This document shows, in pieces, positions 1 to 64,000 of a stretch of DNA of 64,000 nt; the first letter of the stretch is position 1, and each line of letters starts with the position of its first letter. Made by a program: the position numbers and the translations under genes. The notes beneath the pieces are model-generated. The model ran no database searches and was not told the origin of the DNA. It worked only from the letters and a program-made list of their open reading frames with translations. Source of the stretch: Cytophagales bacterium (GTDB lineage: Bacteria; Bacteroidota; Bacteroidia; Cytophagales; Cyclobacteriaceae); NCBI GenBank assembly GCA_025358885.1, contig JANYHW010000132.1, forward strand, positions 1-64,000, read 5' to 3'.

Positions 1-708
1 GCTCAGTAGTTTGACTAGCAGTTGATCAGAACAGTGAAAGGGAATGTTCCATTGTCTGGGTCTATCTGTCTTACCAGGAGTGTAGGTCAATGTATTTGAG
101 TCCGATCCCCTCACCATCTTAGCCCGTTGGTCTTGTGATGAATCGGCTACGGTGTAAGTGAAGATATCCGGAAATGCGGTCAACTTCGTGTTCGCCCTTT
201 TCACCGTCGCAATGTTGCCATAAATGGGAAAGGGTGTTCTTTCCACCTGATAGTAATCATTAGAATCATCCCAGGCCCATCCCGGTCCTAAATATTCCGT
301 GTCAAAATTGGCGGAAGAGAAAAATAGTTTTGATGGGTGGGACTTTAAAAAATTATACACACGATTTTCCCGGTGGGTATTCTCATACAAAAAACCAGGG
401 TCACCGGTTCCCCAGAAAATCAAGGAGTCATTTCGCTGCTCATAGCGCAGCGCAGGAACGGAGTCACCCAATACAACGAGGGAAGTATAATATGTAAAGA
501 TCTTCGTATTGGAGGCCGGAGTAAAATACCGGTCACCCTGATGTGTATAGAGAGTTTTTTCTTTTCCCGGATCATACACGACAAACCCAATATGGTCTTT
601 AAAATCTTTCTCTGCCTGGAGAATGGGTGTACTGAAATATCGGCGCGATGAACAACTGCTTAAGGCCCCTAAGCACATCAATAGCCAACACCATCCATTT
701 ACCTTCAT
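1..708 (-). CDS. D-alanyl-D-alanine carboxypeptidase/endopeptidase, peptidase S13 (PBP4/DacB)-like lipoprotein, C-terminus outside window
   Basis: Not in ORF track (runs off the left edge). Minus-strand translation MKVNGWCWLLMCLGALSSCSSRRYFS...DRYFTPASNTKIFTYYTSL...: lipobox plus SxxK motif (PASNTK) typical of S13. Start ATG overlaps the stop of the DinB gene (ATGA). Confidence 0.8.
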   Translation of the reverse strand, partial: MKVNGWCWLLMCLGALSSCSSRRYFSTPILQAEKDFKDHIGFVVYDPGKEKTLYTHQGDRYFTPASNTKIFTYYTSLVVLGDSVPALRYEQRNDSLIFWGTGDPGFLYENTHRENRVYNFLKSHPSKLFFSSANFDTEYLGPGWAWDDSNDYYQVERTPFPIYGNIATVKRANTKLTAFPDIFTYTVADSSQDQRAKMVRGSDSNTLTYTPGKTDRPRQWNIPFHCSDQLLVKLLS

Positions 709-1220
709 CAAGCGCTCAGGTAACGCTCCTGCAATATCTTACCATGGTGTATTTCATGGCCGGCAATAATAAATCCCAGGGCCACGACCGATAGCTCATT
801 CTTGTTGGCTGTGCCCCTTCTGGTCAGCATTTCGGAATTGAAACTTTCAAACAGATCTACTGATGTAGTTCGAAGGTGCTGCATTTCATCGCCGATTTGT
901 TTCAGGCTTCTGCTGGTCGCATTCAATTGTGTGGCGTATTCCTTTTCATCAAAACCAGACAATTCCGTTTTGTCATTTCGGGCGAAGCGTAGGGCCCGAT
1001 ATCCAAAAATCCGTTCCGCATCAATCATGTGACATAACACTTCACGGATGGACCATTTTCCTTCGGCATAACGGAAGTCGCACTTTGCCTCGGGGATCGA
1101 ATGGATCAATTCCATGGTTCTGTAGCCCGAAATGCGCATGGCTTGTAGCACATCGGGTTGTGATACCAGTTTTACATAGGCCTTGTAAAAAGGAGGGATC
1201 GTTTCAAGGTTCAGGAACAT
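708..1220 (-). CDS. DinB family protein
   Basis: 170 aa; RYAEGKWSIREVLCHMIDAERIFGYRALRFARND...GHEIHHGKILQERY pattern of the DinB/YfiT fold. Confidence 0.85.
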   Translation of the reverse strand: MFLNLETIPPFYKAYVKLVSQPDVLQAMRISGYRTMELIHSIPEAKCDFRYAEGKWSIREVLCHMIDAERIFGYRALRFARNDKTELSGFDEKEYATQLNATSRSLKQIGDEMQHLRTTSVDLFESFNSEMLTRRGTANKNELSVVALGFIIAGHEIHHGKILQERYLSA

Positions 1221-1269
1221 GCTTATTTGAATTTTGGAGTCAATTTAACAATTGCCGGAGCAATTCAAA

Positions 1270-3810
1270 TCAATCATGTTGACCAGCGGCTTTGAGTATC
1301 CGTCCCCTCAGGAACTCCTCCACGGGCAAGACCAGCAACGCAATTAACACCTGGATGAAAAAGTCCGCCACGGGTGTGCTCTTGAGTGAAATGTTTGCTG
1401 CCGCAATGGTCTGAATGAACTGGATCAACATGATCACGGTAAGGGCCGAAAGGAACCTGCTCAGGTAACGGTAACGCGTATTGGCGCCCTTCATGCGGAG
1501 TGACAACACCACGAGCGATCCGAAGAAGAAAAACTCAAGCGCGTAAAACCAGGGACGTTTCCAATAAGGTGGGAAGACATTGAAGTCTATGCTTTCCAGT
1601 TCCGTTACCTTTCCAAAGAGATCTTTCGACTGAACCTGCACGTTGTATTTTCCAGGCGGAAGAAATGGAAAATTGATGACGTTATTCAAGGTCGACCATT
1701 GCGACCACTCCCGCTGAAGTCCGCTGACCCAATACCGGTACTCGACCGCCTGTAAGCTAACATATTCCGGTTGTATGAATTCAAATGTCAAGGCGCTTTC
1801 ACTCTCTTCTACCCGTAATTTCTGCCCGGGAGCAAATTTGGATTGCTGTCCACGCACTTCTTTAAGAAAAAGGGGATTGGATAGCGCAGACGCCTCATGG
1901 TCGTCGCTGGAGAATTGATAGAGCTCATTGCCGCCGGTGATCACCCACAGGCTCTTCCCCCATTCCGCTGGTGCCAGGAAGCGAATGTCAGGAAATAATT
2001 TAAGCCATTCTGTTTTGATAGATCCCTGAAGTTTGCGATCCACAGTCCTCCATTTGTTTCCATCGTAAAACCAGAAGTATCCTGCTGAAGCAAAATACTT
2101 CTTCGAGTCCGGAAGGGAATCATACTTGACAAACGTGTTCTTGAAACTTGCGTAGTGATAGAATTCTCCATTCTGTGTGAGGTAGACCTCCTGACCATAG
2201 GCCAATCCCACCGTCTTGTCAACAGAAGTGTGTGGCAAGGGAATGAACTCCGCATCGAGAATTTCACCCTCTTCCACTCCCATCTTCAATGCCCGGTTTC
2301 GCCCGCAAATCCAGATGTTCTGCAGGTTGTCTTCAAAAATGAAATCAGCGCGTGAAGAGAGCGTGTCAGAAAATTCAGTTTGCTGCCATCCTTTGTTGGA
2401 AGGGCGGAAGGATTTTATTTTATCCGTATAGGTGCTCAACAGCAGTTGTTGCAAATTCTTTGAAAAGAAAATGTTACGCACTGGCTCCCGGTCAACGGAT
2501 AGGGCCGTCAATCCATCAACTTCAAAAACTCCCCCCACACCACCGCACATCAGTTTGTTCTCAACCACCACCAGTTGATCCACTTTGCCTGAAATTCCCT
2601 GTACACGCTTGTATACAAACTCAACTTCCTTCAGCACGCGGACCGTCTTCTTCAATTTGGGATTTAGTCTCTTCTGGTTATTTCGTTGTTCCCGGTTGCC
2701 GTACACGGGGGCTTCAACCTCTTCAAATATTTCCTGCCGTTCCAGAAGAAACAGGCCAAGGGTGGTGCCAACGTACACCTGGTTTGCTACCGTTTGTACG
2801 CACAATAAATTTCCATCAAGTCCCTGGTAGTGGTTAAATGTTCTGAAGGGTAGAAATGGTGCAACCCGGGTAAAGCCGTAGTCGTGTGCTACCCACACGC
2901 CATGATGTCGGTCCGTAAGTAAGGAATACACCTGGTTATCGGGGAGACCCGCATAATAATTTGAAATCTCCAGGGTTTCGCCCGTCTCGACGTCTGCAAA
3001 CACGATTCCGCCACGAAGGGTGCCGATGGCAATCATCTTGTCCGTTACCCAAGTGCCATTGGCCGCTACGTTAGCCGAAAGGTAAAGGGAATCAGTCGGG
3101 AAAAACGGGATCAAGGTTTGTCCCTCTTTTCCAAGAAAGAACCGGTTGTCTTGCGTAGCGATCAGGTCCACCTTTCCATTGGGTGATCGTTCGCTGAAAA
3201 CAAGTTGGGCAGTTTGTATTTGTGGAAACTCAGCGGGCTTAAGGGTCTCTCCTTCGATTTTCTTCAGACCATCTTTTCCTGTATTCAAATAAAGGTGAGG
3301 GCCAATCTGGAAGAGTCCTGTAAAGTGACCCTGCTCGGCGGTAGCGGTGAAAAGTACCTTTGGTTTCGATGATCCTGAATCCAGCTTGATAAGATGCATG
3401 TCATTGACAAAGTATACTGCATTGCCCATCGCATTTGCGGTAAGCATGTTCTTGCCCTCTTCCAGTGAGTCAGAGAGTGATATATAGCTCAATTGGTTTT
3501 TTTCATTCAAACCAATTTTGCCAAAACCCGACGATCCTGCGGCAAAGACATCACCTTGACTGGTCACAGCCAGTGAGTAGACTGCTCCTTTGATGGGCAC
3601 CATGTCCCAGGTACGCCCGTCAAATTGAAGCACGCCAGACCGGTTAGCAAAATAGAGAATGCCATGGTTGTCCTGCTGGATGTCGAAACTCCGGTAGCTG
3701 ATGTTATCATTACCCGGCTTGTAATGGGACAGGAAATAGTGGCCCGGTTGGGCCAGCAAGAATTGAAATACTAAGCCAACGAAGATGAAGGTGAGAGAAA
3801 TCTTTTTCAT
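1270..3810 (-). CDS. Two-component-regulator-type beta-propeller protein with Y_Y_Y domain and C-terminal transmembrane segments, no kinase domain
   Basis: 846 aa; signal peptide, Reg_prop-like repeats, Y_Y_Y-like region (GLQREWSQWSTLNNVINFPFLPPGKYNVQVQSKD), then hydrophobic segments to the end. Confidence 0.7.
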   Translation of the reverse strand: MKKISLTFIFVGLVFQFLLAQPGHYFLSHYKPGNDNISYRSFDIQQDNHGILYFANRSGVLQFDGRTWDMVPIKGAVYSLAVTSQGDVFAAGSSGFGKIGLNEKNQLSYISLSDSLEEGKNMLTANAMGNAVYFVNDMHLIKLDSGSSKPKVLFTATAEQGHFTGLFQIGPHLYLNTGKDGLKKIEGETLKPAEFPQIQTAQLVFSERSPNGKVDLIATQDNRFFLGKEGQTLIPFFPTDSLYLSANVAANGTWVTDKMIAIGTLRGGIVFADVETGETLEISNYYAGLPDNQVYSLLTDRHHGVWVAHDYGFTRVAPFLPFRTFNHYQGLDGNLLCVQTVANQVYVGTTLGLFLLERQEIFEEVEAPVYGNREQRNNQKRLNPKLKKTVRVLKEVEFVYKRVQGISGKVDQLVVVENKLMCGGVGGVFEVDGLTALSVDREPVRNIFFSKNLQQLLLSTYTDKIKSFRPSNKGWQQTEFSDTLSSRADFIFEDNLQNIWICGRNRALKMGVEEGEILDAEFIPLPHTSVDKTVGLAYGQEVYLTQNGEFYHYASFKNTFVKYDSLPDSKKYFASAGYFWFYDGNKWRTVDRKLQGSIKTEWLKLFPDIRFLAPAEWGKSLWVITGGNELYQFSSDDHEASALSNPLFLKEVRGQQSKFAPGQKLRVEESESALTFEFIQPEYVSLQAVEYRYWVSGLQREWSQWSTLNNVINFPFLPPGKYNVQVQSKDLFGKVTELESIDFNVFPPYWKRPWFYALEFFFFGSLVVLSLRMKGANTRYRYLSRFLSALTVIMLIQFIQTIAAANISLKSTPVADFFIQVLIALLVLPVEEFLRGRILKAAGQHD

Positions 3811-3829
3811 TTCGCAAGAGACATAACAC

Positions 3830-3837
3830 CAAAGATA
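3830..3837 (-). promoter_or_regulatory. Bacteroidetes -7 box TATCTTTG upstream of the propeller gene
   Basis: Minus strand TATCTTTG 20 nt upstream of the start codon; no clear -33. Confidence 0.35.
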
Positions 3838-3908
3838 GAAAGATCATCTGAACAGAGTAATCGGGCTGTCCTTTGATCTTTTTGAAGAAATAGACAGTTG
3901 TTGCCGGC

Positions 3909-5999
3909 TTAGCTGATCTTGCTCCAGTTTACTGCTGTCTTTTTCAAGGATGCAAGATGTGTTTTAATGGGGTGGTGCTCTGGCTTTTTCAGTTCAGGAT
4001 CTTTTTCCAGTATGTCAACCGCCACTTCCCGCGCCTGAATAAGAATTTTACCGTCTTTTCCCAGGTCAGCGATCATTAAATCCAATAGCCCACTTTGTTG
4101 AGTACCCATGAGATCACCGGGGCCACGAAGTTTCAGGTCCACATCTGCAATTTCAAAACCATTGTTTGTACGAACCATCGTTTCCATGCGCAACTTCGCT
4201 TCGGAACTTAATTTGAAGCTGGTAAGCAGAATGCAATAGGACTGCTCTGCGCCTCGCCCCACGCGTCCACGCAATTGATGGAGTTGTGAGAGTCCGAACC
4301 GTTCTGCACTTTCAATAACCATCACGGAGGCATTGGGTACATCCATACCGACCTCGATCACGGTAGTCGCGACCATAATCTTGGTTTCACCTTTTACGAA
4401 GCGTGCCATCTCGAACTCTTTGGCCTCGGGTTTCATTTGTCCGTGGAGAATACTTATGGCATAATCAGGAAAGGCACGAGCAATGCTTTCGTAACCATCC
4501 ATGAGGTGTTTTAGATCGAGCTTCTCCGATTCCTCAATGAGTGGATAGACCAAATACACCTGCCTGCCTTCTTCTATTTGTGATTTAAGAAATGCATTCA
4601 CCTGCAGGCGATGAGAATCATATTGATGCGTTGTGCGTATGGGTTTGCGGCCTTTCGGCAATTCATCAATGGTCGAAATTTCGAGGTCGCCATACAAAGT
4701 CATGGCCAAGGTGCGTGGAATGGGAGTTGCTGTCATTACCATCACATGTGGATATACTGTGCTGTTCTTCTGCCAAAGTTTTGAACGTTGCGCCACTCCG
4801 AACCGGTGTTGTTCGTCTATGATGGCAAGTCCAAGGTGTTGGAATTTTACTTCTTCCTCAAGCAGGGCGTGGGTGCCAATCAGAATTTTTAAAGGGCCGC
4901 CCTGGAGACCTGCGTGCAGGATTTTCCTTTCAGCTTTCTTTGTTGAGCCCGTCAACAATCCAATGGATAGTTCCATGGCATCGGCATACTTCTTTAACCC
5001 CGCATAGTGTTGCTGAGCAAGAATTTCGGTAGGGGCCATCAAAGCTGCCTGTGCACCCCCACTGATGACGAGCAAAATGCAGATGAACGCAACAATGGTC
5101 TTACCGCTGCCCACATCACCCTGTAACAGGCGATTCATCTGATGTCCCGTTTTCATATCATGATAGATCTCGCGTATGACTTTCTTTTGAGCATCTGTAA
5201 GCGAAAAAGGCAAATGGTCATTGTAAAACTTTGTGAGAAGTGAGGTGTCTCCAAATACTTCTCCCTTGTATTTTTCGTATCGAACAAGTTTTAGTTTCAA
5301 CAGCCGCAATTGAAGGTAAAAAAGCTCTTCAAATTTCAACCGCTTTTGTGCCTCGGCCAGTTTTTCAAAATTGTCCGGGAAATGAATATGGATAACAGCT
5401 TCTTTCTTATGGATAAATCCGAATTTTTTCAACACATAGTCGGGAAGGGTCTCATGAATGTGTGACGGTGCAATCTTCATGAGCTCATGGAGCAGTTGTG
5501 AGAGAACCTTGTTGTCAATCCTTTTTTTGCGAAGCTTCTCGCTCAAGGGGTAGACTGGCTGAAGATGACCTGCCTTTTCCTGCCTCGCGGTCAACGGTTC
5601 GATCTCCGGGTGGGCGATAGAAAAGACTCGGCCATACCGGGTAGGCTTCCCGAATACCACATAGTCCATACCCGGCTTGATCTTTTGCAACACCCACGGA
5701 ATGCCCTGAAACCATACCAACTCGAGTATTCCGTTTCCATCTGTAAATTTTCCTGTCAGGCGTTTTTTAAAGCCAGTGCCAGCCATTTCAAAAGAGGAGA
5801 TTTTTCCCTGCAACTGGACGAAGGGCATGTCTTCAGTCACTTCCTTAACAGAATAAAACTTTGTGCGGTCTTCATATCGGAAAGGGAAATGCTGAATCAG
5901 GTCACCAAAGGTGAATACCTTCAATTCCTTATGAAGGAGTGTCGCTCGCTGGGGGCCTACCCCTTTTAGAAATTCGATAGAGGTGTCGAAGAAGGACAC
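3909..5999 (-). CDS. recG: ATP-dependent DNA helicase RecG
   Basis: 696 aa; GDVGSGKT, DEQHRFGV, MTATPIPRTLA, QLRGRVGRG motifs. Confidence 0.97.
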   Translation of the reverse strand: MSFFDTSIEFLKGVGPQRATLLHKELKVFTFGDLIQHFPFRYEDRTKFYSVKEVTEDMPFVQLQGKISSFEMAGTGFKKRLTGKFTDGNGILELVWFQGIPWVLQKIKPGMDYVVFGKPTRYGRVFSIAHPEIEPLTARQEKAGHLQPVYPLSEKLRKKRIDNKVLSQLLHELMKIAPSHIHETLPDYVLKKFGFIHKKEAVIHIHFPDNFEKLAEAQKRLKFEELFYLQLRLLKLKLVRYEKYKGEVFGDTSLLTKFYNDHLPFSLTDAQKKVIREIYHDMKTGHQMNRLLQGDVGSGKTIVAFICILLVISGGAQAALMAPTEILAQQHYAGLKKYADAMELSIGLLTGSTKKAERKILHAGLQGGPLKILIGTHALLEEEVKFQHLGLAIIDEQHRFGVAQRSKLWQKNSTVYPHVMVMTATPIPRTLAMTLYGDLEISTIDELPKGRKPIRTTHQYDSHRLQVNAFLKSQIEEGRQVYLVYPLIEESEKLDLKHLMDGYESIARAFPDYAISILHGQMKPEAKEFEMARFVKGETKIMVATTVIEVGMDVPNASVMVIESAERFGLSQLHQLRGRVGRGAEQSYCILLTSFKLSSEAKLRMETMVRTNNGFEIADVDLKLRGPGDLMGTQQSGLLDLMIADLGKDGKILIQAREVAVDILEKDPELKKPEHHPIKTHLASLKKTAVNWSKIS

Positions 6000-6007
6000 G
6001 TGTTAAG

Positions 6008-6399
6008 GTGTTGAGGTGCGGAGGTGTTGGAGTTTTCCGGCTTAATTTAACGATTCGGCCTCAACAGGAAGAAAGTATCTAAGTATGCGATCAACTTATC
6101 ACGATTTAAATCCTTCTTCTGGACTTCATTTTGATCACCTTACCCCTCCATTCCCTATCATCCAAAAAAGGCCCAAAGGACACCCAAGGCTAGAAACATC
6201 AAAACAGCACCGGCAAACCAGTAAAATCCCGCGCCCACCCCAACGGTACTATCATACGGCATACTCAACCTCTACTTGCTTGGATTCAAGTTTTGCATTT
6301 GAAATATGATGCTTAGTTTCACCAGCATTTATAACAAAATTAAACGATCAAAAAAATTCAGGTTCCCAGCGTAACATCAACACCTCCGCACCTCAACAC
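6008..6399. repeat. Pair of perfect 22-bp inverted repeats (6008-6029 and 6378-6399) bounding the recG-gldD spacer
   Basis: GTGTTGAGGTGCGGAGGTGTTG at 6008-6029 is the exact reverse complement of CAACACCTCCGCACCTCAACAC at 6378-6399. Confidence 0.85.
6158..6262 (-). CDS. Candidate 34-aa single-pass membrane protein
   Basis: Minus-strand ORF MPYDSTVGVGAGFYWFAGAVLMFLALGVLWAFFG*; below ORF-track cutoff; a TAATTTTG -7-like box lies upstream. Confidence 0.4.
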   Translation of the reverse strand: MPYDSTVGVGAGFYWFAGAVLMFLALGVLWAFFG

Positions 6400-6400
6400 A

Positions 6401-6973
6401 TTACCTCCACTTCAGCGTATTAATCAAATGCATCACGTCCTTTTTCACATACTCAATGGCTGGCTGCAACGAGTCATTCTGGACTTTCACGTTGAAATAG
6501 AGTGCACCGCGGACAAAGTGCTGCACAGAGTCGGTCATGGTGAATTGAAACTGGCTCGGCACTTCACCTTCTAGTTCGGCTATAACCGCGGTTTTGCCAT
6601 CGGGTGTCTTCACGATCGTCTCATCGATAGAATATGCCTTGATTTGATGCTTGGCGGTAAGCACGTAGGCATCCTGTAAATACTCTTTCAGCAGTTTGGC
6701 ACTCCCCTTGACTTTTTTGTACGTGACATGAATAGTCGCATTCAATTCCGGGTAGTAGATTTCAACCCAATGGCGGTCACTCACCCATGAAGTATCTTTT
6801 TGAAATCGAGCATGTGTGGAGTATTCAAATTGGTACGGGAGTGTGTCCGGCGAAACCCGGTATGCAGCTTCCGGAAGAATCAATCGGTTATACCCTTTAG
6901 GTTTGGGTTGGTAATCCCGGGTGCAGGCGATCAACAACGCCACCAGGAAAGCAATGAATATTTTGCCTGACAT
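6401..6973 (-). CDS. gldD: Gliding motility lipoprotein GldD
   Basis: [39 protein letters not shown]...[11 protein letters not shown]; directly downstream of gldE. Start placed at internal Met (lipoprotein signal) rather than 7006. Confidence 0.9.
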
Positions 6974-6977
6974 AGGA

Positions 6978-8312
6978 TTACTCTTCGCCAGTTTCGGCGT
7001 CTGCAATAGTCGCCCGTATGCGCTTTATTCTTTTTTGGTCGACAGAAACGATGGTAAAAATAAAACGCTCGTACGTAATCTTGTCACCCGCATTGGGCAT
7101 AGAACTGTGAAGTTCCAGCATGAGTCCGCCCAATGATTCACTTTCTCCTTTCACCTCGTCGAAATACTGAGGATCCAGTTCAAGAGCCTTGCAGAAGTCG
7201 TGGAGTGAAATCTTTCCCTCAAATACATAGGTGCGGTCATCCATCTTCTGGAATGGAATGGCCACTTCGTCAAATTCGTCATTGATCTCTCCTATGATTT
7301 CTTCAATCAGGTCCTCCAGGGTGACCAGACCGCTGGTACCCCCATACTCATCGGCTACGATGGCCATATGAACGTGCTTGCCCTGAAAATCTTTCAAAAG
7401 GGAGTCCAACTTTTTCGTTTCCGGCACGAAGAACCCTGGCCTTAATAGCTTCTGCCAAAGAAATGTTTCTCCTTCACCCAGGTAGGGCAACAGGTCCTTG
7501 GTATAGAGAATACCCTGAATGTGGTCGATGGTTTCGCGATAAACCGGAATGCGGGAGAATCCAGACTTGTTCACAGCGTCCAGTATTTCCTTGAAATTCA
7601 GGTCAACTTCCACTGCCGATATTTCAAGCCGCGAACGCATTACCTGCTTCACGGCAAGCGTACCGAAATTCACAATCCCCTTGAGAATCTCTTTCTCATC
7701 CTCAGAGGTTTCAGCATTGTCGGTCGTCAATTCCAGGGCATGGTGCAGTTCTTCCACGGTAGTGGAGTACCCTTTCTTTTTTATCCGGCGTTCGATCAGT
7801 CCGCTCATCCCTAAAAGCAACGTGGATACAGGCCAGCAGATTTTTTCCAGCACTTTCCATGCCCCACCCATCATTCGGGCAATGAAAATGTTCCGCTGTG
7901 TTGCATATACTTTGGGAATAATTTCACCGAAGAAGGTAATGGCAAAAGTGGTGGCAAATGTTACTATACCCACGATCGTTTCGGTAGGGCTGTGGGTATT
8001 GGCCATCTCCCACATGAGGAAGGTGGAGATGGTGACTACTCCCACATTAACAAAATTGTTCATCACCAGAATAGTCGCCAGCAACAGCCTTGGGCGTTTC
8101 AACAAATCAACGATATTGAGTTCGCGGGGATCATCTGAGTTGCGGCAGCGGTCCAGATCGTCTATCCTGAGGGAAAAAAATGCAACTTCCGATGCCGAGA
8201 TCAATGCCGACATAAAGAGTAATACCGCAATAGCAAGGAAACTGAAAACGTAGAATGGACTTACTTCCATCAACAGGATGTTCGACAGAAAAATACTAGG
8301 AGGTTCGTCCAC
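6978..8312 (-). CDS. gldE: Gliding motility-associated protein GldE (DUF21/CBS/CorC-HlyC family)
   Basis: 444 aa; DUF21 TM region, CBS pair, C-terminal transporter-associated domain; conserved gldD-gldE-ssb-mutY order. Confidence 0.88.
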
Positions 8313-8348
8313 AAATTAAGGGATTCAAGGTTTTACTTATTGGATGAA

Positions 8349-8801
8349 TCAAAACGGCAGGTCGTCAGTACTGGCATCAGCACTGGACTTGCCTCCACCT
8401 ATATCATCATTGGCTTGATGTTGGGGCGGAGCCGAAGGGCGATACTCAGGATTTCCTCCACTTCCTTCTCGTTTGGTGCTGAGCATTGTCATGTTATCTC
8501 CCACAACTTCCGTGGTGTACCGTGTAACGCCTTCCTTTTCCCATGATCGTGTACGAAGCTTTCCTTCAATGTATATCATATCTCCCTTGTGGAGGTACTT
8601 GGCAGCGATCTCGGCAAGCCCACGCCATAAAACGATGTTATGCCACTCCGTTACCTCTTTCTTGTCACCGGTGGTCTTGTCTTTATAGGTTTCCGAGGTT
8701 GCGATTGTAAAATTTGCTACGGTTGCCCCATTTTCAAGGTTGCGCACCTCCGGGTCCTTGCCCAGTCTTCCTACTAAAATGACTTTATTCACACCTGACA
8801 T
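8349..8801 (-). CDS. ssb: Single-stranded DNA-binding protein
   Basis: [20 protein letters not shown]...; acidic C-terminal tip DDLPF. Confidence 0.97.
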
Positions 8802-8917
8802 ATGCTTTGATTTATGTTGATTATCTGATTTGCAGTCCTCCTCATCGGAGCCAGCCCGTCATTTCGCAGAAGGCCGTGGACCTTGCCACCGATAGCTATC
8901 GCGGCGAAGGCGGGGAG

Positions 8918-8925
8918 CAAAAATA
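8918..8925 (-). promoter_or_regulatory. -7 box TATTTTTG, possible ssb promoter
   Basis: Minus-strand TATTTTTG about 117 nt upstream of ssb; no clear -33. Confidence 0.3.
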
Positions 8926-8942
8926 CCAAATCTCCACGACAC

Positions 8943-10016
8943 CTATAAAATGCTCCTGTCTCCGAGATACCGGGTTATCAGTCTCGGTTTGGGCAATTCC
9001 TCTATCTGCCTTGCTGTATACCATCCACCATCCTGAAGAAAATAGGATGACAATTTTTTTCCGACAGTTCCATTGAGCTCAATGAACCGGGCATGAATGA
9101 CCTGGTGTGTCAGGATGTGTTTGTATTCAGATGAACTTACGATCCCTACGCTTGCTGGCGGCTGAACACTAATCACCTGAAATAATTTCTCCAGCGCCCT
9201 CCTCCCGGATAAATTTCTTTTTTCTTCCAGAAGGGGCAAGTCAAACAATCCTCTCCATATGTCTTGTTGATTCCGCTGAGTCATTAGAATTTTTTTTCCT
9301 CTACGCAAGATGAAATAGTAGAAATGTCTCAGCTTGACCGCTTTTTTCTTTTGCTTTACGGGAAGAAGATTCTGTGCCTCATGCTGAAAAGCAAAACAGT
9401 TCTTTTTGAAAACACAATCGGTGCAATTCGGATTCCTTGCGGTGCAATACATTGCCCCAAACTCCATCATGGCCTGGTTATGGTGGGCCGGTTGATGATG
9501 TGAAATGAGTTGGTTGGCCAAATCGGTGAAAAACTTCTTCCCTTCGGCCGAACCAATGTCTTTTTCTATCCCAAAAATTCTTGCCAGCACCCTGAATACG
9601 TTGCCATCAACAACGGCAACTTTCTGATCAAATGCGAACGAAGCAATCGCCGCCGCGGTATAGTCGCCAATGCCAGGAAGGCTCTTCAATTCTCTCCAGG
9701 TTCGGGGAAATTTCCCGCCAAAAACCGTTGTCACCTTTTGTGCACATAAATGAAGGTTGCGGGCCCTGGAATAATAGCCAAGACCTTGCCATAGCCGGAG
9801 GACTTCCCGTTCGGGAGCCTCTGCCAATGACTGAACATGGGGATACTTTTGAATAAATCTTTTGTAGTATGGAAGGCCCTGGGTGACCCTCGTTTGCTGC
9901 AAAATAATTTCCGAAAGCCAGATTTTATATGGGTCCTGCGTGTTTCGCCATGGAAGGTCACGATGGGACCCTGCATACCACTCAACGATTTTTTTAGAGA
10001 AATATGCCTTGTTCAT
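8943..10016 (-). CDS. mutY: A/G-specific adenine glycosylase
   Basis: HhH-GPD LPGIGDYTAAAIASFAF...VDGNVFRVLAR; 4Fe-4S cysteines CTARNPNCTDCVFKKNC. Confidence 0.96.
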   Translation of the reverse strand: MNKAYFSKKIVEWYAGSHRDLPWRNTQDPYKIWLSEIILQQTRVTQGLPYYKRFIQKYPHVQSLAEAPEREVLRLWQGLGYYSRARNLHLCAQKVTTVFGGKFPRTWRELKSLPGIGDYTAAAIASFAFDQKVAVVDGNVFRVLARIFGIEKDIGSAEGKKFFTDLANQLISHHQPAHHNQAMMEFGAMYCTARNPNCTDCVFKKNCFAFQHEAQNLLPVKQKKKAVKLRHFYYFILRRGKKILMTQRNQQDIWRGLFDLPLLEEKRNLSGRRALEKLFQVISVQPPASVGIVSSSEYKHILTHQVIHARFIELNGTVGKKLSSYFLQDGGWYTARQIEELPKPRLITRYLGDRSIL

Positions 10017-10069
10017 TTCCTTGATAATCAGAATTTTCGAATATTGTTTTTAATTCAGGCCTGGCAAAT

Positions 10070-10077
10070 TAATTTTG
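10070..10077 (+). promoter_or_regulatory. -7 box TAATTTTG upstream of HU gene
   Basis: Matches TAnnTTTG, 36 nt before the GTG start. Confidence 0.35.
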
Positions 10078-10113
10078 CCCTCCCTTTAACCAAAGTTATA
10101 ACACCCCAGCACC

Positions 10114-10419
10114 GTGACGAAAGCAGACGTTATTAATCAAATCGCAGAGAAAACCGGCATCGACAAAGCAGATGTCACCGCCTCTGTAGAGGCCTTCTTT
10201 TCCATTGTTAAAAACTCCATGTCCGGAGGACATAACATTTATGTCCGCGGCTTTGGAAGTTTCATCAACAAAAAACGGAAGAAGAAAATTGCCCGCAATA
10301 TTTCACGCAACACAGCTATCGTTATTGAAGAGCACTATATTCCCAGTTTCAAGCCAGCCAAAGTCTTTATCAACAAGATTAAGAGCAGCGACAAGGTAAA
10401 GCAACTTGCAGAAAAGTAA
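10114..10419 (+). CDS. HU/IHF family DNA-binding protein
   Basis: 101 aa; IAEKTGIDKADV...GGHNIYVRGFGSF; GTG start. Confidence 0.93.
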   Translation: MTKADVINQIAEKTGIDKADVTASVEAFFSIVKNSMSGGHNIYVRGFGSFINKKRKKKIARNISRNTAIVIEEHYIPSFKPAKVFINKIKSSDKVKQLAEK

Positions 10420-10474
10420 AGGGTATCGGCCATCGGCATTTGGCGTTTGACTCCAATGACTGAAGCCATCCCTC

Positions 10475-11296
10475 ATGCCCATGCTGAGAAACAGAATCAT
10501 ATTAATCGTCGTCGGTGCGGTACTTATCCTGATATTGTATTTCCTGCCGAAGGCGGTGGTGGAGAATGACAGCCAGTTACAAAGTGGCGCCGATACCAAA
10601 ACACCTGCCACACTTCCACCAAGTCCTCACGGGCAAACTCCAAAAGCTACGCGAAGCAGCATTAACCGGTTGAGGACCCGGTACTTATCCACTTTGCCGG
10701 AAGAAAAAAATGCTATCTTTGCCGACTCTTTGGTAAGCCTATACAACCAAGCGGGTCTATTTGACAGCGCAGCATGGTTTGCCGAGAGAGCAGCAACGTT
10801 CTTTAAAACTGATGAAAGTCTCCTGAAGGCAGGCAATGCGTATTACGAAGCATACACCTTTGCCGTTGATCGGGAGAAGCAAAAGTCACTGGCGGAGAAA
10901 ACCCGTGAGGTTTTCGGAAGGTTTTTGGAACGAAACCCAAAGAACCTTGAGGTAAAGACCAAGGTGGCCATGACATACCTCAGTTCAGGTGCTCCGATGC
11001 AGGGGATTGCCATGCTGAGGGAAGTATTGGCCGATGACCCAAAGAATGAACTGGCACTCTTCAACATGGGGATGTTGTCGATTCAATCGGGTCAATTTGC
11101 CAAGGCGGAGGAGTGGCTCCTGAAACTGACCGGGGTAAATGAAAAGCACCTGCAGGGACAATTGCTGCTGGGTGTGGCCTACATGAACCTGGGTAAGAAA
11201 GACAAGGCCCGTCAACAGTTTGAGAAAGTGAAACAAATGGATGCGGATCCTTCTGTGCAGGCTACAGCTGATTCATATCTGCAGGAACTAAAATAA
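10475..11296 (+). CDS. Tetratricopeptide repeat membrane-anchored protein
   Basis: 273 aa; N-terminal TM then TPR repeats. Confidence 0.8.
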   Translation: MPMLRNRIILIVVGAVLILILYFLPKAVVENDSQLQSGADTKTPATLPPSPHGQTPKATRSSINRLRTRYLSTLPEEKNAIFADSLVSLYNQAGLFDSAAWFAERAATFFKTDESLLKAGNAYYEAYTFAVDREKQKSLAEKTREVFGRFLERNPKNLEVKTKVAMTYLSSGAPMQGIAMLREVLADDPKNELALFNMGMLSIQSGQFAKAEEWLLKLTGVNEKHLQGQLLLGVAYMNLGKKDKARQQFEKVKQMDADPSVQATADSYLQELK

Positions 11297-11340
11297 TTTT
11301 TAACTCGCCCCGATCCGTTGGGGCCAAACAGTAAAACACT

Positions 11341-11430
11341 ATGCCAAGCGGTAAGAAAAGAAAGAAACACAAAATGGCGACCCACAAGCGCAAAAAGCGT
11401 CTGAGAAAGAATCGTCATAAAAAGAAATAA
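11341..11430 (+). CDS. AURKAIP1/COX24-domain (mS38-like) very small basic protein
   Basis: 29 aa read directly: MPSGKKRKKHKMATHKRKKRLRKNRHKKK*. Absent from ORF track (too short). Confidence 0.75.
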   Translation: MPSGKKRKKHKMATHKRKKRLRKNRHKKK

Positions 11431-11449
11431 GATACCTATCTGATTAACC

Positions 11450-13036
11450 GTGAGTAACGAACTAATCATCAGCGCTACTCCGGAAGGATGCCGCATCGCC
11501 CTATTGCGCGACAAAACGCTGGTTGAATTCCATGAAGATATAGGGGGAGGGAAATTCGCTGTAGGCGACATTTATCTGGGTAACGTCAAAAAAGTTGTCC
11601 AGGGACTAAATGCAGCCTTCATCGACATCGGGTACGAGAAGGACGCATTCCTTCACTACCTGGACCTAGGACCCCAGTTTTCTTCTCTGCAGAAGTTCAC
11701 CAAGCTGGTTCGCGCAAAAAAGATCACAGGTGGCCGACTGGATAAATTCCATGCTGAACGAGACATCGACAAGCACGGAAAAATCGGCCAACAGCTCTCG
11801 AAGAACCAGTTCATTCCTGTCCAGGTTGTTAAAGAGCCGATCTCTACCAAAGGCCCGCGCCTCTCTACGGAGTTATCCATTGCCGGACGATACCTGGTTA
11901 TGGTCCCATTTGCCCATGCGGTAAATGTTTCCAAAAGAATAAGCAGCAGCGATGAACGGAAGCGCCTGCAAAGACTAATTCAATCCATCAAGCCGGAAGG
12001 CTTTGGCGTCATCGTCAGGACGGTAGCCGAGGGGAAAGAAGTGGCTGAACTGGATAAGGACCTCCGAAATCTTGTAAAGACCTGGGAAGATGGGGCTGCT
12101 CGACTCATCACCGCCAATCCACGTGATAAAATAATCGGCGAATTAAGCAAGACATCTTCTATTCTGCGTGATCTCCTCAATGAGTCGTTCGACAACATCC
12201 ACGTCGACGACAAGAAGATCTATGAAGAGGTCAAGACTTACATTCACACCATTGCACCCGACAAGGAGAAAATCGTAAAGCTTTATACAGGCAAGGCTAA
12301 AATCTTTGAACACTACGGGGTAGAGAAACTGATCAAGTCCGCCTTTGGTCAGAACGTAAGCTTAAGGGCCGGCGGCTACCTCATTGTCGAGCATACCGAA
12401 GCCCTCCACGTTATCGACGTCAACAGTGGCAACAAGTCGAACCGAGAGGAGAACCAGGAAACCACTGCCCTTTCGGTCAACGTTGAGGCAGCCAAAGAAG
12501 TAGCTCGTCAATTGCGCCTTCGGGATATGGGTGGCATCATTGTCGTGGATTTCATCGACATGCGCAGTCAGGATAATAAAAAACTCATCTTCAAAACGAT
12601 GATCGATGAGATGGAGCAGGACCGTGCAAAACACACCGTGTTACCGCTCTCGAAATTCGGATTGATGCAAATCACCCGGGAGCGCGTTCGTCCCCAAATG
12701 AATATCGCGACCAAAGAAGTTTGCCCCACCTGCAATGGAACAGGAAGCATTACGGCCAGTATCCTTATCACTGATCAAATCGAAGAACACATCCAGCATT
12801 TATTTGAGAAACAAAACGAACCCAATCTGGTGCTAGCCCTGCATCCTTTTCTGTTTGCTTATTATACAAAAGGAATTATTTCGAAGCGCGTGAAGTGGTT
12901 TTTCAAATACAAACGATGGGTGAATCTAGTTAAAGATACCTCATTGGGAATTGTTGAATTTCACTTCCTGAACAAAGACGGAGAAGAGATCGATTTGGGC
13001 AAGGCCACAGCAGTTCAGCCGCCTGCAGAGGCCTGA
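11450..13036 (+). CDS. rng: Rne/Rng family ribonuclease (RNase G)
   Basis: S1 domain GDIYLGNVKKVVQGLNAAFIDIGYEKDAFLHYLD; HVIDVNSGN; CPTCNGTG; GTG start. Confidence 0.95.
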   Translation: MSNELIISATPEGCRIALLRDKTLVEFHEDIGGGKFAVGDIYLGNVKKVVQGLNAAFIDIGYEKDAFLHYLDLGPQFSSLQKFTKLVRAKKITGGRLDKFHAERDIDKHGKIGQQLSKNQFIPVQVVKEPISTKGPRLSTELSIAGRYLVMVPFAHAVNVSKRISSSDERKRLQRLIQSIKPEGFGVIVRTVAEGKEVAELDKDLRNLVKTWEDGAARLITANPRDKIIGELSKTSSILRDLLNESFDNIHVDDKKIYEEVKTYIHTIAPDKEKIVKLYTGKAKIFEHYGVEKLIKSAFGQNVSLRAGGYLIVEHTEALHVIDVNSGNKSNREENQETTALSVNVEAAKEVARQLRLRDMGGIIVVDFIDMRSQDNKKLIFKTMIDEMEQDRAKHTVLPLSKFGLMQITRERVRPQMNIATKEVCPTCNGTGSITASILITDQIEEHIQHLFEKQNEPNLVLALHPFLFAYYTKGIISKRVKWFFKYKRWVNLVKDTSLGIVEFHFLNKDGEEIDLGKATAVQPPAEA

Positions 13037-13071
13037 CAACCTGACACATCCGGCATTCTGGAACATCATTT

Positions 13072-13096
13072 GAAATCCTCCTCATGCGAGGATTTC
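13072..13096. promoter_or_regulatory. Perfect 9-bp hairpin in the rng-htpG spacer
   Basis: GAAATCCTC-ctcatgc-GAGGATTTC. Confidence 0.55.
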
Positions 13097-13115
13097 TACT
13101 TTAAACCCGTACACT

Positions 13116-15020
13116 ATGGCAGAAACAATGGAAAAAGGCAGCATCTCGATCAATACCGAGAACATATTCCCTATCATCAAGAAATTCCTTTACTCCGACC
13201 ATGAGATCTTTCTCCGTGAGTTGGTCAGCAATGCCGTTGACGCCACGCAGAAGCTTAAAAAACTCGCCTCCATGGGTGAGTTCAATGGTGAGTTGGGAGA
13301 CCTGAGGATCGAGGTCAGCTTCGATAAAAAGAAAAATACCATCACCGTCAGCGACCGGGGTATTGGAATGACCGGCGAAGAAATTAAGAAATACATCAAT
13401 CAGATTGCGTTCTCCGGCGCCACTGAATTCATAGAAAAATTCAAGGACAAGGCCGATGCAAAAGACATCATAGGCAAGTTTGGCCTTGGATTCTATTCCG
13501 CCTTTATGGTATCAGAGCGGGTAATGATTCACTCACGGTCGTACAAAGCCGCTGAGGCGGAAGGTGCTCGGTGGGAATGCGACGGCTCAACAGAATTTGA
13601 ACTCCGCCCTGAAACAAGATCAGATCGCGGTACAGAAGTGGTGTTGCACATCAATAAGGACTCCGAAGAATTTCTGGATGAGTATCGACTAAAAGGCATT
13701 CTTGAAAAATACTGCAAGTTCCTCCCCGTAGAGATCAAGTTTGGAAAGAAAGATGAAAGCGTGGAGGATGGCGTTGACAAAGATGGGAAACCCAAATACA
13801 CCACAGTAAAAAAAGACAGGATCATCAACAATCCTTCACCGCTCTGGACAAAATCTCCCAATGACCTGAAGGATGAAGACTATATCAGCTTTTACAAAGA
13901 GTTGTATCCTTTTGCTGAAGATCCTCTTTTCTGGATTCACCTGAACGTGGACTATCCTTTTAACCTCACCGGGATTCTCTATTTTCCGAAAGTGAAGAAT
14001 GATTTTGAACTCAATAAGAACAAGATTCAATTATATAGCCGTCAGGTATTCATTACGGATGAGGTAAAAGACGTTGTGCCAGATTTTCTCATGCTGCTTC
14101 ATGGAGTACTGGACTCACCGGATATTCCATTAAACGTTTCACGCAGCTATCTGCAGAGCGACTCCAACGTAAAAAAAATCAGTCAGCACATTACCAAAAA
14201 GGTAGCAGACAAATTGCAGGAGATGTTCAAGAAGGATCGTTCTGATTTTGAAAAGAAATGGGACGACATTAATATATTCGTGAAGTATGGTATGATCAGT
14301 GATGAAAAATTCTATGACCGCGCCAAGGATTTTGCCTTGCTGAAAAACACGCAAAAGAAGTACTACACCCTGGATGAATACCGGGAATACGTCAAGGACC
14401 TGCAGGCGGACAAAGACAAAAATATTATTTACCTCTACGCCAGCGATCCGGCGAAGCAACACAGCTTCATTGAAACGGCGAACCTAAAGGCATATGATGT
14501 TATCATCTTCGACGGCCCTCTCGACAGTCACTTTATAAATACGCTGGAGCAAAAACTGGACAAGACCCAGTTCCGCCGCGTGGATAGTGACACCATCGAC
14601 AAGCTTATTGTCAAAGATGAAAAAGTGGAGAGTGTCCTAAGCCAGGCGGATCAGGACAAACTGAAATCTATCTTCGAGAAGGCCATCAGCAATGCCTCTA
14701 TGACGGTCAACATGGAATCGTTGGCTCCTGATCATTTGCCTGTAACGGTCACCATGAGCGAATGGGCACGCCGTATGAAAGACATGGCGCGCACCGGCGG
14801 CGGAGGCATGTATGGGTTCATGGGGGCAATGCCCGACCAGTACACAGTTTCCATTAACACCAACCACAAGACCGCACAGCGGATTCTGCATTTGGAGAAT
14901 GAGGATCAACAGGCCCAGCTTGCCAAGCAGTCTTATGACCTGGCACTCCTATCGCAAGGCATGCTGACGGGCGCTGATCTTACCAATTTCATCAAGCGAA
15001 GCGTAGAACTGGTTTCCTAG
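13116..15020 (+). CDS. htpG: Molecular chaperone HtpG (Hsp90)
   Basis: ELVSNAVDATQKL, DRGIGMT, IGKFGLGFYSAFMV. Confidence 0.97.
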   Translation: MAETMEKGSISINTENIFPIIKKFLYSDHEIFLRELVSNAVDATQKLKKLASMGEFNGELGDLRIEVSFDKKKNTITVSDRGIGMTGEEIKKYINQIAFSGATEFIEKFKDKADAKDIIGKFGLGFYSAFMVSERVMIHSRSYKAAEAEGARWECDGSTEFELRPETRSDRGTEVVLHINKDSEEFLDEYRLKGILEKYCKFLPVEIKFGKKDESVEDGVDKDGKPKYTTVKKDRIINNPSPLWTKSPNDLKDEDYISFYKELYPFAEDPLFWIHLNVDYPFNLTGILYFPKVKNDFELNKNKIQLYSRQVFITDEVKDVVPDFLMLLHGVLDSPDIPLNVSRSYLQSDSNVKKISQHITKKVADKLQEMFKKDRSDFEKKWDDINIFVKYGMISDEKFYDRAKDFALLKNTQKKYYTLDEYREYVKDLQADKDKNIIYLYASDPAKQHSFIETANLKAYDVIIFDGPLDSHFINTLEQKLDKTQFRRVDSDTIDKLIVKDEKVESVLSQADQDKLKSIFEKAISNASMTVNMESLAPDHLPVTVTMSEWARRMKDMARTGGGGMYGFMGAMPDQYTVSINTNHKTAQRILHLENEDQQAQLAKQSYDLALLSQGMLTGADLTNFIKRSVELVS

Positions 15021-15068
15021 ATAGTGAACCTGCATAAAATAAACTTTCAATAACTTCGTTTATAGGTT

Positions 15069-15902
15069 ATGCAGAAGGTTTTCATTTCGGGGATGCTGGT
15101 TATGGTATCACAGGTTGTCCTTGCACAAGACAACAACAAGGTACCAATTGGCAAAGAAGGCCAGTTCACGTTCGAAACCGAAAAGCCATACAAGCTGTTA
15201 GAGCTGGATGAAAAAACTTCAGAGCCCATTGTCAGCAAGAAGAAGAAGCCCAAACGCAAGACTTTTTATGGAATCAAAACCCGGAAGGGCTACACCCGGA
15301 AAGGATTTGGCGACAAGATTACCATAGAATTGTTCTACACCCTGAAGAAACCAGATAAGCCCACCGACTTTGTCAGGGACATTTACTGGTATGACTACAC
15401 CCGGCATGAAATCCGGCGAACCGGCAATTTTGATCCCAAGAAAGGTGTGCTGCTGCATGGTCCATACAAGAAGTTGCAGGGAACGACCGTATTGGAAGAA
15501 GGCATTTTTTATAAAGGCGCCAAACATGGCCGTTGGATGAAGTACGATCGACACGACATCCTCGATGACAAGGAGAAATACTATAAAGGCTGGCCAAAGG
15601 AATCTCTTGTCACGTATTATGATGCCAATGAGCACAAGAAGGTGAAAGAAATGATCCCGGTGGAGATTGACGAAAGGGAAGGATTCTATTTCATGTTTCA
15701 TGAAAATGGCAACATCGCAGTAACCGGCGAATTCAAGTGGGACCAAAAGGTTGGTGACTGGATTGAGAACTATCCAAATGGCAAAAGAAAAAAGATTGTA
15801 TCCTACCCTAAAGAACCATTTGACAAGAGCGCCAGGCCTTTTGTGAGAAAAGAGTGGGACGAGAAGGGCAAGGAGATTTTCTCATCTAACAAGGGAGTAT
15901 GA
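15069..15902 (+). CDS. MORN-like / YwqK-family repeat protein, secreted
   Basis: 277 aa; signal peptide; repeats YKGAKHGRWMKYD, ENGNIAVTGEFKWDQKVGDWIENYPNGKRK. Confidence 0.75.
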   Translation: MQKVFISGMLVMVSQVVLAQDNNKVPIGKEGQFTFETEKPYKLLELDEKTSEPIVSKKKKPKRKTFYGIKTRKGYTRKGFGDKITIELFYTLKKPDKPTDFVRDIYWYDYTRHEIRRTGNFDPKKGVLLHGPYKKLQGTTVLEEGIFYKGAKHGRWMKYDRHDILDDKEKYYKGWPKESLVTYYDANEHKKVKEMIPVEIDEREGFYFMFHENGNIAVTGEFKWDQKVGDWIENYPNGKRKKIVSYPKEPFDKSARPFVRKEWDEKGKEIFSSNKGV

Positions 15903-15951
15903 TTCCAAATGTCTCTCACTTCATTTGTCATTGCAATTACCCATTGATTTA

Positions 15952-16305
15952 TTAGTAAAATGCGTCTTCCAGGTGATGAATTTCAGGCTTTCCATAAACC
16001 ATGTTGATGGCGACAATATCATACCTAACGTTCCCCTGCCAGTTTTTTTCATACATGTAGTGCAGGGCCCCCTGGAATATCATCTTCTTCTTTTGGTAGT
16101 CGACAAACTCTTCGGGATATCCAAAGGCCGTTGAACTTCTCAGCTTCACCTCAACAAAAATCAACCACTTGTCACGACTGACAATAAGATCGATTTCTGA
16201 TTTCTTGTGACGGAAGTTTCTTTCAAGAATGGTATAGCCCTTCTGCGTCAGAAAATCCGCTGCCAGATTCTCGCCTTCTGTTCCCCTTTTGATTTTATCA
16301 CTCAT
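15952..16305 (-). CDS. YraN family protein (UPF0102)
   Basis: GENLAADFLTQKGYTILERNFRHKKSEIDLIVSRDKWLIFVEVKLRSS. Confidence 0.93.
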   Translation of the reverse strand: MSDKIKRGTEGENLAADFLTQKGYTILERNFRHKKSEIDLIVSRDKWLIFVEVKLRSSTAFGYPEEFVDYQKKKMIFQGALHYMYEKNWQGNVRYDIVAINMVYGKPEIHHLEDAFY

Positions 16306-16317
16306 GACCTACCTTTG
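16288..16317 (+). promoter_or_regulatory. Bacteroidetes housekeeping promoter (TTTG-N18-TACCTTTG)
   Basis: TTTG 16288-16291, TACCTTTG 16310-16317, start codon 16337. Confidence 0.6.
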
Positions 16318-16336
16318 ATACCAGTCTAGCAACAGG

Positions 16337-17335
16337 ATGAAGAAATTGATTGAGGGGTTTACGCGTCAGCTGAGCGAGGCCCTTAAGATTGGGCAGGCGG
16401 TCGACCTCGTGCGTCAGGGCAGTGATATCCGGAATGTCCTGATTACTGGTATGGGTGGCAGCGGCATCGGGGCCAACCTGGTCGAATCGCTCACCTTTGG
16501 ACGAATTCCGATTCCCATCACCGTTTGCAAGGGGTATAACATACCTCAATTTGTAAGCCCGCACACCCTGTTCATTGCGTGCTCTTACAGCGGCAATACC
16601 GAAGAGACCCTGGCTGCAATTCAAAAAGCCATGCTTAAACGCGCCCATATTATTTGCATCACTTCAGGCGGTAAAATGCTGGAACTGGCCAAAGAATACA
16701 ATTTCTTCTTCATCAGAATTCCTGATGGATCTTCCAGTCCACGGGCCATGATCGGGTATATGATTGTTTCTCTGTTATATGCCCTGTATCACACAAACCT
16801 GATTGGGGCGGCCTTTATCAAAGAGACAGAGAACTCCATTGAGTACCTGGACCGGGGCGAAAAGGCCATCCAAGCCGAGGCCGAATTGATAGCGAAAAAA
16901 CTAAAGGGGAAATTTCCTTTTATATACTGTGATGGCCGCCTCCAGGCCATGGCCATGCGTTTTCAGCAACAACTGAATGAAAATGCCAAGCAAATTGCGC
17001 ATGTGAATACGTTCCCGGAAATGAACCACAACGAAATTGTGGGTTGGAGATTTCCGGAGAATATATTTCAGCAAGTCCAGGTAGTCTACCTCTACTCCGA
17101 CCATGATCATGAACGGGTTGAAAAGCGATTGGAGATTTGCCGGGAAATTTTTGAAAAAAAGTCGAATCCCATCATTGACATTGTGGCACAAGGAGCATCG
17201 CTGCTTGAACAATACTATTACCTCGTTCATCTCACTGATTGGATTTCATACTTCCTGGCGAAGGAAAATCAGGTGGATCCTGACCCTGTAGAACCCATTG
17301 ATTTCCTTAAGGAAGAATTATCCAAATTAAAGTGA
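16337..17335 (+). CDS. Bifunctional phosphoglucose/phosphomannose isomerase (SIS domain)
   Basis: VLITGMGGSGIGANLV...CSYSGNTEETL...EMNHNEIVGW. Confidence 0.92.
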   Translation: MKKLIEGFTRQLSEALKIGQAVDLVRQGSDIRNVLITGMGGSGIGANLVESLTFGRIPIPITVCKGYNIPQFVSPHTLFIACSYSGNTEETLAAIQKAMLKRAHIICITSGGKMLELAKEYNFFFIRIPDGSSSPRAMIGYMIVSLLYALYHTNLIGAAFIKETENSIEYLDRGEKAIQAEAELIAKKLKGKFPFIYCDGRLQAMAMRFQQQLNENAKQIAHVNTFPEMNHNEIVGWRFPENIFQQVQVVYLYSDHDHERVEKRLEICREIFEKKSNPIIDIVAQGASLLEQYYYLVHLTDWISYFLAKENQVDPDPVEPIDFLKEELSKLK

Positions 17336-18054
17336 ACGCTGTTCTCAATCCTGAAGTATCAACAATTGACCTTGGCGTGATTGGGTATCAGGAAGGCTGG
17401 GATTATCAAACCCGGCTATTCAATGAGATTCTTGCAACAAAGTCAGGAAACAGGAATCGGGGAAAGAATGAACAGGTACCTACGAGGAATTATCTTTTAT
17501 TCTGCGAACACCCGCACGCATTTACCCTCGGTAATAGCGGTGATGAAAATAATCTTCTCATCAAGAAAGAAGACTTGTCATCGATAATGGCCACCTATCA
17601 TAGAATAAACCGGGGCGGTGACATTACCTACCATGGTCCGGGTCAAATTGTGGTGTATCCGATCATTGATCTGGAAAATTTTTTCACTGACATACACCGC
17701 TACATGCGCACGCTGGAAGAGGCGGTGATTCAAACACTTGTCTCCTTTGGGATTTCCGCTGGAAGAATCCCGGGCCTGACCGGCGTTTGGCTTGAAGAAG
17801 ATACCAAGGGACCTGTAAGAAAAATCGCCGCATTGGGTGTAAAAACAAGTCGATGGGTAACCCTTCACGGACTGGCCTTTAATGTCAATACCAACTTGAC
17901 CTATTTTGATTATATCATCCCCTGTGGTATCACTGACAAGGCCGTCACCTCGATGGAAAAAGAATTGGGGAGCCGCCAGGACATCGAAGAGGTTAAGGGT
18001 CGGTTGAAAGGAAACCTGATTAAACTTTTTTCAATGAAGGCGATAACCCGATAA
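17332..18054 (+). CDS. lipB: Lipoyl(octanoyl) transferase
   Basis: RGGDITYHGPGQIVVYPI, KIAALGVKTSRWVTLHGLAFNV; overlaps the preceding stop. Confidence 0.95.
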   Translation: MNAVLNPEVSTIDLGVIGYQEGWDYQTRLFNEILATKSGNRNRGKNEQVPTRNYLLFCEHPHAFTLGNSGDENNLLIKKEDLSSIMATYHRINRGGDITYHGPGQIVVYPIIDLENFFTDIHRYMRTLEEAVIQTLVSFGISAGRIPGLTGVWLEEDTKGPVRKIAALGVKTSRWVTLHGLAFNVNTNLTYFDYIIPCGITDKAVTSMEKELGSRQDIEEVKGRLKGNLIKLFSMKAITR

Positions 18055-18109
18055 TTTTCTTATCACGCATGGATATAGTTTCGAAAACATTTGGGGCCCG
18101 TCTTTCCTG

Positions 18110-18514
18110 ATGATCAAAGACATTACCAAGCCTATTGTGCAGAATGTCACCCTGGTCGTGGTGTGTGAAAAGAACATTCTGCTGCAGGATGAATGGAAAG
18201 TCTTTCTAATCAACAGCAACAGTGTTGACATTGACAATACCCTTGTGGCCAGCACAGGGTATGGAGAGAGCAACGGTGAGCAGCAACGGACCTCTACCCT
18301 TCGACACTTTCTTCAAACGGTTCCGGCCAACAGCACAGCCCTCGTTGAGCCGATTGATGAAAATGTATTTCATCTGAACAATGAATATTGGGTGAGCTAT
18401 TACATTGGTCCACAACTCTACGATAAACGATTTGTGTTTCTTCCGGACTCGATTCGGGAAGAAAATCTTACTTTTATTAAAGAACTTCAGCTGAAGGGCG
18501 TATTGCATTCGTAG
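18110..18514 (+). CDS. Hypothetical protein
   Basis: 134-aa ORF filling the lipB-threonine synthase gap. Confidence 0.6.
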   Translation: MIKDITKPIVQNVTLVVVCEKNILLQDEWKVFLINSNSVDIDNTLVASTGYGESNGEQQRTSTLRHFLQTVPANSTALVEPIDENVFHLNNEYWVSYYIGPQLYDKRFVFLPDSIREENLTFIKELQLKGVLHS

Positions 18515-18515
18515 T

Positions 18516-19703
18516 TTAATTCAGCCCCTCCAGGTACTTATACCCCGAACCGGTGTTCAGCAAAAGAACTGTTTCATTTTGGCTGACAGAATTCTCCAAC
18601 AACGATTTCTTTAAGGCGGTGAGCAATGCGGCTCCCTCCGGTGCCATCAGGATGCCTTCCTCTTTTGCTATTTCTCTCAGACTTGAAGTAATTTCCTCAT
18701 CCGAAACACTCATCGGTTTTCCCTGGGACTCCTTCAGAGTTGCAATGATCATCCCCTCACCAAATGGATGAGGTACAGCCAATCCGTTCGCAATGGTTGC
18801 CTTGCCCGAATAGCGTTTACAATTTTCCTGGTTTCCCAGCCAAGTCTCTACGATCGGTTTGCAGTTCTCCACTTGAACAGCAATCATACGGGGTAGTCTC
18901 GGAGGAATCCATCCCATTTCGACCATTTCATTGAAAGCCTTCCACATACCAATCAATCCCGTTCCACCCCCGGTAGGATAGAAGATAATATCCGGGAGTT
19001 TCCAGTCCATTTGCTCAGCGATTTCATAACCCATCGTCTTCTTTCCTTCAAGCCTGTAAGGCTCCTTTAGCGTTGACATATCAAAATATTCGTTGTCCTG
19101 ATTAAGTTGGGCAACGCGTTTGGCGCAATCGCTGATAAGACCATTCACCAATACCAACTTTGCTCCATACAACAAGCATTCCTTTTTGAATACTGCAGGT
19201 GTGTGTTCAGGCATTACCACTACAGCCTCCATACCCGCCTTGGCACAATAGGCACTCAGCGCTCCTCCTGCATTGCCTGCGGTAGGCACAATACACCTGG
19301 CTATACCAAGTTCTTTTGCCTTCGAAACCGCCATGCTCATCCCACGTGCCTTAAATGAACCGGTGGGATTGGAGGACTCATCCTTTACCAAAAGTCTTTC
19401 CAATCCAATATTTTTTGCGAGCCTTTCCAACGAAAGTATAGGGGTAAATCCCTCTCCCAACGAAACGATATTTTTCTTGTCGAAAACCGGCAACATGGAG
19501 AAATAACGCCACATAGAGCGGGTTTTGATGTCTATGTCCTGCTGCGTGACTCCGGAGAGGTTTTCATACATGTTCAGCAAAATATTATTGCCACACTTTT
19601 CACACGTCGCCGTAGAAATCACCCTGTCGGCGGGATAGCACCGGTGACATTGCCAGCATTGCAGGTGAGATAAATGTGAAATCTTCTCTTTTGATGCAAT
19701 CAT
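18516..19703 (-). CDS. Threonine synthase
   Basis: PLP-lysine region SSNPTGSFKARGMSMAVSKAKELG; N-terminal zinc-binding-like Cys region. Confidence 0.88.
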   Translation of the reverse strand: MIASKEKISHLSHLQCWQCHRCYPADRVISTATCEKCGNNILLNMYENLSGVTQQDIDIKTRSMWRYFSMLPVFDKKNIVSLGEGFTPILSLERLAKNIGLERLLVKDESSNPTGSFKARGMSMAVSKAKELGIARCIVPTAGNAGGALSAYCAKAGMEAVVVMPEHTPAVFKKECLLYGAKLVLVNGLISDCAKRVAQLNQDNEYFDMSTLKEPYRLEGKKTMGYEIAEQMDWKLPDIIFYPTGGGTGLIGMWKAFNEMVEMGWIPPRLPRMIAVQVENCKPIVETWLGNQENCKRYSGKATIANGLAVPHPFGEGMIIATLKESQGKPMSVSDEEITSSLREIAKEEGILMAPEGAALLTALKKSLLENSVSQNETVLLLNTGSGYKYLEGLN

Positions 19704-19777
19704 CGTCCTGTTGAAATGAAAGGAACGAAAGTAATCTCTGGGTCATTCCCAAACCAATCGTTTCTCCTTATTGGTCA

Positions 19778-20704
19778 TCACTTCAGGTTATAATGCAATT
19801 TGGCATACTTAAAGAACGCATTGCTCAAACCATCGCGCTCGTCACCATGGCGTTGAATAAAATAAAATTGCCGGGTGATGGAAAGCCCATCAATAAAAAG
19901 CCGTACAAGAGTGCCGGAGGCAAGTTCATTAGCCACGGAGCGCATAGGTAGAAATCCAATACATTGATCAGCCAAAATAAAATTCTTTAGGGCTTCCGTA
20001 CCACTTAAGCGCACACGCACATTGAGATCAGAAAGCTTGATTCCATGGGTGGATAAGGCATATTTTAATGCCGCCAGGGTACCAGAGCCTCGCTCGCGGA
20101 GAGCAACAAGATGCTTGGTTATCTCCTCTATGCGCAACCGTGGCTTACGGGCAAGGTGACTTGCAGACGAACAAACCGGGATTACCTCATCCGTGAGAAA
20201 CAGCTGACTGTTTACAATCGAAAGCCTATTCTTGCCTTCCATGATTCCCAGGTCAATCTCATGATCGAGCAAGGCCTTCAGCACACCTTCTGAATTGCGA
20301 TTCAGCAGACTGATCTTCACATGTGGATGTTTCTGATGGAATCCGGATAACACCGCCGGAATGATGTAGAGTGCCACGGTTGTACTTGCCCCCAGCTTTA
20401 ATTCTCCTTTGGCTGAGTATTGGTCATGATGTGTGCTGATCTCGAATTCAAGCTGTTTCTCAATACTCTTTGCCTTCGATAATGCCGCTACCAGGATTTC
20501 ACCTGCCTGCGTGAGCGCAATTGTATTGCCTTTCCTTTCGAAAAGACTTGTTCTGTATTCCTCTTCCAAACTTTTGATATGCTTGCTGATGGCCGGCTGT
20601 GAAATATATAGTGTTTGACTAGCCTTTGTAAAGCTTTTCAAAAGCGCTACCTCAAGGAAGACCTCGTGTTTAAATGACAGCATATCCAAATCTATGATTT
20701 TCAA
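19778..20704 (-). CDS. LysR family transcriptional regulator
   Basis: HTH LKSFTKASQTLYISQPAISKHIKSLEEEYRTSLFERKG. Confidence 0.93.
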   Translation of the reverse strand: MKIIDLDMLSFKHEVFLEVALLKSFTKASQTLYISQPAISKHIKSLEEEYRTSLFERKGNTIALTQAGEILVAALSKAKSIEKQLEFEISTHHDQYSAKGELKLGASTTVALYIIPAVLSGFHQKHPHVKISLLNRNSEGVLKALLDHEIDLGIMEGKNRLSIVNSQLFLTDEVIPVCSSASHLARKPRLRIEEITKHLVALRERGSGTLAALKYALSTHGIKLSDLNVRVRLSGTEALKNFILADQCIGFLPMRSVANELASGTLVRLFIDGLSITRQFYFIQRHGDERDGLSNAFFKYAKLHYNLK

Positions 20705-20747
20705 ACAGTGACTACAATCTTTACATTAGGGGCGGATTTAACGATCG

Positions 20748-21458
20748 ATGAAGGGTCAACTTTTCCTTATTCCCACGCCCCTCGCTGAAGAGACCCACCA
20801 AAAAGTGATCGCTCCATCCGTGATAGATACAGTAAGAAATATCCGCCATTTCATATGTGAGAATTCTCGCACGGCCAGACGCTTTGTAAGCAGTTTGAAA
20901 GTCCATCCCTCCATCGAGGTGTTGACGTTTGATGTGCTCAACAAGGATTCAAAACCCGAATCATTGCCATTCCTTTTTGCGCCAATTCTTCAAGGTGAAG
21001 ACATGGCGCTCATGAGCGACGCCGGCTGTCCCGGGGTTGCCGACCCAGGCGCCCTCGCCGTAGCCTTTGCGCACGAGAATAATATCAAGGTAGTTCCCCT
21101 GGTCGGGCCATCATCATTATTGCTTGCCCTGATGGCCTCCGGGTTAAATGGTCAGCAATTTGCCTTTCATGGCTACCTGCCCATTGACACCCAGCAAGCC
21201 ATTGCCTCGATTAAACGACTGGAGCATGAATCAAGGGAAAAGAATCAAACACAGATTTTTATTGAAACACCGTATCGGAACAATGCACTAATGACTCACC
21301 TACTGCGATCCCTTCGGGGTGATACCCGTCTTTGTGTAGCCGTTAACCTTACTTCTCAGGAGGAGAGAATTGAAAGTAAAGATATTAGTCAATGGAATAA
21401 GCAGGCAATCCAATTTGACAAAGTTCCGGCCGTATTCCTTTTTCTGGCAAATTCGTGA
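20748..21458 (+). CDS. SAM-dependent methyltransferase, RsmI/tetrapyrrole methylase family
   Basis: GEDMALMSDAGCPGVADPGALAV...LVGPSSLLLALMASGLNGQ. Confidence 0.9.
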   Translation: MKGQLFLIPTPLAEETHQKVIAPSVIDTVRNIRHFICENSRTARRFVSSLKVHPSIEVLTFDVLNKDSKPESLPFLFAPILQGEDMALMSDAGCPGVADPGALAVAFAHENNIKVVPLVGPSSLLLALMASGLNGQQFAFHGYLPIDTQQAIASIKRLEHESREKNQTQIFIETPYRNNALMTHLLRSLRGDTRLCVAVNLTSQEERIESKDISQWNKQAIQFDKVPAVFLFLANS

Positions 21459-21484
21459 AGATGCGGGAAATACTTAAACCTCAT

Positions 21485-21492
21485 TATCTTTG
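21485..21492 (+). promoter_or_regulatory. -7 box TATCTTTG upstream of metK
   Basis: TATCTTTG 29 nt upstream of ATG. Confidence 0.4.
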
Positions 21493-21520
21493 CGGCCTTT
21501 AACCACAATCTGCATACCGA

Positions 21521-22777
21521 ATGGCATATTTATTCACGTCCGAATCCGTTTCCGAAGGTCATCCCGACAAAGTTGCTGACCAAATTTCTGATGCACTCAT
21601 TGACTATTTTCTGGCCTATGACCCAAATTCAAAAGTGGCCTGTGAGACGTTGGTCACTACCGGCCAGGTGGTACTCGCAGGTGAAGTAAAATCTGAAGCA
21701 TACCTGGATGTTCAGGATATTGCCAGGGAGGTGATACGTAAAATTGGCTATACCAAAAGTGAGTACATGTTCGAGGCAAACAGCTGCGGAATCTTCTCGG
21801 CGATCCACGAACAATCGGCTGATATTAACCAGGGGGTTGAACGTAAGAAGAAAGAAGACCAGGGTGCAGGCGACCAGGGGATGATGTTTGGATATGCCAC
21901 CAACGAAACAGATAACTATATGCCCTTGCCGTTGGAATTGGCCCACTTGCTGTTGAGGGAATTGTCGGCCATTCGCAAGGAGGGCAAGGTGATGACCTAT
22001 CTCCGCCCGGATGCCAAATCACAAGTGACCATTGAGTACAGCGATAATGGCAAACCCACCCGCATCGACACCATCGTCATCTCCACACAGCATGATGATT
22101 TCGACAAGGACGCCGCAATGCTTAAAGTCATTCGTGAAGACGTCATCAATGTGTTGATCCCACGCATAAAGAAAAAGTTGCCCAAACGCCTTCACAGCCT
22201 TTTTGGCTCCGACATTACCTATCATGTTAATCCCACTGGAAAATTTGTTATTGGTGGACCACATGGCGATACAGGTCTAACAGGAAGAAAAATTATTGTG
22301 GATACTTACGGAGGCAAGGGAGCCCATGGTGGTGGTGCGTTTTCCGGCAAAGATCCCTCAAAGGTTGACCGCTCGGCTGCCTACGCTACTCGCCACATTG
22401 CCAAGAACCTTGTCGCCGCGGGGGTGTGCGACGAAGTACTTGTACAAGTAGCCTATGCCATCGGCGTGGCACAGCCCGTTGGTTTGTATGTGAACACCTA
22501 TGGTACGGCAAAGGTCAAGATGACGGATGGTGCTATCTCAAAGACCATTTCTAAAATCTTTGATATGCGTCCCTATTTTATTGAAGAGCGCTTCCATTTG
22601 CGCACACCCATCTACTTCGAAACCGCCGCCTATGGCCACATGGGTCGTGAGCCTAAAGTGGTTGAAAAAATATTCAATAAAGGGACCAAGACTGAAAATA
22701 AAGTCAAGGTCGAATTATTCCCATGGGAAAAGCTCGACTATGTTGACCGGGTTAAAAAGGCATTCAAACTGGCCTAA
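21521..22777 (+). CDS. metK: S-adenosylmethionine synthase
   Basis: [59 protein letters not shown]. Confidence 0.98.
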
Positions 22778-22790
22778 CCTCAAATGAAAG

Positions 22791-22817
22791 GGCTCCGAAG
22801 ATTCGGGGCCTTTTTTT
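22791..22817. terminator. Intrinsic terminator between convergent metK and raiA/hpf
   Basis: GGCTCCGAA-ga-TTCGGGGCC then T7. Confidence 0.8.
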
Positions 22818-23118
22818 ATACTCTTCCGTTTTTTATCCGGGTCTTGAACTTCTTCAATTGATTCGTAAGGGCCTCAATGGCCATGTCGGCGGCCGCTTCA
22901 AATGAGCGGGCCTGTTCCTTGGCAAACAATTTTCTTCCCGGGACATTCAGTTTTATCTCCACAGTCTTATTTTCAATGCCTTCATTGTTGAGCTTGAGAA
23001 AAACCTCTCCATCCTCCAGGCGATCATAAAACGTATGAAGTTTGTCTACACGCTGCTCAATGAAATCAATCAACTTACGGTCCGCGTCAAAATGGATGGA
23101 ATGAACTTGTAATCTCAT
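22816..23118 (-). CDS. raiA: Ribosome hibernation promoting factor / RaiA family
   Basis: 100 aa; MRLQVHSIHFDADRKLIDFIEQRVDKL. Confidence 0.9.
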   Translation of the reverse strand: MRLQVHSIHFDADRKLIDFIEQRVDKLHTFYDRLEDGEVFLKLNNEGIENKTVEIKLNVPGRKLFAKEQARSFEAAADMAIEALTNQLKKFKTRIKNGRV

Positions 23119-23211
23119 AATGATGAAAATTTAAGTGAAACAATTGTACCTGCTGTGTTCTTATTGGATCATAATGCAATTCATCTTAATGGCTGAGCTC
23201 TGTTTGGTCTG

Positions 23212-24090
23212 TTACGCTTTTGGATGGGCCTGGTCGAAAACTTTCTTGAGTTTTTCCATGGAGTTATGGGTATAAACTTGAGTAGCCGCCAGGCTGCTGT
23301 GGCCTAACAGATCCTTTACCGCATTAATTTCGGCTCCTTTGTTTAATAAATGGGTGGCATAACTGTGGCGAAGCACGTGAGGGCTCCGTTTTTCAACAGA
23401 AGTAAAGTTTCCTAAATGTTTCTTCACAATCCGGTACACCAGCATGGGATAGCATTTCCCTCCCCTATCATTAACGATAAAACATCCATGGTCGTGTGCA
23501 TCAATCTCCTTATTCCTTGCCACTCGATATCCCTGAAGGATGGGTACCAATGAATCCGAGAACGGAATAACCCGCTCTTTGTTCCTTTTACCCAGCACCT
23601 TGATTGTCCGTTCTGATAGGTTGATCTGATTCTCTTTTAGGTTGATCAATTCCGAAAGGCGCATTCCAGTACCGTAAAGCAATTCCAGCGTCAATCGTTC
23701 TCTCCATCCCTCGTGTGTATCGTCGAAGGCCTGCTGGTCCAATACGCTGACCATTTCTTGCTCTTTGACAAAGTGGGGTAGTTTCTTCTTTGTTTTCAGA
23801 ACTTTGATTTTTGCCATCGGGTCTTTGGAGATCATTTCCCTGCGCATCAGGAACTTGTAATAGCTTCGCAGGCTAGCAATTTTTCTATTGATGGATAAAG
23901 GATCCAGCTGTTTCTCTGACAACTGGACTATCCAGGAGCGTATCATGCTATAGCTGGCAGAACCTGGAGTATCCTCAAAACTTGCTTTCAGGTATTCCTC
24001 AAACTGGGAGAGGTCGTTTTGATAAGAGAGGATGGTGTGCGGGCTAAACCTTTTTTCAAAACGGAGATAATTCAGGAAAGAATCAATCAT
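23212..24090 (-). CDS. Tyrosine recombinase XerC/XerD family
   Basis: ELLYGTGMRLSELINL...SPHVLRHSYATHLLNKGAEINAVKDLLGHSSLAATQVYTH. Confidence 0.93.
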   Translation of the reverse strand: MIDSFLNYLRFEKRFSPHTILSYQNDLSQFEEYLKASFEDTPGSASYSMIRSWIVQLSEKQLDPLSINRKIASLRSYYKFLMRREMISKDPMAKIKVLKTKKKLPHFVKEQEMVSVLDQQAFDDTHEGWRERLTLELLYGTGMRLSELINLKENQINLSERTIKVLGKRNKERVIPFSDSLVPILQGYRVARNKEIDAHDHGCFIVNDRGGKCYPMLVYRIVKKHLGNFTSVEKRSPHVLRHSYATHLLNKGAEINAVKDLLGHSSLAATQVYTHNSMEKLKKVFDQAHPKA

Positions 24091-24124
24091 GCTGACTGCA
24101 CCATCCGGGCGACTGTAGAAATGT

Positions 24125-24161
24125 AAAAAAAAAATCCCCTCGGGAAAAGAACCCGGGGGGA
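24125..24161 (-). terminator. Intrinsic terminator downstream of rpsU
   Basis: Minus strand TCCCCCCGGG...TCCCGAGGGGA followed by T10. Confidence 0.8.
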
Positions 24162-24187
24162 TATGTTGACAAAATGTCTATTTATTG

Positions 24188-24382
24188 TTAATAATTCTCT
24201 TGTACGTATTGCTTTTGACGATACACTGCTTTCAAAACCTGGCCGCGCCTGCGCACCGAAGGTTTTTCAAATGAAGTGCGCGCACGTAGCTCTCTTAAAA
24301 CGCCCGTTTTTTCAAACTTCTTTTTGAAGCGCTTAAGGGCCTTGTCAATCGACTCGTTTTCCTTGATGTTGATAATCAGCAT
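24188..24382 (-). CDS. rpsU: 30S ribosomal protein bS21
   Basis: MLIINIKENESIDKALKRFKKKFEKTGVLRELRARTSFEKPSVRRR. Confidence 0.97.
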   Translation of the reverse strand: MLIINIKENESIDKALKRFKKKFEKTGVLRELRARTSFEKPSVRRRGQVLKAVYRQKQYVQENY

Positions 24383-24401
24383 AATTGGACTATTAGGGCC
24401 G

Positions 24402-24409
24402 CAAATATA
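24402..24409 (-). promoter_or_regulatory. rpsU -7 box TATATTTG
   Basis: Minus TATATTTG, with TTTG about 21 nt upstream; about 20 nt from ATG. Confidence 0.5.
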
Positions 24410-24436
24410 GGGTAAAGGGGGTCAAATTTGCAAAAA

Positions 24437-25606
24437 TCACTTTAAAATAGACCTCGAAATAACCAATTTCTGGATTTCAGAGGTTCCCTCGCCGATAGTA
24501 CACAGTTTGGCGTCCCGGTAATACTTTTCTGCCGGAAAGTCCTTAGTGTACCCATAACCACCAAATATCTGGACTCCTTCATTGGCCACATCTACAGCCA
24601 CCTCAGAAGCAAAAAGTTTTGCCATAGCTGATTCTTTGTTAACACTTTTCCCAAGATTCTTCAACTCGGCCGCCCGGTAGGTAAGCAGACGTGCCGCTTC
24701 AATCTTGGTGGCCATATCTGCCAGCTTGAAAGAAATGCCCTGAAAAGTAGAAATAGGTTTGTTGAACTGATGGCGTTCTTTTGAATAATGAAGGGCTGCA
24801 TCAAAGGCACCTTGTGCTATCCCAAGACTTAGAGCAGCAATGGAAATTCGGCCACCATCCAGAACCTTTAGTGATTGGATGAAACCATCCCCCACCTGCC
24901 CCATCATTTGGCTTTTGTGGACTTTGCAATCCGAAAAAATGAGTTCAGCTGTTTCAGAGGCCCTCATCCCTAATTTGTTCTCTTTTCTTCCGGAAGTAAA
25001 TCCGGGTGTCCCTTTTTCAATAATAAAGGAGGACATACCATGAGAATCACCTGCTTCCCCCGTACGCACGATAACGACAATAACATCTCCGCTTTTCCCG
25101 TGTGTAATGAAGTTCTTTGTGCCGTTGAGAATGTAGTGGTCGCCTTCTTTCCTGGCTACCGTCCTCATGTTGCCTGCATCCGATCCAGTATTTGGCTCCG
25201 TAAGTCCCCAGGCACCTATCCATTCTCCGGTCGCCAATTTTGGAAGGTATCTCTGTTTTTGTTCTTCGGTCGCGAACTGCAAAATATGATTGGTACACAG
25301 AGAATTGTGTGCCGCCATGGACAAGCCAATTGAGCCATCTATGCGTGAAATTTCTACAATGGCAGTGACGTACTCCATGTATCCCAATCCCGCACCTCCG
25401 TATTCAGCCGGCACAAGCACTCCCATCAGCCCTAGCTTTCCCATTCTGCGAAAAACCTCAATAGGAAACTCCTGGGACTCATCCCATTTCATCATGTCTG
25501 GTCGAATGAATTTCTCGCCAAAATCTTTCACCATTTGCGCCACCATCGCCTGTCCCTCCGACTGCTCAAAATCTAACATGGAAGGACTCTCAGTCATCAA
25601 TTGCAT
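24437..25606 (-). CDS. Acyl-CoA dehydrogenase
   Basis: GAWGLTEPNTGSDAGNMRT; QIFGGYGYTKDFPAEKYYRDAKL. Confidence 0.96.
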   Translation of the reverse strand: MQLMTESPSMLDFEQSEGQAMVAQMVKDFGEKFIRPDMMKWDESQEFPIEVFRRMGKLGLMGVLVPAEYGGAGLGYMEYVTAIVEISRIDGSIGLSMAAHNSLCTNHILQFATEEQKQRYLPKLATGEWIGAWGLTEPNTGSDAGNMRTVARKEGDHYILNGTKNFITHGKSGDVIVVIVRTGEAGDSHGMSSFIIEKGTPGFTSGRKENKLGMRASETAELIFSDCKVHKSQMMGQVGDGFIQSLKVLDGGRISIAALSLGIAQGAFDAALHYSKERHQFNKPISTFQGISFKLADMATKIEAARLLTYRAAELKNLGKSVNKESAMAKLFASEVAVDVANEGVQIFGGYGYTKDFPAEKYYRDAKLCTIGEGTSEIQKLVISRSILK

Positions 25607-25628
25607 AGAACTTGTTTTTTTTGGATTT

Positions 25629-25660
25629 CAAAAGTACAGGAACTTCCAACCTAAACCAAA
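25629..25660 (-). promoter_or_regulatory. Acyl-CoA dehydrogenase promoter (TTTG-N20-TACTTTTG)
   Basis: Minus -7 box TACTTTTG 25629-25636; TTTG 25657-25660. Confidence 0.5.
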
Positions 25661-25674
25661 CGAGTGTTCGTTTG
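25657..25674. promoter_or_regulatory. TetR-operator-like palindrome
   Basis: CAAACGA-gtgt-TCGTTTG, perfect 7-bp arms, extended by a gapped AAACC/GGTTT dyad. Confidence 0.55.
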
Positions 25675-25747
25675 TGGTTTATTTGATTCGGGAATACGCG
25701 AAAGAGCCCCTGAAATGGTATTTTTGACCCTCTTTAACCGGCAAAAG

Positions 25748-27058
25748 ATGAAAATAGCAGTAATTGGAACAGGGTACGTTGGATTAGTAACTGGGACTTG
25801 CTTTGCAGAAACAGGTAATACCGTGATTTGCGTCGACATTGACGAGGCAAAGATTGCCAACTTATCAGCTGGAAAAATTACTATTTATGAGCCTGGCCTT
25901 GATCTGCTTTTCGAAAGAAACATCGAACAAGGACGCTTGTCATTCACAACCAATTTGAAGGAGGGGATAAAAGACGCGCAAATAATTTTTCTTGCCCTGC
26001 CAACTCCTCCAGTGGAGGATGGATCGGCAGATCTGAAATATGTCCTTGGGGTGGCAGAGGAGTTGGGAGGGCTGCTCGATAAATACACTGTGATCGTTGA
26101 TAAAAGTACTGTGCCTGTAGGGACCGCGGAAAAAGTTACCGCTAGAATAAAGGCGACAGCAAAGGTAGAGTTTGATGTAGTTTCCAATCCAGAATTTCTT
26201 CGGGAAGGTGTCGCCGTGGAGGATTTTATGAAACCTGATCGGGTCGTTATCGGAACCTCCTCGGAACGGGCATCACGAATAATGAATAGTCTGTATGCCC
26301 CTTTTGTACGGCAAGGGAATCCAATAATCTTCATGGATGAGCGCTCAGCAGAATTGACCAAATATGCCGCCAATGCATTTCTTGCGACGAAGATTACTTT
26401 CATGAATGAGATCGCTAACCTGTGCGAGAAATTGGGTGCAGATGTTGATTCGGTGCGCAGAGGTGTCGGCACTGACAGCAGAATTGGAAAAAGATTCTTG
26501 TTCCCTGGAATTGGATATGGTGGCAGCTGCTTTCCAAAGGATGTTCTGGCACTGGCAAAGGCATCAGAAGAAAGCCAGTATGATTTCAAGATCCTTAAGT
26601 CTGTTATGGAAGTAAATGCCATCCAAAAAGCAAGACTGATCTCTCAGATGAAGAAGCACTTTGGAAACCTGAAGGGAAAAGTCATATCCTTCTGGGGCCT
26701 TTCATTCAAACCGCACACCGATGACATTCGCGAAGCCCCTGCATTGCAAAATATTGAGGCCCTGTTGGCGGCGGGCGCTGTGATTAGAGCACACGATCCT
26801 GAAGCCATGGACAATGTAAAAAAAGTGTTTGGCCAAAGAATCTCGTACCATGTAACTCCCTATGAGGCGGCAACAGGTGCAGACGCCATTTTCATAGCCA
26901 CTGAATGGCCGGAGTTCCGCGCACCGGATTTTGCTAAATTATCAACATTGATGAAAAGCAAGATTATTTTCGACGGACGAAACCTCTATGAACTCCGCGA
27001 CATGAAAGAACAGGGATTCACCTACATCAGCATCGGAAGACAAACCATACATGCCTAA
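25748..27058 (+). CDS. UDP-glucose 6-dehydrogenase
   Basis: [36 protein letters not shown]. Start at 25748 preferred over 25664. Confidence 0.95.
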
Positions 27059-28040
27059 ACCCAGAATCCTTATCACCGGCGGTGCCGGATTCCTCGGCTC
27101 TCATTTGTGCGACCGCTTTATCAAAGAAGGGTTGCATGTTATCGCCATGGATAACCTGATCACAGGCGAACTGAAGAATATTCAGCACCTCTTCCATCTC
27201 GAAGACTTTGAGTTCTATCATCATGATGTTTCAAGATTTGTACATGTACCGGGTGAGCTTCAATACATTCTTCACTTTGCATCACCTGCAAGTCCTATTG
27301 ACTATCTCAAAATTCCCATTCAGACACTCAAAGTGAGCTCATTGGGGACACACAACCTACTTGGCCTGGCTCGTTCCAAGAAAGCCAGGATTCTGGTGGC
27401 CTCCACCTCTGAAGTATATGGCGATCCTCATGTCCACCCTCAACCTGAGGAGTATTACGGCAATGTGAACCCCATTGGCCCTAGGGGAGTATATGATGAA
27501 GCCAAGAGGTTTCAGGAAGCCATCACGATGGCCTATCACACCTATCACGGACTGGAAACACGGATAGTCAGAATATTTAATACGTACGGGCCGCGTATGC
27601 GACTCAACGATGGCCGCGTTCTCCCAGCATTCATTGGTCAAGCTTTGCGTGGCGAGGACCTCACGGTATTTGGAGATGGAGCTCAAACACGCTCTTTCTG
27701 CTACGTTGACGACCTTATCGAAGGCATTTATAGACTGTTGATGTCCGACTATGCCTTGCCAGTGAATATTGGAAACCCGGATGAGATAACAATTTTGGAC
27801 TTCGCGAATGAAGTTATCAAACTCACCGCCACCAGGCAAAAAATAATCTATAAACCATTCCCTAAGGATGATCCTAAACAACGTCAACCCGATATCACCA
27901 AGGCCAGAAAGATTCTGGGATGGGAGCCAAAAGTATCGCGTTCGGAAGGTCTAAAGATTACTTATGCCTACTTCAAGACACTCACTCACGAGGAATTGCA
28001 TCAACGAGACCATAAGAATTTCGATGCCTACACAAGATGA
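27051..28040 (+). CDS. UDP-glucuronate decarboxylase-type NAD-dependent epimerase/dehydratase (SDR)
   Basis: [46 protein letters not shown]. Confidence 0.93.
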
Positions 28041-29092
28041 ATAAGAAGATATTAATTACGGGTGGAGCAGGGTTTATCGGTTCGCATGTTATCCGCCTTT
28101 TTGTCAAGCAGTACCCCGAATACTCCCTGGTCAACCTGGACAAGTTGACGTATGCCGGCAATCTTGAAAATCTCCACGATGTTGAAAATGAGAGTAATTA
28201 CAGGTTTGTTAAAGGAGACATCGTGGACTATGAATCCATGAAAGATCTTTTCCTAAAGGAAAACTTTGATGGTGTTATTCACCTTGCTGCAGAATCACAC
28301 GTTGACCGGTCATTGGAAAACCCGGCTGCATTTGCCATTACCAATGTGGTAGGAACTTTGAATCTGCTTCAGGCCGCTAAAATTGCCTGGAGGGGGCAAT
28401 TTGATAAGAAACTATTCTATCATATCTCGACAGATGAAGTCTATGGATCTCTTGAGCATGGTGGGTATTTTACAGAAGAGACACCGGTAGACCCTCGTTC
28501 CCCCTATTCAGCGTCTAAAACAGGAAGCGACCATTTTGTAAAAGCCTTCCACAGCAGTTTTGGTCTGCCCGTGATTATCAGCCGCTGCTCCAACAACTAT
28601 GGCCCCAATCATTTCCCGGAGAAACTTATTCCGCTGATGATTCATAATATCCTGAATCAAAAGCCACTTCCTGTATATGGCAAAGGCGAGAATGTACGCG
28701 ACTGGCTATACGTTGAAGATCACGCCCGAGCCATTGATGTTATCTTTCATAAAGGGAAAGCGGGGGAAGTCTATAATATTGGAGGCAACAATGAATGGAA
28801 AAATATTGACCTGGTCATGTTACTTTGTTCGGTCATGGACCAAAAGCTGAACCGCGCACCCGGAACTTCAGCAAAGCTCATTAACTATGTGACCGATCGC
28901 CAGGGACATGATCTTCGCTATGCCATCGACTCATCCAAACTGCAGACACAACTTGGATGGCGGCCCTCCATTGATTTCCCAGCGGGGCTTGAGAAAACCG
29001 TTGATTGGTATCTCAACAACCGCGAATGGCTCGAACATGTAACATCAGGGGCATACCGGGATTACTATGCGGGGATGTACCATAATCGCTAG
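28037..29092 (+). CDS. rfbB: dTDP-glucose 4,6-dehydratase
   Basis: [49 protein letters not shown]. Confidence 0.96.
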
Positions 29093-29155
29093 TGAAAAGA
29101 AATTGGTGGACGTTGGCCTGTATGACTAACCTACCATCAACATAAATGTAGACTC

Positions 29156-30019
29156 ATGAAAGGAATCATTCTCGCCGGAGGTTCGGGCACCCGATTGCAT
29201 CCACTCACGCTGGTGTTGAGCAAGCAACTTATGCCCTTGTATGATAAGCCGATGATCTATTATCCCTTGTCGGTCCTGATGATGGCTGGCATCCGTGAAA
29301 TTCTGATCATCTCCACACCCCTTGATTTGCCACTTTTCAAAAGACTGCTGGGCGATGGAAAACAATTGGGTTGCGAGTTTTCCTATGCTGAACAGCCTCG
29401 TCCGGACGGGCTTGCTCAGGCATTTGTTATCGGAGAAAAATTTATTGGAAATGACAATGTAGCCCTGGTCTTAGGCGACAACGTATTTTATGGATCTGGC
29501 CTGATCGAACTCCTTCAGGACAACACCCATCCGGATGGAGGTGTAGTTTTTGCATACCATGTGCAGGACCCGGAGCGTTATGGTGTGATCGAATTTGATA
29601 AGGATCAGAAAGCAATCTCCATTGAAGAGAAACCAAAGAATCCCAAATCCAATTTCGCTGTTCCGGGATTATATTTTTACGACAACGAGGTGGTGGCAAT
29701 TGCCAAGTCGCTGAAGCCAAGTCTGAGAGGAGAACTCGAAATTACCGATGTGAATAATGTGTATTTGAAAAAGGGAAAACTTCAAGTGGGGATCATGAGC
29801 CGGGGAACAGCCTGGCTGGATACCGGCACTTTTGATTCTCTCATGCAAGCAGGAAACTTTATTCAGGTGATTGAGCAACGTCAAGGGCTCAAGATTGGCT
29901 GCATCGAGGAGGTTGCCTACCGTTTGAAGTTCATATCGAAAGAGCAATTATTAAAACTTGCCAAGCCGCTCGAAAAAAGTGGGTATGGAATTTATCTTGA
30001 GCGACTTGTCGAAGAGTAG
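29156..30019 (+). CDS. rfbA: Glucose-1-phosphate thymidylyltransferase
   Basis: [42 protein letters not shown]. Confidence 0.97.
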
Positions 30020-31042
30020 TTATTCTTCGAAGTACACAACATTCAACAGGACATTTCCCACCATGCCTAATGTTTCTTTGCTTATAAGTGTCATGGCATC
30101 CTTTCGGGTGTGGTGGAAATCACCAAAATATCCCAACACCGGATCAAAATGAACGATGTCGATCATGGGTATTTTGCCGATTACATTTACATAAACGTGG
30201 TCATCCGTGATGGCGCTCTCCTTCTGCCTGACAAAGGTGGAAGAGTAGCCTAACCTTGAGGCTGTACCCCAAACCTTGTCCACAATTCTTGGCGCATACT
30301 CCAGGGAGTAGCCCTCCTGGAAGAAATGTGCGTCTTGAGCCCCTACCATGTCGACCAAAATGCCATAATATGCACTGTAGTTGGTCCTGTGCTTATTCTT
30401 AGACCAATGTTGAGACCCTAGACACCACCAGGAATTCAATCCTGAGGGTAGAGGAATCTTGTTCTCGGTCTTGTCTTTCTCGCCCCAATCCTCCCCATCA
30501 AATAAAATGATATCAACCCCAACATCCGGAGCCGCATTATTTTTCAGCACCCGGGCTACTTCCAGCAGAACGCTGACTCCACTCGCTCCGTCATTGGCAC
30601 CATCAAATTTACCCTCTGGAGTCTGGGCATCCTTGTCGGCAAATGGTCGGGTATCCCAGTGGGCTGCCAGCAAGATTCTCTTTTGTTTTTCAGGATAATA
30701 AGCTGCAATAATATTGCTCAGTTTGAGCCGATACCCATCAAAAGAAGTTGCTTCAAATTGCTGAACGGTCACCGAAGCACCGTATTTCTTTAGTTTGGAT
30801 ATCAGATAATCACCGGCGACATCATGCGAGTGGGTATTGGGAACCCTGGGCCCGAAGGCTACCTGCGATTCAGTAAACAAATAGGCGGAGTCGCTATTAA
30901 AAAGGGGGACCTTTACAATCCTGGCTGGGGTTTCTTCAGGTGGTTTTCCTTTTTTTCCGCCACAGGAAATTAAAAAACCCGTGAGAAGCAAGGCCGGCAC
31001 ATACCGAAAGATGGATGAAAGGTTCAAGGGCATAACAGCCAA
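30020..31042 (-). CDS. M28 family metallopeptidase / glutaminyl-cyclase-like lipoprotein
   Basis: HWDTRPFADKD...GANDGASGVSVLLEVARVL...LFDGEDWG; lipobox FLISCGG. Confidence 0.88.
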   Translation of the reverse strand: MAVMPLNLSSIFRYVPALLLTGFLISCGGKKGKPPEETPARIVKVPLFNSDSAYLFTESQVAFGPRVPNTHSHDVAGDYLISKLKKYGASVTVQQFEATSFDGYRLKLSNIIAAYYPEKQKRILLAAHWDTRPFADKDAQTPEGKFDGANDGASGVSVLLEVARVLKNNAAPDVGVDIILFDGEDWGEKDKTENKIPLPSGLNSWWCLGSQHWSKNKHRTNYSAYYGILVDMVGAQDAHFFQEGYSLEYAPRIVDKVWGTASRLGYSSTFVRQKESAITDDHVYVNVIGKIPMIDIVHFDPVLGYFGDFHHTRKDAMTLISKETLGMVGNVLLNVVYFEE

Positions 31043-31054
31043 AGAACATTATAA

Positions 31055-31085
31055 TTTGCGATAAAATAAAAAAGGCTTACCTTTG
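31055..31085 (+). promoter_or_regulatory. Promoter of rimP-nusA-infB (TTTG-N19-TACCTTTG)
   Basis: TTTG 31055-31058; TACCTTTG 31078-31085. Confidence 0.65.
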
Positions 31086-31108
31086 TATCACTTCAAACGA
31101 ACAGCAAC

Positions 31109-31138
31109 AGAGGGGACCCAAAAGTCCCCTCTTTGTTT
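31109..31138 (+). promoter_or_regulatory. Terminator-like leader hairpin upstream of rimP
   Basis: AGAGGGGAC-ccaaaa-GTCCCCTCT then TTGTTT, between promoter and the ATG at 31147. Confidence 0.7.
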
Positions 31139-31146
31139 ATCGGAAA

Positions 31147-31611
31147 ATGGACATAAAGGCAAGATTGACGGAATTGACGGAGGCTAGCGTAGTGAATTCA
31201 AGCCTTTTTTTGGTTGAGGTAGTTGCTTCGGCCAAGCATTTGTCTAAAATCACAGTGATCGTGGATGGAGACCAAGGTGTCACGATCGATGACTGCACCC
31301 GGATTAGCCGCGAAATTTCCGAGAAGCTGGATAAAATGGATTTGGGCATTGAACATTATGTACTGGAAGTGTCCACGCCCGGCCTGGATCATCCGCTGAA
31401 GCTGAAGAGACAGTTTAGGAAGAACGTCGGCCGGGGGCTGAAAGTACATCGCACCGACAAGAGCAATGTGCAAGGTACATTGGTTCAGGTGACGGAAGAC
31501 CGAATAGAGTTGAAGCAGGAAGTAAAGGAGGGCAAACTCACCATTGAAAAACTCCAGGTGGTCCCTTTTGAAGAAATTGAAAGAGCATTTGTAATGGTTT
31601 CGTTTAAATAA
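31147..31611 (+). CDS. rimP: Ribosome maturation factor RimP
   Basis: VDGDQGVTIDDCTRISREISEKLD; EVSTPGLDHPLK; precedes nusA. Confidence 0.95.
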   Translation: MDIKARLTELTEASVVNSSLFLVEVVASAKHLSKITVIVDGDQGVTIDDCTRISREISEKLDKMDLGIEHYVLEVSTPGLDHPLKLKRQFRKNVGRGLKVHRTDKSNVQGTLVQVTEDRIELKQEVKEGKLTIEKLQVVPFEEIERAFVMVSFK

Positions 31612-31620
31612 TTTGAAAAA

Positions 31621-32865
31621 ATGGACATAGCAAACTTAATCGAGTCGTTTGCCGACTTTGCCAAACAGAAAAACATAGACCGGCCAACGATGATCAGGAT
31701 ACTGGAAGATGTATTCCGTACCATGATCAAGAAGAAGTATGTTAATGATGACAACTTCGACATCATCATCAATGCCGACAAGGGCGATTTGGAGATTTAC
31801 CGCATTCGCGAAATTGTCGATGATGATTCTGAGGACATCTGGGAGCACGATAAGATCAGCCTGACGGAAGCACGCAAGATTGAACCTGATTTTGAAGTGG
31901 GCGAAGAAGTTTCCGAACAAATTGAAATTGAGCATTTCGGCCGTCGTGCCGTGACCACGGCCCGTCAGACACTCATGCAAAAGGTGAAAGACCTGGAAAA
32001 GGACATCCTGTTTCAGAAATACAAAGACATCGTGGGTGAGATTATCACTGGCGAAGTATATCAGGTGTTGAGCCGCGAAGTTTTGCTGATTGATGCCGAA
32101 GGAAATGAAATATCAATTCCCCGCAACGAGCAGATTCCCAAAGACCGCTACCGCAAAGGTGAGAATGTGCGCGCGATCGTTCACAAAGTTGAAATGGTGA
32201 ATGGCAATCCTAAAATTGTTCTTTCACGTACTTCACCTGTTCTTCTTGAACGGCTATTTGAACAAGAGGTGCCCGAAGTATATGATGGTTTGATCACGAT
32301 TAAGAAGGCAGTGCGTGAGCCAGGTGAACGCGCCAAGGTGGCCGTAGAATCATATGACGACAGGATCGATCCGGTGGGCGCTTGCGTCGGGATGAAGGGA
32401 TCGCGCATTCACGCCATCGTACGTGAACTGCAAAATGAGAATATTGATGTGATCAACTTCACAGAAAATCTTGAATTGTTTATTCAGAGGGCGTTGAGTC
32501 CTGCAAAAATTGTAAATCTTAAGATCGACAAAGACACCAATCGAGTTTCAGTCTACCTCAAGCCTGACCAGGTTTCTCTCGCCATTGGCAAGGGTGGGTT
32601 AAACATCAAACTAGCTAGCCGTTTGGTGGGAATGGAAATCGATGTATTCCGGGAATTGGGTGAACAAACATCCGAAGAAGATGTTGACCTGGATGAATTC
32701 TCGGATGAAATCGAAAGCTGGGTCATCGATCAACTCAAGCAAATCGGACTTGACACAGCAAAGAGTGTTCTTGCCTTGAACAAAGAAGAATTGGTACGAC
32801 GAACGGATCTTGAAGAGGAAACAGTGGAAAATGTAGTGGCAGTTCTAAGCAAGGAATTTGAATAA
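31621..32865 (+). CDS. nusA: Transcription termination/antitermination protein NusA
   Basis: S1/KH organisation; GACVGMKGSRIHAIVRELQNENIDVI. Confidence 0.97.
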   Translation: MDIANLIESFADFAKQKNIDRPTMIRILEDVFRTMIKKKYVNDDNFDIIINADKGDLEIYRIREIVDDDSEDIWEHDKISLTEARKIEPDFEVGEEVSEQIEIEHFGRRAVTTARQTLMQKVKDLEKDILFQKYKDIVGEIITGEVYQVLSREVLLIDAEGNEISIPRNEQIPKDRYRKGENVRAIVHKVEMVNGNPKIVLSRTSPVLLERLFEQEVPEVYDGLITIKKAVREPGERAKVAVESYDDRIDPVGACVGMKGSRIHAIVRELQNENIDVINFTENLELFIQRALSPAKIVNLKIDKDTNRVSVYLKPDQVSLAIGKGGLNIKLASRLVGMEIDVFRELGEQTSEEDVDLDEFSDEIESWVIDQLKQIGLDTAKSVLALNKEELVRRTDLEEETVENVVAVLSKEFE

Positions 32866-32908
32866 ATTCACTTTAGAATCACCTAAATCAGTAAAAACAT
32901 AGTCAACT

Positions 32909-35569
32909 TTGGGCATGGCAGAAGAAAAAATGATACGGCTGGGGCAGGCATCCAGGAAGCTCAATGTGGGCCATAATACCATATTGGACTTCCTCGCCAA
33001 GAAAGGCTTCGCCGTAGAAAATAACCCGAATGCAAAACTCACAGCAGACCAGTATGCCATGCTGGCGAAGGAGTATGCCTCTTCCGCTTCGGAAAAAATT
33101 GAGGCCTCTGTGCTCACCATAGGTGCGAAGCATTCGGAGACGCTTACGATTCAAAACGACCCGGGAACGCATCGCAAGAAATCTGACGAAGAGGACAACA
33201 TCATGATAAAGAACCTTGGCTCCAAGGAGATCAAGGCGAAAGAAGAGGTCAAGCAAACTGAAAAGGTAGAACGGGAAAAGACCAAACTCGAAGGCATCAA
33301 GGTGCTTGGCAAAATTGATCTGGAAAAGAAGAAAGAGGCTCCCGCCAAGACCGAAGAGGCACCCAAAAAAGTTGAAATTCAAGCACCCCCCGTTGAGGTT
33401 GAGAAAACTGTTGTACCAGAACTTGAATTGATCAAGGCAAAGGCCGACAAACTGCAAGGCCTGAAGGTTGTTGCCAAAATTGACCTGCCGGTAGAGAAGA
33501 AATCCACACCTTCTGCTGAAAGTAAGGAACGGGAAGATGCTCGTAAGAAGAGGCCTCGCAAAAGGATCCCATCTGCTCCCAATGAAAGTAAAAGCAGCCC
33601 AAGGACAGGGACTGGCACTGGGGCTGGCACACGACGCCCTCCTCAACATGCGCAAAAAGGCGAGCCCTCAGAAAAAGAAATTCAGGATCAAATCCGTGCA
33701 ACCCTCGCTAAACTAAGCGGTGGCCAGAAAAAATTCACCGGTGCAAAATACCGGAAGGAAAAACGACAAGCTGTTTCCGATGCTCAGGAAGAAAAATTGC
33801 AGCAGGAACAAGAAGAGTCAAAGACATTACGAGTGTCAGAGTTTATATCGGCAAATGACTTGGCTTCCTTGATGAATGTGTCCGTGAACGAAGTTATCTC
33901 CACCTGCATGAGTTTGGGTATGTTCGTCTCCATCAACCAGCGCCTGGATGCTGAAGCGATTACCGTCATTGCGGATGAGTTTGGATATGAAGTCCAGTTC
34001 ATCTCTTCAGAGGAGGAAGATGTTGTGGAAGAAAAAGTGGATGAGGATGAAGACTTGAGGCCACGTGCTCCAATCGTAACCATCATGGGCCACGTGGATC
34101 ATGGTAAGACGTCTCTTCTGGATTATATCAGGAACACCAAAGTGGTGGCTTCTGAGGCCGGCGGCATTACCCAGCACATTGGGGCATATGATGTTACCAC
34201 CAAGAGCGGAAAACAGATTGCATTTCTTGATACTCCCGGACACGAAGCCTTCACTGCCATGCGTGCCCGCGGCGCAAAACTTACTGACGTAGCTATTATC
34301 GTTGTGGCTGCTGATGACGACGTAATGCCACAAACCAAGGAGGCAATTAATCATGCACAAGTGGCGGGAGTTCCCATCGTCATTGCCATTAACAAAATTG
34401 ACAAGCCAACCGCTAATCCTGATAAAGTCCGCGAGTCTCTTTCCAAGAACAACATTCTGGTGGAGGAGTGGGGTGGTAAGTATCAAAGCCAGGAGATTTC
34501 AGCCAAGACCGGTAAAGGCATCGATGAATTACTGGAAAAGGTGCTCCTGGAGTCGGAGATGCTCAATCTCAAGGCCAATCCGGATAAACCGGCCTCAGGG
34601 TCTATTATTGAGGCTTCCCTGGATAAAGGCCGCGGCTATGTGGCTACCCTGATGGTACAAACTGGAACTCTTCGGGTGGGTGACATCATGGTAACGGGGT
34701 CTAACTATGGCCGTGTAAAGGCCATGTTTGACGATACAGGCAAACGGCTGCAAGAAGCTGGGCCTTCTTCACCTGTTCAGGTTTTGGGACTGGATGGAGC
34801 TCCGCAAGCAGGTGAAAAATTTGCCGTGTATGAAACGGATCGCGAGGCGAGGGAAGTAGCCACCAAACGTGCTCAACTTGTTCGTGAGCAAAGTATCCGC
34901 ACCAAAAAGCACATTACACTGGATGAAATCGGACGGCGCATCGCCATCGGATCATTCAAGCAATTGAATGTGATCGTGAAGGGCGACGTAGATGGATCTG
35001 TGGAAGCACTTTCAGATTCACTGCTGAAGCTTTCGACTCCCAAAATTCAAATTGGAATTATTCACAAGGGTGTCGGACAGATTTCGGAATCCGATGTTCT
35101 GTTGGCTTCGGCATCCGACGCGGTGATTGTAGGCTTCCAGGTGCGTCCTTCAACCTCGGCAAGGAGACTTGCCGAAAATGAAGAAATTGAAATTCGTCTT
35201 TACTCGATTATCTACGATGCCATCAACGACGTGAAAAGCGCCATGGAAGGTATGTTGGAGAAAGAGATGGAAGAAGTCATTGTGGGCAATGCCGAAGTGC
35301 GGGAAGTTTTCAAGATTACAAAATTCGGAACGGTGGCAGGATGTATGGTCACCGACGGTTACGTCAAGCGCGCCAACCCGATCCGCCTGATCCGCGATGG
35401 TATTGTGGCGTATGCCGGCAAGCTGAGCACCTTAAAACGATTCAAAGATGATGCAAGCGAAGTACGGTCTGGTTTCGACTGCGGTATGGGAATCGACAAT
35501 TTCAATGATATTCAAATTGGCGATGTGATCGAGAGTTACGAGAACCGTGAAGTAAAGAAAAGTGTCTGA
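32909..35569 (+). CDS. infB: Translation initiation factor IF-2
   Basis: [37 protein letters not shown]. Start could be 32915. Confidence 0.97.
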
Positions 35570-35586
35570 TTGAAAAATCATTAAAT

Positions 35587-35624
35587 AAAAAAAGCCTGGT
35601 CGATATTTCGGCCAGGCTTTTTTA
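35587..35624. terminator. Bidirectional intrinsic terminator between infB and lemA
   Basis: A7 then AAAGCCTGGT...GCCAGGCTTT then T-tract. Confidence 0.85.
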
Positions 35625-35636
35625 TGATAGATAAGA

Positions 35637-36211
35637 CTAGAATTTCACTTCGGGGGCTTTCTCAGAACCTGCCTCTGCCTTGAAATATCCTTTCTCTTTG
35701 AATCCGAGCATATTCGCAAATATGACTGCTGGAAATCTTCTCCTGGATACGTTGTATTCATTCACAGTATCATTGAAACGCTGGCGCGAAACATTGATGC
35801 GGTTTTCTGTTCCCTCCAATTGCGCCTGCAGATCAAGAAAGTTCTGATTGGCCTTCAGGTCAGGATAACTCTCGGCAACAGCCAACAGCCGACCCAATGC
35901 CGAACTGAGTCCACCCTGAGCCTGCTGGAATGCAGCAAGGTTTTCAGGCGTTAGGTTGTTCGCATCGATCTTAACTTGTGTGGCTGAAGCGCGGGCTTGA
36001 ATAACTTGCGTTAACGTTTCCTTTTCGAAATTGGCATAGCCCTTCACCGTGTTCACCAGGTTTGGAATAGGTCGGCGCGTCGCTGTTAGTCAGACTCCAC
36101 GTTACCCCATGCTTTACCCACACCTTCCTCCTTGGTAACCAAGCCGTTATACGAGCTGAAGCCCATGATAACCAGTACGCCTATTACACCGATGATGATC
36201 CATTTTGTCAT
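35637..36211 (-). pseudogene. lemA: LemA family protein, interrupted (in-frame stop plus 1-nt frameshift)
   Basis: MTKWIIIGVIGVLVIMGFSSYNGLVTKEEGVGKAWGNVESD*QRRADL then frameshift into ...VNTVKGYANFEKETLTQVIQARASA.... Confidence 0.8.
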
Positions 36212-36233
36212 GTTACTTGATTTATTGTTTAAA

Positions 36234-36241
36234 CAAAGATA
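36234..36241 (-). promoter_or_regulatory. -7 box TATCTTTG upstream of lemA
   Basis: Minus TATCTTTG about 23 nt upstream of the lemA ATG. Confidence 0.45.
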
Positions 36242-37418
36242 CAAACCCCAGAACAGACAATTTCCCCCCGGCCGTCCTATGCCGTTGGTCCTTGTTTGTC
36301 CGAGACCGAATACCATCGAAAGTTGTTCCAAATGCTGATACCTGCAAATGTGGCAGATATTCCTTGGTTCTACCTTCTGCTCCAAGAATCTAAACCATTC
36401 AAAACAATCAAATTTGACAAGAAAAAGGCTTTTATTGATTTAAATCCTGAATCAATGTGGCTCCTAAATTCTGCCACCAACCACATAATAGGCAAGGCCA
36501 ATATGAGGCTCGGCCTGAATCATACTCATTTCTCATCCTTCATGGATTTCAGACCTCATATTGCCATCCTAAGCATCGGCTTGCATTACAAACTTTAAAC
36601 GACTTTCAAGCAAAACCGCTCATTGACAGTAATGATCTGCATTACCCCATTCGAGAACTTCCTTCGACAGTGATCACACCACGGCTTGAAATGGTTGAAT
36701 TGAATTCGCCATGTTTCGACTGTATTAAAGTTCAATTGCTTCATCGGTTGTTAAAGCCTAGACCATCGTCGATCACCTTTTATTATTTCCTATTTCATAA
36801 TATCCGGATCTAAATATTTTCCTTTCGATTGAAGAGGCAGTCCTGACAAAAAAACTTACGCCATCAATCATTCAAACAAACATTTTCAACCCGCTAAATT
36901 TCCTGATGAGGCTAAATACAAATCACTTGACCTCATTGAAAGAATTCGGGACATCTGCGTGGTGGCCCGAGCAGAAATGTTGGTAAGAATTCAGAATCAA
37001 TTTACTCTAATGTGGATTCTTATTGTTGCAAGCCATCTTAGCTGCTGTGAAATTAAGCTTCAGCTTGAATGATTGAGGCCATTCATGATCTGTATCTGGA
37101 GACGTCGCGTGAATAGAATAAGAGGAGTGTAATTTCGTCGGAAGTCGTGATATATTTTTGCGGTGGGGGTTGTGTTGTAGAAAGAACTGAGTGGCAGTTT
37201 TTTTCGTCGTGCAAAGTCGAGGTTGCGCTACGTTTTCGTCTTGCTTTTGCCGGTGCGTATCAAGTGCCGAACATAATCCAGGGCTGAAAATCAAGATATT
37301 TTTTACTCTGGTAAATCTAAGATGGGCCTTCACGGCCTTCAATTCTTCCCTGGAGTCTCGGGCAAAACTGAGAGAAAAATCTTCGGGAAATGCTTCTGCT
37401 TTTGACGTTCCGTAGCAA

Positions 37419-38618
37419 CTAATTCACATACAACACAAGCCCCTTCAAATATTCGCCTTCCGGATGATAGGCGGAAACGGGATGGTCTGACGGCTGCGAC
37501 AAATGATGAAGCACCTGGATCTCGCGTCCGGCCTGAATGGCAGAAGACACCACCGTATCATAAAACAATTGGCGATCTACGACCTGCGAACATGAAAAAG
37601 TAAAAATGATTCCATTGGGTTTGATCACACGCATGGCTTCGGCATTCAATCGTTGATAACCTTTCATGGCCTGGTGACGTGCGTCCTTATGTTTGGCGAA
37701 GGCCGGAGGATCAAGAATGATCACATCATAAGGCTGCTCCACACCTTTTTGCTGATCAGGCATTTCTTTCAGAAAATCGAAAGTATCGACGACAAGGCAA
37801 GGGTGATTGCCTGCATCGAATCCGTTCAGTTCAATATTTTTCCTGGTAAGCGCAATGGCCTTCTCGGAGGAATCAATGGAACAGACAAGGTCTGCACCTG
37901 CGTTAAGTGCATACACTGAAAAACCTCCCGTGTAACAAAAAGTGTTCAGGACCTTTGCCCCTTTCGACATGGCGCTTACAAGTTGCCGATTTTCCCTCTG
38001 GTCTAGAAAAAATCCTGTCTTCTGTCCTTCCTCCCAATCCACATAAAATTTGTTTCCATGCTCCAGAATCAGGTGGGGCAGAACACTCATCCCAAGCAGA
38101 TATTCTGCCTCCGTTTTGCCGGAAAGCGTATGTTGTCCCTTATAATAAATGGACTGAATCTGATCAGCAAGCACCGCGCCGACTGCTTCGGCGATCAGGT
38201 GTCGGTCAGCATGTATTCCCGGGCTGTGAGCCTGCATCACCGCCACACCATTGTATATATCCAGAATTAATCCAGAAATGCCATCCCCCTCACCATGAAC
38301 CAGCCTGTAGCAATTCGTAAATTCATTGACGACCCGCGTCACAACCCGCTGTTTAAAGGCCTTTTCAATTTTTTCCCTATAGATTTCAGGACCCGGGGCC
38401 AGGTGTGCAAAGGTGAGGAGTCGAACAGTAATGGTGCCTTTCTGGTAGTGTCCGAACCCCAGTGTGTTTCCGGAAGCATCTGCAACCTCCACCCAGTTAC
38501 CATTCGTGGGATTTCCTTCAACCTCCTGAATGGCTCCAGAAAAAATCCAGGGGTGAAATCGCCGTGCTGACGCTTCTCGACCTTTTTTCAACAGGACCTT
38601 CCCTTGAATCTTAATCAT
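37419..38618 (-). CDS. Class I SAM-dependent rRNA methyltransferase (RlmI/YccW-like)
   Basis: PUA-like N-terminus; KTGFFLDQRENRQLV...VLNTFCYTGGFSVYALNAGA...VILDPPAFAK. Confidence 0.93.
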   Translation of the reverse strand: MIKIQGKVLLKKGREASARRFHPWIFSGAIQEVEGNPTNGNWVEVADASGNTLGFGHYQKGTITVRLLTFAHLAPGPEIYREKIEKAFKQRVVTRVVNEFTNCYRLVHGEGDGISGLILDIYNGVAVMQAHSPGIHADRHLIAEAVGAVLADQIQSIYYKGQHTLSGKTEAEYLLGMSVLPHLILEHGNKFYVDWEEGQKTGFFLDQRENRQLVSAMSKGAKVLNTFCYTGGFSVYALNAGADLVCSIDSSEKAIALTRKNIELNGFDAGNHPCLVVDTFDFLKEMPDQQKGVEQPYDVIILDPPAFAKHKDARHQAMKGYQRLNAEAMRVIKPNGIIFTFSCSQVVDRQLFYDTVVSSAIQAGREIQVLHHLSQPSDHPVSAYHPEGEYLKGLVLYVN

Positions 38619-38734
38619 CTTATTTAAATTAACGCGTTATTTCCACAATATATGTCTTTAGGCCCAACCCTTGAGTCCTTTAGTAGTTGACGATATACCG
38701 TATGGCGTTTATAAACCAATAATAGATTATAGTT

Positions 38735-39307
38735 ATGAATAGAGTTCAAGTGTTTTGTTTATCCGTCTTGTTATATGGATGTGGGAAGGAACCGAATACC
38801 GGAGCGGGTGATGTTGCCACCGCACCCGTTGGCATTCAGGAAGAGTTTCCGGATACACCCGGGCTGGTGAAGACGATAATTCGCGATCAAACCGATAGGA
38901 TTGCCACCACTGGATTTTACCTCAATGGAAAAAAAGAGTCCTCATGGGTAGACTACTATTCCAACTCCGGAATGACCAGGATGGTGACCAGCTACGTTCA
39001 AGATAAGAAGGAAGGAATGTGCCTGGAATTCAGCACGAGCAACCAACTTGTCAGGCGATACTTCTATCACAACGATCAATTACACGGCGAGTACAAGGAG
39101 TACAATGCATCCATGCTTAAAGAGGAACGTTTTTACGACAAGGGGAAACAAGAAGGCATCACAAAGATATATTATGATGGCGGAGGCATATTGGAAGAGA
39201 GCTACTACAAAAATGGGGTGCGTGAAGGTTCTGCTAAGTGGTTCGACAAGGCTGGCAATGTGACTATTGATTATGAATACAAGAACGGCCAATTGGTAAA
39301 GAAATAA
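38735..39307 (+). CDS. YwqK/MORN-like repeat lipoprotein
   Basis: Lipobox LLYGCG; FYDKGKQEGITKIYYDGGGILEESYYKNGVREGSAKWFDKAGN. Confidence 0.8.
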   Translation: MNRVQVFCLSVLLYGCGKEPNTGAGDVATAPVGIQEEFPDTPGLVKTIIRDQTDRIATTGFYLNGKKESSWVDYYSNSGMTRMVTSYVQDKKEGMCLEFSTSNQLVRRYFYHNDQLHGEYKEYNASMLKEERFYDKGKQEGITKIYYDGGGILEESYYKNGVREGSAKWFDKAGNVTIDYEYKNGQLVKK

Positions 39308-39473
39308 GGCTTTTCAGCGCATAACGAACCAAAATCCCGGATTTTCCGTATCTAGTCTACCTGCAAAATTGTCATGGAGGGCGTTGATAAAGTGGCGTTC
39401 AAACTCCACACGGGCTGACTTGGCACAATTTTTCAGGTGAAGAATTACAGCAATTCAACAACCAAACAACAGA

Positions 39474-40985
39474 ATGATTATGAAGCGTTTTGGATCACTC
39501 TTACTGGCTGCCGTGCTGGGCAGTGCAATTACCATAATGACCACTCAGTGGTTCAGCAATAAAAACGAAGGAGTAAAGATTGAGCATATTACAAGTATCC
39601 CGTCCTCACAGGTTGCCTATACGGTGAATGAACATGGAGACGCGGTTCCATTGGATTTTACCACTACGGCCGAAAAAGTAACGAAGGCGGTTGTACATAT
39701 CCGATCGACCTCAGAAGGTAAAGCCACCAATCGTCAACGCACTCCGGATCCTACCGATCCGTTCCAGTACTTCTTTGGTCCGGGAGGTCCTCAGCGTGGG
39801 CCCAGCCAAAGCAGCGGAAGCGGGGTAATCATAAATACCGATGGATACATCGTTACCAACAATCATGTCGTTGACGGAGCAGACATTGTAGATGTTACCT
39901 TATCCGATAACCGGACATTCAAAGCAGAAGTTGTCGGGACAGATCCCGATACTGACCTTGCAGTGATCAGGATTAATGAAAAAGCATTGCCCTATCTCTC
40001 CTTTGTGAATTCAGACGAAGCCAAAGTGGGTGAATGGGTATTGGCCGTTGGCAATCCCTTTAACCTCAATTCCACAGTTACAGCAGGAATCATCAGTGCA
40101 AAGGGGAGGAGCATAGACATCATAAGGAGCAGCAATCCTGAAGACCCTCAAACCCGCACGGCTATTGAATCTTTCATTCAGACGGATGCTGCCATTAACC
40201 CGGGAAACAGCGGGGGCGCATTGGTGAATCTCCAGGGAGGTCTTGTTGGCATAAATACAGCCATTGCCAGCCCGACGGGGTCATATTCAGGTTATGGATT
40301 TGCGGTTCCGTCCAATATTGTAAGCAAAATTGTAGAGGATCTGCTGGCCTACGGCGCTGTTCAGCGCGGTTGGCTGGGCATACAAGTTGCAAGTGTTAAC
40401 GGTGACCTTGCTAAAGCGGAAGGTCTTGCTTTGAATGAGGGGGCATTTGTAAGTGGCTTTGGCGACATGGAAGACAGGAGTGCGGCAAAAGAGGCCGGTA
40501 TTCAAAAAGGCGATGTAATTGTGAAACTCGATGCTGCGACCATCAAATCCAGTTCAGCGTTGATTGAGTACATCGGACGCAAGCGTCCCGGTGACAAGGT
40601 AAACGTACTCGTGAACCGGAAAGGCAATGAAAAATCATTTTTGGTTACCTTGAAGAATCGGGAAGGTAAATTCGGGAAGGTAAAACGTGAAGAGAAAGAT
40701 GTTGTCTCCAGCCTGGGCATGGAGCTGGAAGATGTAGATGCCAAATTGCTCAAGCGTCTCGACCTTGGCTACGGCGTAAAAGTTAAAGAGCTGGGTCCAG
40801 GTAAGGTTGAGCGATTCACCGAAATGCGAGATGGATTTATAATCACGAACGTCGATGATAAGCCGGTAAAATCCGTTAAAGAGATCAATGACATTATCAA
40901 AGGTAAAAAGGCAGGTGACCTTATCACCTTCTCCGGGGTATATGAAGATTTCCCAAGAGAGTATAATTATGCTATCCGTATGTAA
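39474..40985 (+). CDS. Do/DegQ-type serine endoprotease (HtrA)
   Basis: NNHVVDGAD; NPGNSGGALVNLQGGLVGINTAI; PDZ domains. Confidence 0.95.
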   Translation: MIMKRFGSLLLAAVLGSAITIMTTQWFSNKNEGVKIEHITSIPSSQVAYTVNEHGDAVPLDFTTTAEKVTKAVVHIRSTSEGKATNRQRTPDPTDPFQYFFGPGGPQRGPSQSSGSGVIINTDGYIVTNNHVVDGADIVDVTLSDNRTFKAEVVGTDPDTDLAVIRINEKALPYLSFVNSDEAKVGEWVLAVGNPFNLNSTVTAGIISAKGRSIDIIRSSNPEDPQTRTAIESFIQTDAAINPGNSGGALVNLQGGLVGINTAIASPTGSYSGYGFAVPSNIVSKIVEDLLAYGAVQRGWLGIQVASVNGDLAKAEGLALNEGAFVSGFGDMEDRSAAKEAGIQKGDVIVKLDAATIKSSSALIEYIGRKRPGDKVNVLVNRKGNEKSFLVTLKNREGKFGKVKREEKDVVSSLGMELEDVDAKLLKRLDLGYGVKVKELGPGKVERFTEMRDGFIITNVDDKPVKSVKEINDIIKGKKAGDLITFSGVYEDFPREYNYAIRM

Positions 40986-41000
40986 ACTAAATGAGCAGCA

Positions 41001-41174
41001 ATGAGCAGATTGTTTAAAAAAGGCGAGCGAGTCCGCAGCAAGATTGATGGGAAGGTGATGGAAGTGCTCAAGTACTTCAAAAAGAACCTGGTAGAAGTGA
41101 AGTGGTTCGACCTCAACTCCAAAGAGGTGCATACCAACAAGGTGAAGGAAGACAAGCTCTCGAAAGCAGCTTAA
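41001..41174 (+). CDS. YodC/DUF2158-like small protein
   Basis: 57 aa read directly: MSRLFKKGERVRSKIDGKVMEVLKYFKKNLVEVKWFDLNSKEVHTNKVKEDKLSKAA*. Absent from ORF track. Confidence 0.6.
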   Translation: MSRLFKKGERVRSKIDGKVMEVLKYFKKNLVEVKWFDLNSKEVHTNKVKEDKLSKAA

Positions 41175-41464
41175 TTCCCCAAAGAATCTCCTGGCAGGGC
41201 TGTAGCCTGCGGTAATCTCCGCAAAGAATAACCTTGATGTTCAGGTAAGGGTTATTGAGTCTATCCACATAGACTTAAGTGCAATATTGAGTTCGCTGAA
41301 AACAAACCACTAACTTTACGATTAGTCCTTAAACCCGTTTTATCAAAAAATTCGAAATCCCGGCATACTACCGATCAGGCATCACCGGCCGGATCAAAGA
41401 ACACCGAAGGGTTAAAGATCTAAGAAAGCAGGACTTCTCTCCTACGCTACTGGATTTTGGTCCT

Positions 41465-42565
41465 GTGCGGTTTATTCTCGCCCGTCATTTCGGCTTTTGC
41501 TATGGCGTGGAGAACGCGATCGAAATCAGTTACCGGGCATTGGAAGAGAATCCAAACAAGAAGGTGTATTTACTAAGCCAGATGATCCACAATCAGGAAG
41601 TCAATGCCGATTTACTGGAGCGCGGTATGAAATTCGTCATGGACACCGATGGCTCACCATTCATCCCATGGGAGAAGATAACCGGGGACGATGTGGTAAT
41701 CATTCCAGCATTTGGGACTACCCGTGAAATAGAGAAGTTGCTTCAAGACAAAGGGGTTGCTGTAGAGCGTTATAACACCACCTGCCCTTTCGTAGAAAAA
41801 GTCTGGAACCGCGCTGAAAAGTTAGGCCAGGATAAGCATACCATTATCATCCACGGAAAACCCAACCACGAGGAAACGCGAGCGACTTTTTCCCACAGCG
41901 CAATCAATGGACCTTCGATAATTGTGCAGGATATGGAGGATGCCATTCAACTCGGCAGATTCATTCTTGAAAGTAAATCCAGATCTGACTTCTTTGCGGA
42001 GTTCAATGGAAAATATTCAACTGGGTTTGATCCCGACCGCGACCTGAAGAAAATCGGTGTCGTCAACCAGACTACTATGCTGGCTTCGGAAACGCAAGCC
42101 ATTGCCGATTACTTTCGAAATCTGATGATTGGAAAATATGGTGAAGCAACCATAAGCGATCATTTCGCTGACACGCGGGATACCCTTTGCTATGCGACCA
42201 ATGACAATCAGGATGCCACCTACGAACTTTTGAAGACCTCCGCAGACCTTGCCGTTGTTGTGGGTGGGTACAACAGCTCCAACACCTCTCACATTGTTGA
42301 GCTCTGTGAAAGAAATTTTCCAACGTATTTCATTAATTCTGAAACGGAGATCCAATCACGTGAAGAGATTCGTCATTTCAACTATCATACGAAAGAAAAT
42401 AAAGTCACACGCGAATTCATGCCTGAAAAAAACCCTGTGACCCTAATCCTTACCAGTGGGGCTTCATGTCCGGATACCCTGGTGGACCGGGTGATGCTGA
42501 AACTGGCGGGATATTTTGAAGGAACGCGAGAGGTGGATGAGGTGTTGAGAGACGTTGAGAGGTGA
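41465..42565 (+). CDS. ispH: 4-hydroxy-3-methylbut-2-enyl diphosphate reductase (IspH/LytB)
   Basis: LARHFGFCYGVENAIEISYRAL...VEKVWNRAEKL...TSGASCPDTLVDRVM; coding appears to continue upstream to about 41342 without a canonical start. Confidence 0.93.
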   Translation: MRFILARHFGFCYGVENAIEISYRALEENPNKKVYLLSQMIHNQEVNADLLERGMKFVMDTDGSPFIPWEKITGDDVVIIPAFGTTREIEKLLQDKGVAVERYNTTCPFVEKVWNRAEKLGQDKHTIIIHGKPNHEETRATFSHSAINGPSIIVQDMEDAIQLGRFILESKSRSDFFAEFNGKYSTGFDPDRDLKKIGVVNQTTMLASETQAIADYFRNLMIGKYGEATISDHFADTRDTLCYATNDNQDATYELLKTSADLAVVVGGYNSSNTSHIVELCERNFPTYFINSETEIQSREEIRHFNYHTKENKVTREFMPEKNPVTLILTSGASCPDTLVDRVMLKLAGYFEGTREVDEVLRDVER

Positions 42566-42610
42566 GAAAAGTACCTTTAGCCAGTGCCTTTTATATTTTT
42601 GGTAGCAATT

Positions 42611-43030
42611 TCAAGATGGATGCTGTTTCCTGAGGCTCTTCATGCATGCTACGATCAGTTTCTTCAACACCTCAAGGTCAATATCTTCCAGTTTTTTGAC
42701 ATACACGCAAGCCGTTGATCCCTTGTGCTTGCCAAGTTTCTTTAACAATTCTTCCTTTTTTGGAAAAGGGCCGGTCAGGTAGATTACAAGGGAAGTACTT
42801 CGGGGAGAAAAACAGGCTATCGGCATGTCTCCCTCGTGTCCGCTCTCGTACTTGTAGTGATAGCTGCCAAAGCCGATGATGCTGGGACCCCACATAGTGG
42901 GCTCGAGCCCTGTAAGACTCTTGTAGATTTCAATCAATTGGTGCGCATCGTCTCGCTTCCTTTCATCAGCGATGGCTCCGATGAAACTGGCGACGGTTTT
43001 AGTAGTAGGAGCGGTCTTGTTTTTGGCCAT
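42611..43030 (-). CDS. DUF1801 domain-containing protein
   Basis: VASFIGAIADERKRDDAHQLIEIYKSLTGLEPTMWGPSIIGFGSYHYKYESG. Confidence 0.87.
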   Translation of the reverse strand: MAKNKTAPTTKTVASFIGAIADERKRDDAHQLIEIYKSLTGLEPTMWGPSIIGFGSYHYKYESGHEGDMPIACFSPRSTSLVIYLTGPFPKKEELLKKLGKHKGSTACVYVKKLEDIDLEVLKKLIVACMKSLRKQHPS

Positions 43031-43070
43031 GACTATTTACTTTGTTTAAAGGTTCAGTTACTATAAGGTA

Positions 43071-43439
43071 TCATTCTGTAAGTGAAAGTGTATTCCCATC
43101 AGGATCTTTAAACCAGGCAACTTTGGAACCTCCCGGGGATTTCCAAATTCCCAACTTATCCTGGTCAAGGGAGGAGTATCTCTCACATACAATACCTTTC
43201 TTGCTTAGTGATTTTATAGTTGACACAATGTCAGCAACATTCCAACCCAGTATGGTAAATGAATGAGGTGTAAATTTCGGGACGATGGTTACCCGCAACA
43301 AAGTTCCGTTTGCATCAAACTCCAAAGCATAATTGTCCTCTGACAACAGCTTTAGTCCCAATATGTCTTTGTAAAATGATCTAGCCTCATCTGGTTTTAC
43401 AGTAGGAACAAAGGCTTTAAGTTTTTTGTGAGCAAGCAT
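43071..43439 (-). CDS. VOC (glyoxalase/bleomycin-resistance) family protein
   Basis: KAFVPTVKPDEARSFYKDILGLKLLSEDNYALEFDANGT...KDPDGNTLSL. Start could be 43487. Confidence 0.87.
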   Translation of the reverse strand: MLAHKKLKAFVPTVKPDEARSFYKDILGLKLLSEDNYALEFDANGTLLRVTIVPKFTPHSFTILGWNVADIVSTIKSLSKKGIVCERYSSLDQDKLGIWKSPGGSKVAWFKDPDGNTLSLTE

Positions 43440-43736
43440 GATTAAATCATTCGTTCTCAAAGGTTCAGGCAACCGATCATCCTTCAATATAATGATTTCA
43501 AAAAGTCTTATGGATGACGATGCGATAGAATGGGTCGCCCCGATAGGACTTATCCATTCAATCGATTCCTATTTCTACCCATATTGCCTCATTACGTGAC
43601 TTTGGCAAGAACAAAGCCCCGCGGGGGACTGTATATTCCTGGGGCCATCTAAATGCAAATTGATCAATCACAAACTCCTTATAAAAAAATCCATCTATTC
43701 CTCCCATCCATTGAATACCCCATCCTACTTTGCAGG

Positions 43737-45803
43737 ATGTTTCGTTGGGTCACCTCTGCATTTGTATTGTTGTCTCTTTGCTCCATGGCCCAAGAGCCTG
43801 TTCCTGCCATCAAAGACACCACCCGCACCCTCAACGAAGTGGTGGTGCAGGCCTACGCCGCCGATCGTCCACAAGGGGTGGTGCCAGCAACCCTCGGAGT
43901 CATCAAGGAACATGAACTAAACCGCTTTGGTAATGTGTCGCTGCTGCCAGCCGTGAACATGGTGCCGGGGGTCAGGATGGAAGAACGCTCCCCGGGAAGC
44001 TACCGGTTTTCCATCCGCGGAAGTTCCTTGCGCTCGCCGTTTGGGGTCCGCAACGTAAAATTTTACTGGAACGGATTGCCTCTGACTGATGGAGGTGGCA
44101 ATACCTACCTCAACCTGCTTGACTTCAATGCGGTAGGCAGCATGGAAATTATCAAAGGACCCGGTGGAAGTTTGTATGGAGCGGGGACGGGTGGTGTTGT
44201 GTTACTGCAGTCACCAAAAATGGCTGCGTCGGACCTGAACTATTCAGTTCTCGGTGGAAGTTACGGTTTGCTTCGCGCACAAGGTGGCGGCACCATTATT
44301 CAATCTGAAAAATTTCAAATGGACCTTCGCATTGGCTATCAAAAGGCGGATGGATACCGCCAGCAAACCAATATGAATCGCCTGATGGGTGCACTGGATT
44401 GGCAAAATATCCTATCCCCAAAAAGCACATTGAAGGGTACGATATTTTCCACGCAGTTGTATTATCAAACACCTGGTGGGCTGACGCTGGCGCAGTACAA
44501 TGCTGATCCACAGCAAGCGCGACCCTCTACTCCTGCTGCACCTGGGGCTGTAGATCAGCAGGCCGCAGTAACCAACAAGACATCTTATGGAGGCTTAACT
44601 TTCGAGCACCTATGGAGTGATCATTGGGCCTCACACATTGGTATGTTTGGTTCAGTCACCAATTTCACCAACCCTACGATCCGCAATTATGAAATCCGCC
44701 TGGAAGAAAACTGGGGTGGTCGTGCGGACACTCAATATGAATTTGCAAAACAATCCTGGAGAGGCAAGCTCACCTTGGGTGCAGAATATCAACATTTCTT
44801 TTCGCCGGATGCTGTGTACGACAATAACCTTGGGGTGCAAGGGAATGTCCAGACCGATGACAGGCTCCGATCACAAATATTTCTTGGCTTTGCTCAGGCG
44901 GAGTTGGACCTACCAAAAGATTTCTATCTGACCATTGGAGCCAGCGGCAACTTTATTAAGTATGATTTCCTGCGGATATCCGTTACGCCAGAGATTAGTC
45001 AGCAAAGAAATTTTTCTCCTGTGTTGTCTCCCCGAGTGGCGTTGCTGAAGAAAATAGCTCCCGGGTTGTCTGCTTATGGCAGCATCAGTAGTGGATTCTC
45101 ACCGCCATCCCTGGCGGAGGTAAGGCCTTCCACAGGCGCATTCAACAACACACTGAATCCGGAAATGGGCACGAGCTATGAGGTCGGAGTCAAGGGAATG
45201 CTGTTCAACATCTTCCAGGTGAATTTCGCCCTATACGATTTTCAACTCAAGGAAACCATTGTTATCCAGCGCGATGCCAGCGGTGCAGATTATTTTGTTA
45301 ACGCAGGGGCAACTTCCCAAAAAGGAGCCGAGGTCATGGTGAATTGGTCCAGGGTTTATTCTTCCGGTAAGATTTCATCCCTGCGGGCATGGACCAGCTA
45401 TACCTACAACAAATATAGATTCAAAGATTACGTGAATGATGGCAAAGACTACTCCGGCAATGCACTCACCGGTGTGCCGCCTGCCACACTCGCGCTGGGT
45501 GCTGACATTGCTTTTCAAATGGGTCTTTATGCCAATCTCACCGCCTACTATAGTGACGGTCTTCCATTAAATGACGCCAACACGGACTATGCGATGGATT
45601 ATTTTCTTCTGGGGACCCGCCTTGGATACCGCCTGCATGGAAAAGTACCGGTTGATTTTTTTGTCGGCGTGGACAATGCCCTTGATATTAAGTACAGCCT
45701 CGGAAATGACTTGAATGCAACGGGAGGTCGTTACTACAATACGGCCCCCGGAAGGAACTTTTATGTAGGATTGACTGCCAAACTACCTTCTGCCCCGAGG
45801 TAA
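43737..45803 (+). CDS. TonB-dependent receptor
   Basis: Plug (RFSIRGSSLRSPFGVRNVKFYWNGLPLTDGGG...EIIKGPGGSLYGAGTGG) and beta-barrel. Start refined to signal-peptide Met. Confidence 0.93.
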   Translation: MFRWVTSAFVLLSLCSMAQEPVPAIKDTTRTLNEVVVQAYAADRPQGVVPATLGVIKEHELNRFGNVSLLPAVNMVPGVRMEERSPGSYRFSIRGSSLRSPFGVRNVKFYWNGLPLTDGGGNTYLNLLDFNAVGSMEIIKGPGGSLYGAGTGGVVLLQSPKMAASDLNYSVLGGSYGLLRAQGGGTIIQSEKFQMDLRIGYQKADGYRQQTNMNRLMGALDWQNILSPKSTLKGTIFSTQLYYQTPGGLTLAQYNADPQQARPSTPAAPGAVDQQAAVTNKTSYGGLTFEHLWSDHWASHIGMFGSVTNFTNPTIRNYEIRLEENWGGRADTQYEFAKQSWRGKLTLGAEYQHFFSPDAVYDNNLGVQGNVQTDDRLRSQIFLGFAQAELDLPKDFYLTIGASGNFIKYDFLRISVTPEISQQRNFSPVLSPRVALLKKIAPGLSAYGSISSGFSPPSLAEVRPSTGAFNNTLNPEMGTSYEVGVKGMLFNIFQVNFALYDFQLKETIVIQRDASGADYFVNAGATSQKGAEVMVNWSRVYSSGKISSLRAWTSYTYNKYRFKDYVNDGKDYSGNALTGVPPATLALGADIAFQMGLYANLTAYYSDGLPLNDANTDYAMDYFLLGTRLGYRLHGKVPVDFFVGVDNALDIKYSLGNDLNATGGRYYNTAPGRNFYVGLTAKLPSAPR

Positions 45804-45812
45804 TCGCTTCCT

Positions 45813-46193
45813 TCAGAGTGATGCTTTATTGACAACCTTCCTGTCAATCCATTGCAGTCCGAGGATAAAGGCTGCGCCGAAAATCAACAGCCCCGAATAA
45901 CCCGAAATAAATTTCAGTGCACCAAAGTCCATTTTAAAACCGGTCATGCCTACGGCAATTCCACCCGCTATGACGAAGGACACTAACCCCGCGTAAAGCC
46001 AAAACATTTCCCGTGCAGAGGACTTTTCAGAACGCGCCTCCATTCGACGGAGCACACGGTCAGCAAAGCCGGAAGGCAATTCATATGCAGGTTGCCGTTT
46101 AAGAGCATTGAAGACCGTGCGATAGGCTTGTTCTTCCGAGCCGTTGCCCGCGAGTCCCTGCTCGATGTTATGTTGTATTTCTTCCTCGCTCAT
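45813..46193 (-). CDS. Putative anti-sigma factor, membrane protein
   Basis: 126 aa with TM segments, overlapping the ECF sigma gene by ATGA. Confidence 0.6.
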   Translation of the reverse strand: MSEEEIQHNIEQGLAGNGSEEQAYRTVFNALKRQPAYELPSGFADRVLRRMEARSEKSSAREMFWLYAGLVSFVIAGGIAVGMTGFKMDFGALKFISGYSGLLIFGAAFILGLQWIDRKVVNKASL

Positions 46194-46756
46194 ATTCCTT
46201 TCTCTTCCTGGCCCAGGTGCATTGCCACTTTTTCCTTCAACAAGTTTCTCGCCCTGAACAAATAATTTTTCACTGTTCCCTCCGGCATCTCTGTCACTAA
46301 ACCAATCTCTGCATAGTTCATGCCTTCCAGGTGATACAAAGTAAGTACACTTTTATATTGTACAGGCAATTGTTCAATTAATTTTATTACCCATTCTTCC
46401 AAATCTTTTTCTGACAAGATCTCTTCCGGATCTTCCGCCTCCACAAACTTCTCGGCCCAGGTTTCGTCTTCCGGCCATTCGGCAAACTCCATCTTTTGCT
46501 TCCGCATGTGGTTGATGGCATGGCGGTAGGCAATAGTAGCAATCCATGTACTGAGTCTCGACTGAAAATTGAACTCCGAAATCTTGTCAAAGACCTTCAG
46601 AAACACGTCCTGGCAGAGTTCCTCACGGTCTTCGGCGCTTTTTATCAGCCTGCCAACCATGTGGGCCACGAGCTTCTCGTTCTGCTGAATTAGCAGCCGA
46701 AACGCCCGTTTATCTCCGTTTTTTACCCTGGAGACAAAGGCCCGATCATCTGTCAT
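46190..46756 (-). CDS. ECF RNA polymerase sigma factor
   Basis: Sigma-70 region 2 (DREELCQDVFLKVFDKISEFNFQSRLSTWIATIAYRHAINHMRK) and region 4. ATG at 46756 preferred over GTG 46771, which lies in the putative -10. Confidence 0.92.
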   Translation of the reverse strand: MTDDRAFVSRVKNGDKRAFRLLIQQNEKLVAHMVGRLIKSAEDREELCQDVFLKVFDKISEFNFQSRLSTWIATIAYRHAINHMRKQKMEFAEWPEDETWAEKFVEAEDPEEILSEKDLEEWVIKLIEQLPVQYKSVLTLYHLEGMNYAEIGLVTEMPEGTVKNYLFRARNLLKEKVAMHLGQEEKGI

Positions 46757-46766
46757 TTTAAGGTTG

Positions 46767-46793
46767 GACACTAAAATACCTTTGGATGTTGCA
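46767..46793 (-). promoter_or_regulatory. Putative ECF sigma-dependent promoter (TGCAACATCC-N12-GTGTC)
   Basis: Minus TGCAACATCCAAAGGTATTTTAGTGTC directly upstream of the sigma gene. Confidence 0.55.
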
Positions 46794-46879
46794 GAAAGTA
46801 CGGATTTTTTAATGCCTGGACCACAATTTCACTACCCTCCTCCGACAGTTCAATTCACTCAAAAAATAATCAACCTCCC

Positions 46880-46906
46880 TGCAACATCCCCAACCGCATG
46901 GGTGTC
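46880..46906 (+). promoter_or_regulatory. Putative ECF sigma-dependent promoter (TGCAACATCC-N12-GTGTC)
   Basis: Plus TGCAACATCCCCAACCGCATGGGTGTC, 30 nt upstream of the ATG at 46936. Confidence 0.55.
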
Positions 46907-46935
46907 TTACCTCCCAAAACAAAAAACAATTAGCC

Positions 46936-47292
46936 ATGGACAATTCCTTAAGAGAAGTATTGATGCCTATAACCATATTCGGTAGTTTCGGCACGGCCGT
47001 TTATTTTTTTACAAAAGTGATGACCGACTACCTGCTCAAGAAGAAAATGGTGGACAAAGGTTTTGTAAATGAAGACACCCAGGCCATCTTTAAACAGCAT
47101 ATCGTCAAGGACAATAAATTCACTTCTCTCAAATGGGGGCTAATCATCTTCTTTGCAGGGATGTCTTTGATCATCATGGAGTATATTCCTGCGAGACCGG
47201 AGTCTCCCCTGCCCTACGGACTGTTTGCCGTCTCTGTCTCCCTGGGGTTTCTTATTTACTATTTCATGGTAAAGAAAGATTCCAAAGAATAA
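46936..47292 (+). CDS. Small two-TM membrane protein, function unknown
   Basis: 118 aa; divergent from the ECF sigma gene. Confidence 0.75.
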   Translation: MDNSLREVLMPITIFGSFGTAVYFFTKVMTDYLLKKKMVDKGFVNEDTQAIFKQHIVKDNKFTSLKWGLIIFFAGMSLIIMEYIPARPESPLPYGLFAVSVSLGFLIYYFMVKKDSKE

Positions 47293-47314
47293 ACCTGTAA
47301 CAATTCAAATAAAG

Positions 47315-47342
47315 GGCCGTCTTGTGGATGGCCTGTTTTTTT
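47315..47342 (+). terminator. Intrinsic terminator
   Basis: GGCCGTC-ttgtg-GATGGCC then TGTTTTTTT. Confidence 0.7.
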
Positions 47343-47361
47343 CACCATCAAGAGAATTCGC

Positions 47362-49782
47362 ATGCTCAAGAATTACTTCAAAACTGCACTGAGAAGCCTT
47401 AGCCGCCACAGGTTCTTTTCTTTCATCAATATTTTCGGTCTCGCCATCAGCATGTCCGTTTGCATGGGCATCATCATGCTGGTGGCCGACCAAATGATGT
47501 ATGATCGATATAACACAAAGCGCGACCGCATCTATCGTGTGAATACTATTCCATTAGGCAAGGAAGGTCAGGAATTCACGGAGATGGCGACGACCACGCT
47601 GCCACTCAAGCAGGAACTTCTCGAAAACTACACCGGAGTTGAAAAGGCTGTACGCATCAGCCGGGGCTTTGCGAATAACTGGATTGAATTTGATCAGAAC
47701 GTAAACATACCCGTGGCCGGATATTACGCTGACCCGGAAGTGCTGGAGGTATTTCAATACGAACTTGAATACGGCAACTCAAAAACTGCACTGATAGAAC
47801 CTTACACAGTTGTCTTGACAAAGGCCGCCGCTAAGAAATTGTTTCGACAAGAAAATCCGGTTGGCGAGTCTTTCAAGGTGGGCGATAAAGGAACCTATAA
47901 AGTTACCGGCGTCCTGAAGGACACCAATCATAAATCGCATATAGTGTTTGATGCGTTGGCCAGCATGGCATCTGTAAAGAGTCTGGAAACAGGAGACAAA
48001 CGCGAAAAAAGTCTGGATAACTGGTACAACTATACGTCGGGATGGATTTATCTCCTTCTTGAAGAAGGAAAGGCCCCGGCGGATATTATTCCTAACCTCG
48101 AGAAAATTCAGGCGAATCATTTTACCACCCTCACCAACCCGGACACCCAACGCAAAGTAAGGTATGCTTTACAAAACATAATGAACATTACTCCCGGCCC
48201 GTTCATCAATAACCCAATAGGTCCATTCTTGCCATGGATGTTTATTTACTTCTTTGCGGGACTTGCGGGTGTCGTGATGCTAACCTCGTGTTTCAACTTC
48301 ACCAACCTGTCCATAGCCCGTTCCCTTACCCGTGCGCGGGAGATTGGCGTGCGCAAGGTAACTGGTGCCATGCGCTGGCAGATATTTGTGCAATTTCTGA
48401 CTGAGTCCATCCTGGTGGCCCTGTTTTCGCTGGTTGCGGCATTCCTTCTGCTTGTGCTGGTGAAGCCCCTTATGATGAAGTTGAGTTTCGCCCGTATGAT
48501 GAAGTGGAACCTGGAAGCCAACTATTACGTTTACGGGGTCTTCTTTCTCTTTGCCCTCATCGTGGGAATCCTCGCCGGTATTTTCCCTGCCATTGTGCTA
48601 AGTGGCTTTCAGCCGGTAAAAGTGCTAAAAAGTCTCAACTCAATTAAGCTCTTCTCAAACATGGGTTTGCGAAAAGCCTTGTTAATCTCCCAGTTCACCT
48701 TTTCCCTGATCTTCATTCTAACGGTCATAGTAGTATTCAATCAACTGAATCTCTTTATGCGCGCCGACCACGGATTCAGCATGGAGAATAAAATTATTGT
48801 TCAATTGAACGATACATCACCAGACGCCCTGAAGACGGAATTGCTCAAACACAACAACATCGAAAGTGTTTCTGCGGCATCGCACATTCCGGCCGCAGGA
48901 ACCCAATATGGGGCAGGGTTTAAGAAATCACTGGATGAAAAAGACTGGACTGAGTTGTACTACTATGCAGTGGATGAGGACTATCTGAAGAACATTGATG
49001 TTCCACTGGTGGCAGGCCGGTACTTCGCTGCCGCGGATGGGGCGTCAAATAAAAACTTCATCGTCGTCAATGAAAAAACGGTGGAGACGTTTCACCTGGG
49101 AGCACCCCTTGATGCCATAGGCCAGGAAATCATTTATAAAAATGACTCTTCAAAGAGAAAGATTATCGGGGTGGTCAAAGACTATAATCATCAAATGCTC
49201 ATGGAGAAAATTGATGCCATGGTCCTGATCGTCGATCCAAAACAATATTATCTCCTGCAAATAAAATATTCTGGCAGTTATGAAGGAGCTGTCGCAGCAG
49301 TTGAAGAAGCCTGGACGAAAATCAACCCCAACCTGAAGGTCGACTATAAAGATTTTGCCAATGAGGTCCACAAACTTTATGACCTCCTGTTTGGTGATAT
49401 TGTCCATGTGATGGGTGTTGTTTCCTTTTTGGCCATTTTGATTTCCTGCCTCGGCTTGCTGGGCATGGCAACCTACAGCACGGAGACGCGCATTAAAGAA
49501 ATTTCCATTCGTAAAGTTTTGGGGAGCAGCAATGGATCATTGGTGTATTTGCTTTCAAAAGGTTTTATCGCAATCCTGTTGATTGCGATAGCGATTGCGG
49601 TCCCGGCTGCCTATTTCCTGAACAACATGTGGTTAGAACTTCTCGCGTATCACGTGACCATTGATGTTTCGGTTATATTCCTCGGCGTATTTGTTCTGAT
49701 TGTTTTCGGGGTCTTAACCATAGGTTCGCAGACGTGGAGGGCGACTTTTGTTAATCCCGTGGAAAATTTGAAGAGTGAGTGA
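47362..49782 (+). CDS. ABC transporter permease, FtsX/MacB_PCD type
   Basis: 806 aa; ARSLTRAREIGVRKVTGAMRWQI; ETRIKEISIRKVLGSS; no ATPase adjacent. Confidence 0.9.
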   Translation: MLKNYFKTALRSLSRHRFFSFINIFGLAISMSVCMGIIMLVADQMMYDRYNTKRDRIYRVNTIPLGKEGQEFTEMATTTLPLKQELLENYTGVEKAVRISRGFANNWIEFDQNVNIPVAGYYADPEVLEVFQYELEYGNSKTALIEPYTVVLTKAAAKKLFRQENPVGESFKVGDKGTYKVTGVLKDTNHKSHIVFDALASMASVKSLETGDKREKSLDNWYNYTSGWIYLLLEEGKAPADIIPNLEKIQANHFTTLTNPDTQRKVRYALQNIMNITPGPFINNPIGPFLPWMFIYFFAGLAGVVMLTSCFNFTNLSIARSLTRAREIGVRKVTGAMRWQIFVQFLTESILVALFSLVAAFLLLVLVKPLMMKLSFARMMKWNLEANYYVYGVFFLFALIVGILAGIFPAIVLSGFQPVKVLKSLNSIKLFSNMGLRKALLISQFTFSLIFILTVIVVFNQLNLFMRADHGFSMENKIIVQLNDTSPDALKTELLKHNNIESVSAASHIPAAGTQYGAGFKKSLDEKDWTELYYYAVDEDYLKNIDVPLVAGRYFAAADGASNKNFIVVNEKTVETFHLGAPLDAIGQEIIYKNDSSKRKIIGVVKDYNHQMLMEKIDAMVLIVDPKQYYLLQIKYSGSYEGAVAAVEEAWTKINPNLKVDYKDFANEVHKLYDLLFGDIVHVMGVVSFLAILISCLGLLGMATYSTETRIKEISIRKVLGSSNGSLVYLLSKGFIAILLIAIAIAVPAAYFLNNMWLELLAYHVTIDVSVIFLGVFVLIVFGVLTIGSQTWRATFVNPVENLKSE

Positions 49783-49813
49783 ACTCCTCAGGCCCCACCT
49801 GGTGGAGTGAGGT

Positions 49814-50479
49814 TTACATATTAAGATACTTCATCAACATATCCAGCCTTTCCTTGCTATCATCATCGCGGGGAGCCTCTTGATATCGGCCGATGACGCG
49901 ATAGCCGAATCGCTCGAGCGTCGCCACGATCCTGGAAAGGTCAAGTTGATTGATTTTTAAGGTGAGTTTGATCTTACCTCTGTCCAGCGGATCTTCCACC
50001 ATGGTACTGCTAATGACTTTTGCTTTGTTCTCTTCCACGTAGCGGCTGATCTCCGCCAGTGAATAGTCGATCAGGTCCATTGACAATACGAGAATGCCAC
50101 CTGGCATTTGAACAGATGCCGTCTGCGCAAAAGAGGCCATGATGTCTTGCACGGTGATGATCCCCACATATTGACCTTCATCATTGACCACGGCCACAAT
50201 GTTAAGCTTGTTTTCGCCGGCAATCCTGAGAATGTCAAAAAAATGCGACTCCAACCCAACGAAACATTCCTTACCTACGAGATTGAAATCACCCAGGTTT
50301 TTGTCGATGTCATTTGACTCGAGAATAATTTCCTCTGAGATAAATCCCAGGAGTTTTCCATCCTCAACCACCGGCAAGTAATTACAGCGGAACTCTTCCA
50401 TCCACACAATTGCCTTGTGGGCATCATCCGTCACTTTCAGCGGCGGAACCATGTGGTTGATAAGCTCTTCTGCGATCAT
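49814..50479 (-). CDS. CBS-domain protein
   Basis: Two CBS repeats (NYLPVVEDGKLLGFISEE; KLNIVAVVNDEGQYVGIITVQDI). Confidence 0.85.
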   Translation of the reverse strand: MIAEELINHMVPPLKVTDDAHKAIVWMEEFRCNYLPVVEDGKLLGFISEEIILESNDIDKNLGDFNLVGKECFVGLESHFFDILRIAGENKLNIVAVVNDEGQYVGIITVQDIMASFAQTASVQMPGGILVLSMDLIDYSLAEISRYVEENKAKVISSTMVEDPLDRGKIKLTLKINQLDLSRIVATLERFGYRVIGRYQEAPRDDDSKERLDMLMKYLNM

Positions 50480-51237
50480 TTTGCAACAGGGGCTAAGAAT
50501 TCTTCTACAATCTCATTAAATTTTTCCGGATGTTCCATCATCGGAGCGTGGCAACATTTGTCAATGAAATGCAGCTCGGAGTTCGGAATCAACCGGTTAA
50601 ATTCATAGGCCACGGAGGGTGGCGTAATGGTATCATTTAATCCCCAAACCAGCAGGGTGGGAACCCCTATCCTGGGTAAATCATTTGCCAAATTATTTCG
50701 CTGAGCGGATTTGGCTATGGCCACAATTCGCATGCACTTGGGGATACTCTTGGTGGTTTCAAAAACTTCGTCGACCAATTCCCTGGACGCCACCAGAGGA
50801 TCATAAAAGGTATAGGCTACACGCTCCCGCACATAGTCGTAACTCCCCCTTCTTGGATAGGACCCGCCCATTGTATTCTCAAATAGTCCAGAACTACCTG
50901 TAAGCAAAAGCTTGTCCACTTTGGTGCTGTTGTGGAGTGTATAGAGCAAGCCAACGTGTCCGCCCAGGGAATTGCCCAGGATGATCATGTGATCCAGCTT
51001 CTTAAGCGCAACAAAATCCTCTACAAATTTCTGCAATCCTTCCAATCCCGCTTCTTTAATGGGCATTTCATAAATCGGCAACATTGGGATAACCACGCGA
51101 AAATGTTTTGCAAAACGGCTCACGACATCTTCCCAGTTGCTGAGGGCTCCAAACAGTCCATGCAGCAGCATCAGCACTTGTCCCGTGCCCTCATCTACGT
51201 ACTTGAATCCATTTTCCTCCTTGACGTTAAGCGCCAT
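50476..51237 (-). CDS. Alpha/beta hydrolase
   Basis: LLHGLFGALSNWEDV; GNSLGGHVGL; VWGLNDTITPP. Confidence 0.92.
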   Translation of the reverse strand: MALNVKEENGFKYVDEGTGQVLMLLHGLFGALSNWEDVVSRFAKHFRVVIPMLPIYEMPIKEAGLEGLQKFVEDFVALKKLDHMIILGNSLGGHVGLLYTLHNSTKVDKLLLTGSSGLFENTMGGSYPRRGSYDYVRERVAYTFYDPLVASRELVDEVFETTKSIPKCMRIVAIAKSAQRNNLANDLPRIGVPTLLVWGLNDTITPPSVAYEFNRLIPNSELHFIDKCCHAPMMEHPEKFNEIVEEFLAPVAK

Positions 51238-51280
51238 CGTGCTGGAATTTCCGTGATAAGTAAGCGAAAAATATCTGTAG

Positions 51281-51787
51281 TTAGAATTGCCTGAAGATTT
51301 CTTTGAAAACAGGGATAAAGCTTCCGATCCAGTCTGCGGTAAGTGGAGCGAGCTTTGCGGTGAATGGATAAAGCCATGATCCTTCAGTCCATTCTGACTT
51401 AAGAGAAATTCTTAGTGAGTCCAGAATCCAGATGACGATGCTCAAAAGAAACAGTGTTTTGAATGCACCCAGTACAGCTCCCATACTTTGATCAACGGTG
51501 CCCAAAAAAGATTTGTCAATGGATTGTTTTACCATCTTTCCCAATATCCTCACGAGTATTACGACAATTATAAATATGATAACGAATGAAAGGTATGGCA
51601 ACGTGCTTTTGTCGGCATGAAATTTTTCCTGCAGGAAGAGCATCCCCTCTCCCATAAGCTTAAACCCTGCCAGGACACCAAGAATTATGGCAACCAGGGA
51701 AATCAGCTCCATCAGGAAGCCTTCCTTGTAGCCACTCCACGCGCCACCAATCAAAAGCAAAATCAAAAAAATGTCGGCGATACTCAA
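51281..51787 (-). CDS. CvpA family protein
   Basis: IADIFLILLLIGGAWSGYKEGFLMELISLVAIILGVLAGFK. Confidence 0.9.
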   Translation of the reverse strand: MSIADIFLILLLIGGAWSGYKEGFLMELISLVAIILGVLAGFKLMGEGMLFLQEKFHADKSTLPYLSFVIIFIIVVILVRILGKMVKQSIDKSFLGTVDQSMGAVLGAFKTLFLLSIVIWILDSLRISLKSEWTEGSWLYPFTAKLAPLTADWIGSFIPVFKEIFRQF

Positions 51788-52236
51788 GCTGTCAGAAGTT
51801 TTTTGACGAGTTCAGAAATCAATTTGCCATCGGCTTTCCCTGCAAGCGATTTTGTTGCCGTACCCATTACCTTTCCCATGTCCTGTGGACCCTTTGCTCC
51901 CACCTGAGCAATAATCTCCTTCAGTGCTTCGCTGATCTCGACCTCTGAAAGCTGCTTCGGCAAGTAACGACTGATCACTTCGAGTTGGAAGTTTTCGCGT
52001 TGAGCCAAATCCTGACGGCCTTCTTTTTGAAAGATCTCGGCTGATTCCTTCCGTTGCTTAGCGGCCTTCATCAGCAATTTATTTTCAACATCAACGGCGA
52101 TTTCCGCGCTCACTCCCTTTTCCGTCTCGGCCAGGAGGATCATTGACTTGATGCTTCGGAGTGCTTCCAGTTCCTCTTTGTTCTTGGCCAGCATTGCCTT
52201 CTTGATGTCGGTATCGATAGTGGTTTTCAGTGACAT
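51784..52236 (-). CDS. GatB/YqeY domain-containing protein
   Basis: SLKTTIDTDIKKAMLAKNKEELEALRSIKSMILLAETEKG; QVGAKGPQDMGKVMG. Start refined by the upstream promoter. Confidence 0.92.
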   Translation of the reverse strand: MSLKTTIDTDIKKAMLAKNKEELEALRSIKSMILLAETEKGVSAEIAVDVENKLLMKAAKQRKESAEIFQKEGRQDLAQRENFQLEVISRYLPKQLSEVEISEALKEIIAQVGAKGPQDMGKVMGTATKSLAGKADGKLISELVKKLLTA

Positions 52237-52253
52237 GATTGTGTATTTTCGCT

Positions 52254-52261
52254 CAAAGTTA
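52254..52261 (-). promoter_or_regulatory. -7 box TAACTTTG for the yqeY-cvpA gene pair
   Basis: Minus TAACTTTG with TTTG at 52283-52286; lies inside the ORF-track N-terminus, arguing for the later ATG. Confidence 0.5.
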
Positions 52262-52285
52262 TCGAACGAAATCACTTATTAACAA

Positions 52286-53002
52286 ATGACGCGTCTCAGT
52301 GTCAATATCAACAAGATTGCCACCCTAAGAAATGCCCGCGGGGCGAATAACCCGGACGTGATCAAAACAGCGAGCGATTGCGAGCGTTTTGGGGCACAGG
52401 GCATTACCGTTCACCCAAGGCCTGATGAAAGGCACATCCGGTACAGTGATGTATTGCAATTGATGCAAACCGTTACGACTGAATTCAACATCGAAGGCTA
52501 TCCGGACGAACGTTTTATCAATATCATCAGAGAAGTAAGACCGGCACAGGCAACACTTGTTCCTGATCCTCCCGGAGTGCTTACCTCAAACGCCGGCTGG
52601 GATACCCTGCACAACCAGGAATTCCTGAAGAAAGTCATTAGCGAAATCAAAGACCTTGGTGTGCGGGTTTCTGTTTTTGTCGATCCGTCCGTCAAAATGG
52701 TGGAAGGTGCATCAAAGGCCGGAAGCGACCGAATAGAACTTTATACAGAACCCTACGCCTCTCATTATTTGCTTGACCCAGCCAAAGCAGTAGCTCCTTA
52801 TCAAATTGCTGCAACTGCTGCGACAAAACTCGGATTGGGGATCAACGCCGGCCACGACCTCGACCTACATAACCTGCGCTATCTGAAGCAATCTATTCCA
52901 TTCCTCGATGAAGTATCCATCGGACATGCCCTCATTTGTGATGCCTTGTACCTTGGACTGGAGAACACAATCCAACTCTATTTGAGAGAACTTAATTCGT
53001 AA
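52286..53002 (+). CDS. pdxJ: Pyridoxine 5'-phosphate synthase
   Basis: [53 protein letters not shown]. Confidence 0.97.
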
Positions 53003-53005
53003 TTT

Positions 53006-53551
53006 TTAGTTCTTTCCCGGCAACACATATCCTTTCTCTCCCAGTCTTTTTCCCATTTCCTCATAGGCCATAGGATCGGTGGGCGTAAAACTCGCCAGGC
53101 CATCGACATAGCGATTGAACATAGAGAAAGTGGCAGCGATCAGCACAGTATCATGAATATCACGGTCTGTAGCGCCCGCCTTCCGGGCGGCCTCAATATC
53201 CGTTTGGTTTACGTCCTTACCACTTTGTTGGACCTTTCCGGCGATATTCAAAAGTGTTTTGAGTTTTTGACTGATGGGTGCAGTATCATATTGTTCTAAT
53301 ACCAGGTCCACAACTTGTTTATTATCCTTAAAAAGAAAACGTGACGCTGCCGCATGACTGTCTCTGCAGAACTTGCACTCATTCCGCGATGAAACATAAG
53401 CCGCAATCAACTCGCGTTCTGCCTCGGTGAGCGGAGATTCGCCACGCAAAACAACTTGTGCCAGGGCGTACAAATGCTGTCCGCTTTCAGGGCGAAACAT
53501 CACCAGACTGCGTATGCCCGGAACACCCTCGGGTACTGAAATGTGTGCCAT
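53006..53551 (-). CDS. AhpD-like/carboxymuconolactone decarboxylase family (peroxidase-related), paralog 1
   Basis: MAHISVPEGVPGIRSLVMF...SSRNECKFCRDSHAAA (CxxCxxxH). Start refined to 53551. Confidence 0.9.
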   Translation of the reverse strand: MAHISVPEGVPGIRSLVMFRPESGQHLYALAQVVLRGESPLTEAERELIAAYVSSRNECKFCRDSHAAASRFLFKDNKQVVDLVLEQYDTAPISQKLKTLLNIAGKVQQSGKDVNQTDIEAARKAGATDRDIHDTVLIAATFSMFNRYVDGLASFTPTDPMAYEEMGKRLGEKGYVLPGKN

Positions 53552-53661
53552 CTTTCTTCCTCCTTTAAATTCTATTGCTTCATCGATGCGGAAGCACTCG
53601 CTAAAATAGCTGATTTGAAATCTATTTTTGTCATAACTTTCATTGATTGAATCGATCTCCA

Positions 53662-54549
53662 ATGGAAGAACCTCAGAATTTACCATCCGGGAACAAATGG
53701 CTTAAAGGCCTGTCCCTAATCTTCCTCCTGTTGTTTGGAATATTCTGGTCGCTGGGTACTTTTTTCTTTTGGGTACTGGGGGGATTGTCCGTCATTTTCG
53801 CTCTGCTCGCACTGAGTTCGTCCGGAATCAAGTTCCCTTCTTTTGATCCATTTTCACAAACGACCAATCCTTACCCTCCGAAGGGGTCCGGGACTTCAGT
53901 TCGTACACCATGGAATCCCCTCCGCGTCATCTTGATTGTCATGGGTGCCGTTCTGGTAATTTCAATTCTTATTAATCTCTTTTCCAATTCAGATCAAGCA
54001 CCGGTTGAGGACACTTCCGATTCAAACCAATCGGAACCTGAACAGGATGGTGATGCAACCCCTTTGGTTGACAAGGGGAATGTTTTCTTTAACCAATCGC
54101 AGTATGACTCTGCTCTTCGTTACTATGGAATGGCCCTGAAGGTAGATCCAAGCGATCAGTACGCACAATACAACAGGGCCCTGGTCTTCTTTATGACGAA
54201 AGATTACCGGATGTCCATCGGCATGATCAAGAAATGTCTGAGGGAACATCCTGATTATAATGAGGCCTGGTGGCTCCTGGGTGATGGCTACTATTCAACG
54301 AACAAGTATGATTCTGCGGCTGCAAGCCTTGAGAGGGCGTACAACAACGAATTCAAGGATCCTAGTTTCTTACAATTACTCGGAGATGTATACCAGGCCC
54401 AAAGCAACAATTCAAAGGCTACTGAATTGTACAAGAAAGTTGTCGAGCAAGACACTACAAAACTTGAAGTGTATCAGAAACTGATTGCCCTGGATCCCGA
54501 CAACGCGGATTTCTACAGGTCAAAGGTAAAGTCATTGTCCTCGAAGTAA
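53662..54549 (+). CDS. TPR-repeat membrane protein
   Basis: N-terminal TMs then TPRs (GNVFFNQSQYDSALRYYGMALKVDPSDQYAQYNRALVFF). Confidence 0.85.
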   Translation: MEEPQNLPSGNKWLKGLSLIFLLLFGIFWSLGTFFFWVLGGLSVIFALLALSSSGIKFPSFDPFSQTTNPYPPKGSGTSVRTPWNPLRVILIVMGAVLVISILINLFSNSDQAPVEDTSDSNQSEPEQDGDATPLVDKGNVFFNQSQYDSALRYYGMALKVDPSDQYAQYNRALVFFMTKDYRMSIGMIKKCLREHPDYNEAWWLLGDGYYSTNKYDSAAASLERAYNNEFKDPSFLQLLGDVYQAQSNNSKATELYKKVVEQDTTKLEVYQKLIALDPDNADFYRSKVKSLSSK

Positions 54550-54553
54550 GTCA

Positions 54554-55111
54554 ATGACTCCCGAGAAGGACCGGTATTTCATCGGCATCGTGCCGCCTTC
54601 GCCGGTCTATGATCAAGCCCTCGAACTTAAAAATTACTTCAAAGATACTTTCAAAAGTAAGGCATCGCTGAACTCACCTCCGCACATTACCCTTCATATG
54701 CCTTTTGAGTGGAAGGTGGCGAAGGAGTCGGAACTTATAGATTCAATACAACAATTGAGTTCAAGGCTAACCCCTGTTGAAATCAATTTGAAAGATTTTG
54801 ATTGTTTCTCACCTCGGGTCATCTTTATCAAGGTGGCCTATTCTGATGCGCTCAAAGTGATCCAGCAACGTGTCCACCAATTCTGCAAAAAGGAACTCGG
54901 AATATTCAATGCGGATTACAAGGATCGGCCCTTTCATCCTCACATCACAATTGCTTTTCGCGACCTTAAAAAACCAGCTTTCTTTCAGTCGTGGCAAGAG
55001 TTCAAACATAAAACATTTGACGCGCAGTTTCTTGCCAACAGCATGTGTTTGTTGAAACATGATGGAAAGAAATGGGAGGTGATGAGGAGGTTCATGCTGG
55101 CCGGCAACTAG
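54554..55111 (+). CDS. 2'-5' RNA ligase family protein
   Basis: PPHITLHMPFEW and FHPHITIAFRDL HxT motifs. Confidence 0.92.
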   Translation: MTPEKDRYFIGIVPPSPVYDQALELKNYFKDTFKSKASLNSPPHITLHMPFEWKVAKESELIDSIQQLSSRLTPVEINLKDFDCFSPRVIFIKVAYSDALKVIQQRVHQFCKKELGIFNADYKDRPFHPHITIAFRDLKKPAFFQSWQEFKHKTFDAQFLANSMCLLKHDGKKWEVMRRFMLAGN

Positions 55112-55151
55112 CGACAGTTCGCTGTTAGGGAGGACTGTTGGTATCCTGATA

Positions 55152-56201
55152 TCAGTCTGGTTTTAACAACACTTTCAGGCAGTTGTCCTTCTTGTTGGCA
55201 AACATATCGTATCCCCTGACTCCGTCAGAAAGTCTCATCGTATGAGAAAACACCGAGGTGATGTCATACTTTTTCTTTTGCACCATGGGGATAAGTCTCT
55301 CCATTATGTTTCGGGCAGGGCAGCGACCGATCTTGTAAGTTAGGTTCTTATTATAGGCCTCCACTGGAGAAAATGCAAGATGCGCATCATTGCAGACACC
55401 CACGGAAGAAATTATCCCTCCTGGACGGACTAATTCCAGGGCCAATCGTACTGCTGAATGACTCCCGACGGCCTCCATCACTGCCTCCGCGCCGCGCCCC
55501 TCCGTTGCGTCCAGAATGACTTGAAAAGCCTCAGGGTGTTGCCCATTGATGGTTTCTGCGCCAAATTTTCTCGCCATTGTGAGGCGTTCAGGAACAGAAT
55601 CAATGGCAACAATTCTCTCTGCCCCCAGTTCACGCGCTCCAAGAATGGTCATGAGCCCCACCGGACCACAGCCGACGACTACATAGACTCCTCCTGGTGT
55701 GACTTGAGCCTGCTGTGCACAGAAAAATCCGGTTGAGAGTATGTCTCCAAGCAACAATCCTTCCTCTAATGATACGCCTTCGGGAATCTTCATCAGGGTA
55801 CTATCGGCCAACGGCACACGGACATACTCCGCCTGGCCTCCATGCAGTCCTTTTCCTTTTTCCACCCATCCATACAATTGGCTTTGCACACAACGCGCGG
55901 TGAGTCCGATGCGACAATAGAAACAAGCACCACAACTGGTGGTGAATGGACTCATGATCATGTCTCCTTTCCGATAAGCTTTCACTTGCCCCCCCACTTC
56001 TACGATCTCTCCTGCAAATTCATGACCCATGGCAGTTCCCGTATCGATTCCTTTTTCATGTTCGTGATAAACGTGCAGGTCGGAACCGCAAATGGCACAG
56101 GCCCTCATTTTTACAATGACATCTGTTGGCGTCAGAATTCGCGGATCAGCGATCGTCTCGAAATGAATTTCCTGTTTTCCGTGAAAAGTGAGGGCTTTCA
56201 T
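55152..56201 (-). CDS. Zinc-dependent medium-chain alcohol dehydrogenase
   Basis: CAICGSDLHVYHEHEKG; GHEFAGEIVEVG; structural-Zn cysteines; VVGCGPVGLMTILGARELGAERIVAID. Confidence 0.93.
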   Translation of the reverse strand: MKALTFHGKQEIHFETIADPRILTPTDVIVKMRACAICGSDLHVYHEHEKGIDTGTAMGHEFAGEIVEVGGQVKAYRKGDMIMSPFTTSCGACFYCRIGLTARCVQSQLYGWVEKGKGLHGGQAEYVRVPLADSTLMKIPEGVSLEEGLLLGDILSTGFFCAQQAQVTPGGVYVVVGCGPVGLMTILGARELGAERIVAIDSVPERLTMARKFGAETINGQHPEAFQVILDATEGRGAEAVMEAVGSHSAVRLALELVRPGGIISSVGVCNDAHLAFSPVEAYNKNLTYKIGRCPARNIMERLIPMVQKKKYDITSVFSHTMRLSDGVRGYDMFANKKDNCLKVLLKPD

Positions 56202-56268
56202 GAGAGTTGGAGGAAACTGATTCCTGGTTGCTGGAAGCTTGCTCGCTGAGCAAACTCATTTGTTTAAG

Positions 56269-56919
56269 TCATGGTTTGTTTTGAGAGCTGAAGAGGCTAT
56301 TGAGCTCAAGTTCAATTTTTCCGACAATCAAAGAAAAATCTTCCACACGTTCAACAAAATCAAGTTGATTGACGTCGATGACCAGCAATTTACCTTGCTT
56401 GTATTGTCCGATCCACGTTTCATAGTGTTCGTTGAGGGTCTTCAGGTATTCGAGTTTGATGTTATATTCATACTCCCTGTTTCGCTTCTGAATCTGTTGC
56501 ACCAGTTTGGGTATGTCTGCTTTCAGATAGATCAATAGATCGGGAGGCTGGACGAAGTTGATCATGGAGTTGAAAATATCCAGGTAACTCTGGTAATCTC
56601 TGTCGCTGATGTGTCCGCTCTTGTGAAGGTTTGCGGCAAAGATGTGCGCATCTTCATAAATCGTGCGGTCCTGAATAATGGTTTTATCACTGCTTCGAAT
56701 CTCGTGGACCTGATTGAAGCGGCTATTGAGAAAATAGATCTGCAGGTGGAAGGCCCACCGGGTCATGTCGGAATAGAAATCCTTAAGGTATGGATTGTGG
56801 TCTACCGATTCATATAGGGGTGACCACCCGTAATGGCGTGCCAGACGTTCAGCAAGAGTAGTCTTCCCTGAGCCGATATTCCCGGAAATGGCGATGTGCT
56901 TAACGTTATTCATGTTCAC
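56269..56919 (-). CDS. Deoxynucleoside kinase
   Basis: IAISGNIGSGKTTLAERLA; QDRTIYEDAHIFA. Confidence 0.93.
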   Translation of the reverse strand: MNMNNVKHIAISGNIGSGKTTLAERLARHYGWSPLYESVDHNPYLKDFYSDMTRWAFHLQIYFLNSRFNQVHEIRSSDKTIIQDRTIYEDAHIFAANLHKSGHISDRDYQSYLDIFNSMINFVQPPDLLIYLKADIPKLVQQIQKRNREYEYNIKLEYLKTLNEHYETWIGQYKQGKLLVIDVNQLDFVERVEDFSLIVGKIELELNSLFSSQNKP

Positions 56920-57013
56920 CGGCTCAATTTAGGAATTCAAGGCAACATACTAGCCGCAGATTGTATGGATTTTCACGGATTGGAGCAACCGTACAACGGT
57001 GAACCCTCACCCA

Positions 57014-58168
57014 TCACTCCTTATGCTGAAGCGTTGCAGGATGAAACGTAAGCCAGCTGTGCCAAAATTCCTGGTGGGGGTTTACACTTTTTAGTTGCTG
57101 ACCGGGTGTGCTTAGTGAATGCCCGGAAAAATTATAGGTTTGTCCATTGGCAATCAATGTGTCGTGACGAATGGTGTAGGTATCTGCTTCTGACGTCCGC
57201 TTAAATGCTGCAAAGCTCTGGTCGTCATCTGACAGGGCCAATAGAATCGGAGTCTCACCAATTTTATCATTGATAATGCGTTTTTGTTTCAGGTCATTCC
57301 AGTCATAGGCTTTACTCACGTCATCGACTTGAATACCCACCACCCATGATTTGTCCCTCCAGGACACACTGTCTGTGCGAGTGAGGGTACCTTTACTTTT
57401 TCCACGCTCAAATCTTCCCAGCGAATCGTAATTCTTTTTTGATGATTCATCCAACTGCATAACAACAGCATTGGGGTACAACCCGAATAATTTGTCCAGG
57501 GTCATTTGAACAGATTCCACCTCCGGGAGTCTTTCGCCTTTTAACTTTCCCGTAACGGCCTCCCCGGTAGCCTGACGCCACCAGCTTTTGGTAGTCTCAT
57601 CTTCAAACATAGCGTTGAAATGGTCCATCCCTACCAGTCGAAATTTCTCCGGGCTCCCCTTTACCAATGGTTCAAACACTCGGCCAGTCCGGCAGACGCT
57701 GCAATACGTTACGATCACCGGCATTCCACCCACAACATCCTGCACCTGATGGTGGTAAACAATGAACCGGATGGGGTAAGCCTTTACTTCGCCGTTATGC
57801 TCCACGGCCACTACGATGCTGCTATCGTTCAATGCATTTCCCTGCATGGACTTGAAGGTGACTTTTTGGGGCTGCTTGAACATCGCATCTGCCGACATTT
57901 TGAAATTGAACATATATATGCTCGCGACGGGCAACACCAGTACTACTGCCGGTATCCATTTGTACTTGCTGGTTTGAAAGGTGCGGACTAATCCGGCCAA
58001 GATCATTGCTCCAAACATTAGCCGGAGAGGCCAGCGGTAGGAATAAAGAAAATAAGCCATGTCAAGACTTTGCATCCGTTGACTGCCGGGCATGGGCATA
58101 ATGAAATACACGTTCAAAATCTCAAATAAGGTAAGTCCGGCGATACCTATGTAAAAAAGCTTTTTCAT
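57014..58168 (-). CDS. DUF3179 domain-containing protein
   Basis: VAVEHNGEVKAYPIRFIVYHHQVQDVVGGMPVIVTYCSVCRTGRVF. Confidence 0.88.
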   Translation of the reverse strand: MKKLFYIGIAGLTLFEILNVYFIMPMPGSQRMQSLDMAYFLYSYRWPLRLMFGAMILAGLVRTFQTSKYKWIPAVVLVLPVASIYMFNFKMSADAMFKQPQKVTFKSMQGNALNDSSIVVAVEHNGEVKAYPIRFIVYHHQVQDVVGGMPVIVTYCSVCRTGRVFEPLVKGSPEKFRLVGMDHFNAMFEDETTKSWWRQATGEAVTGKLKGERLPEVESVQMTLDKLFGLYPNAVVMQLDESSKKNYDSLGRFERGKSKGTLTRTDSVSWRDKSWVVGIQVDDVSKAYDWNDLKQKRIINDKIGETPILLALSDDDQSFAAFKRTSEADTYTIRHDTLIANGQTYNFSGHSLSTPGQQLKSVNPHQEFWHSWLTFHPATLQHKE

Positions 58169-58200
58169 TGCAACTGATTTATTGGTCTTGAGTTGTTATT

Positions 58201-58749
58201 CTATTTATACAAATCAAAATGGATGTACCCTTCCTCCGCTCGCTGTTTGCCTCGCTTTATATAAATTTCCCGATCCTGCGGAGCCCATGTGCCCAGGCCG
58301 TCTACGTATCGATTGAACATGCAAAATGCCGCAGCAATCAAGACAGTATCATGAATTTCAAGATCAGTCGCACCATGTATTCTCGCTTTATCGATCTGGT
58401 CTTCCGTTACTTTTTTTCCTCCCTTTTGCACACTCCCCGCAATACTCAGTAAGGCCTTCAGCTTCTCCGAAATAGGTGTCGATTGAAAATCCTTTTTCAC
58501 ATCATCAATGAACGACATATCACATTCCAGATAATGCTGGGCGATACCACCGTGCGCATTTTGACAAAAGAAACAATCATTCTGGGAGGATACATAGGTA
58601 GCGATCAGTTCCCTTTCGCCGCGGGTGAGTGAGTTTTCACTCCTCAACAGTACCTCTGCTAACTCATTCAACGGCTTGGCTGTTTCAGGACGGAAGGCCA
58701 TCGGGCCGCGTATGCCAGGTAGTCCTTCAGGTAAATTGATATGTGCCAT
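58201..58749 (-). CDS. AhpD-like/carboxymuconolactone decarboxylase family, paralog 2
   Basis: MAHINLPEGLPGIRGPMAF...SSQNDCFFCQNAHGG (CxxCxxxH). Confidence 0.9.
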   Translation of the reverse strand: MAHINLPEGLPGIRGPMAFRPETAKPLNELAEVLLRSENSLTRGERELIATYVSSQNDCFFCQNAHGGIAQHYLECDMSFIDDVKKDFQSTPISEKLKALLSIAGSVQKGGKKVTEDQIDKARIHGATDLEIHDTVLIAAAFCMFNRYVDGLGTWAPQDREIYIKRGKQRAEEGYIHFDLYK

Positions 58750-58751
58750 GT

Positions 58752-59978
58752 TTAGTTGGTTGTTTTATTTGAACGCAATAGAAATAAGAATCCGATCAGA
58801 AATACAGCGGAAAAGGTAAATAAAGAGTTCCCATATCCACCCAGGACCGTCACCCAGGCTCCTACAAAAAAGACTGCGGCAGCGGTGAAGAACCTTCCCA
58901 CATTGAAACAAAATCCCGTTGCCGTTGCCCGGATGGATACTGGAAAAAGTAAGGGAATATACACAGACAACAATCCCTGGCTAATGCCGAACATAAGTGC
59001 AAGGAATACCAGTTCTATTATGGTGATTGCGCCAAAGGTGGTGTTCATTTTGAACAGCAGGAAGGATAAGATAAAACATCCCGAAAAGCACACCAGCATC
59101 GCTTTGCGCGTACCAAGCGCATTGGAGACCCAACCGGACATAAAGCCTCCACTGAGTCCACCCGCACCTAACAGCATCATGCTAAGCCCTCGCTCGTCCT
59201 GTCCATCCGAAGTCGTCAATAAGCTTTGTACCCACGTTGGCACCCATGAAAAAATTGCCCATAAACCAATGAGCATTGACCCGAAAATGACCGATCCGTT
59301 CAACAAGTCGGTCTGATGCATGCGAACTGTACTTTTGCTTCCTTTGGGGGCTGTAAATGATACTTTCCATTTTTGAGATTCTCTCAACAACCAAAAGGAA
59401 ATGATCCCAAGTGTTAGTGGAAGTATTCCCACCATGAATCCCTGACGCCAACCAGATACAAAATAATTGACTGCCCCTGATGAAAATATTCCCACAGGAA
59501 AGCCAATAGAAAGAAGGCCGATAAACACCGCCCTGGATTTTTCCGGCCAGGCCTCGGATAGAAGTGTAGTGTTTATCACCAGGACACCTCCTACGCCAAA
59601 GCCGCAGAAGAATTGAAAAAATAATATTATTTCCCATGAGGGCGCAAAACCCTTGAGCATGGTGAAGAGGCCGTACATGCTCACGGCCAGCGCCAGGGAT
59701 TTAGCCCGGCCAATCCGGTCTCCAATCATACCCCACACAAAACCCCCAATGGCCCAGCCCACGAAGTAGAGTGAATTGATGTAAGCGCCAACGTCGTTAA
59801 GTCGCGCATTATCCACTTGTCCCAACAAATCCCTTACCACCACAGGCAGATACACCGACATCAACGTTGACGCTGTGCCTCCCAGTACATTGCCCAGAAA
59901 GCAAATGGTAAACAACAACCAATGGTATGCATCTACTTTCTCTTCAGAAATTGATAATTCTGGACTGGAGGCCGACAT
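58752..59978 (-). CDS. MFS transporter
   Basis: About 12 hydrophobic segments; GFVWGMIGDRIGRAKSLALAV. Confidence 0.92.
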   Translation of the reverse strand: MSASSPELSISEEKVDAYHWLLFTICFLGNVLGGTASTLMSVYLPVVVRDLLGQVDNARLNDVGAYINSLYFVGWAIGGFVWGMIGDRIGRAKSLALAVSMYGLFTMLKGFAPSWEIILFFQFFCGFGVGGVLVINTTLLSEAWPEKSRAVFIGLLSIGFPVGIFSSGAVNYFVSGWRQGFMVGILPLTLGIISFWLLRESQKWKVSFTAPKGSKSTVRMHQTDLLNGSVIFGSMLIGLWAIFSWVPTWVQSLLTTSDGQDERGLSMMLLGAGGLSGGFMSGWVSNALGTRKAMLVCFSGCFILSFLLFKMNTTFGAITIIELVFLALMFGISQGLLSVYIPLLFPVSIRATATGFCFNVGRFFTAAAVFFVGAWVTVLGGYGNSLFTFSAVFLIGFLFLLRSNKTTN

Positions 59979-59998
59979 AATCTATGAACAAAACGTTT

Positions 59999-60559
59999 TC
60001 AATGTTTCTTTAAATGATCATACCCATGGGGTAAACGCTCATAACCTTTCGCTATGCGTTCGGCCAGACCTTTATAAAAGTTAGGGTCGGTAGGTGTTAC
60101 CGTGGAGAGTCCATCCACATACCGGTTGTACAAGCAGAACAGGGCCGCAATCAATACGGTGTCATGAATTTCGATGTCCGTTGCTCCCATGGCTTTGGCT
60201 TTCGTTATTGATTCAGTCGTCACGGCTTTACCATTTTTTTGCACAAGGGAGGCGATGGTGAGCAGTGCCTTCATCTTTTCACTTACCGGTGATGACTGAA
60301 TGTCTGTTTTGATTTTTTGTGTGGTCTCACACTCACCCAATAACAAATCCGCAGCAGCCGTGTGAGCGGATGTACAAAACCGACATTCATTAGCATGCGA
60401 AACGATGGTCGCAATCAGTTCACGTTCTCCGGTCGTCAGTGTGGAAGGTCCCCTGAGCAATAACTGTGTTAGGTCGCGAATGGGTTGCGCTGAGTCCTTG
60501 CGGTACTCGAGCAGGCCTGTAATGCCGGGCAAATGTTCTTCAACAGGTATGTAAGGCAT
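59999..60559 (-). CDS. AhpD-like/carboxymuconolactone decarboxylase family, paralog 3
   Basis: MPYIPVEEHLPGITGLLEY...SHANECRFCTSAHTAA (CxxCxxxH). Start refined to 60559. Confidence 0.9.
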   Translation of the reverse strand: MPYIPVEEHLPGITGLLEYRKDSAQPIRDLTQLLLRGPSTLTTGERELIATIVSHANECRFCTSAHTAAADLLLGECETTQKIKTDIQSSPVSEKMKALLTIASLVQKNGKAVTTESITKAKAMGATDIEIHDTVLIAALFCLYNRYVDGLSTVTPTDPNFYKGLAERIAKGYERLPHGYDHLKKH

Positions 60560-60653
60560 AGTTAGAGTTTTGTGTTGCAATAGAAAAATGCTAGAACTGA
60601 CCGATACGATGTCGGCCCTTAATAAAGTAATGTCAGATGATTTGCGGCGGTAT

Positions 60654-61205
60654 CTACGCCATTCCAAATCGCTGTGGGGGATGCACGATGGAGGGGCAAT
60701 ACGATGAGGTAATTTTAGGCAGAGTTACTTCCTTGACGGCCTTTTGCTCCCAGCCCAGGGCGGAGTGATACAATTCAAAATCAGGTGAGAAGTAATCGAT
60801 GCTGAGGCTGCTCAATATTTTCACACCGGCCGGGCAGTCAACAGGCTTATCGGTAAATGTTTTCACGTAACTGGCAAGTGCCTGGTGCAGCACTTTGCTT
60901 TGCTGATCCTTGATGCACACAATAAGAAGTGTGTCACCCTGGAGCTTTTGCTTCACCAGCTGAAAGTATTCGCCTTTGAACTCAAATTGACCCTGTACTC
61001 TCTGGAATTCCTGGGAACCGGACCCATAAGGAACAGACAAAGGAACCTTAATGACCATGGTCTCTGAATTGATATAATTTTCTTCATCAAGCCTTTGAAC
61101 CATTTCGCGGTTGTTCTGAACTTGCAGGCCAAGAAATACTCCGTAGTATCCCCAAACATTAAGGAGGAGAAGAATAATAAGCACCATGGAAACAGATTTT
61201 CTCAT
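60654..61205 (-). CDS. Hypothetical membrane-anchored protein
   Basis: MRKSVSMVLIILLLLNVWGYYGVFLGLQVQNN. Confidence 0.65.
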   Translation of the reverse strand: MRKSVSMVLIILLLLNVWGYYGVFLGLQVQNNREMVQRLDEENYINSETMVIKVPLSVPYGSGSQEFQRVQGQFEFKGEYFQLVKQKLQGDTLLIVCIKDQQSKVLHQALASYVKTFTDKPVDCPAGVKILSSLSIDYFSPDFELYHSALGWEQKAVKEVTLPKITSSYCPSIVHPPQRFGMA

Positions 61206-61291
61206 TGCACTCTGTCGAAGATTGGTCAATCTGAACAAATATCGTCAAGAATCAATCCCCATACAATTTTGGCGTTACCCCATGTCAATTC

Positions 61292-62344
61292 ATGTTAAAT
61301 CATGATCTTCGTATCATGAGAATCGTTATCGCCTCGGTGCTGAGTTGTATGTTGTTGGTCTCCTGTAAAGATTCAGGAGAGAAATGCGCTTTCATCCCGG
61401 AGACAAGCTCCGTAAAAATCAATCTTCAGTTTGAATCACTTGAGGATTCCTTGCCAGCCATCACCACAAAGCCACAGTTGGTCCATTTTCTCACTATCCA
61501 TCCGGAAGTGCGTGATCTTTTTTTTAACCGTCAAAACTATCCAAGTGATTCCGCCTTCATTAATGGACTCTTTGAACGCTTTACCAACCCACACCTTGAC
61601 ACCTTGCTGCAGGAAACACACCGGGTCTTTGGAAATGGCCATGACCTCAAAAGTGAATTTGAAAAAGCCTTTACCAACCTGAAGTATTATTATCCTGATT
61701 TTCAACCTCCGCGAATTCAAACCGTTATTACCGGTCTTGAAAGTGATTTGTTCGTCAGCGATTCTCTCGTCATTGTTGGGCTTGACTATTTCCTCGGGGA
61801 AGGCGCCAAATACCGGCCGAGTATGTTTGATTACATGTTGAGGAGATATAATAAGAATTTCATTGTGCCCTCTGTTCTTTTGCTTACGTCTATCGACAGC
61901 CGGTTTAATAAAATTGACCTGAACGACAAGACTGTTCTCGCCGACATGATTGGATATGGGAAGGCATACTATTTTACGAAAATGATGATGCCCTGCACCC
62001 CCGATAGCATTTTGATCGGCTATACAAGAAAAGAAATTGAAGGGTCCCGTGAGTTTGAAAACCTGATCTGGTCAAGACTCGTTGAGGACGAGGTCCTGTA
62101 TTCCACCAGCCACCTGCTGAAGCAAACATTTATCTCCGAGCGCCCCAAAACCATTGAGGTAGGTGAGCAATGTCCCGGCCGCATCGGGCAATGGGTCGGT
62201 TGGCAAATGGTTAAGAAATATGCAGAGACCCACCCGGATGTAAATCTCCCTCAATTGATGGAGATGCAGGACGCGTCCAAATTCTTCAAAGATTCGGGGT
62301 ACAAGCCCCAGGTTGTTAAAGTACCGGGGAAAGAGAAAGCCTAA
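61292..62344 (+). CDS. gldB: Gliding motility lipoprotein GldB-like
   Basis: Lipobox LLVSCKD; FLTIHPEVRDLFFNRQNYPSDSAFINGLFERFTNPHLDTLLQE...KYYYPDFQPPRIQTVITGL...GLDYFLGEGAKYRP. Confidence 0.85.
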   Translation: MLNHDLRIMRIVIASVLSCMLLVSCKDSGEKCAFIPETSSVKINLQFESLEDSLPAITTKPQLVHFLTIHPEVRDLFFNRQNYPSDSAFINGLFERFTNPHLDTLLQETHRVFGNGHDLKSEFEKAFTNLKYYYPDFQPPRIQTVITGLESDLFVSDSLVIVGLDYFLGEGAKYRPSMFDYMLRRYNKNFIVPSVLLLTSIDSRFNKIDLNDKTVLADMIGYGKAYYFTKMMMPCTPDSILIGYTRKEIEGSREFENLIWSRLVEDEVLYSTSHLLKQTFISERPKTIEVGEQCPGRIGQWVGWQMVKKYAETHPDVNLPQLMEMQDASKFFKDSGYKPQVVKVPGKEKA

Positions 62345-62466
62345 CGGCTCTATTTCTTTCTCTATTTCTTTTTTGAGTCCTCAAAGTATTCTTCACACGC
62401 AGCAACGAATAGGTTCTTCATGATGACTATCTTAAAATTGCTACCTAAATTACCAAAAAGAACCTC

Positions 62467-63663
62467 ATGAACTCCTCCTCCTTTATAAAGCTTTCCCTCA
62501 TGATGCTTCTCCAGTATTTTATCTGGGGGGCATGGTATGTGACCATGGGGACATACATGTCAGAGTTCCTGCAATCCAGCGGTGTACAAATTGGTGCGGC
62601 ATACAGTGCACTTGCCATTGCCACCATGATCTCTCCATTTTTCATCGGCCTTGTTGCCGATCGGTTCTTCGCTGCGCAACGCATCATGGGAGTACTGCAC
62701 CTTGCCGGAGCCTTATTGTTATACCTCGCCACGACGGTGACCGGCAACACCGCATTCTATTGGGTGATCCTGGTTTATTCCCTCCTCTACATGCCAACGA
62801 TCGCGCTCAGCAACAGCATTGCTTTCCACCAGATGACCGACCCCGGCAAACAATTTCCATGGATCCGGGTGTTTGGTACACTGGGATGGATCATCGCCGG
62901 GCTCATGATTGGGTTTCTTTCCATTGAAAAGACTTCGTCAACTTTTTACATGGCTGCTACAGCCTCCGCCGCGCTTGGGCTCCTTAGCTTTATCTTACCA
63001 AGCACACCGCCCAAAGGAAAAGATGCAAATGCGTCCGCTTCGGCTGCCCTTGGCACTGATGCATTTGTCCTGTTCAGGGACCGCCCCTACCTTATCTTCT
63101 TCATCGCGGCTATTCTCGTTTGTATTCCACTCTCCTTTTACTACGGATTCGCCAACGTATTCCTCAACGAGCTCGGTATGGAGAATGCAGCCAGCAAGAT
63201 GATCCTCGGCCAGGTCTCGGAAGCTGTTTTTATTCTAGCGATTCCATTCCTGTTCAACAGCATCGGCGTTAAGAAAATGTTGCTGTTGGGCATGGTCGCC
63301 TGGATACTGCGTTATGTCTGCTTCTCTTTTGGAAACATCAACGCCAATCAGTGGATGCTATATGCGGGCATTGTCCTCCACGGCATTTGCTATGATTTCT
63401 TCTTTGTCACCGGCTACATGTACACGGAAAAGAAAGCGGGTGAGAAAATCAAAAATGCCGCCCAGGGACTTTTCACTTTTGCCACCTATGGACTGGGTAT
63501 GTTCATCGGTACCTGGTTTTCAGGATTCACCACGGAGTATTATACACAAGATGGCGTCCATGATTGGCAACACATCTGGTCGGTGCCGGCATATATCGCA
63601 GTTGCCGTGATGATTTATTTTGTTTTGTTTTTCAGAGAAAAAAAAGAAATTCAAGCGAGTTAA
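62467..63663 (+). CDS. MFS transporter, nucleoside:H+ symporter (NupG-like)
   Basis: LSLMMLLQYFIWGAWYVTMGTYMSEFLQSSGVQIGAAYS. Confidence 0.88.
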   Translation: MNSSSFIKLSLMMLLQYFIWGAWYVTMGTYMSEFLQSSGVQIGAAYSALAIATMISPFFIGLVADRFFAAQRIMGVLHLAGALLLYLATTVTGNTAFYWVILVYSLLYMPTIALSNSIAFHQMTDPGKQFPWIRVFGTLGWIIAGLMIGFLSIEKTSSTFYMAATASAALGLLSFILPSTPPKGKDANASASAALGTDAFVLFRDRPYLIFFIAAILVCIPLSFYYGFANVFLNELGMENAASKMILGQVSEAVFILAIPFLFNSIGVKKMLLLGMVAWILRYVCFSFGNINANQWMLYAGIVLHGICYDFFFVTGYMYTEKKAGEKIKNAAQGLFTFATYGLGMFIGTWFSGFTTEYYTQDGVHDWQHIWSVPAYIAVAVMIYFVLFFREKKEIQAS

Positions 63664-63666
63664 ATT

Positions 63667-63718
63667 GTTGTTCGTTGTTCCTTGACCGTTATGCGGTCTC
63701 TCACGAATAACGAACAAC
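63667..63718. repeat. Nested imperfect inverted repeat
   Basis: TTGTTGTTCGTTGTTC...ACCG-TTAT-GCGGT...GAATAACGAACAACCAACAAC. Confidence 0.55.
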
Positions 63719-63735
63719 CAACAACCATAAGGATC

Positions 63736-64000
63736 ATGAACATTTCCATGTTAGGCTCGGGGTTTATCGGGCGCTTTTATGCGGACTCCTTGCAGGGCTA
63801 CCGAAGCAAGGACAAGGTGGTGAGCATCTATTCGCGTAAAGAGGACAGCGCCAGAAAATTTGCTGCGGATTATCAAGTTCCCCATGTCACCACTTCGATG
63901 GAAGAATCGATTGCCCGCACGGAGGTTCAGGTGGTGTGCATCGCCCTGCCCAATGACCTGCATGAACAAGCTGTGATGTTGTGCTGCAAACACAAGAAGG
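63736..64000 (+). CDS. Gfo/Idh/MocA family oxidoreductase, partial at right edge
   Basis: MNISMLGSGFIGRFYADSLQGYRSKDKVVSIYSRKEDSARKFAADYQVPHVTTSMEESI...VVCIALPNDLHEQAV; not in ORF track as a plus-strand ORF. Confidence 0.87.
   Translation, partial: MNISMLGSGFIGRFYADSLQGYRSKDKVVSIYSRKEDSARKFAADYQVPHVTTSMEESIARTEVQVVCIALPNDLHEQAVMLCCKHKK

Follow-up and report, generated by a model that had tools for sequence, protein, structure and literature searches.

The window, by which we mean the whole stretch of 64,000 nucleotides analysed here, carries on its minus strand the gene of an ECF sigma factor, followed by that of a putative anti-sigma factor. On the plus strand lie the gene of a small membrane protein, a terminator-like hairpin ending in a run of seven Ts, and the gene of an ABC permease. 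Two promoter-like sites facing apart occupy the spacer between the sigma gene and the small membrane protein gene (Table 1).

Table 1. Coordinates of the genes and sites at the locus (window numbering)
Feature	Position	Strand	Description or basis
Putative anti-sigma factor, 126 aa	45813..46193	-	Position and topology: cytosolic N-terminal helices, two TM segments
ECF sigma factor, 188 aa, start ATG 46756	46190..46756	-	Sigma70_r2, Sigma70_r4_2, TIGR02937
Candidate sigma-facing promoter	46767..46793	-	TGCAACATCC (-35), N12, GTGTC (-10)
Its parts: box TGCAACATCC; spacer; GTGTC	46793-46784; 46783-46772; 46771-46767	-
Inverted repeat, left arm, 11 bp	46784..46794		Sequence
Inverted repeat, right arm, 11 bp	46879..46889		Sequence
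Candidate divergent promoter towards the DUF6249 gene	46880..46906	+	TGCAACATCC, N12, GTGTC; ends 29 nt before ATG 46936
Its parts: box; spacer; GTGTC	46880-46889; 46890-46901; 46902-46906	+
Small membrane protein, probably DUF6249-type, 118 aa	46936..47292	+	PF19762 score, alignment with orthologs and relatives, model
Terminator-like hairpin with seven Ts	47314..47341	+	Between DUF6249 and permease genes; present in a minority of orthologs
MacB_PCD/FtsX ABC permease (ADOP-like), 806 aa	47362..49782	+	Domain matches

Genes of the locus

The 188-aa protein matches Sigma70_r2 (1.3e-13), Sigma70_r4_2 (5.1e-16) and TIGR02937 (4.1e-29), all over the cut-off, and no other domain; with regions 2 and 4 only, at about 190 aa, it belongs to the ECF (group IV) sigma factors. 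The first-pass annotation had given ATG 46756 as its probable start, and the orthologs agree: they begin at that ATG, and we take it as the start because the sigma-side promoter keeps a near-constant distance to it. GTG 46771, which lies inside the -10 element, was rejected. With 10 nt between the promoter and the ATG, we predict a nearly leaderless sigma mRNA, assuming the usual distance between an ECF promoter and its start.

The start of the 126-aa gene overlaps the sigma stop codon by 4 nt (ATGA), an overlap found in most orthologs. A gene placed immediately after that of the sigma factor and coupled to it, a helical N-terminus and two TM segments are the marks of a class I anti-sigma factor, and from them we infer an anti-sigma role for this protein. 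The zinc motif H-x3-C-x2-C is absent from it, no Pfam or NCBIfam family, anti-sigma families included, matched it above cut-off, and a fold search against the PDB gave no usable match; in related modules, the proteins encoded at this place resemble zf-HC2 and RseA_N weakly, scoring below cut-off.

The 118-aa protein scores 32.7 bits against PF19762 (DUF6249), for which the cut-off is 33, and its relatives at L104 and L105, alignable over their length, exceed that cut-off. It had been described as a two-TM protein faced by the second promoter; the orientation and the length stand, but the topology does not, as hydropathy peaks lie near residues 8, 62-69 and 92-96 and helices are predicted at 3-41, 63-83 and 92-117. 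It is thus probably a DUF6249-type protein with three TM helices. At L141, L148 and L162, DUF6249 frames have a long N-terminal extension, and the domain begins well inside the frame. A text search for DUF6249 in the literature covered here returned a single paper, an unrelated one on plants.

A MacB_PCD/FtsX permease comes after the DUF6249 gene in most orthologous loci, and in many relatives the gap between the two is just 24-60 nt and lacks a strong hairpin. Co-transcription of the two genes is uncertain in the window, because the hairpin separates them, and it may differ among species, because only some orthologs have a hairpin. FtsX/MacB-type permeases, encoded on many contigs, form a large expansion in the window genome.

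The promoter pair and its conservation

Both strands carry the same 10-nt box, 12-nt spacing and GTGTC, exactly where the first-pass annotation had located them, and the 11-bp inverted repeat that it described is likewise present in the sequence; this repeat is a by-product of the two opposed -35 boxes. The genome scan that it had proposed returned just these two sites: TGCAACATCC-N11..13-GTGTC matches twice in the 3.84-Mb genome, both times at this locus and facing apart, and the reversed control pattern has no match in the whole 3.84 Mb. A 36-column sequence profile of the promoter, built from relatives, found the same two sites alone at E<=2 in the window genome, whose detectable regulon is this locus alone.

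The comparison with related genomes, on which the original proposal had been staked, came out in its favour: in more than 50 genomes the boxes are conserved at the orthologous place, as whole units with free spacers and at a constant distance from the sigma ATG. In a named set of about 59 loci, including Chryseolinea, Ohtaekwangia, Dawidia, Chryseosolibacter, Fulvivirga, Ekhidna and Salinivenus, most carry, ahead of the sigma gene, TGCAACAT(C/T)-N12-GTGTC or something close to it, together with another copy facing away, while the spacer letters are free. A looser pattern run across 59 genomes of the same genus gave about 80 matches, almost all located in the orthologous spacer, versus 3 for the reversed control. 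We looked for the marks of ECF-type promoters (AAC in the -35, GTC or CGT in the -10 and a fixed spacing of about 16-19): the GCAAC and GTC columns are invariant, and the spacer between the 10-nt box and GTGTC is 12 nt, in a few cases 13. Short boxes do invite chance similarity, but with conservation in dozens of genomes and controls near zero that explanation is refuted, and we give it practically no weight.

The geometry of the pair speaks for two separate elements. Next to the sigma gene, 10 nt separate the GTC from the ATG in 38 of 49 loci and 10-13 nt in 46 of the 49, and most orthologs have the box at -37 relative to this ATG; a promoter of the target class thus stands upstream of sigma in the window and in its orthologs, in line with the autoregulation that had been suggested. 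On the DUF6249 side the distance from promoter to ATG varies between 26 and 61 nt among orthologs, and the spacer between the two genes ranges from about 110 to almost 400 bp across orthologous loci. At L210 a 518-aa gene has been inserted between the promoters, with both boxes kept beside their own genes and a DUF6249-sigma gap of 1.8 kb; in G006 and G033 the two sites are on separate assembly contigs, each next to its own gene. Because the distance varies and the L210 insertion leaves both boxes in place, we favour two independent promoters over one operator, and a single palindromic operator was rejected on the same grounds.

A broader version of the operator idea, in which the inverted TGCAACATCC copies would bind a DNA-binding regulator of both divergent genes and their -35/-10 likeness would be incidental, draws on the boxes being inverted and identical in the window. 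We consider it very improbable for four reasons: (i) the distance between the copies ranges widely, up to the L210 gap; (ii) box, 12-nt spacer and GTGTC are conserved as one unit at -37 from the sigma ATG; (iii) the conserved module holds no regulator gene besides the sigma/anti-sigma pair; and (iv) paralogous sigma modules carry pairs of their own.

The two genes also travel together. A close sigma ortholog was found in 30 of the 37 genus genomes searched, and the sigma and DUF6249 genes are jointly present or jointly absent in 36 of the 37 (Fisher p 3e-6, a value that ignores kinship); in the sole discordant genome, G014, a contig breaks off at the place expected for the sigma gene. The six genus genomes that have neither gene also lack the strict promoter pattern.

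DUF6249 modules across the phylum

We searched for DUF6249 in the order and the phylum and read the surroundings of 46 genes over the Pfam cut-off. An ECF sigma gene lies within about 1.5 kb of 44 of them, in 40 cases divergently. The window genome has two further DUF6249 genes, each with its own sigma: that at L100 (G000:C50) has a matched promoter pair of its own, TGTAAC..GCGTC, and that at L113 (G000:C213) sits in a DUF6249-sigma-anti-sigma operon. At L118 and L132, DUF6249 is the first gene of such an operon.

Matched pairs recur in other divergent modules, with different letters: TGTAAC..GCGTC (at L094, as at L100), TGTAACC..GCATCC (L096), TTGTAACC..GTTGTC (L111), TGTGACC..ATAGTCT (L114), TGAAAC..GGTC (L138) and CGAAAC..GGTCAAAA (L142); several DUF6249 modules found here have a -10 of CGTC. 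Agreement between the two sides was measured in 29 modules, with sites picked by a rule blind to the pairing, and 15 modules without a strict-rule site on one or both sides were left out. The two promoters of a module agree at 7.55 of 8 positions in the -35 and 6.72 of 9 in the -10, against 6.47 and 5.28 between modules (permutation p < 5e-5, kinship ignored). Both this value and the Fisher value above overstate significance, because related genomes are not independent. The blind-rule test replaced an unsupervised two-block comparison of the spacer strands, which was significant but caught AT-rich runs and the masked L204 (all N). Each divergent module thus tends, judging from these sites, to have its own promoter sequence, matched on its two sides, and such joint divergence is expected if a single sigma factor reads both promoters of its module.

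The same data bear on whether the pair is read by another of the cell's ECF sigma factors, or redundantly by several. Overlapping ECF regulons are common, and the sharing of SM6 promoters among several sigma factors has been suggested (PMC9723704). We nevertheless hold this to be unlikely: in genus genomes without this sigma, DUF6249 and the strict pattern are missing too, the promoter letters shift in step with the adjacent module, and the paralogous module at L100, in the same genome, has a different pair.

Additional candidate targets in relatives

Outside the locus, 13 profile matches in relatives span the whole -10 box, and 12 of the 13 are directly upstream of genes. Ten precede members of three families (MacB/FtsX permeases 4, beta-lactamase family 3, DUF4097 3) and two more precede PD40 proteins. 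Partial profile matches, in which the -10 box was incomplete, fall mostly within genes, and we took them for chance. The genome G003, 77% complete and without a sigma ortholog in the search, holds one of the beta-lactamase-family sites. For scale, the window genome has 86 MacB_PCD matches, usually two per protein, or about 50 permease genes (fragments merged by eye), together with 14 beta-lactamase-family and 4 DUF4097 matches, so that the three families come to roughly 65-70 genes. Against these numbers the target set is far from random, with the qualification that the families were named after inspection of the matches. At L133 (3323-5363) a DUF6249 gene is followed directly by a beta-lactamase-family (PF00144) gene with DUF3471. 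We read the recurring extra targets as pointing to a role in envelope or antimicrobial defence.

A probable autoregulated sigma/anti-sigma module

The sites, their conservation and mutual independence, the matched divergence between modules, the co-occurrence of the genes and the target families were all read directly from sequence, and on this basis we put at about 85% the probability that the two boxes are divergent ECF-type promoters of an autoregulated sigma/anti-sigma module, read by the adjacent sigma. Recurrence across the Bacteroidota and the joint change of the promoters suggest that the sigma factor would turn on both itself and a membrane partner. The best reading of the locus is an autoregulated ECF sigma/anti-sigma module for envelope stress, with DUF6249 as its obligatory first target; in it, promoter recognition by this sigma, the anti-sigma action of the 126-aa protein, the short sigma leader and the role in envelope stress are inferred. 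Under envelope stress the product of the overlapping downstream gene, a membrane anti-sigma factor, would release sigma, and the freed sigma would transcribe its own operon (positive autoregulation, with a nearly leaderless mRNA) and the divergent DUF6249 gene, in many relatives with the MacB/FtsX-type permease as well. The regulon of relatives would include, in addition, a small number of genes for the envelope or for antimicrobial defence.

What DUF6249 does within the module is a matter on which we are more guarded. It could be a second negative regulator, for instance a co-anti-sigma factor or membrane feedback protein, whose production from the matched promoter would make the module a switch that turns itself off: DUF6249 almost always adjoins an ECF sigma gene (44 of 46), the window genome shows no target other than sigma and the DUF6249 operon, and DUF6249 sometimes comes first in the operon with sigma and anti-sigma. 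Yet DUF6249 has no sequence similarity to anti-sigma factors and no fold match in the PDB search, a dedicated anti-sigma candidate already lies downstream of sigma, and effector-like genes sometimes follow DUF6249 (the permease, or the beta-lactamase-family gene of L133), so that we regard feedback of this kind as possible but doubtful. More broadly, DUF6249 may, though this is less likely than not, be a universal signalling component of an unrecognised, phylum-wide ECF class; it would be made only when its own sigma is active and would act on the sigma/anti-sigma pair or on the stressed membrane, with many paralogous modules insulated from each other by co-diverging promoter pairs.

Relation to known systems

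The module resembles SigX and SigW of Bacillus subtilis in the AAC-containing -35, the similar spacing, the C/G-rich -10 and autoregulation, and also in the membrane anti-sigma factor encoded downstream and the link to envelope and antimicrobial-peptide stress; it differs from them in that they have large regulons, belong to Firmicutes and lack DUF6249. Sigma-I of cellulolytic clostridia is not an ECF factor and its signals are polysaccharides, two differences from the module described here. As here, several paralogous alternative sigma factors per genome are described for the sigma-I system (PMC6056542).

Nearest in logic among the studied systems of Bacteroidota, on the excerpts of the two reports that describe them, are EcfO-Reo and CirY-CirZ of Bacteroides/Phocaeicola, ECF sigma/anti-sigma pairs tied to envelope stress or antibacterial toxins, in which the sigma gene itself rises strongly upon loss of the anti-sigma factor or upon induction; the regulon of CirY is small and centres on the CirY locus (PMC9308784, PMC13114119). 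By the same excerpts the differences are three: (i) Reo is large and spans both membranes, while the anti-sigma candidate here has 126 aa; (ii) the neighbour genes differ, being Spy-like at cir, with unlinked nigD genes for EcfO, and DUF6249 here; and (iii) the excerpts mention neither a DUF6249 partner nor a divergent promoter pair (PMC9308784, PMC13114119). The nearest mapped promoters are the SM6 promoters of Flavobacterium psychrophilum, which, unlike the pair described here, cover T9SS genes and many other targets (PMC9723704).

Throughout a phylum, a domain of unknown function is here linked to a single regulatory class (44 of the 46 sampled genes), and for that reason DUF6249 becomes testable, by inducing the sigma factor and examining the membrane. 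Modules whose promoter pairs are matched yet different, of which there are dozens, constitute a natural data set for the joint change of ECF sigma factors and their promoters. They might also supply insulated switches for use in Bacteroidota, in which standard promoters work poorly.

Variant module architectures

At L148 and L162 the opposed -35 boxes almost touch (GGGTTTCAGTGAAACCC, GGGTTTCAGATGAAACCC), so that the two promoters seem to be set tightly back to back. In six modules (L150, L154, L157, L158, L161 and L163) the DUF6249 side carries a second promoter in tandem, which brings the ECF-like sites to three. At L123 (G038:C42, 3760-4292), a two-gene cassette lies between DUF6249 and sigma, and its second gene resembles a ParE/RelE-type toxin.
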